DNA from: Utricularia gibba
Lineage: Eukaryota; Streptophyta; Magnoliopsida; Lamiales; Lentibulariaceae
DNA: 64,000 nt
Reading direction: 5' to 3'
Assembly (NCBI GenBank): GCA_002189035.1
Contig: NEEC01000004.1
Span: 3,782,001 to 3,846,000, forward strand
The position numbers and the translations under genes were made by a program. This document shows, one piece after another, positions 1 to 64,000 of this stretch; positions within the stretch are counted from its first letter, which is position 1; the number at the start of each line of letters is the position of its first letter. The notes beneath the pieces are model-generated. The model worked only from the letters and a program-made list of their open reading frames with translations. It ran no database searches and was not told the origin of the DNA.

Positions 1-1050
1 GCGTGGAGGCGAAACCACTCCAATGCAGGAGCATTTACAGCGAAAAATCTTCTGCTCTTGGTGTCAATTTCTGTGATCTTTATTTTTCTTTATCTATCAA
101 CTCAGTCTGCTAAAGACCTGAAGCTAGTTCACAACAGTACCCATGAAGAAACAGTCTTGTTAAGACCCATTAACCCATTCAATTGCCACATGGCACCACA
201 AGCCCACCCAGTCTTCGCCAACATTGTTGAGGGACTCAAGTTCCCTTTTCTATATTCTCTTTCGGACTTTGGGAATCTGCCGGATAAACCCCACAAGAAC
301 ATCGTGAGGATGCTCAAGGGGAAGCCTTTTAGGAGACCTGATATATCTGCGACAGTGCAGGAGCTGTTGGAGAAGATGAAGGCAGAAAACAGACAAGGGA
401 TTTTCGTGGATGTTGGTGCAAATGTTGGAATGGCAAGCTTTGCCGCTGCGGTTATGGGATTCAAGGTGCTGGCTTTTGAGCCTGTTCAGGATAACCTGCA
501 GAGGATCTGCGATGGAATATATCTAAATCGAGTCGCGGAATTGGTGCAAGTTTTCGAAGCTGTGGCTTCTGACAGTGCAGGGAACATCACATTCCATAAG
601 GTATTTCTGTAACCTTGATGCCCTTGGTGACTTCTTTATGTGTGCATTGCTTTGAATTGTGAAAGAGTGTCGTTGTGGTGTATCTAGTTGGTTGGTCGGC
701 TCGACAACAGCGCTGTCTCAGCAGCCGGAGCCAAGATGGCTTTCAAGTCGAACGAAGAGATCGCAGTGGAGGTTCGATCCATTCGTCTAGATGAAGTAAT
801 CCAAGACTCCGAGCCTGTGCTCCTTCTCAAGATAGATGTTCAGGGATGGGAGTATCATGTCCTGAATGGCGCATCAAAGCTACTGTCAAGAAAAAATGGC
901 GCCCCTTACTTGATCTACGAGGAAGACGAGCGCTTGCTGCAAGCAAGCAACAGCAGCTCCCAACAGATACGCCAGTTTCTCAGCTCTTTAGGCTACAACC
1001 AGTGCACACAACGTGGCACTGATGCACATTGCACAAAATCAGTCGACTGA
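1..1050 (+). CDS. FkbM-family methyltransferase, 3' part (cut by window start)
   Basis: Two exons are visible, 1-600 and 688-1050, joined by an 87-bp GT-AG intron in phase 0. The reading frame is open to base 1, so the true start lies upstream. Near the N-terminal side of what is visible there is a hydrophobic segment (about 58-105), which suggests a type II membrane anchor, probably of the secretory pathway. The S-adenosylmethionine-binding motif FVDVGANVG lies at about 405-430, followed by AFEP at about 475. Exon 2 carries LLKIDVQGWEYHVLNGA, the second conserved block of the FkbM fold. The substrate cannot be told from sequence: FkbM relatives O-methylate small molecules and sugars. No break is seen in the visible part. 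Confidence 0.85.
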
Positions 1051-1174
1051 ATGAATGTCTGTTTGGTTCAACTTCCTCTATTTAACATAGAAGCCATGCT
1101 TTTTTTAATGAAGGTTCTTATTTCATATGGCATATAGTTGCGGTAACATAAGACTGTCATTGCAAGAACACATT

Positions 1175-1180
1175 TTTATT
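1175..1180 (-). terminator. Polyadenylation signal AATAAA of the defensin-like gene
   Basis: AATAAA on the minus strand (TTTATT on plus), about 49 nt past the stop codon of the defensin-like gene. The position fits a plant near-upstream element. Confidence 0.5.
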
Positions 1181-1228
1181 ACTACCAGTGACGGGCACCG
1201 CGGTAGCAGCACCACGGGTAGAGTATCA

Positions 1229-1564
1229 TCACTCGGAATTGCATTCGTAGTTGCAGTAACACATAGGAGCTTGAGTAGGGAGACTATCACAGTAGCCTCG
1301 CCCATCGGGGGAATGAAGGTCCAAGCATTTGTGAATGCAGTCGTCTTCGGATACGCACATTCCTAATCCAATCGTACATTTCCCCATTCTCTTGTCCGTG
1401 TTCTCGGCATTCGCAACATCTGCAGGAACAAAAACAAGAAGGATTTCTCATCGCTGCTCCTATGCGTGTCCAGTTCTCAATTTCAAAGACGCTCCCAACT
1501 CACCAGCAGCACACAGGAGAGCGAGGAGGAGGAAGACGAGTGCTGAGGTAGAAACTCTGGCCAT
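1229..1564 (-). CDS. Defensin-like (DEFL/LCR-type) secreted cysteine-rich peptide
   Basis: This two-exon gene is too short and too spliced to show as one long ORF. Exon 1 is 1564-1504 (61 nt, phase 1), intron 1503-1420 with GTGAGT donor and TTCCTGCAG acceptor, exon 2 is 1419-1229 ending in TGA. The total is 252 nt, or 83 residues. Residues 1-20 form a classic signal peptide with a leucine-rich core; the intron sits right at its end, as is usual for plant defensin genes. The mature part has eight cysteines spaced C-x6-C-x5-C-x3-C-x11-C-x9-C-x1-C-x3-C. It contains the CxxxC and CxC pairs of the cysteine-stabilised alpha-beta fold, plus a GYC gamma-core-like triplet at Cys5. A TATA box lies about 45 nt upstream and an AATAAA about 49 nt downstream, so the unit looks complete. 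Antimicrobial or signalling roles are both known in the family, and neither can be chosen here. Confidence 0.82.
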
Positions 1565-1602
1565 GGCTCCACAAGTCGGTGATGTTCACTCCATTTTCAC
1601 GT

Positions 1603-1615
1603 CCTCTTTTTATAG
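1603..1615 (-). promoter_or_regulatory. TATA box of the defensin-like gene
   Basis: The minus strand reads CTATAAAAAGAGG, starting about 50 nt before the ATG at 1564. This predicts a very short 5' leader of about 20 nt. Confidence 0.55.
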
Positions 1616-1649
1616 TGACATGATGCCTTCACGTATTTGGTAATTGAAA

Positions 1650-3370
1650 CACGATTAACTTAAGAATTTCGTAGGATTGTAAAAAGGATTCTTCTCTCTT
1701 CCAGATTTACACTATTCCGTCAACCTTAATTAAATAAATAGTGAGAATTTTCGAGGATTATTGGGTCAATTATTTGACCTAATGAATTTTCGTTTGATAA
1801 TACAAAAATGTTTTTTTGTATTAAATAAACACATTAGTCCTATGTTTGGTTATAAGTAGATTATGAATTAAATAATAATATTATTATTATTTATTTCTTA
1901 AACCATATTGAAATATAAATTTATGTATCATATGTGTTTCAATAATCTCATAGTTTGAAAATGTAACATTACTATACTTACTATAAAAGAATTTTCACTT
2001 TAACTATTGTTGTTATTCTCTCTCTCTCTTTTATTAAAAAATTATTTGTTTGTTATCAATCTTTCAAAATTCTATTCAATGTTAAAAGTAAAATAAAAAT
2101 TCATTTTTTAAAATTTTAATTATAGATATTTTGATAATATTTATATAACATTGCATATTCAACTTGCCAAAAAAAAAACTTAATTAATAGTTTTTTTATC
2201 AAATTCAATTATAAACTTTTATAATAAATATTTGAAAATTTAATATTTATGTAGATAAATATTTGTATTGTTTGGAAATGACGAAGTATAGAAGCAAAAA
2301 CAGGGAAGTGTCGATGGCTATTCGATATTTGGAAGTATCAATAAACAAATATTAATCTAATAATATATATTATAACAAAATTTACGTAAGATTTATATTG
2401 TTTTAAATTTTAAACTTTTAATTTATTTAGCATTTAACATAAATGATGATAATTCGACAAGTATATAAAAATCGTCAAAATAGTAAAATAAGATTATATT
2501 CATAGAAAATTATTATTAATTTTTTTTTGAAAACAATGACTCAAAAAATCGAAAACAAAACAAAAGTTTTGTTTTAAAAATAATAAAAAAATGATTTTGG
2601 ATCTAAAATCCACCTTATTTAAAACTTGTTGCTATTTATGTGTGTGAACTTTGAATATTAACTTGATTGTACAAGTTTTAGAGGTATTATTTTAAAATAG
2701 TACTACTCAATAATCGTAATAATACCATCTTTCATTTAATGAAATTATAGAATTAATCTCCACCACAATAACCATTTCACCTCTTGTGATAATTTGTATT
2801 TCTATTATATTAAAACCTAATATCTACACATCACATCTTATAGATAGATTAAACAAAATATATTTTATCAATCATGTTTGATTGAATTTTTTTATTTAAT
2901 TTTAAATTGGGTTTAAAAACACAATCCAATTAAAATTATGTATTATATACATTTTCAAAATAAATTTTCGAAAAACAAAAATGAGAAGTAAAATAAGAAA
3001 TAAGAATAAAATGGTGTTTGTAATTTGAAAAAAAGATTCCATAATGGGAAATGATTTTAAAATAATATATAAATATAATTTCACAAAATATATTTGACTT
3101 TCAACTCTTGAAAACCCTATAAATCAAAAAATTATAAATTAATTTATTAAAATGAATTGAAATAATGAAGAAAAATGACATTATTGAAAAAAATTTAGTA
3201 ATAAATAAATAACATTATCATTTTAAATTCATTTAATATTTTTTGAATGAAAATTATATTTTTTATTTAAAAATTAAGAAATATATATGCTATGTAGAAT
3301 TATTAATTTATTATTTGGATAATGATGAATAAGAATAAAAATATTCACACAGCATAGCCTAGCTTTTCAC
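1650..3370. other. AT-rich intergenic spacer
   Basis: Very AT-rich DNA with poly-A/T runs and no ORF with family resemblance. A short CT repeat lies near 2018-2030. I see no gene or RNA here. The G+C content rises again at about 3360, which marks the promoter/leader of the peroxidase gene. Confidence 0.6.
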
Positions 3371-3625
3371 GTGCAGCGAAGTTTTGAACACAAGTGTCGG
3401 ATCGGACGCTGGGACACGGAGTCTTCTTCTAGAAGAATCCCGAGAACAAATGGTGTAGTGCTGCACTTGGATGCGGTGAGCCCACGTTCTCCGTTGAAAC
3501 AACGCCAAGTTTTATTTGATTCCCCCGCAAGAAACCATTGCTATATATTCCTTCCTTCGACTTCCTTGTTGCATCCGTACTTCCGATTAAGCTTGTCGTG
3601 ATTTTGGAAAGCAAATCTGGGGCAA

Positions 3626-4718
3626 ATGGCCAGCTCAACGCAGCCTCAATCCATCCACGAGTTCACTGTTAAGGTATCGCTCCGGTGATCTGGGTTTTCG
3701 TAGATCCCCGTTAAAAACTGTTTTGGCTTTTAGTTTCATGTTTGTATGCTTCCTTCAGAACGATCTTTCCGGTGATGAGGGGAAAATTGGGCCTTTTTGA
3801 TTGGTGTGTTGAGTGTGATCGTTGCTTTTGTTTCAGGATGCTAAGGGAACTGACGTTAATTTGGGTGTTTACAAGGGAAAAGTTCTGTTGATTGTAAATG
3901 TTGCGTCTCAATGGTAAGGTTCAAATTCGGATCATGCCTATCTGGAGAACCATTTTCTGGTTATAGTTCCCAAATGAGATTGCCTATGTGTTGATTTGCC
4001 GCTGCAACTCTGTATCATCTTTAATTCTCCAACTTTCAAAATTTTTCTGAGAAGCTACTTCTACTGCTGCAGTGGCCTCACCAACTCAAATTATACTGAA
4101 TTGACAGAGCTGTACCAGAAATACAAGGATCAAGGTTGGAGTCTGCATCCACTTTCTTTTACCTCTGTTTAGAAACGGAAGGGTTTACTGTCTTAATTGT
4201 TCCTGAAATGATGATTCAAAGAGTTGCTTGTCGTTTCCCGTTCCAGGTTTGGAGATCCTTGCATTTCCCTGCAATCAGTTCGGCTCACAGGAGCCTGGCT
4301 CTAATGAAGAAATTCAACAATTTGTTTGTACTCGCTTCAAGGCCGAATATCCCATATTTGACAAGGTCTGATTGCTCTTGACGATGATACCGTACCTATC
4401 ATGTATGAAAACTTATCCTAAAACATGTTGTAGGTTGATGTAAATGGAGCCAATGCATCTCCCCTGTACAAATATATGAAGTCTATTAAGGGAGGCCTTT
4501 TTGGTGACAACATAAAATGGAACTTCTCCAAGTTTCTCGTCGACAAAAATGGCAGAGTTGTTGAACGCTACGCTCCTACCACATCTCCCTTGAGCATAGA
4601 GGTAAACATATTTCACTGCATGAATCAATCCTTTCCCTACATGAACAATCGATCACTGTTTGCTTCATGTCTCTCGCTTCTGCAGAAGGACATTAAGAAG
4701 CTTCTTGCCCAGGAGTAG
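3626..4718 (+). CDS. GPX: Phospholipid-hydroperoxide glutathione peroxidase (thioredoxin-dependent type)
   Basis: Six exons, 3626-3673, 3837-3913, 4073-4134, 4247-4365, 4434-4601 and 4686-4718, all with GT-AG borders, give 507 nt or 168 residues, the normal length for the short plant forms. It reduces lipid and other hydroperoxides, with thioredoxin as the usual donor in plants. The catalytic Cys42 lies in NVASQCGLTNSNY and is split by intron 2 (TG|T). The catalytic Gln77 lies in the FGSQEPG block, Trp131/Asn132 lie in KWNF, and the resolving Cys90 lies in FVCTRF. The residue at the selenocysteine position is cysteine, as in all plants. No transit peptide is seen before MASS, so a cytosolic or secretory-surface form is likely. 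Reading frame and splice sites are intact. The isoform number cannot be assigned. Confidence 0.95.
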
Positions 4719-4827
4719 TAAGGAAGCGCATCCCTTGTCTCCCGTTTCCTTGTTGCAATAACATGGTTTGTGTAGTGCTGCCCATGGAAGTCGACTACTT
4801 GTACTAGAAGTGAACTATTCCTGATTC

Positions 4828-4833
4828 AATAAA
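4828..4833 (+). terminator. Polyadenylation signal AATAAA of the GPX gene
   Basis: AATAAA about 110 nt after the GPX stop, within an otherwise ordinary 3' untranslated region. Confidence 0.45.
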
Positions 4834-4869
4834 GTGAATTTTACTCCAATTTACTAGGAGTTGCTTTCG

Positions 4870-5564
4870 GTTTTAGTTTCAAATTGTTAAGACATGCTAT
4901 AGAAATCAAGTGTACGAATACAGCAGAACTTCGCCGACAATACATATCGATGCATCTTCAATGCTGAATCTTAACTGAGTTTTTCACTACTTTCGAGGCT
5001 TCACGGCCAAGTGTGGTAAACAGTTTTAGAGGATGCTGGTGCTATTTCATTTGCAGCAATATGCACAATATCACAGCAGCCTGCCGATCATCATCCATGC
5101 GTAAGGTCGATATCCTTCTGAGAGTTCTTGAATATCACCCAGGCGTAAATGTGGTAGAGGACTTCTCATCAGAAGAATGTTCTGGTTCAAATTTCACGTC
5201 TTCAATTTCAGATTGCCATACAGAACACTATATGCAACTACTTTTAGAAGGAAAGGCGTGGATACAGATCGAGTTATCACCTAAGAAGGGTAAATGACTT
5301 AAGTTTCAATGTGAAGTGAAGCTTCGCACAGGTACCAGTTACCTGAAGGATTTGCAGCAATGAGCTTGCCGCCTACGGCTTCGAGTATTAATCCGGACTA
5401 CCAGTGTAGATTACCAAGTAAGATCCCGACAAGCACGGTATCTCAAAACGACCCTAAGAGCATTAATTAGGTTGAGAAAAGGAACAAGATAGATACCAGT
5501 TTTTTTACTTTCAAAGTGAGCATATTCCTTGTGCAAACGTAGACTGTATCAGGGAACAAAGGGG
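4870..5564. other. Intergenic spacer, possibly holding decayed minus-strand exons
   Basis: Base composition here is closer to coding than the surrounding spacer. On the minus strand, short stretches read like protein: about 27 residues around 5230-5150 (EIEDVKFEPEHSSDEKSS) and about 18 residues around 5390-5335 (LEAVGGKLIAANPSG, ending at a GT). They are separated by stops and I do not recognise a family. A copia element is inserted just beyond (5570). This could be a gene remnant or chance. Confidence 0.2.
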
Positions 5565-5569
5565 CCATG
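5565..5569. repeat. Target-site duplication ccatg (left copy), copia element 1
   Basis: ccatg at 5565-5569 is repeated at 12344-12348, exactly bordering the two LTRs of copia element 1. Confidence 0.75.
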
Positions 5570-5792
5570 TGAACAAGCGAATGCACGTTGGAGAATAAAG
5601 TAGGTTGGAGATTCAAATCTGAACCGGAAGAAAATGAGTAGCAAAACTACCTCAGAAATCTCTCTTTACAGTTTTTTATGTGTCATATATATAAGAGTAC
5701 ATCAGTAAAATCCTATACGATTACATGATGTCTCTCTAATAGCTAACCTACATAATCCTTTTGAATCGTTTGAACGTCTGATAATCTCAATA
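5570..5792 (-). repeat. 3' LTR of copia element 1
   Basis: 223 bp, alignable along its whole length with 12129-12343 (shared blocks taggttggagattcaaatc and ctctctttaca, among others). It starts with TG. The other end reads ...CAATA rather than CA, probably by mutation. A purine-rich stretch on the minus strand (GAGCAGGGAGC, about 5806-5796) abuts it as polypurine tract. Confidence 0.75.
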
Positions 5793-5914
5793 GCTCCCTG
5801 CTCAAGCTGAGTGGAGGGGAGAGACCGAACGCCAAGCTTTCACATCAGCTTGTGGAAAGCTGATGATACCATGGTTTTAGTAAAACAATGTGCAACTTGC
5901 ATGTAGGAAGGTAT

Positions 5915-6514
5915 TTAGCAAGGAAGCAAAAATCCAACCTTGAATGAGTCACAAACAAAATGACAATTGATGTCTAAGTACTTCATTCTCTCTTGGAATA
6001 CAAGATTTTTGGTAATGTGAAGAGTAGATTGACTATCACACCACAAATTCACTGGCTGTGGAAAAGATATGCCAAAGTCTTGTGCGAGGTAAGAAATCCA
6101 TAGCAGCTCTATAGAGGCTACTCCAAGGCAAAGGTATTCAGCCTCTATGGATGAGCACGACACATTGGGTTGTTTTTTGGTATGCGAGATTAAACTTGCC
6201 CCCATAAATACACAATAGCTACTAATAGAGTGCTTGGTATCAACACAGGCACCCCAATCTACATCTGCATAAGCTGCAAAAGGGAGAGTTGTGGAGGTCA
6301 AAGGTGAACTTGGAAGTGGTTCACTTGGGTAAAATAAACCAATATTATCACTGCCAAATAAATAAGAAAGAGCCCTGCGAGTTACATCCCAGTGAGCAGC
6401 TTTAGGTGATTGTGTGAATTGACTTAGTTGTTGCATAACAAATGCTAAGTTTAGTGTGGTAAAGTTTAAGTAGAGCAAGCGACCTATCAACCGTTGGTAA
6501 TTCCCAACATCCAT
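5915..6514 (-). pseudogene. Copia RNase H / RT C-terminal fragment
   Basis: A 199-codon open stretch with copia RNase H features: YQRLIGRLLYL, then AAYADVDWGACVDTKHSISSY, SSIEAEYLCL and WCDSQSTLHITKN with a KYLDINCHFVCD end. These match the D-E-D RNase H core and the end of copia pol. Upstream frames to about 6780 still show RT-like LGPMSFFLGVNI, so the polyprotein is broken. It belongs to copia element 1. Confidence 0.85.
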
Positions 6515-6779
6515 AGTAGGTTCATCATCAATGTATACAAACTTATGGTTTCAAAGAAGTGGGGTAGAAACATCCTTCAAAAATCTATGCTCAAAAGCTT
6601 GTAATATCGCAAGAATATATTTATGCTAACTTAGAAACATACCAATAGGCGATATGTGAATATTCACACCAAGGAAAAAGGACATTGGACCAAGATGTTT
6701 GATCAATCTAGTGTACCATAATAAATTGGAATCTAAAGATTGTGTAAGCCCTAAATATACAGTATTGGAACTCAAAAAA

Positions 6780-7954
6780 TCAATTGCCAATTGAAAAAAA
6801 ATTTTTGCAATTAGTGTATGTGTTCAAGAGACAATCAATTTATTGGCAAATCTTACATTATGATATCTATTTTGAATTGTGATCAAATTTATATCACTGA
6901 TAAAATACTCCACTTGATCTATATGCTGTAGAAATAATGATAAGATCATAATATGAGATTCTTTAAACATTTATGTTCAAGTTAAAAATTCCCTATCTAG
7001 AGTATTTGTAAAATGAGGATATCACAAATATGGATAAACTGACACCCATTGAGTTCCCTAAATTGTTTAGGCAATGGTTCTCATAGTTAATGTAATAAGA
7101 TTACTAAAACCAATGTATGGATATCGATTCTAGAGTCTTCGAGATGCTACAATAGGAAGTAGTGTCAGTAGCAAGATCTCGAATGTGACATCCGTGCAAG
7201 TAAGTTTAAACTTGAGATCAATAGAGTTATCTTGATATTAAGCTCACATTTTCGCTCATTACTAATGGAAGTCTAACCATGGCTTGCCTAATATGGATGA
7301 GAAGGAATGTGAATTCTTAATATTGGAGATATTTGATTGATTAATAAATGATTCATCACTCATGTTAGCTATAAGATTTTATCTCAAGTAATTGTATCAA
7401 ATATTAACAGTAAGTTCTAGGCCCAAGGTAATGACACTCAAAAAGTGTGAGTCGGTCATTAAGTGTTAGTGCTTAAATGCAATTATAAGTTCGATACATC
7501 AAAAAGACACATACCAATATTCTGATATTGAATGAGATATAAATATCATGAAAGTTATTCATTGCATGGTGGCTGGTCATAGAAAGACTCGATCAATTCA
7601 CTTTATTATTCTTACATCTTGAGAATCATGATATGTTGCTAGACATCACTCATGATCGATAATGATAGATTTAATAAATTAAGAGTTAATTAATAAATCC
7701 ATTATTACGACCTTGATTGAAGAAGCTTATAGAGTCACTCATCGATATAAAATAGAATGACATAATTATATGAAATGTAATTTGTAAAGTGGATTGATTA
7801 AATAAGATAAGATCTTTACATAGATTTGATTAGATATGCTATCGAATATCTATCATAAAGATTCGATCTATAGAGATTTTCATATCTTTGTTCTCTCTGA
7901 GATTCATCTACAAGGGGGCGATTTTCTCTACTAGTACCTAAGGAGATCGACTAG
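6780..7954. other. Unassigned 1.2-kb AT-rich segment inside copia element 1
   Basis: Lies between the RT remnant of copia element 1 and the solo LTR at 7955. It has no ORF, and I found no partner repeat elsewhere in the window. It is not expected copia coding sequence. It may be part of another LTR or a filler inserted when integrase/RT was deleted. Confidence 0.35.
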
Positions 7955-10418
7955 TGTTGCGTGTCGTTTCCTCAACAAATTTTAAATGTATAAAACGTAA
8001 AACACAATAAGCGTAGTACGAGTATCGATCTCAGGGAGTTGTTTTTCGTGAAAAGTGTTTGTAAGAAACTTTCACAAAATGTCACGGTTTTGCAAAAGGG
8101 GGTTTTTAAGAGGTAGAAATAAAAGTTACAATCTAAGTAATGGGCCTTGACTCGGTACGCAGTTCCTGGGAATAAGATTCTATTTCCTTCCTTGCCTCGG
8201 TTTTCACTAATTTCTTCCGAATAGCTGGTTATAGGAGCAAGGAATAGCATACTCTCTCTTACACTCCGATTGACAAGGAGGCATGGGAATAGCCTCATGT
8301 GATTCCCTCTTTGACGATTAAGAAGACAAGAGGATTGCATTCGATTGCCTTCAAAACCGAATTGTGCGCGTGTGCCCAGTTGTTGCCAATGGCCAGTGGC
8401 AGGTCCGAGGTCACAACCTGTCCACTGTCGCGGTACCTAGGTCACAAACAATTTGCTATTTCCCTCGAACCGGCAGGGTTGGAGTTGGTGCTCTTCACCT
8501 TGATCTTCACCAAAATCCGCGAGGAGTGGCCTGCTACTCATGGACCTTGACTAAGAGTCGTTATAGAAAGACTGCAACAATACGCATGGAAGTATGTAGA
8601 ATCCGAATTGAATTTAGCGAAGAATCGAGTGTGTTGCTCAAGACTTGGAAGGAAATTTCATCTACTCCTAGAAACTAAAAGATTTAGCCACAAAGGGCCA
8701 TAGAAACAGAAACGAAAAGAAAGCTAAGTGTTCTTTCTCCTCGAAGAGAAAAGAACTCAAAATGTTCTAAGTATAGAAAGGAAATGGCAAAAGTCTGAAA
8801 CTAAGTGCTCCAAATGGCTTTTATATCTCTCCCCACGTGCATTAACTCCTTTGGGTCCCCTTCCCATCATTCTTTTTGTCTTGCATGCGCCAATAGCCTT
8901 CCTTTGCATGCAAGTTAGCGCCCAATCATTGCTGCAGACTCTAACATGCTAATAAACGAAAAATTGTGCAAGGCGTTAATTGCAAATTTTCATATCAAAT
9001 AAATTTACAACCTAAACCACATTCAAGCATAAAACAATTATGAGCATAGTGATTAGGGTCGAACACGAAGAGCAGGTGCTTGCTATGTGAAAGTTGACGC
9101 ACGAAACTAGTGTCACGTTGGTAAAATTGGTCTTAGCTAGGACTAAGGCAGAACTAAAACGAAATACAGTAAATAAAATAACAAGTTCTAGAGTTCGGTT
9201 GTTTCTGGAATGGAGTGGGTGATGCCTTGGGACTCCTAGGGGATGTATGCTCATCAGTAAACAAACTCACACAAACCACAAATCATACAACTAACTCACA
9301 AGATCTAGGTCTACCCGGATTCTTGTTTTTCCCCCTAATCTTTGGTCTACCTCTAATTAGGGTTGTTAAGTTGGGTTTCACTACTTCCCCCTCCTGAATC
9401 TATCCTGGTTTGTTAAGGAAGTGGCGTGACTCATGACTATTTAGATCTAAAGGTTGATTAACATGTTTCTCCCTTTTTACCCCAAGGCACCCCCTAAGTA
9501 CTTAGCCACTCATGCTTAAGGTAAATGAAAGTGGAAAAGAAAACATCACCCACAGTGTGATCATTTCACAGTCAAATACCAGAAAGCAAACAAGCAAGTA
9601 ATGTGAAGTGTCAACAAAAACTGAAAAACGTCACTAGCTACTCTTAGCTAGGAGTAATGTTCTTCGAAGACAGAAAATAATCTTGAACTTCAGCTTCGTT
9701 CCTGTTTGTCTTCCTTCTTCTTCGTCTCCAGAAAACCTTCCCAGAAATTGTGTTCGTGAGTCTCCAAGGGGAGATCTGCTTTTCTCTCCACCTTTCCTCC
9801 CTTTTTGTCCAAAATCTCCATTTTTCACCTCCTTGGACTTTGTGTGTACTCTTTTTCAGACTTCTACCACATTCTCTGCCACCACACTGTTCATACTCGG
9901 CTCCTTGAGATTTGTGTTGCGACCCATACTGCATTGCTCGAAAGGAACTGTTAGAAGGTTGGGACTAAATTTGCGATTTAGTCCCAACTGAGACTAAAAG
10001 TGCACTCCTACGGTACTTATGTGCAAAAATATAGAAACCGGCAATTAAGCTTAATTTTTGTAGCATAAAATGAGTAAATTCCATGCATTGAGCCACTTAA
10101 AAATATGTGTTATCACATGCCATAAGTCAGGGGCCTTGACCAGTGTCAGTCTTCCGTCCACAATCGTTCCAAGTCACGTACAAGGCACAAAAACTCAGAG
10201 TCTAAACACCTGCAATACTTCTGCAACACTCTACGACGATCTCCTGACATGTCTCGGTCAAAGGGTGGAAAAAAAGATAGAAAATATATGCATAATAGGA
10301 AAATAGGGATTTTCTAAGGAAAATCAATTTATTATCAATATAATTCCTAATTGGGCGACTTAATACATAATTAACACATAATAATACTTAATAAATAACT
10401 AGAAAATGACAGTTAACA
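7955..10418 (+). mobile_element. Solo LTR, family A copy 1 (interrupted by a nested solo LTR)
   Basis: It begins TGTTGCGTGTCG and ends GTTAACA, with an exact 5-bp target-site duplication actag at 7950-7954 and 10419-10423. Without the nested insertion it is about 1,293 bp and aligns over its full length with 38798-40083. It has no internal domains and no second terminal repeat, as expected for a solo LTR left by recombination. The orientation of the parent element is not known; the plus strand is used for convenience. Confidence 0.8.
8950..10115 (+). mobile_element. Second solo LTR-like element, nested inside family A copy 1
   Basis: The uninterrupted copy at 38798-40083 shows that 1,166 bp were inserted here. 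Borders are TAATAAAC... and ...GTTATCA, which fit a TGATAAC/GTTATCA terminal inverted repeat with one G-to-A change. The 5-bp duplication catgc (8945-8949, 10116-10120) is exact. It has no coding content. A motif near 9057 (agggtcgaacacgaagagca) resembles one at 8019-8040 of the host solo LTR in sequence and position. Confidence 0.75.
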
Positions 10419-10753
10419 ACTAGCATTCTGTGGCCTTGAAAAGGTTATCGATGAAGTGCTTTACGTGTAGATACCATAGAAGCCATCTGCTATTGGCGGT
10501 TGATGAACAACGAACTGCACTGAAAGGTATTTTCAAAATTACTTTATCTAATGTGTACCATATTCCAAGATCTGTGGTTTGGGTTTCTCGAAAAATTTTA
10601 AATTCTGCTGCACTGATGTCTACGAGAAACCTAATAGTTGCTGCTCTAATGGCAGTTTCTCTTGCAAAGCAATTGTGCACATTCGAATAAGATGAGGCAA
10701 AAAAGATTGTCATTCATATGAGTAAAGCAAAATTCCCACTCCTAGAAAGTTGC

Positions 10754-11143
10754 CTAGTTATACAAAATGCAGTAGGTCCCAGTGAACGCAAATTTAGCAG
10801 AATTAGCTAAATGGGAAATTGACAATAGTTTATGCTTAAAAGTGAGGACATATAAAACATCATCAAGTTTTATGGCTAGGACCATAAATACGAAACCATT
10901 GTGTGTAGGTAGTTGAGTTGAATCGTCTAAGAAAAAAATTGGAATTGGTTGTGGGAGAAGGGTGATGTTGGTAAAAAAGGATTGATCAATACAAAGATGT
11001 GTGGTGACACTTGTATCTATTATGTTGTTCTTATCACCTATCATAAACAAAACAGAATTTAAAGAGATGCACATATCTACAAAATCCCGAAACACATGAT
11101 GAGCTTGTTCGTTAGCATCATTCTTTGCTTGTGGAGCCACCAC
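10754..11143 (-). pseudogene. Copia protease / GAG-pre-integrase fragment
   Basis: The reading IIDTSVTTHLC is a degraded form of the copia protease active site (D-T/S-G-A). VLYVLTFKHKLLSISHLA matches the conserved block before integrase. Part of copia element 1; it is cut off by stops on both sides. Confidence 0.75.
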
Positions 11144-11292
11144 CTTGATTATTTCCTATTGAATGATTTTCCAAGCATTATCCTTTTGTTATTGCATTGT
11201 TCGCATTGCTTCTCGATCACTTGAGCATTGATTTGGAAATTCAAGTTAACTAAAACTCCTTGTTTCTCTGTTTGATTGCTCCTTTTCTTCTT

Positions 11293-11490
11293 CTACTTGT
11301 CTGGATAACCATGCAGCTTATAACAAGTTCCCTTTAAGTGCTCTTCATATCTACAATGGGTACACAATCGACCCTTCGGGTCTTTTATTAAATTTTGTGC
11401 ATTTGAAGACTGAAATTGATGAGGTATGGCATTGCCTTGATTGAACATTAATGCACTTTGATGAATAGTATGTATCTGCACTATCTTCAT
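11293..11490 (-). pseudogene. Copia gag zinc-knuckle fragment
   Basis: The fragment ends with CTHCRYEEHLKGTCYKLHGYP, a copia CCHC-type nucleocapsid knuckle followed by the family's LHGYP tail. Part of copia element 1. Confidence 0.75.
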
Positions 11491-12128
11491 CTATCTTTCC
11501 ACATTTAGCATCATAGCATACATTTGATCCAATTGCAATTCAAGCTTTGAATCCTTGTATGTGGTGCAATGATTTTCCAACATTATTCCTTTCAAGTCAG
11601 ATCAAAGGTTCTTCATTGTAGAGTAGTACTCACAAATTGTCATTGTAAGTGGTACACAACAATTAAATTCATTTGTCCAAGTTGATCCTCGAATGGACCT
11701 ATGCTGACCCAAATGAATTAAAATTAGCTGTAACTTCTTGGGATATTGAGTTAACCAGACTACATCTTATCATAATGTCAGCTCTATTCCAAGTTGAAAA
11801 TGATTGATTTGAAGAAAGAGTGTGTGGTAGTCTTTCATTTGCAAAGACTAGTTTATTTTCATGTATCTAGTGCCATGGTCATACTATGATGCTATGATAG
11901 AAAATTCTTGGTAGTTGGTGCAGGTTGTAACAAAATTAAACTTGGGTTCTCAAACTCATGCACATAAAGAGGATCAGAAGGTTTTAACACTCTTAAATTG
12001 AAGGAGTTGGAGTAGTCTCCATAGATCTACCATTTCCTCCTTCCTTGTTCACCAGGCTGTTTTGAAGTGTTTTCTGCACACATCATCTGCGATGATGAAC
12101 AATCCACACTCTCCGCACCATGAAAAAG

Positions 12129-12343
12129 TGAACACAAGTTTGAGAATAACATAGGTTGGAGATTCAAATCTGAACTGAAAGAAAACGGCCAATAGAACTA
12201 TCCTAGTGATCTCTCTTTACAATGTTCTATGTGGCATGTGTATAAGGGTACATCAATAAAATCCTATACAATTGAATGATGTGTCTCTTATAGAAAACCT
12301 CTAGAATCCTCTTGATTCATTTGATCGTCCAATAATCTCAATA
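12129..12343 (-). repeat. 5' LTR of copia element 1
   Basis: 215 bp, homologous to 5570-5792, followed outside by the duplication ccatg (12344-12348). Confidence 0.75.
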
Positions 12344-12348
12344 CCATG

Positions 12349-12715
12349 CCTTGTTACCAATACGCTCAAAACTTTTCCATATGAGATTTCTTTTTGAGTT
12401 ACAAGATGATAACTAAAAAGGCATATCATTCTAAGAATGCTTCATCACATCGATTTGTGTATCTATTTCTAGATAATATATGCTACTGAAGTTGAGACAT
12501 GTATTGGCAAATTGCCACATGCTTTGCCAAAAATGCCTAACAAATTTAGCATCACATTTGACATGATGGTTAGAGGAAGGACATGAAACAATAGTAAGAA
12601 TTATAGAAGAGTAAAGTTAGCCACAGATGTTTCTTAAGTTTCTACCAGAGGTGTAATTTTGGGTTCTCCATATGCTCCCTTATTGTTTTGAATTTTTGCT
12701 AGTGATGTAGATTTA
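12349..12715. other. Unassigned spacer between copia element 1 and gypsy debris
   Basis: The pre-insertion locus resumes here. I see no ORF and no repeat partner. Short plus-strand readings are retroelement-like at best and not assignable. Confidence 0.3.
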
Positions 12716-13241
12716 TGACAGGAAGTTCTAAACAAGCTTTCCAATGCTTGTTATAAGCCAATAACTAATCAAGAACCACAAATTACTAGAGGTCAAACAA
12801 TCACGTATTAATTCAAAAGGGAATTAACTTAGAGGTCACAACCTCCACTTTTCAAAATATGAACAACAAATTAACGAGAGGTCAAACTAGAAAACCCATG
12901 AGGTCACAACCTCATAAATCACAGCGAACAGACATAGAAACCACAAGAGGTCACAGCCTCTTTAGTCAAAACCCATAGGATACTTCAAACAAGAAACATA
13001 AATAATAGATAAACATTCCAGCAAGTTCCAGTTCATCTTTCTTTCTGTCGGGTCTGAAACTAGACTTGTGATCAGAGATTTCCTCAGAAAACCTGTCACT
13101 ACAGCCTTTGGAACAAGGAATTACCTTTAAATTTGCATTAGTTGAAAACTGCTTCCTCCTAACCTAATTCTTGCGGAAATAATTGAGGTGTTGGGCTGTC
13201 AAGTGGATTGGGCTGATTGGACCCAATCCTTCCTACATCAT
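12716..13241 (-). repeat. Probable 3' LTR of a Ty3/gypsy element
   Basis: It lies just downstream (minus sense) of the gypsy integrase remnant. A purine-rich tract AAAGAGGATGATG on the minus strand near 13250-13235 resembles a polypurine tract, so the LTR would begin TGATGTAGG at about 13241. The other border, about 12716, is a guess. It contains the palindromic GAGGTCACAACCTC repeats. No second LTR of this element was found in the window. Confidence 0.5.
12789..12960. repeat. Dispersed palindromic repeat GAGGTCACAACCTC
   Basis: Three 14-mers GAGGTCACA(A/G)CCTC start at 12832, 12900 and 12947, and two partial copies GAGGTCAAAC start at 12789 and 12878. Spacings are 43, 46, 22 and 47 bp, close to multiples of 22-23. 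Confidence 0.7.
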
Positions 13242-13445
13242 CCTCTTTGGGTGTAGAAGCATTCGCCTTCGAATGATATGAGAACATATGAAGAACATTA
13301 AAAACATTAGACATTTTTAATCTAGGGGTAGACGTACCTTATAGGCATTGGAATTGATCCTCTCAAGTACTTCTACTGGGCCAATCTTCTTAGATGCAAG
13401 CTTGTGATACTCATGAGTAGGATAATGGTTCTTCGTGATGAGTAT

Positions 13446-14084
13446 TCAAACCAAATCCCCGACCTGGAGTTCCACAAGCCGCTTGGATTTTTCGGCATCG
13501 TCCTTGTATTTGGCATTGAATGCATTAAGGTTGTTGATCACTTGGTGAATCATCTTCGAGGAATTGACAAATTGTTCAGCATTTTCATTAAGACGACGCT
13601 GATCCGCTAGATGAGTTAGCTCAGTAGGTCCATGAGGTTGCAGACAATATACAACCTGAAAGAGGCTGAAGCCAATCGAACAGTTTACCACGTGACTATG
13701 GGCAAATTCAGCTCGACTCACGAGTACATCCCACCCACCCTTTATGATCATTGTCAACTAGGCACTGCAATCAATTCCCTAAAGAGCGATTCACAACTTC
13801 AGTCTGTCTGTTCGTCTCCAAGTGATAGGCACTGCTGAAATTAAACTTGGTGCCGACTAGGCACCACAAACTTCTCGAAAAATTGCCAACAAGCTTTGTA
13901 TCACGATAGATAAAGGTAGTTTGTGTAAACGATATATTTCTCGAAAGAAAGTAATAGTAACTGCACTTACATCCATCGTCTTCTTACATGGTATAAAGTG
14001 AGCCATTTTGGAAAAGCGATCTACAACAACAAACATAGAATCGAACCCACAAGCTGTCCACGGTAAACCCAAGACAAAGTCCAT
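13446..14084 (-). pseudogene. Ty3/gypsy integrase remnant
   Basis: Two frames carry one domain. 14084-13857 begins [30 protein letters not shown], the gypsy integrase core with its first catalytic Asp. 13757-13446 continues with WDVLVSRAEFAHSHVVN and VVYCLQPHGP, then ELQVGDLV. The segment between is frame-shifted and the D(35)E region is lost. Further out, about 13440-13320, minus-strand readings resemble the integrase tail (KKIGPVEVLERIN). Nothing of RT or gag is left nearby. Confidence 0.8.
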
Positions 14085-14089
14085 GTTAA

Positions 14090-14900
14090 GATCAACCCAC
14101 GGCTATGACGAAGTAGGTAAGGCTCGATATCTATTATCATATCACAAATTACCTCTTATTTTTTGGGAGAAGTTGTGAATACATCTGTTTTCTGTATGAA
14201 TCGCCTTTTGATAAAGGGAATTCCAAATGGTTTAACTCCATACGAAATGTGACATTGAAAAGCTTCGAATTAGAAAAATCTAATAAATCCTAAAGAAAAG
14301 CGATCTAAACTTCTCAAACACTTTCAAGTTGAAATATTTTTGAGATACTCAGGTACCAGTGAAATCTACATGATTTATCTACCTACAAGGAACAAACTTG
14401 AAGTTTAAGTGTTGATGCTATTGTAGATCAAACCCGCACCATTGATTGGAATTATGATACCTTTGCTAGTGAGACAATTGCTTACCCTCAAAAGATGTAA
14501 TACCTATATTCAAAGGGTGACCATGACTAAGGAATTGCAAGAGAAAATCATAAGTATCCCAAAATGAGGTGAGAAGTGAAAAAATTTGATGGGAACAATG
14601 CCCTTAGGAACAAACTGATGAAACAACAGTTGAAATTCTTTCGGTGCCTAAACCTAGAAATGAAAATGCTGAAGTTTCAACAAGCTGAAATTTCAGCGAA
14701 ATAGGAGAAACATTATTTATCAAGTGAGTATGAATTGTTGATAAAGGAACATATTCACGGGAACTCTCCCAATGATGATAACATCGATGCAAGAGAACTT
14801 GAATCATTCTGCAAAGATATATCACATAACTTTTGTCCCATAGAACAATAAGATAATTCTGATGAGTTCGATATACCTCATTTTCTATGCTCCAAATCTG
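14090..14900 (+). pseudogene. Decayed retroelement sequence upstream of plus-strand copia pol
   Basis: Multiple stops in all frames. The composition and the downstream copia RT suggest degraded integrase or linker of a plus-strand copia element, but no motif is clear before about 14980. Confidence 0.3.
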
Positions 14901-14979
14901 ATAAAAATATAGATGATGAACCAGTGAGAGGCTATCGTTTCTTATTTAGAATTTATGATACAACATTGTTAGCACATGA

Positions 14980-16483
14980 ACCACTTTCTATATGAAGCAC
15001 TTCAAACTTTGCTCAAAGAACATCAAGTATGGACTATTGTGGGTAAGCCTGAAAATATTAAATCTATTGGTCTAAAATGAGTCTTTTGTACATAGCTGTA
15101 TTCTGAATGCATTATTAACAAACTAAAGTCTAGGTTGGTGGCCAAAGGATACTTACAACGTGAAGGAGTCGATTATCATAAAACATTCGTATATGGCAAG
15201 ACTTGATTAAACCAAGAGTGGAATCTGTCATTTTGATATCAAAAGTACCTTTTAAAGGAAGACCTCAACGAAGATATTTATGTTCAATCTCCTCCTAGCT
15301 TAGTTCTATAAAATGGATCAAAAAAAGTTTTGAAATTGAAAAAGACTTTATGGACTAAAACATGCATCAAAGGAATGGTATACAACGATTGATAACTGGC
15401 TCTTATAAATGGGATACACTAGAAACAAAAATGACACCACCCTTTATGTTCTAGACACCGATATTGGAAGAACTATTATCACTCTATATGTTAATGGCAT
15501 CTTAATCACCAGAAATAATGAAGCAACTATAGCTAATCAGAAGGAGAAATTGAAGAATGCTTTGATCTTACCGGTTTAGGGCTGGGACAATATCTTCTTG
15601 GAATGAAAATTAGACAAGATTGTGACTCATTTTTCTAAGCCAAAGAAAATACATAGAAGACTTATTGGCTAGATTCAATCTATCATTCTCAAAAGACGTT
15701 GCTACTCCCTTCACCTCCTATTTAATGTGCCAAGCAAATCGATTGGCTAAGGAAGAAGTCGCACAAATCATAGAAGCTTTATAAAAAATATTTGAAAAAT
15801 GATAAAAATTTTATTATATCTAATTTCTACAAGACCAAACATAACATTTGCAATGACTTTTCTTTCTAGATACATGCACAATCTTTAATTTCTATACCTT
15901 GAGATTGCTAATAAACAGTAAAATATTTTAAAATAGTGATATCTTTTTATCTAAATTTCAAAAACTATACTGACACATCTCTCCAAGGCTTTGTACATTC
16001 AGATTTTTTAAGTGATGAAACATACTTGAAATCAATGATAGGATATTTGTTTACCTTAGGATCAGCAACTTTCTCTTGAAATAGTCACAACAGAATCTAG
16101 TAGCTCAATCATTAGCTAAAGCTGAGTATATTGTTGGAGTCACCACCGCAAACCATGCCCAACAAATACAAAAATTGTGTAAAGATTTGAAAATAAGAGT
16201 ACATAAACCATTGATTCTGAAGATCAATAATATGTCGATAATTAGTATTGCCCAAAATCCGGTTCTATTCGGAAAGATGAAGCACATCCAGCAAATACCA
16301 TGTTCTACGAGATTGCAAAAAAGAGAGTAGCATCAAGTTAGAATACTTACCAATAGAATAGCAAGCCATTAATACTCTAATGAAGACCATCTTTCCAAAA
16401 CACTTTTCCCATATCAGTGAGTTATTAGGAATGCGACCAAATCTTGATTGCTCTAAAAATTTATCCAACTACATCAAGGATGA
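14980..16483 (+). pseudogene. Plus-strand copia RT/RNase H remnant
   Basis: Plus-strand frames show the RT start (EALQTLLKEHQVWTIV, LKSRLVAKGYLQREGVDYHKTF), then MGYTRNKNDTTLYVLD-like text at about 15415, RKYIEDLL, SKDVATPFTSYL, and an RNase H block (SLQGFV-SDF-SDETYLKSMIGYLFTLGSA) at about 15985. The text matches the minus-strand copia element at 18904-27238 closely, so it is the same family in the opposite orientation. It is riddled with stops and frame changes. A 3' LTR probably follows. Confidence 0.8.
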
Positions 16484-16830
16484 ATGTTGGAAGGTAATGA
16501 TGCAAGTGAAATAAATTTGTAGCATCAAGAGAAGCCTCAGCCGCAATAACCTCAAAATCACAATAAGAAGAAATTGATGAAGAAAGCGACAAAAGAGTTA
16601 AGGTTGATAATTCTGGATCCTAATGCGGTTGGATAGATCAAGAAGAATCAAATGAGGCTTCATAGCATAGGCAATGATCTCATTTCAACAACCTTATTTT
16701 CTATTATATATACATTTAGAAAATTTGTACAAAATAAGGAATAATCCCCTTTTTTTTATGTATCCATATCAATACATAATTTTCTTCAAATGCTCATATC
16801 ATACATTGCTCTCAAGTGCTAACATAAATT
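16484..16830 (+). repeat. Probable 3' LTR of the plus-strand copia remnant
   Basis: Follows the RNase H remnant after a purine-rich stretch (AAGGATGAA) and starts TGTTGG. Parts (ggttgataattctggatcctaa) resemble the LTR text of the 18904-27238 family. The end is not defined and I find no duplication. Confidence 0.4.
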
Positions 16831-17400
16831 AATGCATTATACACCACTTCATATTTGACTAGTAACATCAGAATTTGTGGGTTTGGTGTAATGTCATAGC
16901 GGATATTGATCAATTAGGAGATATTATGCATAAAGTTCATGGCCATTGCTGTGCAAATGCAAGATTATTTTCAACAACATCCTACAAACATTCATATTGA
17001 AAATGACAAAATATTTGTTGTCATTGCAAATAAATAGATTATAAGCAAATCTTCAACATGCAAGATATGTGATTTAAAATCAAATCCAATTAAGTTGTTC
17101 TCATTCTTCTCGCAATACATAAGCAACAAGAGTCACAACAATTCATTCACATTGAACACTTTGTTAAGAATCAGATTGCTTGGTGGATTATGAAAACAAA
17201 TATATCTCCAATTCCCTTGATTACCTGCTTGAAAAAAAAGGAAAGTAAGTTAGCAAGAAATAGAAGAAATGAAAATGAATACCAACAAAAGTAAGTTTCT
17301 GCTTTCAACCAGTTGTAGGAGGTCTCTCTCTCCAACACTTTTCACTAGTAAAAGGGGTGGGCATCTACAACAAGGAGAAACCTGGTTCCCCAACAGCTAT
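16830..17400. other. Unassigned AT-rich spacer
   Basis: No open reading frame or repeat partner recognised. The CT-rich piece ggtctctctctccaacac lies at about 17320. Confidence 0.3.
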
Positions 17401-18400
17401 ATTTAATTATCATTATACATTACTTACACATAAGGTTTTAGAATTGATATTTATGTGTAATGTGCAATGATTGATATGGAATGAAAAAATGGAACTTTTT
17501 TGAATTAAAAGCTCCTTTTTCTTACTTGCACCAATTTGAGTAATTTTTATTAGTAAAAGGATTTCCCATGTATCAAAGCACAACAATCATAATCCTCCAA
17601 GGATGTTTAATAGTTTGATGCCTGCCCTCAAGTTAACAAGATGCAACTCTAAAAGCTGGAGTTTGTGTATGCAAGCATTGTTCAAAGTCTATGAAGTGTT
17701 GGATGTTGTGAAGGATGACATCGTTGAGAATGCTAATGCTTCAACATAGGAGAAAGACAAAAAAACTTTATATTTGACATATCAAGCCTTGGATGATAAG
17801 ATGTTTGAGAAAGTGGTAGGAGCTACAATGTTGAAACAAGCATGTGATATGCTTAAAAATTCATTCCAAGAAGTTGGCAAAGTAAAGAGAGTTAGATTGT
17901 GAATATTAGGTGAGGAATTCAAGTGGCAAAAGCATGATGAGTCAATTACAATTGCTTTGAAAAAAGTAAACTTTTATGAATTTAAAAGTCTGCTTAGTTT
18001 GACAGTTTCATCTTAAGAGACAAATATTGAAGATAAGTTAAATTGAACCTTTGAAAAGTTATGATGTGTTGTATTTATTGCATAAATGAATGTAATATGA
18101 TAATTTTAATTGGTCTTAAGTTCATCTTAAGAGGCAAATGTTGAAGATAAGCTAAATTGAACCTTTGAAAACTTCTGGTGTGTTGTGTATGCATGAATAA
18201 ATGTAGTAAGATAATTTTAATTGGTATTAAAATTTAATTACAAATAAAATTTTAAGATTGATATTTATATGCAATATGAGGTGTTTGATATAGGATGACA
18301 AACTAAAACTTTTATGTATTGAAATCACACTTCTATTGCTTGCACTCATCCAAACAATATTTATCATGAAAGGACCTCTTAAAAGCTTCTTTTACACCTA
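17400..18400 (+). mobile_element. Gag-only LTR element (TR-GAG-like or deleted copia)
   Basis: Two related blocks, about 17410-17567 and 18240-18375, flank a gag fragment and align with about 70 percent identity by eye, so they look like LTR parts. A primer-binding-site-like TGTATCAAAGCA (compare TGGTATCAGAGC, complement of initiator tRNA-Met) sits at about 17569. The gag fragment (17640-17990) reads SWSLCMQALFKVYEVLDVV and ALDDKMFEKVVGATMLKQA, the UBN2-type copia gag. Between gag and the 3' LTR, a 114-bp unit (18007-18120) is tandemly repeated at 18121-18234. It has no pol. Confidence 0.55.
18007..18234. repeat. 114-bp tandem duplication at the gag-element 3' LTR start
   Basis: The unit starting ttcatcttaagag(a/g)caaa at 18007 is repeated from 18121 with few changes. 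It spans the polypurine-like tract and the LTR start (T(A/G)TTGAAGATAAG). Confidence 0.8.
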
Positions 18401-18898
18401 CTCCCGCACTATGTTTCCCATGCATACCTCTCTTCTTCACTTCGGAGGCTCACTTCAGGGAACTTTTGGAGTTACTAAATGATAGCATACAAATGATATG
18501 AAAATTATATCTTTTTTATTATGTTTTGAGTGTTTGTTTCATAATTTTAACTATTTTTTCAAACTAAGAAATAGATATGATTTTGTATGCATAAGGGCTA
18601 AATTCTTTGGTTTAGTTCATTCTATGTTATTAATTTTTTTTCGCACCGATTATTTAGCATGAGACGCACCACAAAAGAAGGGGACAATAAGTGTAACTTT
18701 CATCATAGTAGTTTGCAAATTGAGGCTGTACGGTGTCAGGAACAATACCCGTGATTTTATAGGTGATCTTCAAATATCACCGTGAGCATCAGGATGAGAC
18801 CTAGACCCACATCTACTCAGGTAAGAAGGATCTAGGCTGGACATGGCACGCCAATACTTCTCTTGCACCCATTCATTGAGTATGATCTTTTAGCAATT
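18400..18898. other. Unassigned spacer, pre-insertion side of copia element 2
   Basis: Moderate G+C from about 18640, with no family recognised in either strand. The sequence would have been continuous with 27244 onwards before copia element 2 inserted. Confidence 0.3.
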
Positions 18899-18903
18899 CT
18901 AAG

Positions 18904-19338
18904 TATAAGCGATAATGATATGATATCTGGTATGGAGTATGGATTTGAAAATGTGGTATGAGAGATATTTGTAATAGGCAAAAAAAATTATTACACGATA
19001 CAAAAGCAATTTACAAGAAGCATAGCAGGTATTTATAGGGCAATGGATAAATGTCCATTACCTATGAAATAGGTACTAGTCATTAGAGAGCAATAATTGT
19101 GATATAGACTTCATTTGGGCTTGAGAATCTTAGGTCTGGACAAACATGTTGCTTGTTGTCGAGCTTTTAGTATTGACCCACTTAGCTGATGAAGGGTCCA
19201 AAATAATTAGTCTCAATTCTTCATTCACTTTCCTCTTATCGCCACGATTTGCGCTGAATGACTCACCTCTCTCGGTCAATATCTCATCTTTATTTGATTG
19301 TTGCAATTTCTCCTTAGCTCCATCATCATAGACCTTCA
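18904..19338 (-). repeat. 3' LTR of copia element 2
   Basis: 435 bp homologous to 26795-27238 throughout. On the plus strand it starts TATAAGCG in both copies rather than TG, so the family's LTR ends CTTATA rather than CA. Confidence 0.85.
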
Positions 19339-19349
19339 TTCCTCCTTGA

Positions 19350-20067
19350 GAATGGATTCAAGGAGAAATTGCAAAGTTTGTAAGATTCCAACGTAACTCT
19401 AGCAGTGTGCATATTTGAGCAAAATGCGTAGGAAATAGGGCTTTTGTCAATATGTCCACAACCTGTTGTTCTGAAGGCAAGTATTCAAGTTTAACGCTCC
19501 CTTCTTTGATGTAGTCTCTAAGAATGTGATATTTAATCTTGATATATTAAGTTTTTCCAAACATCACAAGATTATTGGCAATGCTCATGATTGACTTGTT
19601 GTCGATTCTAGAATTAGAGTTTTCTGTATCTTGATTTTTAGGTCCTCACATAGTTTAAGAATCCATTAGGCATGGTTAGTTGCAGAGGCACCAGCCATAT
19701 ATTCGGCTTCAGTGGATGATTGAGCAATTAAATCTTGCTTTCGGCTATTCCATGCAAAGGCAGCACATCCTAAGGTAAAGAAATATCCTATAGTAGATTT
19801 TAGATATGTTTCATCACTTGCAAAGTCAGCATCTACAAAGCCTTGAAGAGATAGGTTAGTATGTTTTTTGAAATATAAACCCATGTTTTTGGTGGATTTT
19901 AAATATCTAAGTACATTTTTAGCAATTTTATGATGTACTATGTGAGTGCATGAACCTTGAGAGAAACATTACCGCGAAGGTGATGTCAAGTCTGGTTGAA
20001 GTAACATATAATAGGGGTTATGCATTGATATTCTTGCACATTAATCACCTTGTCTGTAAGTTGTTGA
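19350..20067 (-). pseudogene. Copia element 2 RNase H region
   Basis: Open piece 19884-19666 reads LSLQGFVDADFASDETYLKS, TIGYFFTLGCAAFAWNSRKQ and STEAEYMAGASATNHA, the copia RNase H core. Below 19666, frames continue with tail-like text but with stops. The domain ends abruptly at the hAT insertion site and resumes at 22989 with RT. Confidence 0.85.
20060..20067. repeat. 8-bp target-site duplication gttgttga of the hAT element
   Basis: gttgttga at 20060-20067 is repeated at 22981-22988, flanking the terminal inverted repeats exactly. Eight base pairs is the hAT-superfamily signature. Confidence 0.9.
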
Positions 20068-22980
20068 TAGGGGTGGAAATGGATCGGATCAATTGGATAA
20101 TCCGGTCCAACCAATTTAATTGGATTGGATATGGATTATAATATTAATTATTCACATTGGTTTTGGTTTTGAAATGTATAATCCAATTTGGTTTTGAATG
20201 GTTTTGGATTACTTATTGTAAATCCAATCTGACCCATTTAATCCAATCTTTTTAAGTAAATAAATAAATATAATAAAAATAATCAAATATCAAATCAATC
20301 AGTATCATTAATTATAATACACTTTTTCCATTTTTCACTTTTCCAGTGACATTGAAGAGATTGAAAACAATATATTTACTTAAAAAAACCCTTCTTCCTC
20401 CTCCACCATGTGACGATTTTTTCAGAAAATGTCCAAGGAACAAGTTGTAAGAGGTTGCTCTAATGATTTACCAGGTAAGAATAATACAATATATTCAACT
20501 TTAAAATAAATCTTATATCTGTATTTTGCTTATCTTTTTAGTTTACTTATGGATATCTATTGTGGTGTTTTATTCTATTGTATTTACTAGGTGTTGATAT
20601 GAGTAATGTGGTTGAGAATGAAGAGATTCATTCTACTGATTTTACTGAAATTTTGGAAAATGAATCTGATAGTTCAAAGGCAAGGAAAAGAAAGAGACTT
20701 TTTTATTCAGAGATTTGGAAATACTATGAGTTAGTACAAGAAAAGGATAAAGTGGACAAAGCTAAATGCAAATATTGTGGGAAAATATATAAAGCAAGTA
20801 TAAATAGTGGCACAACAAATCTGAGAAATCATTATGAGAAATGCCTAGGACGTAAATGCAAGGATGTTGGACAATTACTTTTGAGTAAAAATGACTCATT
20901 AGTTGGCATAAGAAATGCAGCATTCAGTCAAGCCAAATTCAGAGATTTGTTAGCTAAAGCTATTGTTAAACATGAACTTCCATTTTTATTTGTGGAGTAT
21001 GAAGGTATTCGTGACATTTTTGATTATTTGCAACCAGATATAAGACATATATGCAGAAAGACAGCTAGAAGTGATGTTATGGATTTATTTCATAATGAGG
21101 GTAAGAAGCTTGCAGTTGAACTAAGGGATTGTCCAGGAAGAATTTGTTTAACTAGTGATTTGTGGACTTCGATCGTTTCTGATGGTTACTTAGCTTTGAC
21201 AATACATTACATTGATTCTAATTGGATGATGCAGAAACGAATACTTAGTTTTGCTTTTATGGCACCTCCTCACAGTGGATATTGTTTGGCAGAGAAAATA
21301 TTTAGTTTGCTAGCTCATTGGCGAATTGATAAGAAAGTGTTTACTATAACTTTGGATAATGCTTTTGCAAATGATGTGTTGGCTCAAGAGTTAAGGGTTA
21401 GGTTTCATTTTGGAAGATGTCATCTTATCAGTGAAGGTGATTTCTTACATGTTCGTTGTTATACACATATTATAAATTTGATTGTTCAAGAAGGGTTGAA
21501 AGATATTGATGCTTCTATTAATAATATCAGGGAATGTGCAAAATATGTGAAAGGTTCTCAGGTAAGAAAGAAAAGATTTATAGAATGTGTTTCAATATGT
21601 GATCTTGATCAAAAACATAGTTTGAGACAAGATGTATGTACAAGATGGAATTCTACATACATGATGCTATCATGTGCTTTGTATTTTCGGCGTGCATTTG
21701 AACATTTGAGTTTGGTAGATTCAAATTTCAAATATTGTCCTACCAATGATGAATGGGAGAAAGATGAAAAAATATGTGAGCTACTTCAAGTTTTCAATGA
21801 AGCTACCCATATTGTTTCTGCTATTAAGACTCCAACATCTCACTTATACTTTGCTTTGGTTTTCAAGATTAAGATGAAACTGATGAACGTATTGAAGAGT
21901 CCAGTTGAGTTTATGAGGAGAATGGCCATTAAAATGTACTCAAAGTTTGAAAAGTATTGGAATGAATGTCATACACTTTTGGATGTTGCAGTGGTATTTG
22001 ACCCAAGATACAAATTTCAATTTGTTGAGTGGTGTTTTTCAGCATTTAATGGGGATCATCATTCCGTAGAGTGTCAAAAGATAAAAGAAAAACTATACTT
22101 GATTTATCAAGAGTATGCTTCTTCAGATTCTCAAGAAAAGAGTTCTACACGAACTAGTGGAGATGTTTCTCTACAACCCATTGATATGAGTTTCAATAAT
22201 GATACAATAGATATATTTAAGGTATTAGTTTTTATATTTCATTTTAAAATTATTTTATTGTATGTATTCTTTTATCATCTAACAATTGTTATATTATTTA
22301 GGCATTTGATTGTTTTGATGCAAGTGAAGGTAGACAAAGGCTTCAAAAAAATCAGTTAGAACTTTACTTAGATGAGCCGAGAATAGAGAGATCTACTAAA
22401 ATTGATCTATTGGCTTTTTGGAAAGGTTACGAAATGAGGTATCCACAATTGTCTCAAATGGCAAGAGACATGCTTTCTATTCCAGTGTCTAGTGCTGCAT
22501 CAGAGTCAGCTTTTAGCATGGGAGGGAGAATATTAGATGAATATCGAAGTGCAATGAGTGCAGATACTGTCGAAGCTTTGGTGTGCTGTAAAGATTGGTT
22601 ATTGAAAGATAATGGTATTTAATATTTTTATTAATACAATTTAAATTATATATTAACATGTTTTCATTCATTTTATTACAGATTCCACAAGTTCTCATAT
22701 GGAAGAACTAGATGATTATACAAAGATCATTTTGGAGATATTGAATGAATGAAGCTACAATTAGAATGATTGAAGCTATGAATTTATGTATTTTATTTTG
22801 AATGCAAATATGCATTTTTTAATTTGGTTTGGATTTAGTTTTAGACATATTTTTTGGATCGGATGTGGTTTCAATGTCAAGACTTTTTTTGGTTTTGGAT
22901 TGGTTTTGGATATAAATATTTTTATTGGTTTGGTTTGAATTTACCATAATCCGATTCAATCTGGCCCATTTCCACCCCTA
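20068..22980 (+). mobile_element. hAT (Ac-like) DNA transposon, apparently autonomous
   Basis: 2,913 bp with terminal inverted repeats TAGGGGTGGAAATGG (15 bp, perfect) and an 8-bp duplication gttgttga. Subterminal regions on both sides are crowded with GGTTTTGG(AT) and AATCCAAT motifs, which are candidate transposase-binding sites. It carries one gene, a transposase with no internal stop after splicing. It is inserted between the RT and RNase H domains of copia element 2, and is therefore younger than that element. Confidence 0.92.
20429..22622 (+). CDS. hAT transposase (BED zinc finger, RNase-H-like, hATC dimerisation)
   Basis: Proposed exons 20429-20474, 20591-22221 and 22302-22622 (GT-AG) give 665 residues without a stop. 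The first 46-nt exon is less certain; without it, translation can start at ATG 20599 in exon 2. In order: a BED-type zinc finger (KCKYCGKIYKA...LRNHYEKC, about residues 80-110), the first catalytic Asp in CLTSDLWTS, the second in TITLDNAFAND, CTRWNSTY (the RW motif), and a C-terminal hATC domain with LLAFWKGYEMRYPQLSQMA and the SSAASESAFS motif holding the catalytic Glu. The intron of 80 bp before the hATC part is AT-rich. This enzyme would cut and paste the element itself. Domesticated hAT proteins lack intact TIRs around them, so this is read as a transposon gene. Confidence 0.9.
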
Positions 22981-22988
22981 GTTGTTGA

Positions 22989-23920
22989 GTACTGTCACAC
23001 AAAGGTTCGTCTGACTTTATTTCACAATTCACTTGTTGATTCAGATAAGGAGTGAAGGGAGTGGCAGCATCTCTTGATTCAATCATTCCAAATTTTATCA
23101 ATAGGTCCTCTGTATACTTTCGTTGGCTTAAGAAAATATAATTGTCTTCCCGAATAATTTCCAATCCTAGAATCTACTTAGCCAATCCCAAATCGGTTAG
23201 CTCAAACATTTCTACTAGTTTCCTTTTTTGCTCAGATATCATGTTTTTGTTGTTACCAGTCAATAGAATGTCATCTAAATACAATGCAATTATAGCATTT
23301 CCTACTTCATTGTCTAGAACATAGAGAGTGGTATCGTTTTTGTTTCTTGTGTAGCCCATGTCCAAGAAAAAAATGTCTAGTGTTATACCATTCCTTGGGT
23401 GCTTGTTTCAATTTATAGAGTGACTTTTGTAACTTTAATACCTTTTCTGAGCCGTTTCTAAGAATGAATTCGGGTGAGTTTTATACATAAATATATTCAT
23501 TTAGTTCTCTGTTTAGAAATGTTCTTTTGATGTCTAGATGATGTAGATTCCAATAATCGATGCCTTCTCTTTGCAGATATCCGTTCGCAACAAGCCTTGA
23601 TTTCAGCTTGTTTATTGAACTATCAGGATTGAGTTTAGTCCAAAACACCCATTTGAGGCCGAGAGGCTTGATATCGAAAGGTTTGTCTACTGCAGTCCAT
23701 ACTTGGTGATTTTAAATTGACTTCAATTCATCTTCCATGGACTTCTTCCATGCAGGATCGCACAATACCTCATATAAAGATTCATTGTCATGATCAGATT
23801 CGATAGACATCAGTAAGTCTATCATAACCTCTAATTCGATATTCATCATTGTCATGATCAGATTCATTGAACTGAAAATGAGGAACATAGAGTTCATCGT
23901 TTGTGTTGCTCCCTTCATAA
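22989..23920 (-). pseudogene. Copia element 2 reverse transcriptase
   Basis: Minus frames show, from high to low coordinates, the RT start EVLCDPAWKKSMEDELKSI (23780-23712), then MGYTRNKNDTTLYVLDNEVG and LYLDDILLTGNN (YVDD-type site written LDD, about 23280), and IFLSQRKYTEDLLIKFGMIE. Frame changes occur about 23400-23700. The text ends at the hAT insertion. Confidence 0.85.
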
Positions 23921-24523
23921 ATTATTGGAGGGAGAATCTGAGAGTTTGATTTCATTTTTTGACATGAGATTCTTAAATCAGTTTGAGGTAACAAACCATC
24001 TTCCTGATGTTCAGAAGATGCTGTAATTATGTGATCGGGTCTCACAGGATTGTTTTCATTGTTTTCTACTGAATCAAATATATCCTACTGAATCTTGTGG
24101 AGTGGTCATCATAGTTTGTAACTGTCTCTTTTGCAGTAAGATTATTCTCATTATGGGTACCTATAGAATTTAATATATGAGGAGATTCAGGGACGTAGGG
24201 CTCTGTTAAATTTCTTTGAGAATTTTCATCACTATTTCTGGTATATATGCTATTAATTGGCACTTCATTATCATGTGAAATACTTGGCATTTCTTCACGT
24301 TGAGACATACTTGTATCATGCTCATATAGTCCTTTGGTTGCACTATGATTTTCTTGATCATCAACAGGGAATAAAAATTGAGATCATGAATATATGAAGT
24401 CTCTTTGGTTGGAGTGTCAGGAGTGGGATTCCACTTAAAGGTATGTCCTTCATCGACAACCACATCAGTACATCTTGAAGTAATAACTTTGTTATCTTGA
24501 GGAATAAATATTATGTAGATTTT

Positions 24524-25340
24524 TTAGGTGTCTGAATATCCAATAAATGCGCCAGTTTGATAGTGATTTTCAAGTTTGTTGTGTTTCTCTTTAGGAACAA
24601 ATACGTAGCATAAAGATCTGAAGGTCTTCAAGTTCTGGAGTTCTGGGACCTTCTTGTGCCATAGTTCAAAGGGAGTTTTTCCTCCAGGTATTCCCTTGAT
24701 GAGAAGTCCATTCAATAAAAACACAGTCGTGTTCACAACCTCTCCCCAAAATTATAGAGGTACGTTGTGTTCCAATTGAAGTCATCTTGTCATATTCATA
24801 ATCATTTGGTTTTTCCTTTTGCAGACTTCATTTTGTTATGGCATATAAGGTACCGTGCACTGGTGAGTGATATCATTCTCATTGCAAATATTCGGGTGTC
24901 AATAGCTTTGTACTCTCCATCATTATCAGTGTGAAGAGTGAGTATCTTCAAGCCACTTTGAGCCTCTACAATTGCCTTGAATATTTTGAAATGTTTTGAA
25001 GCCTCTAACTTTTGTTTCAAAAAGTAAACTCATACGTATTTTGAATAATCATTAGTAAAAATGATGTAATATTTGTTGCCACCTAATGTCATTTCTTTTA
25101 TTTGTCCACGGATATCACTTGAGACCAATTTAAGTTTTGCTCAAAGATTGCTATCCTCCGGTCAAATGAGCTTCTACTCATTTTTCCTTGAAGGGATACA
25201 TGGCAGAGGAGATGATACTCATGTATTTCAGGTAAATCAAGAATGGTACCTTTTGCTTGAGCATTTTTTAGAAGAGACTAATGGTGATGGTCCAATCTTT
25301 TGTGCCATAGGTGAGAGGAATCCATTGTTGCAAAACTAAG
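24524..25340 (-). pseudogene. Copia element 2 integrase region
   Basis: Open piece 25020-24802 contains LKILTLHTDNDGEY (integrase D-motif region). 24736-24524 contains MNTTVFLLNGL, GGKTPFELWHKKVPEL and GAFIGYSDT, the typical integrase C-terminal stretch of copia. Linker text to 24070 is degraded. Confidence 0.8.
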
Positions 25341-25351
25341 ATTATGTTAGT

Positions 25352-25710
25352 TTAATCGAAATGTATGGAAAATAGTCGATTTACCAATGGCACACTTAAT
25401 ACAGTGTACCGATCTTGATCTTTGATAGAACATGTGTGGTCTTCAAGATATACGTTATATTCGTTTTCTATAAGTTGGTCAGCACTCAATAAATTTTGTG
25501 AAGCTTGAGGCACGTGATATACATCTACGATTTTAATGAGTTTTTGATCTATCTCCAAGCAGATAGATCCCTTGCCTTCGACGAAGATAGGTTTTCCATC
25601 TGCAAGAGTAAGTGTTTTTCTTGATATATTTGCATAGGTAATAAACACAGATTTATTGTGAGTTAGGTGGTTGCGGCAAGCGCTGTCAATGAACCATGTG
25701 GTCTTGTGTC
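25352..25710 (-). pseudogene. Copia element 2 protease / pre-integrase region
   Basis: WFIDSACRNHLTHNKS (protease site with DSA in place of DSG) at about 25700-25650 runs into SLADGKP-type text and VDVYHVPQASQNLLSADQL, the conserved pre-integrase block. Confidence 0.8.
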
Positions 25711-25862
25711 TGTGATCAATGAATGCTATAAGTAAAATCTTCCTGCCCTATGAGTAAATAAAAACCTTGGAAAATTTATTTAGATCATCACGTACATCAT
25801 TGGTTTTTCCTTAAATGTTTTCAGCTCTTCAAGAAGTTGTTGTTGGCCAAGCAGAGTGTGCA

Positions 25863-26670
25863 CTACGCATCAGGGTGCCAAAAACAATTCATTGGTAGAT
25901 GGTTTTTTTGTGCACAATAAGGGCAAGGAAGATGAGGTCCCTTCTCCTTTTTTTTTTCTGCACAAAAAATAGGTGCAATATAGGTTTGATGCTTTTCTCC
26001 TTTGACATCAATTGATGGAAATGAAGCTTTGAATACAGCATCTTGTAAGTTTTCTTCACTGCGAGCCTTTCTTCTACTATCAACATTCTTGAAGTGATTC
26101 AGCAGTTGTTGCAGGTTCAAAGTTTCAAAAAATCATGTGGCTTCAAGTGATTCGATAAGTGCATCAAATTCCCATGGAGTGCTGTGGATAACACGAGCTT
26201 TGAGTTTTCTTTCTTCATGCCCATCCACTTCCTCTCCAAGGCGTTTTAATTTCTCCAGGTTTTTGAGGAGTTGTTCTACACTTGTTGCCACTTCGCCGTC
26301 TTTTATTCTGAAATTGTAGACTTGATTCCATAGCACTTGAATTTCTCTTTGTTTGTCTTCCTTTGTTTCTTCATAAGTTGCTTGCATAGTGATCTAGGGT
26401 TCTCATGGAGGTTTTCTCGTGATGTAACGATATGTGTCTCCGACCACTGCAGATGCAATAACAGCAGTGGCCTGGATTTCCTTTTCATTGTAATCCCTTT
26501 CTGTTGCTAATTTTTCATCAGTTGTGCCTTCAAATATGGGATCTGTAGCAATAATTTTCCAAAGGCCATGAATTCGCAAGTATATCTCTATCTTTTGCGC
26601 TCATATATCATATTCTTTGCCATCAAATAATAGTGGGGATATGTTTGTGACTGACATATTTGTAGCCATG
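25863..26670 (-). pseudogene. Copia element 2 gag
   Basis: Starts at ATG 26670 (SPLLFDGKEYD). It has QATYEETKEDKQREIQVLWNQ-like UBN2 text at 26387-26133 and a CCHC knuckle CPYCAQKNHLPMNC at about 25920-25880. An early stop in the first 30 codons and several frame changes are present. Confidence 0.8.
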
Positions 26671-26794
26671 TTGCAGCTGCAAATGAAGATACAATAGAGC
26701 AAAAATAATTTTATGAGGGGGTTAGAAACTTGAGAACAAACCAGAGTGCAGAAGGTTGATCAATGTTGACAAATGTTTCACGTTGGATTCACCA

Positions 26795-27238
26795 TATAAG
26801 CGATATTGATATAATATCTGGTATGAAGTATGAATTTGAGAATGTGGTATGAGAGATATTTGTAATAGGCAAAGCAAATTCTTACAGAATACAAAAGCAT
26901 TTTACAAGAAGAAGCATAGCAGGTACTTTAAGGGCAACGGATAAATGTCCGTTACCTATGAAATAGGTATTAGCCGTTAGAGAGCAATAATTGTGATATA
27001 GACTTCATTTGGGCTTGAAAGGTTCAATCTTGGGCCTGGACAAACATGTTGATTACTATCGGGTTTTTAGTATTGACATATTTAGTTGATGAAGGGTTCA
27101 AAATAATCAATCTCAATTCTCTATTCGCTTTCCTCTTGTCGCCACAATTTGCTCTGAATGACACGCCTCTCTCGGTCAATTTCTTATCTTCATCAGATTA
27201 TTGAAGTTTCTCCTTAGCTCCATGATCACATACCTTCA
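26795..27238 (-). repeat. 5' LTR of copia element 2
   Basis: 444 bp, homologous to 18904-19338, bordered outside by the duplication ctaag (27239-27243). Confidence 0.85.
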
Positions 27239-27243
27239 CTAAG

Positions 27244-30200
27244 AAGCCTTTACATGCAGAAAACTCAACCTTTAGACAAGTAGGAAAATGGGAAACCTCC
27301 AAAAGCGGGAAAAATAAAATAAAATCTCTTACACACGTGCTTCATAGCTTTTTCAGAAACATGAACTGCTCTACAAATGGACCAATGACAAGAAACCCTA
27401 AGCTCAACCTGACAAATGTGGGGTATCTGCACAATCGCCCAACAACTCCAATCTCTAGCTTCAATCCACATAACGCCCCACGTGGGTGTCTGCCAAAGAA
27501 CCAAATAAAAGAAATGGAGAAAGATAGAAAACCCTATACCGCGATGTGGGGCAGAAGAAAGTTTTAGGGAAGTTGCGAGGGAGGATGAACACAAACGACA
27601 TGATAACCTTTAAAATAAAATATTTTAAAAAACAAAACAAAAATGAAATTTTAATTCCATTCGCTTCACTGAAATACACATTTTTTTTGAATTATTTAAC
27701 ATGTTTGATATTGTATTTATTTTATTTTAAACACATTAAAATTCGAATATAATTTTTGGAGAAATAACAATTTTTGTTTTGAAAATTATCAATATATACC
27801 ACTATTGTTTTTTACAAACTTCAATTTTATTACTATTTTTAAATTTTTTTTCCACATCTTCTGATATTTTCAATTATAAATTTGGCTTAATTATTTTAAT
27901 TTAGTCCGATTATGGAAAGTACACGTTATTATTCCCAAATATGATTCATTATATTATTAAAAAAATAATACTACTTTTGAATAATCAAAATTGATGTTAA
28001 TAACAATATTTTTCTGTCGAATAAACCATTTGTGGAAAGAGAAAAAAAAACACTTAAAAATAATTCATCATATTGATATTGAATAGCCGATATTAGTTTC
28101 CAAACATATTATTTTAAATTAAACTGGAATTACTAATTCATAATAAAAATATAAATAGAAGCTTAAAAAAAGTAACAAAATAATTATTGAAACAAATATA
28201 ATATGTGTTGACATTTTTTCACTCCACATTTTTTAAATAATTTGAAATTACGCATTCCAGTGTGCACTTTTGAAGCAGGATGTGTTCCTGCGTTGGGTAT
28301 TGAGAGCAACCACGTGGAATAGGTGCTTTCAAAAAAGGCACTTTCTTGGATGATTATTGTCCATCTAAAGCATCTTTTTTCTTGTCTAAAAACCTAAATA
28401 CTACCTCATTTTCCCCATACGAATTAAAAAGCATCGAAATATATAAGAATACTATCAAAAAACAAATGAAACAAAATACAGGTAGCACTAGATATGGGCA
28501 CGAGTTGACACTTACAGAATAACAATGAATCAGGATAAAACATATAATTAATCGAGTCAGTCAACGAGTTAAACACTTAAATTTGACTCATACCACAAGT
28601 TAATCAGGTTTGAATATTTAAGTTGCAAGCACCATGTGTGCTTTAATCAATGTTTATTATAATTTATGAAAGTAAAGAGCATCCGAATGCACAGTACTAC
28701 GTTTACATTAATCGGTATTTATCATAAATATATATTTATATATTTAAAAAAAATATGAATTGACTCATGTCAAATTCTGATAAAAAAAAATATTTAATTC
28801 GACTCGTAATCAGACGAAGGCTAGGTATGAGTGATTGTATTTCTGGGGACTATATTGAACTCCAGAAATAGCGGTGGGCGTTGCATTGCTGCTTCTCTAT
28901 GCTGTCCAAATCAATATACGCTTGTCGGCGGGATCGTGTTCAACAACAGCAATACCAGCCACATGTCTACTTATTTTTCTTCTTTCCACACTTGCCACAT
29001 GATTAAAGTAGTAAAAAAAACAACGCAATGACCAATTGATTTATTCTAGAAAATGCTTTTTATAGAAGTAAAAGAAGCACCTCATGCTACATAAAACCGC
29101 TATATTGTTGAAGGTTTGGAATCGTTTATTATTTAATTTTATTTTATGATAGCACATAATTTTTTTAAATCATCTAATTTATTATGAAAGGAAAAAAAAA
29201 CACACACACACACACAATGCAAAAGCAACATGGTGCAGGTCACTTATTAGGACACAAGTGAGCTCGCTTTATGTCACTTGGTGAAATGTAGTGGTTTTCT
29301 AAGATAAGATGATTGCAATAATTCCAAAAGATAGCACAAACGATGTTGTTTTTTTTTTTAACTATTAACAATGTTGGAAATTATTGAATTTTCATGTTTT
29401 TTTTGACAATTTAATTCAAAAATAGTTTATAAAAAATAATATAATTGATGAAAGGATCTCGAATTAATGCCATTCACTAATTATATGATTTGTAAAAAAT
29501 ATTTTTTATTAGCGCGTAACTTAGTTATCCAAAATGATATTATTTATAACATATTATAAATAATGTGTCCAAATACTTGCTTGTTGACATAAAATAAAAA
29601 AATTGAAGTATAGTTTTCACATAATAAGATTGTGCCAAGATTAGATATTAATAAAAATAAATAACAAGAATTAACCCTTTTCTGAAACAAAACTAACAAT
29701 ACTTGATATTTTTTAGTTACTCTAATCATCTTTATTCATAATCAATGTTTTAAATATTGGTAAAATTTTGTGCTTTTATTTCTTTTCAAAATAAAATGTT
29801 GTTGAAATTTCTTTCGAAAATTCAATTATGAATTAAATTCAAGATCCGAAACTGTTTTCGAATAATAATAATCATTTCACACGCGCCATGGCGACACACA
29901 ACATCCCTTAAACCATCTTAACTCACCACTTTGCCCTTTTTTAAGAATATTGTGGGCATGCCTTTCACAAATGCAATCATCTCCAGCATTCATTTACGTC
30001 AAATCAACATCTTACCTTACAAAAGGGCTTACTTCAACATGGACTCCTTTCCAAAAACCAATTCATAAGTCATATTAATAAAATTCATATAAATTTGAAA
30101 GTATTTTTTTAATGATGATTATTATAGAATTAATTCATATTTGAAGATTTAAAAAGTCAGATAGGATTTTTATAAATAATGACATGTTTACTCATATTTA

Positions 30201-31420
30201 TTAATAATCATATTTTATAAATTTACTCACCAAATGTATCATCTTAGAAACTTAATCCAAAGAGGGACACAACATAGTGATAGGTAGGGACTCGTCCAAA
30301 CTTTGAAAAAAGAAAATTCTCTGAATTTTTTTCCTTTTTGCAATTTTTTAAGGTTTAAGAATTTTTGTGTCATTTTCAAGATCAGAATTATTATTTTTTT
30401 CATTTTTCTTGCAGAAATGTGAGCGATAAATAAATACGAGATAGGATATTTTTTACGGGGACTGGATAGTTCAGAAAACAAAAAACAAAAAAGCAATGAA
30501 AACCCATTGTTGAATCCTTTTATTTCATGATTGTTATTACCATCTAATACACAATTTTCAATCCAAATATGAAGTGTTTATCCTCTAATAATTTGACGCT
30601 TGGAATAATCAAGGATAGTCCAAGTCCAAGCCAATCGAGAGATAACACTCAAGGTAACAAGTGCCACCGAGTAAGAGACTTGGATTGAAGGAGACAAAGT
30701 TAAATAGTTCACTCGGAAAAAACAACGTTGTGGTGGCTTAGTTGGCCACCGTGTCGGTTGCTTATGATTAAAAAAAAAAAGAGAGATGGATCACTCACGT
30801 TGGAGCGAGGGTTCCAAAGATCCTTAAGATATGTTTTGTTGGATTGATATGAAGCATTTTGGTAGGAAACTAAATATTATTTATATATTTGGTTGATTGG
30901 TTAAATTATGCGTGCATAAAAAACAATATATTGAAATCATGCAAATAATCCTAAAGTAGAGTTGAGTTCTTTTCTATCGTCTGATAAGGATTTTTTTTAT
31001 CCCAAATAAAATTAAACCTATATATTCTCTTCTATTTAACCAAACTGACCCTTAAAAAGAGAGACTATCAAATGTGGAGTGACTCGGTTCACTTGGCGTA
31101 ATGTGAATTTAGAGTGACACCGAGTGAAGAGCGAATTTTGAGGGTAAAAGTATGATATTTAGAGGGTTTGATCTGATTATTTGGTTTTGGATTCTTCTCT
31201 TTTTTTTTCATCTTTCGTTTTTTTGTATATTTTTTAGGGTATTTTTTTCACCAAAACTAGTTGAGACCACATCAAACTAAACTTTGACGGTATTTTATAT
31301 TTTGTTTACTTATTCTCCGTAGAGTTTGGTATTCTTTTCCAAAAATGATGCTGGTACTCTTTTTGCCACAACACAAAGTAATTTTTATTTTTATGCGCAT
31401 GACACGTACTTTTACGCGAA
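27244..31420. other. AT-rich spacer between copia element 2 and the UMAMIT gene
   Basis: About 27250-27600 has moderate G+C and an open minus-strand frame of 109 codons with no recognisable family. The rest is very AT-rich, with a CA dinucleotide run at 29201-29216 and many poly-A/T runs. I see no gene I can support. About 28840-29030 reads as a short hydrophobic plus-strand peptide (ALLLLYAVQ) of unknown meaning. Confidence 0.45.
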
Positions 31421-31552
31421 AATGTGACATTAATTGTATCTACCACAATCATGCACTTGCTCAAAGTTCTTTTTATAGGCTCGGACAGGATGCATGTGAA
31501 GCGTGCCACGAGCTTCCACTGTCCTCCCACTTCTCGAACGTGGAAGAAGTTC

Positions 31553-33209
31553 ATGGATCTCGTTCCCAGGATCGGGATCCTGAAGCCATTTCTCTACGTC
31601 CTCCTCATACAACTCGGCAACGCCGGCTTCGCCCTCATCGCCAAGGCGGCGCTAAACGAAGGCTCCAGCCACTATGTCTTCTCCGTCTACAGAAGCGCAG
31701 TCGCTGCTCTCGTTTTGGCCCCTTCGCCTTGATCTTGGACAGGTTCCCAGCCCGTACACATGCTTCTCTCTTTTAGCTACTGTTTTTCCAACTTCTCACT
31801 CTGCGAGCTCTACCACAATTTTAACAGGAAAACCAGGCCAGTGATGACTCTGGGGGCCTTCCTGAAGATCATGTTGCTCGGGTTTCTAGAGTAAGCTATA
31901 AATTACCATTTTTTTTAATTTACATCTCGTGAGATAATTTTGTTGTCGTAAAACAGTCCAGTGGTGGGTCAGAACTTGTTTTTTCAAGGGATGAAGTACA
32001 CCACGCCGACGGTTGCGGCTGCCCTCTGCAATGTCATCCCGGCGCTCACCTTTCTCGTGGCTTCGATGTTTCGGTGAATCCAGAAGCTTCTTAATTATGA
32101 AATATCACAAAACAATAAAAAAATCAGCTTTTTCGATCTCTGATTATCGAAAGCTAAGACCCTTTTGTATGTAACAAGTAGATCGTGTTCTTGACAGGAT
32201 TGAGAAGGTGAATATGAAAAGAATAGCAAGCCATGCAATGATTTTTGGGACGGTGGTGACGTTGGGCGGAGCCATGATGATGACCGTAGTAAATGGGCCT
32301 GTCATCGGACTGCCGTGGACTCACCATGCCCACGGCGGCGCTCCACCTCCATACAACCCCAACGACCGGCCGGATCCGATCAAAGGGGCGGTCATGGTCT
32401 CATCCGGCTGCCTTTGCTACTCCATATTCTTCATCCTTATGGTACCCTTTCTTCTACTAGCATTATTTCTTCAAAGAAAGAAAAAAACAAACTTATTCCA
32501 ATACCATCTACGCAGTCCATCACTTTGAAGACATACTCTTCGGGATTGTCCCTAACTGCGTTGATATGCACCTTGGGCGCCCTGGAAGGGACCGTGGTCA
32601 CCCTAGTGGCCGAGAGAAGGAACACAGCGGTTTGGAAACTAGGCTGGAACCTCAAACTCCTGGCTTACCTATACGGCGTAAGAGCATCCTTTTTCTTTTC
32701 TTTTCTCAACGGCAAGTCTACTGCTCCATCATAACTCGCATCAACATTTCTGGGTTTCGCCGCCGGCGGTGCAGGGAGTCGTGTCATCGGGAGTAACATA
32801 CTACCTTTCCGGAGCGGTCATGAAGAAAAAGGGGCCGGTGTTCTTGACGGCGTTTCAACCTCTAAGCATGATCATCGTCGCCATCCTGAGTTCCTTCGTC
32901 TTTTCAGAGGAGATGTCTACCGGGAAGTAAGCAACCCATTTCAGCCTCTTTTTGCTCCATTATTTTTTCATTCATTCGTTCTCTAGGATTACCGGAGGAT
33001 TGGTGATAGTCATCGGGCTCTACATGGTGGTATGGGGAAGAGAAAAGGGCAGAAAGAGGAGGAGCTTGCCATTGCCCAACACAAATCACCAGAAATCGCC
33101 CCTAAAACCGACAACTTTCCCAAAGACGATGGCGTCGTTTGATTACTCCAAAGCAATGAAGTATTTTCATCTCAGGGTGTATCATGGTGTGTGCACAAGC
33201 GAATTTTAA
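31553..33209 (+). CDS. UMAMIT / nodulin MtN21-like (EamA) membrane transporter, one frame break
   Basis: Seven exons: 31553-31742, 31828-31890, 31957-32073, 32198-32441, 32516-32677, 32775-32926 and 32987-33209. The product would be about 383 residues with ten predicted membrane spans in two EamA repeats. Family text is clear: KPFLYVLLIQLGNAGFALIAKAAL, VVGQNLFFQGMKYTTPTVAAALCNVIPALTF, ITLKTYSSGLSLTALIC and YLSGAVMKKKGPVFLTAFQPLSMIIVAI. Family members export amino acids and other solutes across plasma or vacuolar membranes; the substrate here is unknown. The frame breaks once in exon 1 at a CCCC run (31719-31722). One missing base there would explain it and makes the total exactly 384 codons. 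All splice sites are intact, so an assembly error is likelier than a dead gene. A TATA-like tttttataggc lies about 80 nt before the ATG. Confidence 0.88.
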
Positions 33210-34853
33210 GTACTTAATAATTTAAAATTACCATATGAATTTGAAATAAATGATTCAATTTGGAACATCACATACATTAGGATTTTTATTTTTACAAATT
33301 TGTACTAAAATCAGAAATAGATATAAATTATTTTTAAAAATAACTTCTATTTATACAAATTATAGGAGTTTTTCATTGTACTTCTGTTTTTATTTATATT
33401 TTCAGCAATTGTGTAGAACAAACCCATAATGCTTGAAAAGCCATGTAAAAAACCAATTCTTGTTCAAAAAATATCTTATATGTTCCAAATTTCCATATAA
33501 TTTCATTTTATCAGAATTAATTCTCGAAAATTGATACAATTTTTATAAATAACTTAGGAGGGTACTTCTAAGAATATTAATTTTTGAGAATTCGGATATA
33601 GATTTACATTGCATCCATATCGTTTATAAAATAATTCCAAATGTTTTCCATTTTTTAATAAATTATTCATTTATAATGTGAAATTATAATATTTAATGAA
33701 AATATATTTAACTATTATAATAATATAAATATAATGTTTATATTCCAAGCATACATTAATTATATAATAACTAATTCTAAATATATATTTATTCTCATTT
33801 TATCAGCGCACTATGACGATTGATTTTTTTCAATCTCACTTTTTTAAGGGCGGAGATTGGTATTTATAAACACAGAAAACATTTTTTCAAAAAAAAGTTT
33901 TTAAATAATTTTATATTATGAAAAAATATTAAACCGTAATTAAATTAAGTCGAATTTAATGGGATCATAATTGGACCATTATTCATGTTTTATATTTTAA
34001 AATAATTCGAATTTAACTCAATCATCATTTTGAACCATTTATATTATGTTTAATCGTGATTTTTTAAACATTGAAAAAAAAAAGAAAACAAAACAAAGTG
34101 CGGGACACAGCCGTACGATCCAGCACACAACTCCATTGCATCCATTGCTTTGTAATAAAGAAAAAGTCACGTTTTGGATGGATTTGGCAATGTATACTAT
34201 TTTTTTTAATTTTGTATTAACGTAATTAATAAATAGATTGAGATTTTACCCTAATTGTGATATTTATAATGAAGTAATCTAATCTAAATGCTTCTTTCAT
34301 ATGATGTTTTAATTTGATTGCTACCAAATACGGTTGGGGATAATTTGTACAAAAATAAGTGATTTGCGAAACATGAATATGATTTGCAGAAATTATTATT
34401 TACGAAAAAAATTATTATTTATCACATATTTAGTATAAAGTTTTATAATTGGAATAATATAAAATATTGTTAAAAAATGGTAAATAAACTTTTTATAAAT
34501 AACTCAAGGCATAATAGTACAAAATATTTCCAAAATGCTCATAATTCAGCATTTTTAAAAAATATTTATGTAAAGTAACAACGAACACTTAGATGAAATA
34601 TGAAAAATAAATAATCAAGGATTATAAGTGATAATTGCAATAAAACGAGTATTATTGTCTTTTGAGCCATACAACTTGCTATGCCCATCTATGATGCGGT
34701 AAAAAATCTCACTCTTTGAGATCAACTTTGAACAACTTCATATTTAAAAGTTGTGATTAGACAATAGTAAAAAATATAATGATTTGCTCAAGAAAGCACT
34801 GAAAATCGTGTACAAAAAAAAAACCACTTGAGCATCAAGGTTTTCGCAAAATT
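33210..34853. other. AT-rich spacer
   Basis: Extremely AT-rich, no ORF or repeat recognised. It ends at the duplication aaatt (34849-34853) of copia element 3. Confidence 0.5.
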
Positions 34854-35139
34854 TGCTAACAAACAAGAGTAAAGTGCACTTAATGTGCTAACGAAAAATA
34901 GAAGAAAAAACAATTGTGACTGTCCTTTCAATTTATTAGTATACATTAATTTTTACAGACTGATATTTGGAAATTTATGCAAAAGATAACACTCAAAAAA
35001 ACAGCACACACATTCATCATAACTACATCAATTTCTTCATCTTTATTACATCAGTTTTTGTGTGATGATAGAAGCCCCTTTATTCCAACAGTTTTTGATA
35101 ACGATAGGAGCCGCTTAGCTTTCCAGATTAACTTCAACA
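34854..35139 (-). repeat. 3' LTR of copia element 3
   Basis: 286 bp homologous to the split LTR at 38690-38797 plus 40089-40262. TG...CA ends on the plus strand (TGCTAACA ... CTTCAACA). Confidence 0.8.
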
Positions 35140-35840
35140 TCCCCCCCTAAGCTGGAGAGTTTCTCCGATCTCAGTAGCTTGTGGAAACGCTCAAATGCAT
35201 GGACCTTTATTGGCTTAGTAAATATGTCAGCAACTTGATCATCTGTCTTCATATTGCACAATTTAACCATCTGGTCTCTCACGCATTCTCTAATAAAATG
35301 GAATTTTGTGCCTATGTGCTTGCTGCATTGGTGAAAAACCAGATTGTATCTAAGAGCCATAGCTGATTTATTATTCACTCCTGCCCTAATAAGATCTTTG
35401 ATAAAAACAAAAAAAACAAAAAACATCAAGCTTCCCAGCACAAAGCTCAACCACAAGGCATAACAAACTGTTGAATTGGCTACGACATGCTCAGCTTCAC
35501 AAGAAGGCAATGTAACCACTGGTTGCTTCTTTGAACTCCAGACAACAGCAGTTTCACCAAAGAAAAACGCTAATCCAGTGGTACTTCAAAAATCATCAAT
35601 ACTCTCAACCCAATCACTATCTGAATATTCTAAAAGTTCAAAATTTTCAGAACACTAATACCACATTCCAAGATCAATTGTACCTTTTAGATATCGAAGA
35701 ATCCTTCTTGCTGCTTTGAAATGAACTTCTTTGGAGTGTTCCATAAATCTGCAAACAAGTCCTACTTCAAACAATACATCTGGACGTATGCTTGCAGTGT
35801 AATTTAAGGAACCAACCATGCTCTTAAAATCTGCAGACAA
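35140..35840 (-). pseudogene. Copia element 3 RT end and RNase H
   Basis: 35840-35655 reads FKSMVGSLNYTASIRPDVLFEVGLV and AARRILRYLKGTIDLG. 35519-35140 reads LPSCEAEHVVA, GTKFHFIRECVRDQMVKL and DDQVADIFTKPIKVHAFERFHKLL, the usual copia pol end. The two are in different frames. Confidence 0.85.
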
Positions 35841-36513
35841 GTCCTAATGATCCACAAACATATAACGAGTATTCATGTGAGCATTGTGAAAACCCATGAT
35901 CTTTAAAAAAAGCATCAAGTCCATAGAGAGCCTTATATAAACTTCATAACTTTGTTCTCATTTCCAGTTTCCATAAAACCAAGTTGTTGTCTAATATAGA
36001 TATCTTCTCCAAAGATTTCGTTTAAAAATGCAGTCTTAACATCTGTCTATCAGATTTTCCAATGAAATTGAGCTACCAATGCAATAATTAGATGAACAGT
36101 TTCCATTTTTGCCACAAGTGCAAACACTTGGTCATAATCGATCCCTTCCTTTTTGTTTGTAACCTTTGGCAACTAACCTGTCTCTAAACCTATCAATCTC
36201 ACGATTTGCTTAATGTTTTATCTTGTACAGCCATCTTCATCCAATTATTGATTTATCAGTAGGTCTATCTACCAGGCTCCATTTGTTATTCCTTTCAATG
36301 GAGCGAATCTCCTCTTCCATGGCTTTTTAGTCCACAGGTTCAATGTCAATCATCAAACAAAACTGACTAAAATGATTTACCTCTTGGTAATATTCATCTC
36401 TATGTCCAAGAACATCCACAACATAATCCTCAAAATGATGTGGAAGTCTCCTAATTCTGATTTCTCTTACAACTGCTGCAGGGTTCGTGTCTTTCTTGAT
36501 CATTCGTCATTGA

Positions 36514-37560
36514 TTATGTATCATCAATATCAAAGAAAGAGTTATTGACAAAGGTATATTCATTTCCATCATCATTCCAATCCCATTGTTCAACTTTATT
36601 GAAGATGACATCGCTGCTTAAATGTATCTCCTTCTTAATAGGATTAAATAACATGTATTGCTTGGAATTTTGGTTATATCCCAAGAATATTAGCTTTTTG
36701 AATTTATCATCCCGCTTCTTGTGCAGTAAATCATGCTTATTAACATAACCTATGTAGTAAAATACCTTCATGTATGCCACTAATGGTTTGATTCTAGTGA
36801 ATGCTTCTTGTGGAGTCATCTTTTTTAAATTTCTTGCTACACAATGGTTTAGGATTATACAACAACAACAGCTGTATCACCCCAAAATTCTTTTGGCACA
36901 TTTTTGGCTTTCAAAAGGCTTCTAATCATATCCAAAATGGTTCTATTTCTCCTCTCCACAATATCATTCTACTATGGCATTCTTACTGCTGAGAATTCAT
37001 GATGAATACCATTATTTTCGCAGTATGCTTTAAATTGATTTGACGTATAGACTCCTTCTCAATCAGTTCGTAATCTCTAAATAAATGCTCTTGACCTTCT
37101 TTCAACCATAGGCTGAAATTAAACAAAAGTTTAAAACACATCATACTCTTTTTTGAGAAGATATATCCAGCATTTCCAATTAAAATTATTAATGAACAAC
37201 ATGAAATAGTTGTTTCCTCTCACTATTGAGAGCTTGATGGGTCCACACACATCACTATGAATCAATTCTAGTGGACAACTTGCATGAAATTCCCTTAACT
37301 TTGGGATCTCTGAGCGTGGTTGCTACCCAAAGATACAAGTTTCACAAACAGTTTGTGGGTTCTCAATTTGTAGGAGCCCTCTCATCATTCAAATTCTACT
37401 CATTAGCTTGAGCTGCTCAAATTCACATGACCAAATCTCATATGCCAGGTGCACCCTTCCTTGTCATAACATGTCTTAAGATATCAGGAGATAACCACTC
37501 ACAAGTCCATTGAGAACATTCTATTGGGTAGCATGTTAACAGACACCACTACTTGTTTTT
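36514..37560 (-). pseudogene. Copia element 3 integrase region
   Basis: 36819-36514 reads MTPQEAFTRIKPLVAYMKVF, KKLIFLGYNQNSKQYMLF and LSSDVIFNKVEQWDW, the C-terminal copia integrase block. Higher coordinates to about 37560 keep scattered integrase-like text with stops. Confidence 0.75.
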
Positions 37561-37699
37561 CTTCATCCTTCATGATCAATTGTCTCTTGCCCGATAGAAA
37601 GATATACCCCTTTTCTACGAATTGTCCCAAACTAAGGATGTTGTTTTTTAAACTTGGAACATATTAGGCATCAAAAATAGCCATGTACTTACCATTTCA

Positions 37700-38640
37700 T
37701 ATTTGAAAAATCATTGAACAAATTCCATTGACAGACAATTATGTGGCATCTCCAAGAGAGATTGACCCTCTATGGTCCTTTCTCAAACCAAAAAATAAGT
37801 TCCTTTGGCCACACATGTGATTCGTGGCACTTGAATCCAAGTATCATGTACTCAAACTTCATTGATCATCAGTTCCAGTTATCAAAAGTATTGGACTTTC
37901 ATCAATCGATTTGGAGTCCTTCTCCTTAACTTCTTCAATGAAGTTGTTTTGATCAATGCTCTATTATCGATATTCTCAGGAATAGTGTCCAATCTTGTGA
38001 CAATTAAAATATTCCACATTAGACTTCTTCTTCTTAAAATTATCACTATTTCCTCCTCTTTAGAATCCTCTACTACCATGCCCTCTCCAGTTTGTTCCCT
38101 GTCCTCGTGAGTAAAAATTTGCAAAGTTATTTTCTTTGTTGAGATCATTGTTAGACATATTGAAACTTCTAGCACCTATTCCTCAATAATGCGCTCATCT
38201 ATGATAGTTTCTCCAAATCTCTTCATCTAATTTCCAATGTATTGAACCCGAATATCATAATCATTGATACTTTCACCAACTTTTTGTCTTAAACCTTCAA
38301 ACTCAGCCTTAGCATTTGAAGTTTTACCTTTTTTGCCTTATTTGCTCCTTGGAATGCTACTGATAATACATTCTATGCTTTTTTGGAGGATGTAGCTTTG
38401 GCTATTTTCTCAAACATTTTTTCATTCAAGACTTGGTATATGATAGATAGTGCCTTCTTATCTCTTCAATGTTGCCGAATTAGATGTTGTCGTGACTCTA
38501 TTTTGCACAACTTTGAATACTTCATATGCTCCAAAGATAGTTTGCATACGAATTTTCCAATTATCAAAGTTCTCTCTCGTAAGCATTTGGAATAGGAAAG
38601 AAACCTGATCCTCTTGCTCCTGATCTACAGTTGTTTGATA
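37700..38640 (-). pseudogene. Copia element 3 gag / protease remnants
   Basis: Minus frames about 38570-37880 carry charged, gag-like text in several frames. No intact zinc knuckle or protease motif could be fixed. The assignment rests mainly on position between the 5' LTR and integrase. Confidence 0.5.
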
Positions 38641-38689
38641 TTATTATCTTTTTTAGACTCAAGCTTCGACACCATTTGAAGCATGGAAA

Positions 38690-40262
38690 TGCAAAACAGG
38701 AGTAAACTGCACTTGATGTGCTAACAAAAAATAAAAGAGAAAACACTTAGGACTACACTTTCAATTTATCAATATACAATACTTTTTACTGATGGAGTGT
38801 TGCGTGTCGTTTCCTCAAAAAATTTTAAATATTTAAAACGTAGGACACTAGAAAACATAGTACGAGTATCGATCTCAGAGAGTTGTTTTTCGTGGAAAGT
38901 GTTTTGTAAATAACTTCTACAAAATGTCATAGTTTGTAAAAAGGGGTTTTTAAGATGCAAAAATAAAAGATGCAATCTAAGTAATGGGCCTTGACTACGG
39001 GACGCAATTCCTGGGAATAAGACTCTATCTCCTTCCTTTGTCCGTCCTTGCCTCGGTTTTCATTGATTTCTTCCGAATAGCTGGTTATAGGAGCAAGGAA
39101 TAGCCTACTCTCCCTTACACTATGATTGACAAGGAGGCACGGGAATAGTCTCATGTGATTCCCCATTGGACGATTAGGAAGACAAGAGGATTGCCTTCAA
39201 AACCGAATTGTGCGCGTGTGCCCAGCTGTTGCCATTGGCTAGTGGCAGGTCCGAGGTCACAACCTGTCCACTGTCACGGTACCTAGGCCACAAACAATCT
39301 GCTACTTCCCTCGAACCAGCAGGGTTGGAGTTGGTGCTCTTCACCTTGATCTTCACCAAAATCCACGAGAAGTGGTCTGCTACTCATGGACCTTGACTAA
39401 GAGTCGTTACAGAAAGACTGTAACAAGACGCGTGGAAGTATGCGGAATCCGAATGGAATTCATTGAAGAACCGAGTGTATTGCTCAGGACTTGGAAGGAA
39501 ACTTCATCTACTTCCCAAAAACTAAAGGTTTTAGCCCAAAAGGGCCATGGAAAACAGAAACGAAAAGAAACTAAGTGTTCTTCCTCCTTGAGGGGGGGAA
39601 TAACTCAAAAGTTCTAAGTACAAGAGAAAATGTTCAAAAAATGCTAAACTAAGTGCTCCAAGTGGCTTTTATATGACTTCCCACGTGCATTAACTCCTTT
39701 GGATCCGCTTCCCATCATTCCTTCTGTCTTGCATGTGCCAGTAGCCTTTCTTTGCGTGCAAGTTTGCGCCCAATAATTGCTGTAGACTCTGACATGCCGT
39801 AAGTCATGGGCCTTGACCAGTGTCAGTCTTCCGCCCACAATCATTCCAACTCGCGTACAAGGCACGAAAACTCAGAGTTTGACCACCTGCAACACTTCTG
39901 ACAGTCTCCTGACATGTCTCGGTCAAAGTGTGAAAAAAAAGGCATAAAATATACACAAAATGGAAAAATAGGAATTTTCTAGTAAAAATCAAATACTTAA
40001 TAATAAGACTCCTAATTGGGCGACTTAGCACTTAATTAATACATAATAATAGTTAAATAATAACTAGAAAATGACACTTAACATGGAGATTTAATAATTT
40101 ATATAAAAGACAACACTGAGAGAAATGGCATACACATTTATAATAACTACATTAGTTTCTTCATCTTTTATGCAGCAGTTTCTTGTAACAGTAGAAACTA
40201 CTTTATTCCAGCAGTTTCTTGTAGCGGTAGGAGCCACTTAGCTTTCCAGATTCACTTCACCA
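38690..40262 (-). repeat. 5' LTR of copia element 3, split by a solo LTR
   Basis: The two halves, 38690-38797 and 40089-40262, together match 34854-35139. The interruption is solo LTR family A copy 2 with duplication tggag. Confidence 0.8.
38798..40083 (+). mobile_element. Solo LTR, family A copy 2
   Basis: 1,286 bp, TGTTGCGTGTCG ... CTTAACA, with an exact 5-bp duplication tggag (38793-38797, 40084-40088). It aligns end to end with 7955-10418 once the nested insertion there is removed. The same orientation is used for both. It has no coding content. Confidence 0.87.
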
Positions 40263-40267
40263 AAATT

Positions 40268-42960
40268 CATTATAACTGAGGTGAATATAAACACATAGTT
40301 GTGATTTTTTGGGATAAAGTACTCTTTGGAGAGTGATCGTCCATAGGATCTAGAATTCCTTTGATTTTATAAACACCTTCTTAGGTATGTATTTATGTGG
40401 GAGAATCTTCTTTATTATTCTATTCATTGAATATTAACTAAAGATTTGGTAGCAGATGTAGTACAGATATCTGATAGAAGATATGTTGTAGATATCTTGG
40501 GAGGTGAGTCTTCTTATCCTACTCTTCCTTATTTGGCTTATCGAGCTTGATGACTTGTCGAGCTCATTACCTTGTCGAGTGTAGCTTGCTTATTAGGTGT
40601 GCTAACTCGTTAGTTGTATCATTCATTGTATTTCTTCCCTGTTTTATATACATTTCTTGTTGGACGGGCCTTAAAAGTGTCCATTAGGTTGTTGATCAAG
40701 TGACGTTTGAGCACCCCACAGCTCATCATATTAACAAGTGATTTCACTGTGTAGATTGTTTATTCATTTTGTACTTTTGATGATTTGGGAGATATGACCT
40801 ATTTTTCGTCCAGATATTGAACCCAACTTAAAGTCTGAATTTTTTAGTATCATAAGTCATCTAACTTGTAGACTATGAGTGGTAAATTGCCATGAAGTCA
40901 CATGCATAGTAGCATCAAGGTTGAAATCCTACCTACATGCAAATAGCTTATGAGTTATGCATGCAGCGAAGTCTTTAAGTGATTGCATTTTGAGAGCTAT
41001 ATTCAGTGTGTCTATTAAAGGCAATTTGAAGATGCAGTTGAAGGCGATTATGTCTTGAAGATGCATTGAGAGATGGATTTGTCTTCAATATGTACCCTAG
41101 AAGCAGCTTTAATGTGTGTCTGATGGTAATTTTGTTTTAAAAATACTTATGAATGTGAATTTGCCTTAAAGATGCACTTAGAGGCAACATTGTTTGGAAA
41201 ATGTGCTCGAGGATGGCTTTGTTATGAAGATGAGTTCATAAGTGACTTTGTCTTGAAGATGTACTTGAAATTATAGTGCAAGTCATGGAAAACTTTAGGT
41301 ATGAGAATTTAAAGAGTTGAAGAACTATGCATACCAAAACTCAAAACTAATTAAAACTACAACTAAGAGTTTTCATGATACGCATATTTCTAGAAGAGTT
41401 ATCAAAATTGGCCAAAAAGTCTTATTGTTCTAATCAAGATTAAAATTGTATCATAAAAAGTTGAAATTACGATAGATAGTACCTTTTGTGATGAAGAACA
41501 TTCTCCCAATGGAATGGTGAAAATATATGATGAAGATGTCAATAAGGGATTTCTGGTGAATGGGCATCTGTTTAATACCTTTTATGAAAATGCTAAATAT
41601 AGATTTATTAAAAATATTAGATATAGATGCACTAGAGATATAGTCAAATGGAGAGTTGAGTCCAAGACAGTGCTTGTGGGAGGCAATCTTTAGCTAAGTT
41701 TTAATTTTTGCACTTTACATTATGATTTAGTATAATTCATAATTTTCTAGGGTTCTTGCTGTATTTTGTGTTGAAGGGATGATTATAGGATTAAGTAAAA
41801 ATTACAAAGAAGGAGTTGAAATTTAAACCATTAAGATAGTGGGAAGTTGAATTTTATTTTATTTTATTTTATTTCTTGCAAACACTTGATCGAATGACTA
41901 AAATGTCTCTTATGGATTGAAATGACTTAGAGTAACAAATTTGTTCTTTTCTACCCGATTGTTCTTCAACTCCTCTAAGAAATTACAGTAATAGAAACAT
42001 GATATTGACAAAGAGAAGTACAAGGAATGTCATCGGAGCAAAATCAAACCGAAAGAAAATTCAAATAGATAACCCTGATGATAATGCTACAATTGCTGAA
42101 GCCACGACTACTATTACTCCAACCCTAGAAAAAGGTGTTCAGCCTGAAGTTGCACCAACAGAGTATTATCGGGGTGTAGAAGTGATTCTTCAAGCAGAGG
42201 AAGTAGGGGTGAATCCTTAGAAACAAAACGATGAAGTAAATGACTCTCAACTCCAAAGAACACCAATATACAATAAAAGTCAGAGAATTGTAACAAAGCT
42301 ACAAGTGAAAAAAGGCAACGCCAGAGAAACCCATTGCACAATTGCAAGTCGTGGTTAAGAGTAAGAGAGGGAAACCAGTAAAGAAAAGATAAAAATCTCA
42401 ATCATTGAAAAAAAAAAGAAATGTATTTTTTGAATAAACATGGTTCAATTAATGCTTTATACTAATTATTAATGTCAAAGTGAACATTTGATTTTAATTA
42501 GAATACTAATGTGAAATACTCTATGTACGACAAACACTGAAAACTCTCAAGATACACTTTCCATTGAAATGTGGAATTATAGAAATGTATTGAAATCTGA
42601 AAAATTTCTTTTTATATGTTACACATATTAACTAGTTTTCATATGAATGTTTCTATCAGATTTATTACACTCACCTTGTAAGCCCAACTTTCAAAGTGTA
42701 GTGGTGATATTCTATCAAATTGAGATAGTAAAATTGTAAGATTTAATGTCAAATTAGATTTGAATAAAAGGTATGATAGGTTATACTTTAACAATTTAAA
42801 TAAATTGTATAATTTACATTATTGATTCATAAATTTCCATTTCTAAATATCTTTACCAAAAGAATATTTTCCTAAATTCAAACTATTCATCAAGTGCACT
42901 ATGATAAATAAGCATTTCTTTTATGATTTATTTAAATACAAATAATATAAATCATAATAA
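40268..42960. other. Spacer with decayed tandem repeat and unassigned sequence
   Basis: Contains three TTGTCGAG-like units near 40553-40580, the 29-bp tandem repeat at 41023-41278 and a plus-strand open frame of 73 codons (41999-42220) without family resemblance. I can support no gene here. Confidence 0.4.
41023..41278. repeat. Degenerate 29-bp tandem repeat (minisatellite)
   Basis: Units such as 41052-41080, 41081-41109, 41163-41191, 41192-41220, 41221-41249 and 41250-41278 follow each other at exactly 29 bp. Each begins like GTCTTGAAGATGCACTTGA. One unit is about 6 bp short (near 41110-41133). Identity between neighbours is modest, so the array is old. Confidence 0.75.
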
Positions 42961-42995
42961 TTCTACAGAGGCTATCAACATGCCTTGAGTACGTT

Positions 42996-43023
42996 AGCCC
43001 AATTTGCTCTAATTGGCGGCCCA
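42996..43023 (+). promoter_or_regulatory. Two Site II-type elements in the CCT3 promoter
   Basis: AGCCCA (42996-43001) and GGCCCA (43018-43023) are the reverse of TGGGCT and TGGGCC, the TCP-bound Site II motif found in plant housekeeping and translation genes. They lie 120-150 nt before the CCT3 start codon. Confidence 0.45.
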
Positions 43024-43146
43024 CTACTTATTAGGTCATGTCTCGTCTGCACTTTTTTCACTTTCTCCTCCTCTTCCTCCTCGTACCTCTTCATCTCAGG
43101 AGCTTCCTTCGAGATTCTTATCAGAATTCTCGAATCTGGAGTGAAG

Positions 43147-46100
43147 ATGCACGCCCCTGTCCTCGTGCTAAGTGAGTTCTCCTTTTCGATTATGGATTCG
43201 GTTCTGCATCTTCATTATCATTTTCGTTTCACTTTGTGTCATGAAGCATTTCCGGCCGACTGCACTGTGTGTCGTTTTTATATCTATTTGGAGATGATGG
43301 CTTGTGTGCATGTGTTATGGGGAGGGATTGACGACTCGATGGGGAATAGCTTATGTTTAAGTAGCTAAGACATGGAAATATCGTGTAGAATATTCCATTT
43401 CTATCGCATTTTGTTTTTGGTTGATGTTTTGTTTTCCCTTGAGCAGAAGATTCGCTGAAGAGGGAGTCTGGAAGTAAGGTTCACCATGGGAATATTCAAG
43501 CGTCAAAGGTAGTAAACCCGTGAATATTTCTACAACTAATTTTATTTGCATATTGCTATTCATTCTCTTGGCTTATTGTTAGATTGGGCTTGATGGTGTT
43601 TTTAAGTTTCCCTTCAAATAAGTTAGCTTGGATCTATGTTCCTGACTCAGGCTGTGGCCGATATTATTCGCACTACATTGGGGCCAAGGTCAATGCTGAA
43701 GATGCTTCTTGATGCTCAAGGAGGTAACCCATTTTCTTGCTAATAAATTTGACTATTTAATTCTGTTCAGAAAGAAAAGGCACTATCTCTCATTATAATG
43801 TTCTTATTATTCTCTACTGCGATGTCATTTGCAATTCTTTAAAACTATAGGGATTGTGGTTACAAATGATGGAAATGCTATTCTCCGTGAATTGGATGTT
43901 GCCCACCCTGCTGCAAAGGTACAGCTTTTTTTCTATTTCCACCCTTGGTTATTAGGCTGCTTTTTCGATGAAATTTTGATACAGGGTCTTGTGCTCAATG
44001 TAGAAATGGCTTGTATTTCACATTTCATATCCTTTTGATTGTATACGTGTTACCATTCTGTGTTTCTTACACGTTCCTTTTTCATGCTGGCAGTCCATGA
44101 TTGAGCTAAGCCGTACTCAGGATGAGGAGGTAGGGGATGGCACAACATCCGTAATTGTTCTTGGTATGTGATTATTTCCTTCTAAGATTTTCATAATTGG
44201 GCTAATCTATACTCGGTATGAAATTCTTGATTATTGATAATTTGAAGAGCCAATGCCAATGCTTTTCTATTTTCTCACCTTTTGAAGCTGGTGAAATGCT
44301 CCATGTTGCGGAAGCTTTCATTGACAAAAACTACCATCCTACAGTCATCTGTCGGGGTAACCAGCTAAACCATGGTTTCTATGCATTATTTGATATAACG
44401 TGTTTCTTATGGCATAATCATCCGATTTTTTTCTAAATTGGTTACAGCTTACAGTAAGGCTCTGGAGGATGCCATTGTTGTACTTGATAAGATTGCTATG
44501 ACTATAGATGTTCAAGATCGTAAGTCTATCTGCTTTATTTTCTACTTTTTTTAAGTAGTTCTCTTGTAGTAAAATTGCTTATGATTTTGGCTTTGTAGTT
44601 ACTATTTATTTATCCCTTTCTAATAAATTTTCAAGATCCTAACTCAATTATGTCTACCCGTTGAAGGTACAACGATGCTAGGACTTATTAACAGCTGCAT
44701 CGGTACTAAATTTACCAGTCAGTTTGGAAATCTTATTGCTGTAAGTATTTGATCACAGTTTTCTGTCGGTATTTGCAACCTATTCTGCCTCTCATATCTC
44801 TGTGTGCTTGGTATTCTCATCCTGTTTTCAGTGCTCTGGGATTATTTTGATTTCTTTCTCATTCTTCTTGCTTGAGTATGTCACGTATGTATTATTGGTT
44901 ACTTTTCAGGACTTGGCAATAAATGCTACAACAACTGTTGGTGTTGAGGTTGGGCAGGGATTGCGTGAAGTAGATATCAAGAAGTACATTAAAGTAGAGA
45001 AGATCCCTGGAGGTCAGTTGGAGGACTCACAAGTTTTGAAAGGAGTTATGTTCAACAAAGATATTGTCGCTCCTGGTAAAATGAGAAGAAAAATACTGAA
45101 TCCAAGAATAATTCTTCTTGACTGTCCACTCGAGTACAAGAAAGGTGAGAACCAAACCAATGCTGAGCTTTTAAGGGAGGAAGATTGGAGTGTCCTATTA
45201 AAAATGGAAGAGGAGTACATTGAGAACTTATGTGCACAAATTCTAAAGTTCAAACCCGATCTTGTTATAACTGAGAAGGGGCTAAGCGATTTGGCATGTC
45301 ATTATCTTAGCAAGGCTGGTGTCAGTGCGATCAGAAGGCTAAGGAAGACAGATAATAATAGGATCGCTAAGGCATGTGGAGCTGTAATTGTTAACCGGCC
45401 CGAGGAATTGCAGGAATCTGATGTGGGTACTGGTGCTGGGTTATTTGAGGTCAGAAAGATTGGTGATGAGTTTTTTGCCTTCATTGTTGAGTGCAAGGAT
45501 CCAAAAGCTTGCACTGTGCTCTTACGAGGCGCCAGCAAGGATTTGTTGAATGAAGTTGAAAGAAATTTACAGGTTTCAATGAATTTTGATGCTCTAGATA
45601 GCTTTGGTGCCGTGTTATTTTCACAAATTGCTTCACTAATTTATCTCTTGGACCCAGGATGCCATGTCTGTAGCAAGGAATATAATAAAGAACCCAAAAC
45701 TTGTTCCTGGTGGTGGCGCTACAGAATCTACAGTGTCTGCTGTGTTGAAGCAGAAGAGCTCCTCCATTGAAGGGATAGAAAAGGTAAGAAAACTTCCCAT
45801 GACTTCATACCAAGTGTTGCATATCCAGCCAATTCTTGGAACCTCTTTCAATCCGAAATCACTTTCAGATTTTCTCAAGTTACCTCATCTTGCAGAAACC
45901 AACTCAGTGTAAAATTTTGTTTTAGTAACCAGTGGTGTCTTTTTTTTTTTTTTTTCCCTTGCGTGCACGACAGTGGCCTTATGAAGCTGCTGCTATTGCA
46001 TTTGAAGCCATACCCAGAACACTAGCTCAGAACTGTGGTGTTAACGTGATTCGTACCATGACTGCTCTGCGGGGAAGGTAGTATTCGTTTGACATATATA

Positions 46101-46482
46101 CATGCACACCAGCTTCAGATGATTAATCATGTTTTCTGTTTAGCATGCAAATGGTGAGAACGTCTGGATCGGCATAGATGGGAATACTGGAGAGATCACT
46201 GACATGAAAGAGCGCCAGGTATGCACGACACAGTTCCATTCCTGGCACACTCCTCCACCACCCTCCCGGCTGATTGCGTCAAACGTGTTTCAGATATGGG
46301 ATTCATACACGGTGAAGGCGCAGGCATTCAAGACCGCGGTTGAAGCTGCGTGCATGCTTCTGAGAATCGATGACATCGTTAGTGGGATCAAGAAGAAGCA
46401 AGCCCCCGGAGCTCAGGCTCCATCAAAGCCAAAAGCAGACGAGGAAGGAGATGCAGATAACGAACAACTAATTCCGGAGTGA
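43147..46482 (+). CDS. CCT3: T-complex protein 1 subunit gamma (CCT3), one frame break
   Basis: One of eight subunits of the cytosolic group II chaperonin that folds actin, tubulin and other proteins. Thirteen exons: 43147-43171, 43447-43508, 43651-43723, 43851-43918, 44094-44163, 44288-44356, 44448-44519, 44667-44740, 44910-45572, 45658-45783, 45974-46077, 46144-46218 and 46294-46482. The start MHAPVLVLKDSLKRESGSK, the nucleotide motifs TTLGPRSMLKML, VTNDGNAIL and GDGTTSV, and the C-terminal VSGIKKKQAPGA are all typical of gamma. Length would be 556 residues, the usual size. At the end of exon 11 one base is missing: the GGGG at 46071-46074 must be five G to read ALRGKHANG into exon 12. Every other exon keeps phase. 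For an essential gene this points to an assembly error. Confidence 0.95.
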
Positions 46483-47415
46483 AGGCGCAGGTGCGTCTCG
46501 TCCAAATCAAGTCTCAGTTTCTTCTGTTCGGGAGAAGAAATAGTTTTGGGGCGTTTTTCTCGAGTACTGGGCCCTGCTTTGTTTGGGAAGGGAAAATGTA
46601 GTGTAAAGTTGACTCCAGTTCTGTACTGTTCTGTTCTGTTCGTGTGTAGTAACCCTCGGCTGGACGCCGAGCTTGCTCCTTGAGGCGCTGAATAGATGGT
46701 GGGAGACGGTGGGTCGGTGGACCCGCTGGTGTAATGTCGGAGCATCCCGTTGATGCCGGATCCGCCTCTCCTTCCCTGAGGTGAGGGAGGAGGCATGAAG
46801 AAGACGAGATGCGTTGTTTTTTTCGGACATTAACAATTTTTTTTAAAAAAAAAAAAAGCAATTGTAGGTGGTAGGGCAGGGGGCATCCCCCTGTAGTAAC
46901 AACATGAACCACACACTGAATTTTGAAATTTAAACACCAAACCCCAAGTACCGAACTCATTAAATATACGTTGTGGCCCCACCAGCCAGTGTGGACAGTG
47001 GATCGGGTAGTATGCCGTTTTGTATGACTTTCCAAATCCATTCCATTTTTTTCTTTTTTTTATTCCAAATCAACTACTTTTTTTCAATTTTTTAAATTTC
47101 TCCAAAATTTTACCATTTTTTAGGTCAAATTGAAACTCAAAATGTATAAACCTAATTGACTATTTTATTTTATTCGAGTTTATTTTCAGCATAAATGCCT
47201 GTAAAAAATGAAACTCATTTTGTTTGTAATGTTAAACCTGTGATTTGAAAGGGTTAAAATTCTGACACTAATGTTCGTTATGTAAATAAACGCATAATTA
47301 CTGTTACAAGAAAACAAAAAAAAGGACAACTTGTTTTTGTTATTGTTTTTTTTTTTTTTTTTTAACCGGAAGCAGAAAGTGTGGAAACGACGTAGTCTAA
47401 CTAGAAAAGACTGCC
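46483..47415. other. Tail-to-tail 3' regions of CCT3 and the RING-H2 gene
   Basis: Downstream of CCT3 to about 46680 there is ordinary G+C and presumably 3' untranslated sequence. From 46840 there are A- and T-runs (A13 near 46843, T-run at 47345-47363). No gene is seen. Confidence 0.4.
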
Positions 47416-47907
47416 TTATGTAACGGACAAGTAGTCGGCTTCCGACACATCCGCGGCGCCGAGTTCCAACCAGAGGCGGTGGTCGAAAGCCTCCGCCATC
47501 TCCTCCGGGATGACAATTTTCCGGCAAAGCGGACACGTCTTCTGGTCGTGGTCCATCCAACGGTCAACGCATCGCCGATGGAATATATGCTGGCAGTTTC
47601 TCAGCCGTCGGATCTCATCCTCCCTCTCGAACTCGTACAAGCACACCGCGCAACTCTCCTCTCCCTCCACTTGCACCTCCGAGAACTTCACCACCGGCAA
47701 GAGCTTCAGCTCACGCATCAGAGTGGCCGTCGCGGACTTCGGCTCCGGCGGAGTGTGGAGCGGCGCATCCCGTGCAAGAAAGAACAAGTCCCCGAGGGCG
47801 ATCATGGGGAGCACGGAGATCACGTGTCTGATGAATCCCAGAAACGTGAAGATGAAAAGAAATGATTTGGGGAGGAAGAAGTCGGAGAAGCTCATAGGAA
47901 AACCCAT
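47416..47907 (-). CDS. RING-H2 E3 ubiquitin ligase, BRH1-like
   Basis: Single-exon gene of 163 residues. The N-terminal MGFPMSFSDFFLPKSFLFIFTFLGFIR matches the hydrophobic start of the brassinosteroid-responsive RING-H2 (BRH1) group and probably anchors the protein in a membrane. The RING-H2 finger (about residues 86-130) has CAVC, CQHIFH, RRC and CPLC with the typical WMDHDQKTCPLC spacing. It is predicted to pass ubiquitin from an E2 to unknown substrates. The frame stays open upstream to 48003, but without an ATG, and the TATA box lies at 48030-48040, so ATG 47907 is the likely start. The ending DYLSVT is family-like. Confidence 0.92.
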   Translation of the reverse strand: MGFPMSFSDFFLPKSFLFIFTFLGFIRHVISVLPMIALGDLFFLARDAPLHTPPEPKSATATLMRELKLLPVVKFSEVQVEGEESCAVCLYEFEREDEIRRLRNCQHIFHRRCVDRWMDHDQKTCPLCRKIVIPEEMAEAFDHRLWLELGAADVSEADYLSVT

Positions 47908-48029
47908 CTCTTTCCCTGTAATCCACACAAACAATGGAGAAGCCGAGAAAAAGAAGAGGAAGCACAAGCTGAGCCAGCTAAATGCCGGAAATGCCCTCGC
48001 CAAACATTGTCTTCATACGTGAGGAGGGG

Positions 48030-48040
48030 AATATATATAA
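48030..48040 (-). promoter_or_regulatory. TATA box of the RING-H2 gene
   Basis: TTATATATAT on the minus strand, about 125 nt before the proposed ATG. A TSS about 30 nt downstream would fall near 48005, leaving a leader of roughly 95 nt. An ACGTG core sits just downstream of it at 48018-48022. Confidence 0.5.
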
Positions 48041-48116
48041 TTCAACCAAGTAATCCCAGTTCTCACGAACCTAAACCCTAATTGCGAAAAGTGTCACATT
48101 TTTTTTCTCTGTTTAG

Positions 48117-48741
48117 GATTTTAGACATTAATATTTTATAATTCTAAAATTAGTTCTACCTATTTAGTTAGTTGTAAAATACAATATTATTTTTTATAAA
48201 ATGCTCATAGATTTCAATTTGTAATGACAATTCACACTTAACCGATACACCCTTTTTTCAATTACTGTAAAAATCAATTTAGTACCCTAACCGTCTACAT
48301 AGGCATCGAATATGTGTCAATATTTAACTTCAATCATGATGGATCTTTAAGATTTTAGCTCCAATCGTATTCAGAGTCATGTAGCGAGATAAATCTACTT
48401 ACTTCAATCGCTATTTTCCATTTTTTTACACCTTAATTTGTCTTTTCTTTCTCCTACCGAAGGTCTTTTTACATTTTTTTCATATATCATCGCGATCAAA
48501 GCTAAAATATTAGAGACGCATCATAATCAAAGCAAAATCTCAACACCGATATGACGTCTCTACAATGGTTAGGATTCAAGATTGATTTTTATGGTAACTG
48601 AAAGAAGGGTGCATTGGTTAATTGTAAATTATCATTAAGAACTGAAATTTACAAGCATTTTGTAAATAATAATATTGTATTTTTCAATTAACTAAATAGC
48701 TAGAATTAATTTAGAATTACAAAATAGTAATATCTAAAATT
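48117..48741. mobile_element. Foldback / long-TIR MITE-like element
   Basis: About 48117-48385 is the imperfect inverse of about 48741-48475. Examples are ctatttagtta near 48159 against taactaaatag near 48690, aatacaatatta against taatattgtatt, and acaccctttttt against agaagggtgca. Arms of about 265 bp with roughly 75 percent identity by eye surround a loop of about 90 bp. No coding content. The target-site duplication is not clear, so the superfamily (possibly Mutator-type with long TIRs) is open. Confidence 0.7.
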
Positions 48742-51700
48742 GCAAATGAATAAAACAAATGTCGGACACGCCCCTGGACACGGCAGCTCGCTGATTAAAC
48801 TAAACACACATAAAAAAAACAAAGAATCTCCTGCATAACATAAAAGCTCGTCATTAAACTAAGACCCCGAAATAAAAAAAAAAATACGAAAACATAATGA
48901 TTTTTTAATTCTAAAAAAAAAAACTAGTAACGAGATGTCGTGGTTTTCTACTTTAGACCCCAATTTTCGTCCCCCTAAGTCTACTACAACTTTCAACATG
49001 ATAGCTTTTGTTTGGGGTTTACCTATTAATTAATTATTATTTTTTTCCTGGGGGCATTCCCTCAACGTGCCTATCACTTTTAGAGGCGGTAGTGTCTTTA
49101 TGGGACCACAGTGGACGTATTCCCTGAATTTAACCCTTCTGTTAATAATTATACTTGTCCTTTGTAGCACACATGCATGTGTTGAGAATTCGGTTTGCTT
49201 GATAGATGTATTCTCTAATGTATGTGTCATTTGTAAAGCATTTGCATAAGATTTAGTAGCAATCAATTGATATTGGATTTTGATTTATCTTAAGTTAATT
49301 AGAAAAGTAGCCATCTTCTTACATGTGCGTCATATAAAAAATTAAATTAGTGTACCACATTAAAATAAATAGAATTAATGAGAATGTAGAAACAAAAAAT
49401 TCTGAAAAATTATGTTTTGGACCAAACTAATCCAATTGATGATAAAGTGAGTTCATGCCCTTTAATGCAATCAAGTAGAGACTAATGGCCTTGGAGTAGT
49501 CTAAGTTATTATGTGGAGGAGGCATAACTAGAAATGTAAGTCATGCAATTTGTTTGATTATTTTTCTCACTCATTCGGCTTATTGGAAGATAGAGATGAG
49601 TATGCAAGATGCTTTAGTAAGTGGAAGTCCTTTTCTTGAAGGTGGTGGATAAAATGCTTTCAACACGTGAGCCACTGTGAGGATTGGTCTGGATGGCCAG
49701 TCCATATGGAAAACCTCCCCTTCGCCTTGGCCTTGGCCTTGGGTCTCGTGCCTCACTCTTCCCTACTCTCATCCTCCTCATTTAACATATCCATCAATTT
49801 AATATTATGTTTAAGTATAATATAATTATATATATATATATAATCAATTGTATATAATATTTGATATCCAAAAATAAAAATATAAGTATATAAGTGATAT
49901 AGATATAATTAAATCCCTATTTTATTGATATACGTATACTAGTCATTTATAGCATGAGTACATACTATTCAAAACAAATCCGATAAACCTACACAAAAAA
50001 AGGGGATTTCCTGCATTTAAGATACAAATCCCACAAGTAAACATTTCTAGCAATTTTCAAGATCAATGAAAATTTACTCATTTATAAAGGACTATTCCAT
50101 GATTTAAGATGTGTGCATGGGGAGAAAGCATTGGGGTATTTTGGATGGGCTTTGGACGAGAGACTTTGGTGTTCGATAGGAAACTCCATCTCTATGCTTT
50201 TATATGATTCATGTCTGTAATGTAGTGTTTGATATTATGATTTTTGTACCTTCGGTTTTCCTTCGAGTTACCCAAGTTTGTGTTATGTTATGATCACAAC
50301 CATCACCTACACATATACATCCATCCTAACCTACATCTCGTAATCATCCCAACCATCAATAAGCAATCCTGAATTCCTCTTCAAGTGGCCCGCGATGGAG
50401 GTTTGTGTGAAAGGTTTGGAGAATCCAACACAAGGGACAAGAAGAGGTGCATGTCGCTAACAACAGAAGGCCGCAAGATGCCTTATATTATCTCGTAATG
50501 ATTTTCTTCTAAGAAGCTTGCAGTATCAGTATTTCGTTGCAGAATCGAATATAAAGTATAATTTTAAATATGATTATATTATTGTGATTGTCACTTGTTA
50601 TAAAGATTCGTTTGTTAGGATGTGAAAGATTGTTTTATATTAAATAACATACCTTAATAATAATAATTTTTTCATAAATAATTATACATAATACTATGAA
50701 TTAAATATGCTAGCAATTTTTATTTAAAATTTCATTTATAATAAAACAAAACTCGTATATTAAATATGTTTTGTTAAACTCAAGAAACTAAAATATTTAT
50801 ATATAAATATTTTATTACAAACATTTCTTTTTATCAAACAAGTCAATTAAGTAATAGTAACCACTTTTTTAAGGATGTAGTATGTATGATTTATTTTATA
50901 AATTATAAATTAAAGTAAAAGTAAAAATAATTGTTTTACAAAATATTTCTATTTTTTCTAAAACTTAATTTCTAATTCTATTTATTATTAACTTATTTCA
51001 ACTTTAACTAATTTACCTATTCATCACATAAGTTAATAAAATGTGGTTTATTTAATAAGTAAGTTGTTTGATCTCAAAGAAATTGCTTCTACTTATTCTA
51101 TATTTATTTGTACAATAAATTCTATTTAAATCGTACAAACTATATCCTAAATGACTTTTTACGAAATGAATTAAAAATTTGATCATATATCAAACACCGT
51201 GTGAAATAAATGATCATTCTATATATATATTTTTTACCTAAATATATAAGATAGAATATCACAATGACTACTTTTCTAAATAATCATTATTTGAAGGGAC
51301 TCAAGGAAGTGGCATAGGACCCGAGATTCGTGCATCCTGTCCGGACTTGTGGATAGATTCAGTTGAGCAGTTGGGCCTGAGGATTGGAGTTGCAGCAGCA
51401 TCTTACTCCTCCAATGCTCCTCTCTACTGGGCCACGTTAAGTGGGCCCAAAAGACTACTGCGGATCGTTCGACAGCAGCCCCTGAAGAGGCACACACCGC
51501 TTCCCTAATTTCCTACCGGCGATCGATTCATCCACCCACTTGCTAACGGATACCGACCCTGGATACTCATACCTACATTTTCAAAATTAAGATCTAATCA
51601 AAATTTAATTATGATTTGATTTTTTTTATAAAAAAAAAACAGAAGATTTAATCACGATTTGAATTACAATTAAATCTTTTAAATCCTAAATCGTTTGTGC

Positions 51701-52400
51701 AGTTTTTGATTATTTAAAACGTTGACACATATGAGAAGCTTTTAAAACGCATAATTACACATTAGGGTTCCAAAATCAACCCCTTTGCAACGTTTGTAAC
51801 ATGGAATGAAATTTGTGAATCTAATGTGTTTGGGAACCAAATATCCTGCTTATGGGTGCTGTTTGAGCCCCCTGCAACCACACAACAGGTGATGCCCACC
51901 AAAAATAAAATAAAAGCTTTTTTTTTTCTGATGAGTGGCGTGGCGTGCCCACGAGAAGGATCAGGATCAGGATCAGGCTGTAATCCTCATCAACGTCCAC
52001 TAATTACAGGATTAATCACCAAACCAAAATGCACCCACCCCAAGGCATCCTGTAAACGCACCACCCGGCACCCAACTTCGCTCCCCACAGTAGCCCTATT
52101 TGTTTTGTTTTGTTTTGTTTTGTTTTGTTTTGGACACCAAATAAAAAAAAACAATATTTTTTGATTAATTAATTGGGAAATAGGATATTCAAAATTGAAT
52201 TTACCAATTACCCCCCACCAAGTTCATTCAACGAGAATGACCACAACCTAGGAGAAGTAATGCCTGGTCCATATCTACCCCTTGGTCCAGGTCCAGCCTC
52301 GGAAAACAAAAATAATATTACTACTATTATTATTTTAAACAAAGAATAAAATCGATTTTAAGTGTTTAAACTCAATTATTTTATTGGAAAAACCCAATCG
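48742..52400. other. AT-rich spacer with microsatellites
   Basis: No gene recognised. It contains a TA run at about 49830-49842, a gatcag repeat at 51959-51978 and a (TTTTG)n run at about 52096-52131. A minus frame of 73 codons at 51276-51497 has no family features. Confidence 0.45.
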
Positions 52401-54000
52401 AAAAAATTCATGAGTCATGTTGTAATGCCACCATTCTCTGTTCTATATGAATCATCAAAATAATAATAAAAAAAAAAAGAAGATTGGCGACGGTCCCCCT
52501 GTCCACGCGACCCCTCATCATCATCAGCATCATCTGTATCTTTCTCGTTCCAACCCCATTTGCCTCCACCGGCGGCTCCCGCCACGCCCTCCTCTCCCGT
52601 GAACGCCATAAAAGGTGCAAAGTACGTTCCACTCTCCGATCTACCGTCTTTTGAACTCGCTTTTTCTTTTATTGTTTTAAGTGGCTTTAGAATCGAGCCA
52701 GTACAACCCCTTCTGGATTCTGCAACGCCGCCCCCACGTGGGTTCTGCTGAAATTTACATCCTGAGTTATGATTAGTGGAGCTGCGACGAGGGACACTGG
52801 TGATGGCTGGTTTTGAGCAGGGAAGTTGAAATGAAATGCGATACAAATGGCAATTGGGATGATAAGTTAGGATGCAAATGAAGGCAGACTGGTCCCCAAT
52901 CGCATGAGTTTTTTTTTCTTTTCTTTTGCTTTGGAAGCAAATACTTGTGCAGTATTAATGGGATTTAGTTGGGAAAGCTTGGACCACTTCACCAGTTGAG
53001 GTTCACAGGGCTTTTAATATTGGGAACAATTTTCCGGGCATGAGACGGGTCGCATCTCCAGTCCTCGAACCAGGGCGGCCGGGGCGGGCCCGGGCCCCCC
53101 AGTCGTCATCTTGGGGAAGGTTTCACTATTTTCTGCTCAGAAAAAGAAACTTGCGCAGACAGAACCCTCTGCAAAAGCCTGCACAAGTCACCAGTTTAGA
53201 TGTACTTCTCGGGATTATACAACGCAACCTCCATTCCACTCACATGCCCAGATAATCGCTAGGTTTTTTTATGGATGTTTTCAAGGGAATGTTATACATC
53301 CTCAATTAACAGCTAGCTCTATGGAAGGATGAGGAGCATCCTGTTCCTATTCTAGGATAGATCGCATAATTCAGCAAGTGGATCCCTACGAGCACGAGCT
53401 GAAACGTGGCCTATAGAGAATAAGGCAAAGGAGACAAGGGAGACACAGTGAGCTGAGGATCTGCCTCTGTGTGTACCATGTGCAGGAACTCATCTGCGCA
53501 CAACGAACCCATCATCTTTCACTTCCCTTGCTTCATTACAACCTCCAAGTCAAGATGTCCAAACATAGGACACGAAAGATGGGTAAAAAACATTTGGATC
53601 ATCAGAAATAAAAGTGGAGGCAACCAAAAAAATGATAATTTTCTTTTGAAAGAATGACAAAAAATGATATTGATAAAGAAAATGGGGGTAGATGGTTCCA
53701 TTACCCATCACTATTTCAATGGGTGGGGGATAGAATGAATAATTGAGGGGTTGGGGTTGGGCCCCCGGGCGCGGTGGGTGGGTGGGTGAGATATCTCCAA
53801 ACGCCAACCCCCCAATTTTCAATCTTTTTTTTCTTCGAGCTTGTTATAAAATCGAGTGGCGATTAAACACTTCCTTTGTTGTTTGTCGCATCTGTGTAGC
53901 GTAAATTGTATAATATAAAGTTGGTACATTAGAAGCCAGCCATGGAGAAAATAGTTGTTTTTGTGAAGGGCATGATTTCAGCATATGATGTGTGTAATTT
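52401..54000. other. Upstream region of the BEL1-like gene
   Basis: Mixed composition. A G-box CCACGTGG core lies at about 52733-52741. A very GC-rich islet lies at about 53077-53100 (cggccggggcgggcccgggc). A G-run stretch lies at 53746-53788. Open frames on both strands (for example 52415-52846 minus) are low-complexity and not supported as genes. Confidence 0.4.
53746..53788 (+). promoter_or_regulatory. Candidate G-quadruplex stretch upstream of the BEL1-like gene
   Basis: GGGGTTGGGGTTGGG is followed by CCCCC and then GGGC, GGTGGGTGGGTGGGTG. This gives at least seven G-tracts of three or more within 43 bp, on the sense strand, about 450 nt before the ATG. That some quadruplex could form is an inference. 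Confidence 0.4.
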
Positions 54001-54004
54001 CACT

Positions 54005-54070
54005 TTTCCTTAACTTCTCCTTCTTCTTCTTCCTTCTCCTCTGCTTCTCTCTCCCCACTTCTGTGTCTTC
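54005..54070 (+). promoter_or_regulatory. CT-rich leader of the BEL1-like gene
   Basis: ttctccttcttcttcttcc and further CT blocks sit about 170-235 nt before the ATG. This is typical for a plant 5' leader. A leader intron may end at the ttgaattag just before ATG 54241, with a GT donor near 54130. Confidence 0.4.
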
Positions 54071-54240
54071 TTTCCCATAAAGATATTGAATTCAAGCGTT
54101 TGCCGGCTTGGAAAAGGTGGAAAACGAAATGGGTAAACTTTTTTTTCCTTGTCTGATTTCTTGTTTGAGGAGCTTGACTTTATATTGATCATGTGTTCTT
54201 CTTCCCTTGTCTTTAACTTGAATAGTTCCTTTTGAATTAG

Positions 54241-56043
54241 ATGGCTGAACAGAAGCCGGGAAGCATGACTTCATTGGCTGGAGGGTTCAGCTACTCTGAG
54301 AGCTGTTTTGCCGGAAGCTTCGAATCGACACCGGTTGTGTTCAACTCGAATGCCGGCGGCATGTCCATGGAGATGGTAGGGTTTATGTCCAAGAATCTAC
54401 AGGATTATGCTGCCCCACCGTGGAGCCACCATCAAGGTTATTACACAGTTTTGTTAGAAACAACTGTTTGTTTTTTGGATTGTAGTATTGAAATCTAGAA
54501 CATGGAAAACGCAGGAATCACTACCTTAGTGAAATTTACTTAACCATTCGCCTTTCCCCAGGCCTCGATGATCCATCCATGGGCTGTGTGATGTTTTCCG
54601 ATGGGCGGAACGGGAACCCGAATCAAGGGCTTTCCCTGTCGTTGAGCTCCTCGAATCCGAGTTTTCGACACTGTGATGCACCCTCGAGTTCGGGTTTTGT
54701 GGCTCTGCATCCGCCTCCGCAGATTGTTCCAGAACGCACCACCCTACGAGATTCCAAATATTTGGTTCCTGCACAAGATCTACTTAACCAGTTTTGTGGC
54801 CTTAGACCTGAGAATACTCCAAAGTTGAAGCCCAAGATTCAAGTTCCTGAAGAAGACGCCATAAAGAAACAGTCCCTTTACTCCCTTGACCTTCTCGAAC
54901 TCGAGAGAAGACGGAAAAAGCTGCTCCAGATGCTTGATGAGGTAAATTCTTGGAAGAATTAAATCATATTTATTTCCCACTACGCAGGTATGATTAAATT
55001 TAATGAAGTTTATTTTTTTAGGTAGAAAGAAGGTACAGGCACTATTGCAACCAGATGAGGACGGTGGTGATGTCCTTCGAGGCCGTGGCCGGAGACGGCT
55101 CGGCGGCTGTTTACTCGGCGATGGCTTCCAAGGCGATGTCGAGGCATTTCCGACGGCTAAGAGACGGAATCATGAGCCAAATAGTAGCAACCAAGAGAGC
55201 CATCGGAGAGCAAGATGTAGCCGCGCCGGGGACCACCAAAGGTGACACCCCAAGACTAAGACTAGTCGATCAAACCCTTCGCCAACAAAAGGCTCTTCAC
55301 CAAACCAGCTTCATGGAGAGCCACCCGTGGCGCCCCAGCGCGGCCTCCCCGAACGAGCCGTCACCATCCTCCGAGCCTGGCTCTTCGAGCATTTTCTGAA
55401 CCCGTGAGATGGCAAACCAGTTTCATGCTTTTCAAGTTATAATAAATAACCAGTGATGATTTAACTTTTCAACTGTTGCTGCTGCAGTTACCCGTGTGAC
55501 GTTGATAAGCACATTTTGGCTAGACAAACGGGGCTCTCCAAAAGCCAGGCAAGTCCGATGGGAGCCTCATCTAGCTTATAACGTGCATGGAGAATGAATG
55601 TTTGGTGTGGTTCTTCAGGTCTCCAACTGGTTCATCAACGCCAGAGTGCGGCTATGGAAGCCCATGGTGGAGGAGATTTACCTCGAAGAGCTGAAGGAAA
55701 GCGAAGCCATGACATCCAACGACACCACGATCGAGGATCCACGGGACTCGGAGTACTTGTCGTCGATAATCAACACTCACAAGAAGAGGAAAGGGGTGGG
55801 AGCCGAGGGAGGACCCCACCGGAATTTCTCGACTCCCTTTCAGTGGATGGACATACGGGGTTCCGACTGACACTAGGGACGGGGGCCGGAGACAACCCGT
55901 CGATGTTTTTCGGAAGAGAGGAGACGCAGATGGGAGATTGCCAAAACTACTCCCTCTTGGAATCGGAAAATCAGAAGCCACCCTACAGGGACTTGATGGG
56001 AGCACAACTCCTACATGATCTTGCAGGGTTGAAGAGCTTGTAA
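54241..56043 (+). CDS. BEL1-like TALE homeodomain transcription factor, two frame breaks
   Basis: Nuclear transcription factor that pairs with KNOX proteins. Five exons: 54241-54436, 54562-54941, 55022-55403, 55488-55548 and 55619-56043. The product would be about 481 residues. In order: ZIBEL-like GLSLSLSS (about 88-95), SKY box [11 protein letters not shown] (130-140), BELL domain (about 175-245, [15 protein letters not shown]...[11 protein letters not shown]), TALE homeodomain (about 297-357, with PYP and [13 protein letters not shown]), and a C-terminal ZIBEL-like RLTLG (about 423-427). Intron 4 is GC-AG (AG|GCAAGT at 55549). One base is missing at CCCC 55333-55336 (homeodomain start) and one at GGGG 55857-55860 (before RLTLG). 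With both, the length is exactly 482 codons. The subgroup is not assigned. Confidence 0.93.
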
Positions 56044-57502
56044 GATCAAATACCACACATTGTTTGCTTGCTACATTGGGGAGTATATACCTAGCCATTA
56101 GCATTGTTTAGGGATCATTATACATTAAAACTCACTCTACCTTTCATATTTCGGCAAACAACTCGCCAAGATAATATCTTCCTACTCCCATCACAAGATT
56201 CACCTCAATTTATCCAAACCCGTTTATAGTTTCCGTGCAGTATTCAAAAAACATTTCATTTAACCAAAACGCATGCAAAATAACATAATTCTGTGAAGAG
56301 AAGTCGAGAAATAACATCAAATTTTATTTTCAAATTCAAAGTCATGGATAATCTAGTATCCAAATCCCTGAATCCCATTTTCTATAGACATATGCAAGTT
56401 CCATACATATAGAGAAATGTTATATAAGATTTAAAAACCCTAATCAAACAACATGTTGTTGGTCGGACAGGCGCGGAGAGGGTTTTAAAAGGGGTGTATT
56501 AGATTTTTTACCACTGCATTTTATATGAGAAATTTGGACACCCTATATGTAAAAATTTATTCTTAGTGTCTGAGAAAGAAATGAGAAATGATCATTTTTT
56601 TAAAAGACGAGGAGGCAGCCAGGCTCAGGCTAAGGTTGGTGTAGGGTGTGGTGTCCTTTTCATTCTACTTTCATCCATATGCTATTACTCTACCTTCCAT
56701 GCTTTGGCAAACCAGTTGCCAAGGCATCAACACATGCATCATATTAACTTGCTCCATGCTTTCTTACTTTTATCATGCCATGTCTCTTTTTCCTAAAACA
56801 AAAATCTTATTACAAGATTCGACTCAATCAGACAAGGTAATAATAAAATATGGTGTAGGTAGGTTATGCGTGAGGTGGCGAATAGGGATATAAGATATTG
56901 CACTATTTTTAAATATTTTATTATAAATATGATTAAATATCCGGTTTAATACATTGGTTCGGCTCAAGATGACGCAGTGTTGTATTGGAAAAGGAGAACG
57001 GTTTGGTTGGGAGGTTGGGTTGGGTGGCATGCATTAATCGAGTAGGCGACTGAGTCGTAGCCACTCCATTAATGAAGATGGTTGACTGTTAGGCCATGAT
57101 TATCTCCTTAATCACACCTAATTAGAGAGCTTAATTGTGTGTATATAAATTTTACAATTCATTTGCTCTTTCATTAATCTCATGATGATGATGATAATAG
57201 AAATCTCATAAAAACGAGTTAGTATGATTTCTGAATTGGAAAAATTGCATGGACAATCCCCCAGATGGTCTGTAATTGATTCCCTGATGTCCAGAAGTGT
57301 TGTCTTGGATCGACACTAGGCGCCCCATGAAGGGAAAGCCCATTAAGAAGAAGAAGAAGAAGCTTCTCCCTAATCGGCTGTCCCTTAGTGGACTGTGCGG
57401 AAGCAAAATCTCCAGAAAGTTGTGATCTTTCAGCTCGAAAGAAGGATTGAGGTATTCTCAGAACTCCAAAACTGAGAGGATCCATGGCATATACCTACCG
57501 TT
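56044..57502. other. Spacer and 3' region of the glycosyltransferase gene
   Basis: AT-rich to about 57200. 57200-57500 has higher G+C with a (GAA)n run at 57345-57361 and is probably 3' untranslated sequence of the minus-strand glycosyltransferase gene. No separate gene is seen. Confidence 0.4.
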
Positions 57503-59303
57503 TTATATCTGAAGAACCTCATTTTCCCCACATAATCCCACATCGATCTTCATGCGTGTCTTGGAGGAGCTCATGATCCTACAGCAGTTTCTTCTTGGAG
57601 ACTGTCAAAAGTTAAACCCACTGTTACTTACACCAGATGAATGAAAGTTAGAGTTACAGCAGGTAGCGAAGTGAAATGGAATGCATACCCTGTCCCAGAG
57701 ATGTGGATCTGGTCTCTTGTAAACTGTAATGCGTTGAATTTGGTCAGGATTCGGCGTCTTCCATCTGCACAAAGGCCGGGAAACGTTGTGTAGAATGTAC
57801 TCACTGGCTGTTTCCGTTGTGTTATGCATGTAAAACACAAAAGGCTTCTGGCAAGGGCTCCTGGCCACAGGCCTTGTGTTGAAAGCATAAGCTGTGTAAT
57901 CAGCTCGTCTGTACCAATTCAGGAATGACCTCGAAGTCATCTCTAGCTCGCGGGGTAACATCACGCCCCGATATATCTGCACCGCGAATCCCCAGGAGAC
58001 TGATACGGACCAAGTGTGTGCTCTGTCGTAACAGATTGACTGCTGCATAAGCCCAGCTGAGTCCACTTTCATTGGAATCTGAAGATGCTTAAGGGCTTCT
58101 AGAGTTGTCATGTTTGGGAAAATTGGCTCTACAACTTCAATATGGTGTAGTGACACCAATGGAGTCACAGGGTGTGCAGCCAGAAGCCCAAATAAGTTCC
58201 CGTAGACATCATACTGAATAACCAAACAAAGAATCAGAGACTACACAAACCAAGGCTTTGATAGTTAGGGAAAACTGACTCCACAGCTTCTATATGGCGC
58301 AATGATACTAAATGGAGCCACAGAATGTGCAGCTAGAAGCCCGTATAACATAACACCAAACAAAATGCAGAAATATGAACCATGAGCGTGCATTTCTTAG
58401 TAAAGAAACGAAATCAGTTGTAAAATGAAGAAGCACAATTGTTACCTGATGAAAGCCCAATTCTTTTGTAAGAGGAACTCCGAGTTCAGCCATACAAGCT
58501 TGCATCCTGTCATCGGAGCCGTACAATCCAGGATACCTCTGTATACATCTATCTTGCATTTTCTCAATGGCTACTGCCAAAGGAAAGCTTATGGCGAAGC
58601 CACCGCCGCCATAAGCCATGTTGTAAGAGAAGTTGATGTTCTGCAAGTGGCTCTCACTTGAACTCCCAATGTAGTAAAACTGATTGTAATCGTATTTATT
58701 CAGAACCCTCACCAAATTCTCCGGCACAATGACTGTATCGTCGTCAACCATCACAATCCAGCGCACGTTCTCCGTTTTCCCAAACCTTAAACACTCCGAA
58801 ACGATTCTAGAAATCCTAATCGCTGAACGACGCCCCTGTTTGTTTCTATAGGCAAAACCGGAGGTATCACCGGAGATTTTCAGCTCGGGGAGGCTCCGGA
58901 CTTCTTTCACAGAAACGTTGACGGGGCGATCTAGCCAAACAATGCCCCGCATTTTGTTCTCCGGCCGCCACCACAGCTTTATGTACTCTTTTCTCCTTTC
59001 CCACAAATAAGAAGAAGCCGCAATGCCGAAAAATATGTGTTCCAAGCCAGTTTCAACCGGTTCTTGGTAGACATTCTGCAGCTTTTCTGAGGAATTGTTA
59101 ACCACAAGAGAAACGAGGGGTCCTTTATCGCACTTGGAATGGGAAGAAGAAACAAGAGTCAGCAAATAGACAGCATAAGTAGCTAAAACAATTAGCAGCA
59201 TGAACAACAGCAACTTCGAAGAAACTCTCCATTGAGGGGGTGATGATTGGGCTCTCGTCGACACCCAGATTATCTTTTCTGGAAAATTTTGCAGCGGCTT
59301 CAT
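57503..59303 (-). CDS. DUF604 / Fringe-like glycosyltransferase
   Basis: Three exons, 59303-58446, 58213-57689 and 57601-57503, with GT-AG borders in phase 0, give 493 residues. It is a type II Golgi protein: residues 31-51 form one membrane span after a short cytosolic tail with basic residues. The beta-1,3-glycosyltransferase fold carries the metal-binding acidic motif VMVDDDTV (Asp 187-189), then YYIGSSSES, YGGGGFAIS and SDDRMQACMAELGV. The last exon begins SPRRNCCR, a known family ending. Relatives act in cell-wall or glycoprotein assembly, but donor and acceptor are unknown for this group. The frame stays open upstream, but the first ATG is at 59303. No break is seen. Confidence 0.93.
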
Positions 59304-59379
59304 TGTCGGTGAAGAATGAGATGACCCAGATGAGAAGCACTCCAAAACTCGAATAAAAATCTTTCCTTTGTGGAGTCAA

Positions 59380-61780
59380 ACAGTGTGGTTTCTCAAGGAA
59401 GTGGTCCTGTCTCTGGTTTTTGCTTCTTTAACCAGCAAGGATGGCACAGATCTGATTCCCAAAGAAGGTCGAGGGACCATGGAAAGAAGAAGGATGACAT
59501 CAAATAACCATCCAATAAAAAAATTCGACGAGGACGGAGCGGGAGTTGCAGAGCAGCCGCACCCCTGCACCAGAACCTGCATTCCAAATGGAACCCAAAT
59601 CCCAAGTCATGATACGTATATTTACATATTACAATAAAAAATAAATTAAATTGCCAAAATTTAGAGTCTATAGATACAACTTCTCGATTCGTGTAATTGT
59701 GATAAAATACAATTTCTGATTTTTCAACTATTTAAAAAATAATAAATATTTCTAAAATTTTAATATAAAAATAAATATATTATTTTTTATATGATATGAT
59801 TAAATAATGTGAACTTGAAAGGGTCGTGTGATGCCGAGACGCGACAGGATTGTGCTGCCCCATCCTTGAAAGGTCTATTGAATAGTGGAATTAAAATATA
59901 CTTCAATAATAGAGAGTTGAATTCATTTTGCAAATAAAAGAGCGTTGAATTTGAATATAATATTTAAAAACCACATGTTATTTGATTGTCTATGTATTGT
60001 TATGAAAATATTTTATTTCACACAAAGTAATATATCAACAAATTGATTAAAAAAACTTTAATTTCCATTACCTCGACGTGATTTATTGCTTTAGTGACTT
60101 AATATTATTACTTTTATCAAAATTCATATTTTTGAATTAAGTTTGAGATTTTTTGAATATATTGAATCAATACTTATTAATTTTATGAATTTAAATTTTA
60201 AAATATTTTTTGTATTTGGGTTTATATTCTCGAAATTTGATTTTTAAGTCTAATTTAAAATATAAATTTCTTTGAGCATTGATTAAATTTTTTGTTATAT
60301 TTAAATTATATTTCAATTGTACCCCACAATTTTTATGAAAATCAAGAATTTTTTTTATCGCTCAAAATATTTGGTGAGTTAATTTTTAATGGCCACAATT
60401 GATTTTAAATTATTTATATCCTCCTTATGATTCATCCAAAATACAAAACAAAATTACTATGGCTATCAATAATAAAGAATTGATAGTCATGGATACCCTA
60501 CTTGGTGACAATTGACAAGTCATTCCCATAGACTTGCTCCTATTCTACACTATGCTCATACCAACCATTAATTGGAGCAATCCAGTAATTTTCATTTTCC
60601 TAAAAAAATATGGATTCTAGACTAACCATTTGATATAAAAAAAACTGTAGATTTGAAATAAATATGAGAGTTAGTATATGTAATTCAATATATCAAAGTT
60701 TAGGACATTATGAGTAAATATCATCGAAAACTATATTTTCATTTCTATTAGTGAATCTTGAGGAGGAGATTTAAAAAAATTGAATGTGTTTATCACTTAA
60801 AACTATATTATTATTTCAGTATTATTTTGTGTGTTTGTGTGTGAGGGAATTTGTGTCATGTTATTGATTACTATAAATTGTTAAATATTGAATGAATATG
60901 TTGGTATTTTTTATTTATTTAAAACCATTTGATACCTTAACTTATTTTATTTTTTCCAATATGTCTCACTAATATTCCTAGTCGTATTAGTGTTCAACTA
61001 TTTTGCAATGTTTATTTAGTTTATAAGAGATTTATGCAATAACATATTCATAAAGAATATTAAAAGAACTATTTATTGGCTTGAATCTAGAACAAATTCT
61101 TTCATATTAATAATTAAATGACAACTTTTTATTGTTTTTTTTAGGAATCATAAATTATTTAAGAAATTATAAAATTAATAGTGGAATTATGATTTAAATA
61201 GTATTTGCTCTGTTTATGATTTTGTTTGTTACTTTTTATTGAAGATAATTGATATTAAAAAATTACATTAGTATTGGAGCTTGAGAATGAGAAAGGAGTT
61301 AATGGAGTTAGCACCCTTACTTAACACTAATGAGAAAAGAGCTAATGAAGAGTAAGAGAGAAGTGGCAACTGCTTTTTTTTCTACCAGAAAATAACCTTT
61401 GGAAACAAGAGCTTAGAATGAAGTGTTGATGAAGTTGATGCTGGGTATCGAACTCTCAGAAATATGGAGTTAATAATTTGTTATGATTTTGGGTTGTGAT
61501 TTTTAAGACTTTTATTTGTGGTATATTTGACATTTTATATCTAGCTTGAAATGGATGGTAATGGAAGAAAGAAGACACTTTTCATTCTTCATTGAATGTT
61601 CTTCTAATTCATTCAATAACAACATTATCAATAGCAACCACATTAGAGTGATTTTGAAAAATGCTCTCTGTCGAAAAAATGTGTAAAAAAAGTAATCATG
61701 CTGTGTGTAATTTTTTGTATGTGATGTGTGAAAAATAAATGAGGGATGATTACTTTTATAAAGACCCAGCAACATCAAGG
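59380..61780. other. AT-rich spacer
   Basis: G+C falls sharply after about 59640. No ORF, repeat partner or RNA gene is recognised. Confidence 0.5.
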
Positions 61781-61800
61781 CCCGCATTAAAGTTCAACAT

Positions 61801-62025
61801 ATGAAACTTTGGAGAATGCACTTTGTGAAGTTTCTTGTTTTTGCGTTCTGTTACCACTTTTTGATGAGTATGACGTACGCACACCATGAGGATATTCATC
61901 ACAAATTTCGTAAGCATCATGCAGCAATTCACAGTAGAAAAAGAATTGGAAACAAAAGGAGACTGATGGACTCACTTTCTAAAAGAACCAGATCCAAGTT
62001 GTTCAATTGGGCCTCAACAAAATGA
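61801..62025 (+). CDS. Hypothetical small secreted basic peptide
   Basis: A 74-codon ATG-to-stop frame. Residues about 8-25 are hydrophobic (VKFLVFAFCYHFLMSM) and end at TYAHH, a plausible signal-peptide cut. The remainder is histidine- and arginine/lysine-rich with no cysteine (HHEDIHHKFRKHH, then RKRIGNKRRLMDSLSKRTRS). I do not recognise a plant peptide-hormone motif. The surrounding DNA is AT-rich spacer, so a chance ORF is possible. Confidence 0.3.
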   Translation: MKLWRMHFVKFLVFAFCYHFLMSMTYAHHEDIHHKFRKHHAAIHSRKRIGNKRRLMDSLSKRTRSKLFNWASTK

Positions 62026-62810
62026 TAAAATTGTGTTTAGATATAATAAATTCGATAGAGTATTGTTAATTGAGCTAACTCTCAAATTGTTTAAATGTTA
62101 AGTATTTCCAGTACTCTATAAATAAAGAAATAAACCATTTATTAAATTGGCATATGCTTCATTTGCAACTATTTTTTTCAATAGTATCCTTATTTTTTAT
62201 CATTTATATTTTGAAGGGTTATTCTGCTTTGTGATCCCGTGAATCGAAATCTAACCACATCTTCTTCTCCTCTATATTGTTGCTTTGGCTCCATAACTTG
62301 TAGAATGTCCATTGCATGTATCCCAGCCCCATCCATGTTTTTGATTGAAAAGATTTAAAGAAATATTAAATTTGGAAAAAGAAAATGAAAAATCATCTGA
62401 CACATAAAGGTTATAGGAATACTTCTCTTAAGAAGAACCTATTGACACATTTATTCTCGAAGTGCACTAATCCAAAGCAAGTAGGTTATGTCCAATACTT
62501 GATGGAAACATTATTGGAGAAGCGCATGAGATTACTTTGGACTATGAAACACCTAAGGGGACTTAGATGTGCCGGACTTACCAACAGCCAATGTGCACCA
62601 ACCGAGAAGATGGGTAGAGATGTGGACGCTTCGCGAGACGAACCATGGGCACACGTGAGCAAACACATCACAAGGGAACTCACGGAGAGTGCGCAAGCGG
62701 GTGTTGCACGTGGAAGCTCGCGGTGAGGGCAAGCATGTTCCATGTGGGAGCTCGCTACGTGTGCTGCAAACGCGGTAGGGCTTGTGCGAAGCTGGCGGAA
62801 GGGAGAAAAC
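62026..62810. other. Spacer before the terminal copia element
   Basis: AT-rich to about 62380. 62560-62810 is notably G+C-rich with overlapping open frames on both strands and no family. It may be part of an LTR or older repeat. Confidence 0.35.
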
Positions 62811-64000
62811 TGTTAGAATCTGATGCCAAGACTTTACTCTGCCTAAGTAACCCAAAGTAAGCCAGCAATTGATGAAGAACTATATTTGGAAGGGAACGCA
62901 AATCAAGCAACGCTGGAGATGACATACTTATTCAAGAACTGATTCTGGAAAGGATGCAATAAAACAACAAAAGAAGGAAAGCCCCACAAATTCCGCAAGC
63001 AAATCAGCCCCTTTTCGTGTCTTTAGCCAACGGCTGAAGCTACCCCTCTGCTTTATAAATTAGGAACAATGGAACAAACAATGTAATGTTTTTCGTGTGG
63101 AATAAAATAAAACTTTTTTTGTGTCCGTCCGAAGAAATCCCAAAAACCCTCTCTAGGTCTCGAGATTGGAGGCTACACGAATCCTTTCATGGTGACAGCT
63201 GTGGGATGTTCATCTCACTAGTGAAAAAAACCAACACAACGAATTTACAAGAAGAGGGTAAGTCACTTATCTACAAAACAATTTTCAGACCACTCATTTG
63301 TTACAGATTACATGGCTGGAAACAACACTCCGATTCCACTCCCTATGTTCGATGGAAAAGACTTCAAAATCTGGTCATTATGGATGATACTCTACCTCAA
63401 AAGCCAGCAGGCTTGGGATGTATTTGAAGCAGAGCTAACAATCCCTGAAAATGCAACTAATGAGGAGAAGAGTAGACTTATACAAGAAAGAGAAGACAAA
63501 GAACTTCGAGGAATGAACATCTTATCGGCTGCAGTCACCTCTGAAGTCTGTGAAGTGTTCATAGAATCTCCAAATCCAATTGCAACATGGAAGGCTTTAA
63601 ACAAAGCTTACAAACCTACCCCAGAAAAAATTGAAAAGGAGTAATCACCAGTGGCATCTACTTGATAATCTGATGTTGAAACCTGCGGAATCAATCACAA
63701 CACTAGTGGAAAATCTCCATAGTATTCTGAAACGACTCACAAAGCTTGGAGAAACAGTTGACGACAGAAGAATAAAAAATAGGATCATTTCTGCACTACC
63801 CAGCTCTTTTGATACTGCACTAACAGCTATTGCAGCCTCTCGAGGACTGAAAAAACACACCCTTGAAGAACTTCTAGATGCTCTCTACAATGCTGAATTA
63901 ACCGACAGCACAAGGGCATCAAGAGCTAGTAAGGAGATAGCCTTCAAAGCAAATTTTGAAAAGAAATATGATCATAAAGTGCGAATTCGACCTCATCCGA
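62811..64000 (+). mobile_element. Copia retrotransposon 4, 5' end only (runs out of window)
   Basis: A probable LTR starts about 62811 (TGTTAGAATC), has a TATA box CTTTATAAAT at 63050-63059 and an AATAAAATAAAA stretch at about 63101. The internal leader leads to the gag ATG at 63312. The LTR end and primer-binding site could not be fixed. The element continues beyond 64000, so its state cannot be judged. Confidence 0.7.
63312..64000 (+). pseudogene. Copia gag with a frame break (cut by window end)
   Basis: MAGNNTPIPLPMFDGKDFKIW begins a UBN2-type gag; IATWKALNKAYKP ends the first frame at a TAA (63642-63644). The text continues in the next frame from about 63645 with NHQWHLLDNLMLKPAES and SILKRLTKLGE, to the end of the window. 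A single insertion or deletion near 63640 explains the break. Confidence 0.75.

What the first reader, a model, noticed from the sequence alone, without database searches (positions are those of the whole stretch)
1229..1564. Compact, complete defensin-like gene hidden between larger genes
The gene is only 336 bp with one 84-bp intron and was assembled from two short exons. TATA box, signal peptide, intron at the signal-peptide border, eight cysteines with CxxxC and CxC pairs, and AATAAA all fall in the right places. The loop between Cys4 and Cys5 (11 residues) and a mature peptide rich in acidic residues differ from classical antifungal defensins, so it may be a signalling-type DEFL.
Basis: partly seen in the sequence, partly recalled or inferred. 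Interest (0 to 1): 0.7.

Follow-up and report, generated by a model that had tools for sequence, protein, structure and literature searches.

The report
Acidic defensin-like peptide gene, bladderwort
This is a small, apparently intact plant gene for a secreted, disulfide-locked, acidic defensin-like peptide, almost certainly in a bladderwort; it is an ordinary new member of a large known peptide superfamily, probably not a classical fungus-killing defensin.

Summary
[quoted passage not shown] No 8-Cys defensin frame appeared in 1,500 shuffles of the window or in 200 kb of other DNA from this genome. Five other defensin/DEFL genes here with a clear donor share the phase-1 intron in the signal peptide. 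A single-sequence AlphaFold2 model gives beta-alpha-beta-beta and its best solved matches are plant defensins, although only one of five models was confident. It is single copy here. COX1 carries the double cysteine reported for Utricularia, so the host is almost certainly a bladderwort, probably U. gibba. 'DEFL' is right. 'Signalling-type' is plausible but unproven: pI 4.7 and a gamma-core without Arg or Lys argue against antifungal action. Two cautions: the Pfam hit (PF25052) rests on signal peptide and Cys spacing only (three of six Cys-preserving shuffles also passed its cut-off), and the spacing and acidity fall within published ranges for plant DEFLs. New member of a known kind; low interest. 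Expression is untested.

The parts
1504..1564 (-). Exon 1 coding part: MARVSTSALVFLLLALLCAA + first base of the Asp codon (61 nt, phase-1 end)
1420..1503 (-). Intron, 84 bp, GT-AG, phase 1, inside the signal-peptide coding region
   Evidence: same phase and place in five other defensin/DEFL genes of this genome with a clear donor
1229..1419 (-). Exon 2: end of signal peptide (DVANA) and whole mature peptide ENTDKRMGKCTIGLGMCVSEDDCIHKCLDLHSPDGRGYCDSLPTQAPMCYCNYECNSE, stop TGA
1609..1614 (-). TATA box (TATAAA), 50 bp before ATG; start site inferred about 1590-1580, so a short 5' UTR
   Evidence: start site is inference
1175..1180 (-). AATAAA poly(A) signal about 50 bp after the stop
58..1050 (+). 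Convergent neighbour (context, not part of the gene): FkbM-type methyltransferase gene, two exons read, ends 178 bp from the DEFL stop
   Evidence: 6.9e-14 for the second exon; its paralogue on C412 has no DEFL beside it
3626..4718 (+). Divergent neighbour upstream (context, not part of the gene): glutathione peroxidase gene, six exons, Cys at the active site
   Evidence: GSHPx 1.4e-43

Best explanation
A functional-looking single-copy plant DEFL gene. An 83-aa precursor is made; the signal peptide is removed at ANA|EN in the ER; [quoted passage not shown] a 58-residue acidic peptide is secreted to the apoplast. Because it is strongly acidic (net -5) and has no cationic gamma-core, it most likely acts as a ligand for a plant receptor or another protein (signalling or reproductive type) rather than by disrupting microbial membranes. 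Shown here: gene structure, Cys scaffold, predicted fold, charge. Inferred: expression, cleavage, disulfide pairing, secretion, and the non-antimicrobial role. About 0.93 that it is a DEFL gene, about 0.5 that it is mainly a signalling/ligand peptide; the score below is for the combined statement.
For: Exact reading frame and splice sites. No chance occurrence in 1,500 shuffles or in 200 kb of other DNA. Single copy, open, in genome-wide searches. Phase-1 intron in the signal peptide shared with three classical and two six-Cys DEFLs that have a clear donor. alpha-core GMCVSEDDC and gamma-core GYCDSLPTQAPMC present. Model pLDDT 81.6, beta-alpha-beta-beta; structural matches led by PDFL2.1 Z 6.2, RsAFP1 5.9, OsAFP1 5.7, NaD1 5.6. 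Three non-Cys residues (G before Cys2, P and G before Cys5) shared by all six own-genome sequences aligned. With cysteines fixed, alignment to the six-Cys DEFL at C2:4539551 exceeds shuffles (z 3.8, p 0.0015, best of six tests). Acidity: pI 4.7 against 9.0-9.7 in the genome's classical defensins; published link between pI under 6 and absence of antifungal activity among four peptides (PMC7557933).
Against: No transcript, peptide or sister-species data. Only one of five AlphaFold2 models was confident, the other four had mean pLDDT 41-51, and Z 5-6 is moderate. Residue-level similarity to the classical defensins is weak once cysteines are fixed (p 0.05-0.6). The Pfam PF25052 score is not specific. 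Acidic DEFLs can have other roles, such as metal binding.
Confidence: 0.5

Rival explanations
1. Defence peptide: a secreted antimicrobial or anti-herbivore defensin whose charge happens to be negative, acting on microbes or small animals in or around the plant.
For: Defensin fold and both alpha- and gamma-core motifs. Of nine Arabidopsis PDFLs, two were tested in vitro and both were strongly antifungal, and most overexpression lines gained Fusarium resistance (PMC8460643); at least one of the nine has a pI near 6 (6.02).
Against: Net -5, pI 4.7, no Arg/Lys between Cys5 and Cys6; in a small set, defensins with pI under 6 lacked antifungal activity, and loop 5 is described as a key determinant (PMC7557933).
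Confidence: 0.27
2. Metal-handling peptide of the CAL1 / AtPDF2.5 kind, binding metal ions through thiols or acidic residues and exporting them.
For: Nearest solved chain by sequence (E 0.27, not significant) and by Foldseek (E 0.035) is rice OsAFP1/CAL1; many acidic side chains.
Against: Both matches are weak and are to the general defensin fold; only two His, so not a histidine-rich defensin (six or more His, PMC7557933).
Confidence: 0.1
3. Not a working gene: a decaying duplicate or an unexpressed frame that still looks intact.
For: No close paralogue and no comparative evidence of constraint could be obtained; no expression data.
Against: Every needed signal is intact: splice sites, TATA box, poly(A) signal, signal peptide and all eight cysteines, with no stop; shuffled sequence never yields even the mature frame.
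Confidence: 0.06

Closest known systems
Plant 8-cysteine defensin-like (DEFL) peptides, Silverstein CRP classification (broad classical motif)
   Same: Signal peptide, one small intron in the signal-peptide coding part, 8 Cys within CX{4,25}CX{2,12}CX{3,4}CX{3,17}CX{4,32}CXCX{1,6}C (PMC8198727), CS-alpha-beta fold predicted
   Different: Nothing outside published ranges; CRP subgroup could not be assigned
Classical plant defensins (Gamma-thionin, PF00304), including those of this genome (C409 x2, C98 x2, C2:1422292)
   Same: Phase-1 signal-peptide intron in the three with a clear donor; Cx5Cx3C...CxCx3C core; GxC at Cys2; P-x-G before Cys5
   Different: Loop 1 six instead of ten, loop 4 eleven instead of nine, loop 5 nine instead of six; net -5 instead of +5 to +8; Pfam score 16.2, below the 25.1 cut-off
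Tandem six-Cys DEFLs of the same genome (C2:4538376, C2:4539551)
   Same: Closest residue-level kin found is C2:4539551 (p 0.0015 with Cys fixed); also not cationic (net -1), phase-1 intron
   Different: They lack Cys1 and Cys8; apparent GC-AG intron
Arabidopsis PDFL2.1 (CRP0240 group, PDB 2mz0)
   Same: Best structural match, Z 6.2; signal peptide, small intron, CS-alpha-beta (PMC8460643)
   Different: Six cysteines; 18% identity over the structural alignment

Membership tests
Plant DEFL superfamily (8-Cys type) | Eight cysteines in the published broad spacing | tested here: met
   Loops 6-5-3-11-9-1-3 against the motif quoted in PMC8198727; pattern hit
Plant DEFL superfamily (8-Cys type) | N-terminal signal peptide with a cleavage site before the Cys-rich domain | tested here: met
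   MARVSTSALVFLLLALLCAADVANA|EN: hydrophobic core and AxA site by reading; no SignalP was available
Plant DEFL superfamily (8-Cys type) | Small intron interrupting the signal-peptide coding region | tested here: met
   84 bp, phase 1, as in five other DEFL genes here with a clear donor
Plant DEFL superfamily (8-Cys type) | Cysteine-stabilised alpha-beta fold | tested here: met
   AF2 beta-alpha-beta-beta, pLDDT 81.6 for the best of five models, the other four poor; VIA matches led by 17 plant defensins. A prediction; disulfide pairing not measured
Plant DEFL superfamily (8-Cys type) | Expressed and secreted | not testable with these tools
   No transcript or proteome data
Pfam PF25052 AtDEF-like | Score over the curated cut-off, by residues and not only by Cys spacing | tested here: inconclusive
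   26.7 against 25 bits, but 3 of 6 Cys-preserving shuffles scored 27.3-32.5, and the mature peptide alone 16.1; the hit does not discriminate
Classical defensin PF00304 Gamma-thionin | Score over the curated cut-off | tested here: not met
   16.2-17.6 against 25.1 bits
SLR1-BP PF07333 (pollen coat protein type) | Score over the curated cut-off | tested here: not met
   18.0-18.9 against 22.7 bits
Antifungal defensin | Cationic, with Arg/Lys in the gamma-core | tested here: not met
   Net -5; gamma-core GYCDSLPTQAPMC
Signalling DEFL (LURE, SCR, ES4, ESF1 kind) | Receptor or channel target and tissue-specific expression | not testable with these tools
   No expression or binding data

The most novel reading that the evidence does not exclude
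A bladderwort-lineage DEFL that acts as a reproductive ligand, for instance in pollen-tube guidance or reception, in a genus whose female gametophyte grows out of the ovule (compare Torenia, where DEFL LUREs attract pollen tubes; PMC8199428); or a trap-specific apoplastic peptide. Nothing here excludes it and nothing shows it.
Probability: 0.08. Interest if true: 0.5.

Novelty: new member of a known kind. Interest (0 to 1): 0.15.

Why it matters
Small DEFL genes are easily missed by gene finders, and this genome seems to keep few of them: seven other defensin or DEFL places were found here (a lower bound, because the search is loose), against 317 DEFL genes reported in Arabidopsis (PMC8460643). 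A single-copy, acidic, intact DEFL in a reduced genome is a convenient knock-out or expression target for asking what non-antimicrobial DEFLs do. That value is practical rather than surprising.

Tried and rejected
1) Using the Pfam PF25052 hit as proof of subfamily: rejected, because Cys-preserving shuffles score as well. 2) A close or whole-genome-duplication paralogue: none by protein or DNA; the FkbM paralogue on C412 has no DEFL beside it. 3) Alternative splice models: the others use poor donors or acceptors or destroy the signal peptide. 4) Direct homology to classical defensins beyond the cysteines: weak. 6) No published defensin study of Utricularia was found in the paper library. 7) A weak PF07333 place on C411:409587 is not a cysteine-complete DEFL. 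8) A histidine-rich metal-binding defensin: only two His.

Full report
What was claimed.

Check of the observation. Reading the minus strand and enumerating in-frame splice choices gives exon 1 at 1564-1504, an intron at 1503-1420 (84 bp, G|GTGAGT ... TTTTTGTTCCTGCAG, phase 1) and exon 2 at 1419-1229. The 83-aa product is MARVSTSALVFLLLALLCAADVANAENTDKRMGKCTIGLGMCVSEDDCIHKCLDLHSPDGRGYCDSLPTQAPMCYCNYECNSE. TATAAA lies 50 bp before the ATG and AATAAA about 50 bp after the stop. Exons are GC-richer (0.57, 0.48) than the far upstream spacer (0.18).

Chance. Three patterns for an 8-Cys defensin frame, from loose to strict, hit the window once, at this gene, and never in 1,500 dinucleotide shuffles of the whole 64 kb, both strands. 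In twenty other 10-kb pieces of the same genome there is no hit either, also with the published broad motif. Homology alone would not have found it: in a genome-wide scan with the Gamma-thionin model it comes only eleventh, at E 1.0.

Organism. The held genome has 100.1 Mb in 516 contigs. Its mitochondrial COX1 reads LLPPSLLLLCCSALVEVG; two contiguous cysteines in COX1 are reported for Utricularia and some Genlisea (PMC3141634). With the size and long contigs this points to Utricularia gibba, for which a long-read assembly with contig N50 3.4 Mb is published (PMC5793159). The species name is inference.

Relatives in the genome. The gene is single copy. There are five other places above the Gamma-thionin cut-off, in pairs on C409 and C98 plus one on C2, and a tandem pair of six-Cys DEFLs at C2:4538376 and C2:4539551. 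Three classical and the two six-Cys genes show a clear first-exon donor, and in all five, as in the window gene, it leaves phase 1 near the end of the signal peptide; for the other two classical places the automatic model was not usable. An alignment of six members keeps G before Cys2 and P-x-G before Cys5 besides the core cysteines. With the cysteines fixed and the rest shuffled, the similarity to the six-Cys gene at C2:4539551 is significant (p 0.0015, six comparisons made) and that to the classical ones is weak (p 0.05-0.6). So the window gene is a divergent member of the same superfamily.

Family models. Pfam gives PF25052 AtDEF-like at 26.7 bits, cut-off 25. As a control I scanned six copies of the precursor in which the non-Cys residues of the mature part were shuffled: three scored 27.3-32.5 bits, and the real mature part alone scores 16.1. 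That model therefore recognises a signal peptide followed by cysteines at this spacing, and cannot serve as proof of a subfamily. The weak Gamma-thionin and SLR1-BP scores (about 16-19 bits, below cut-offs) were approached in only one of the six shuffles, at lower score, so they carry a little real residue signal.

Fold. AlphaFold2 on the 52-residue exon-2 frame without an alignment gave mean pLDDT 81.6 for its best model with the order strand-helix-strand-strand; the other four models were poor (41-51). Foldseek finds plant defensins first (OsAFP1, PhD1; E 0.035-0.08), and VIA-align ranks PDFL2.1 (Z 6.2), RsAFP1 (5.9), OsAFP1, VvK1, TPP3, NaD1 and others at the top, followed by scorpion toxins of the same fold. 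No single hit is strong, but plant defensins fill the first seventeen rows.

Mechanism. The mature peptide has net charge -5 and pI 4.7, against +5 to +8 and pI 9.0-9.7 for the genome's own classical defensins, which carry GFRRR or similar in the gamma-core; the window peptide has DSLPTQAPM there. In a published set of four histidine-rich defensins the two with pI under 6 lacked antifungal activity, and loop 5 is named as a key determinant (PMC7557933). A receptor- or protein-binding role is therefore the more likely one (about 0.5), with defence (0.27) and metal handling (0.1) as rivals. All of this is inference from charge and family; no expression data could be consulted.

What is and is not unusual. 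Compared with own classical defensins, loop 1 is four residues shorter, loop 4 two longer and loop 5 three longer. But all loops lie in the published broad motif and two of nine expressed tomato DEFLs are acidic (PMC8198727). The gene is an ordinary new member of a known kind.

Neighbourhood. An FkbM-domain gene converges on it and a glutathione peroxidase gene lies upstream in the opposite direction across about 2 kb of very AT-rich DNA. Nothing suggests functional linkage.

Noticed in passing
L003 1300-1638 and L009 1295-1635 (G000:C2:4538376, 4539551): Tandem pair of six-Cys DEFL genes that lack Cys1 and Cys8 and appear to use GC-AG first introns (AG|GCAAC).
   Followed up: partly
L025 (G000:C515:183547-185854): Mitochondrial COX1 with the double cysteine (LLLLCC) reported for Utricularia, and an intron whose reading frame continues from the first exon and looks like a homing endonuclease.
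   Followed up: partly
Pfam model PF25052, tested with peptides derived from window 1229-1564: The AtDEF-like model passes its curated cut-off with Cys-preserving shuffled peptides behind a real signal peptide (3 of 6), so its cut-off seems too permissive.
   Followed up: partly
L008 1327-1623 (G000:C98:2579989): Fifth classical defensin place: the part with Cys1 and the part with Cys2-Cys8 lie in different frames near a run of G, so it is either a pseudogene or an assembly indel.
   Followed up: no
window 20560-22359: hAT-type transposase frame (BED zinc finger plus RNase-H fold), open over 599 aa.
   Followed up: no
window 5915-6514: Fragment on the minus strand that reads like a Copia-type polyprotein end (RNase H region); no Pfam match at E 0.001.
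   Followed up: no
window 1700-3300: Spacer upstream of the DEFL with only 18% G+C, far below the rest of the window.
   Followed up: no
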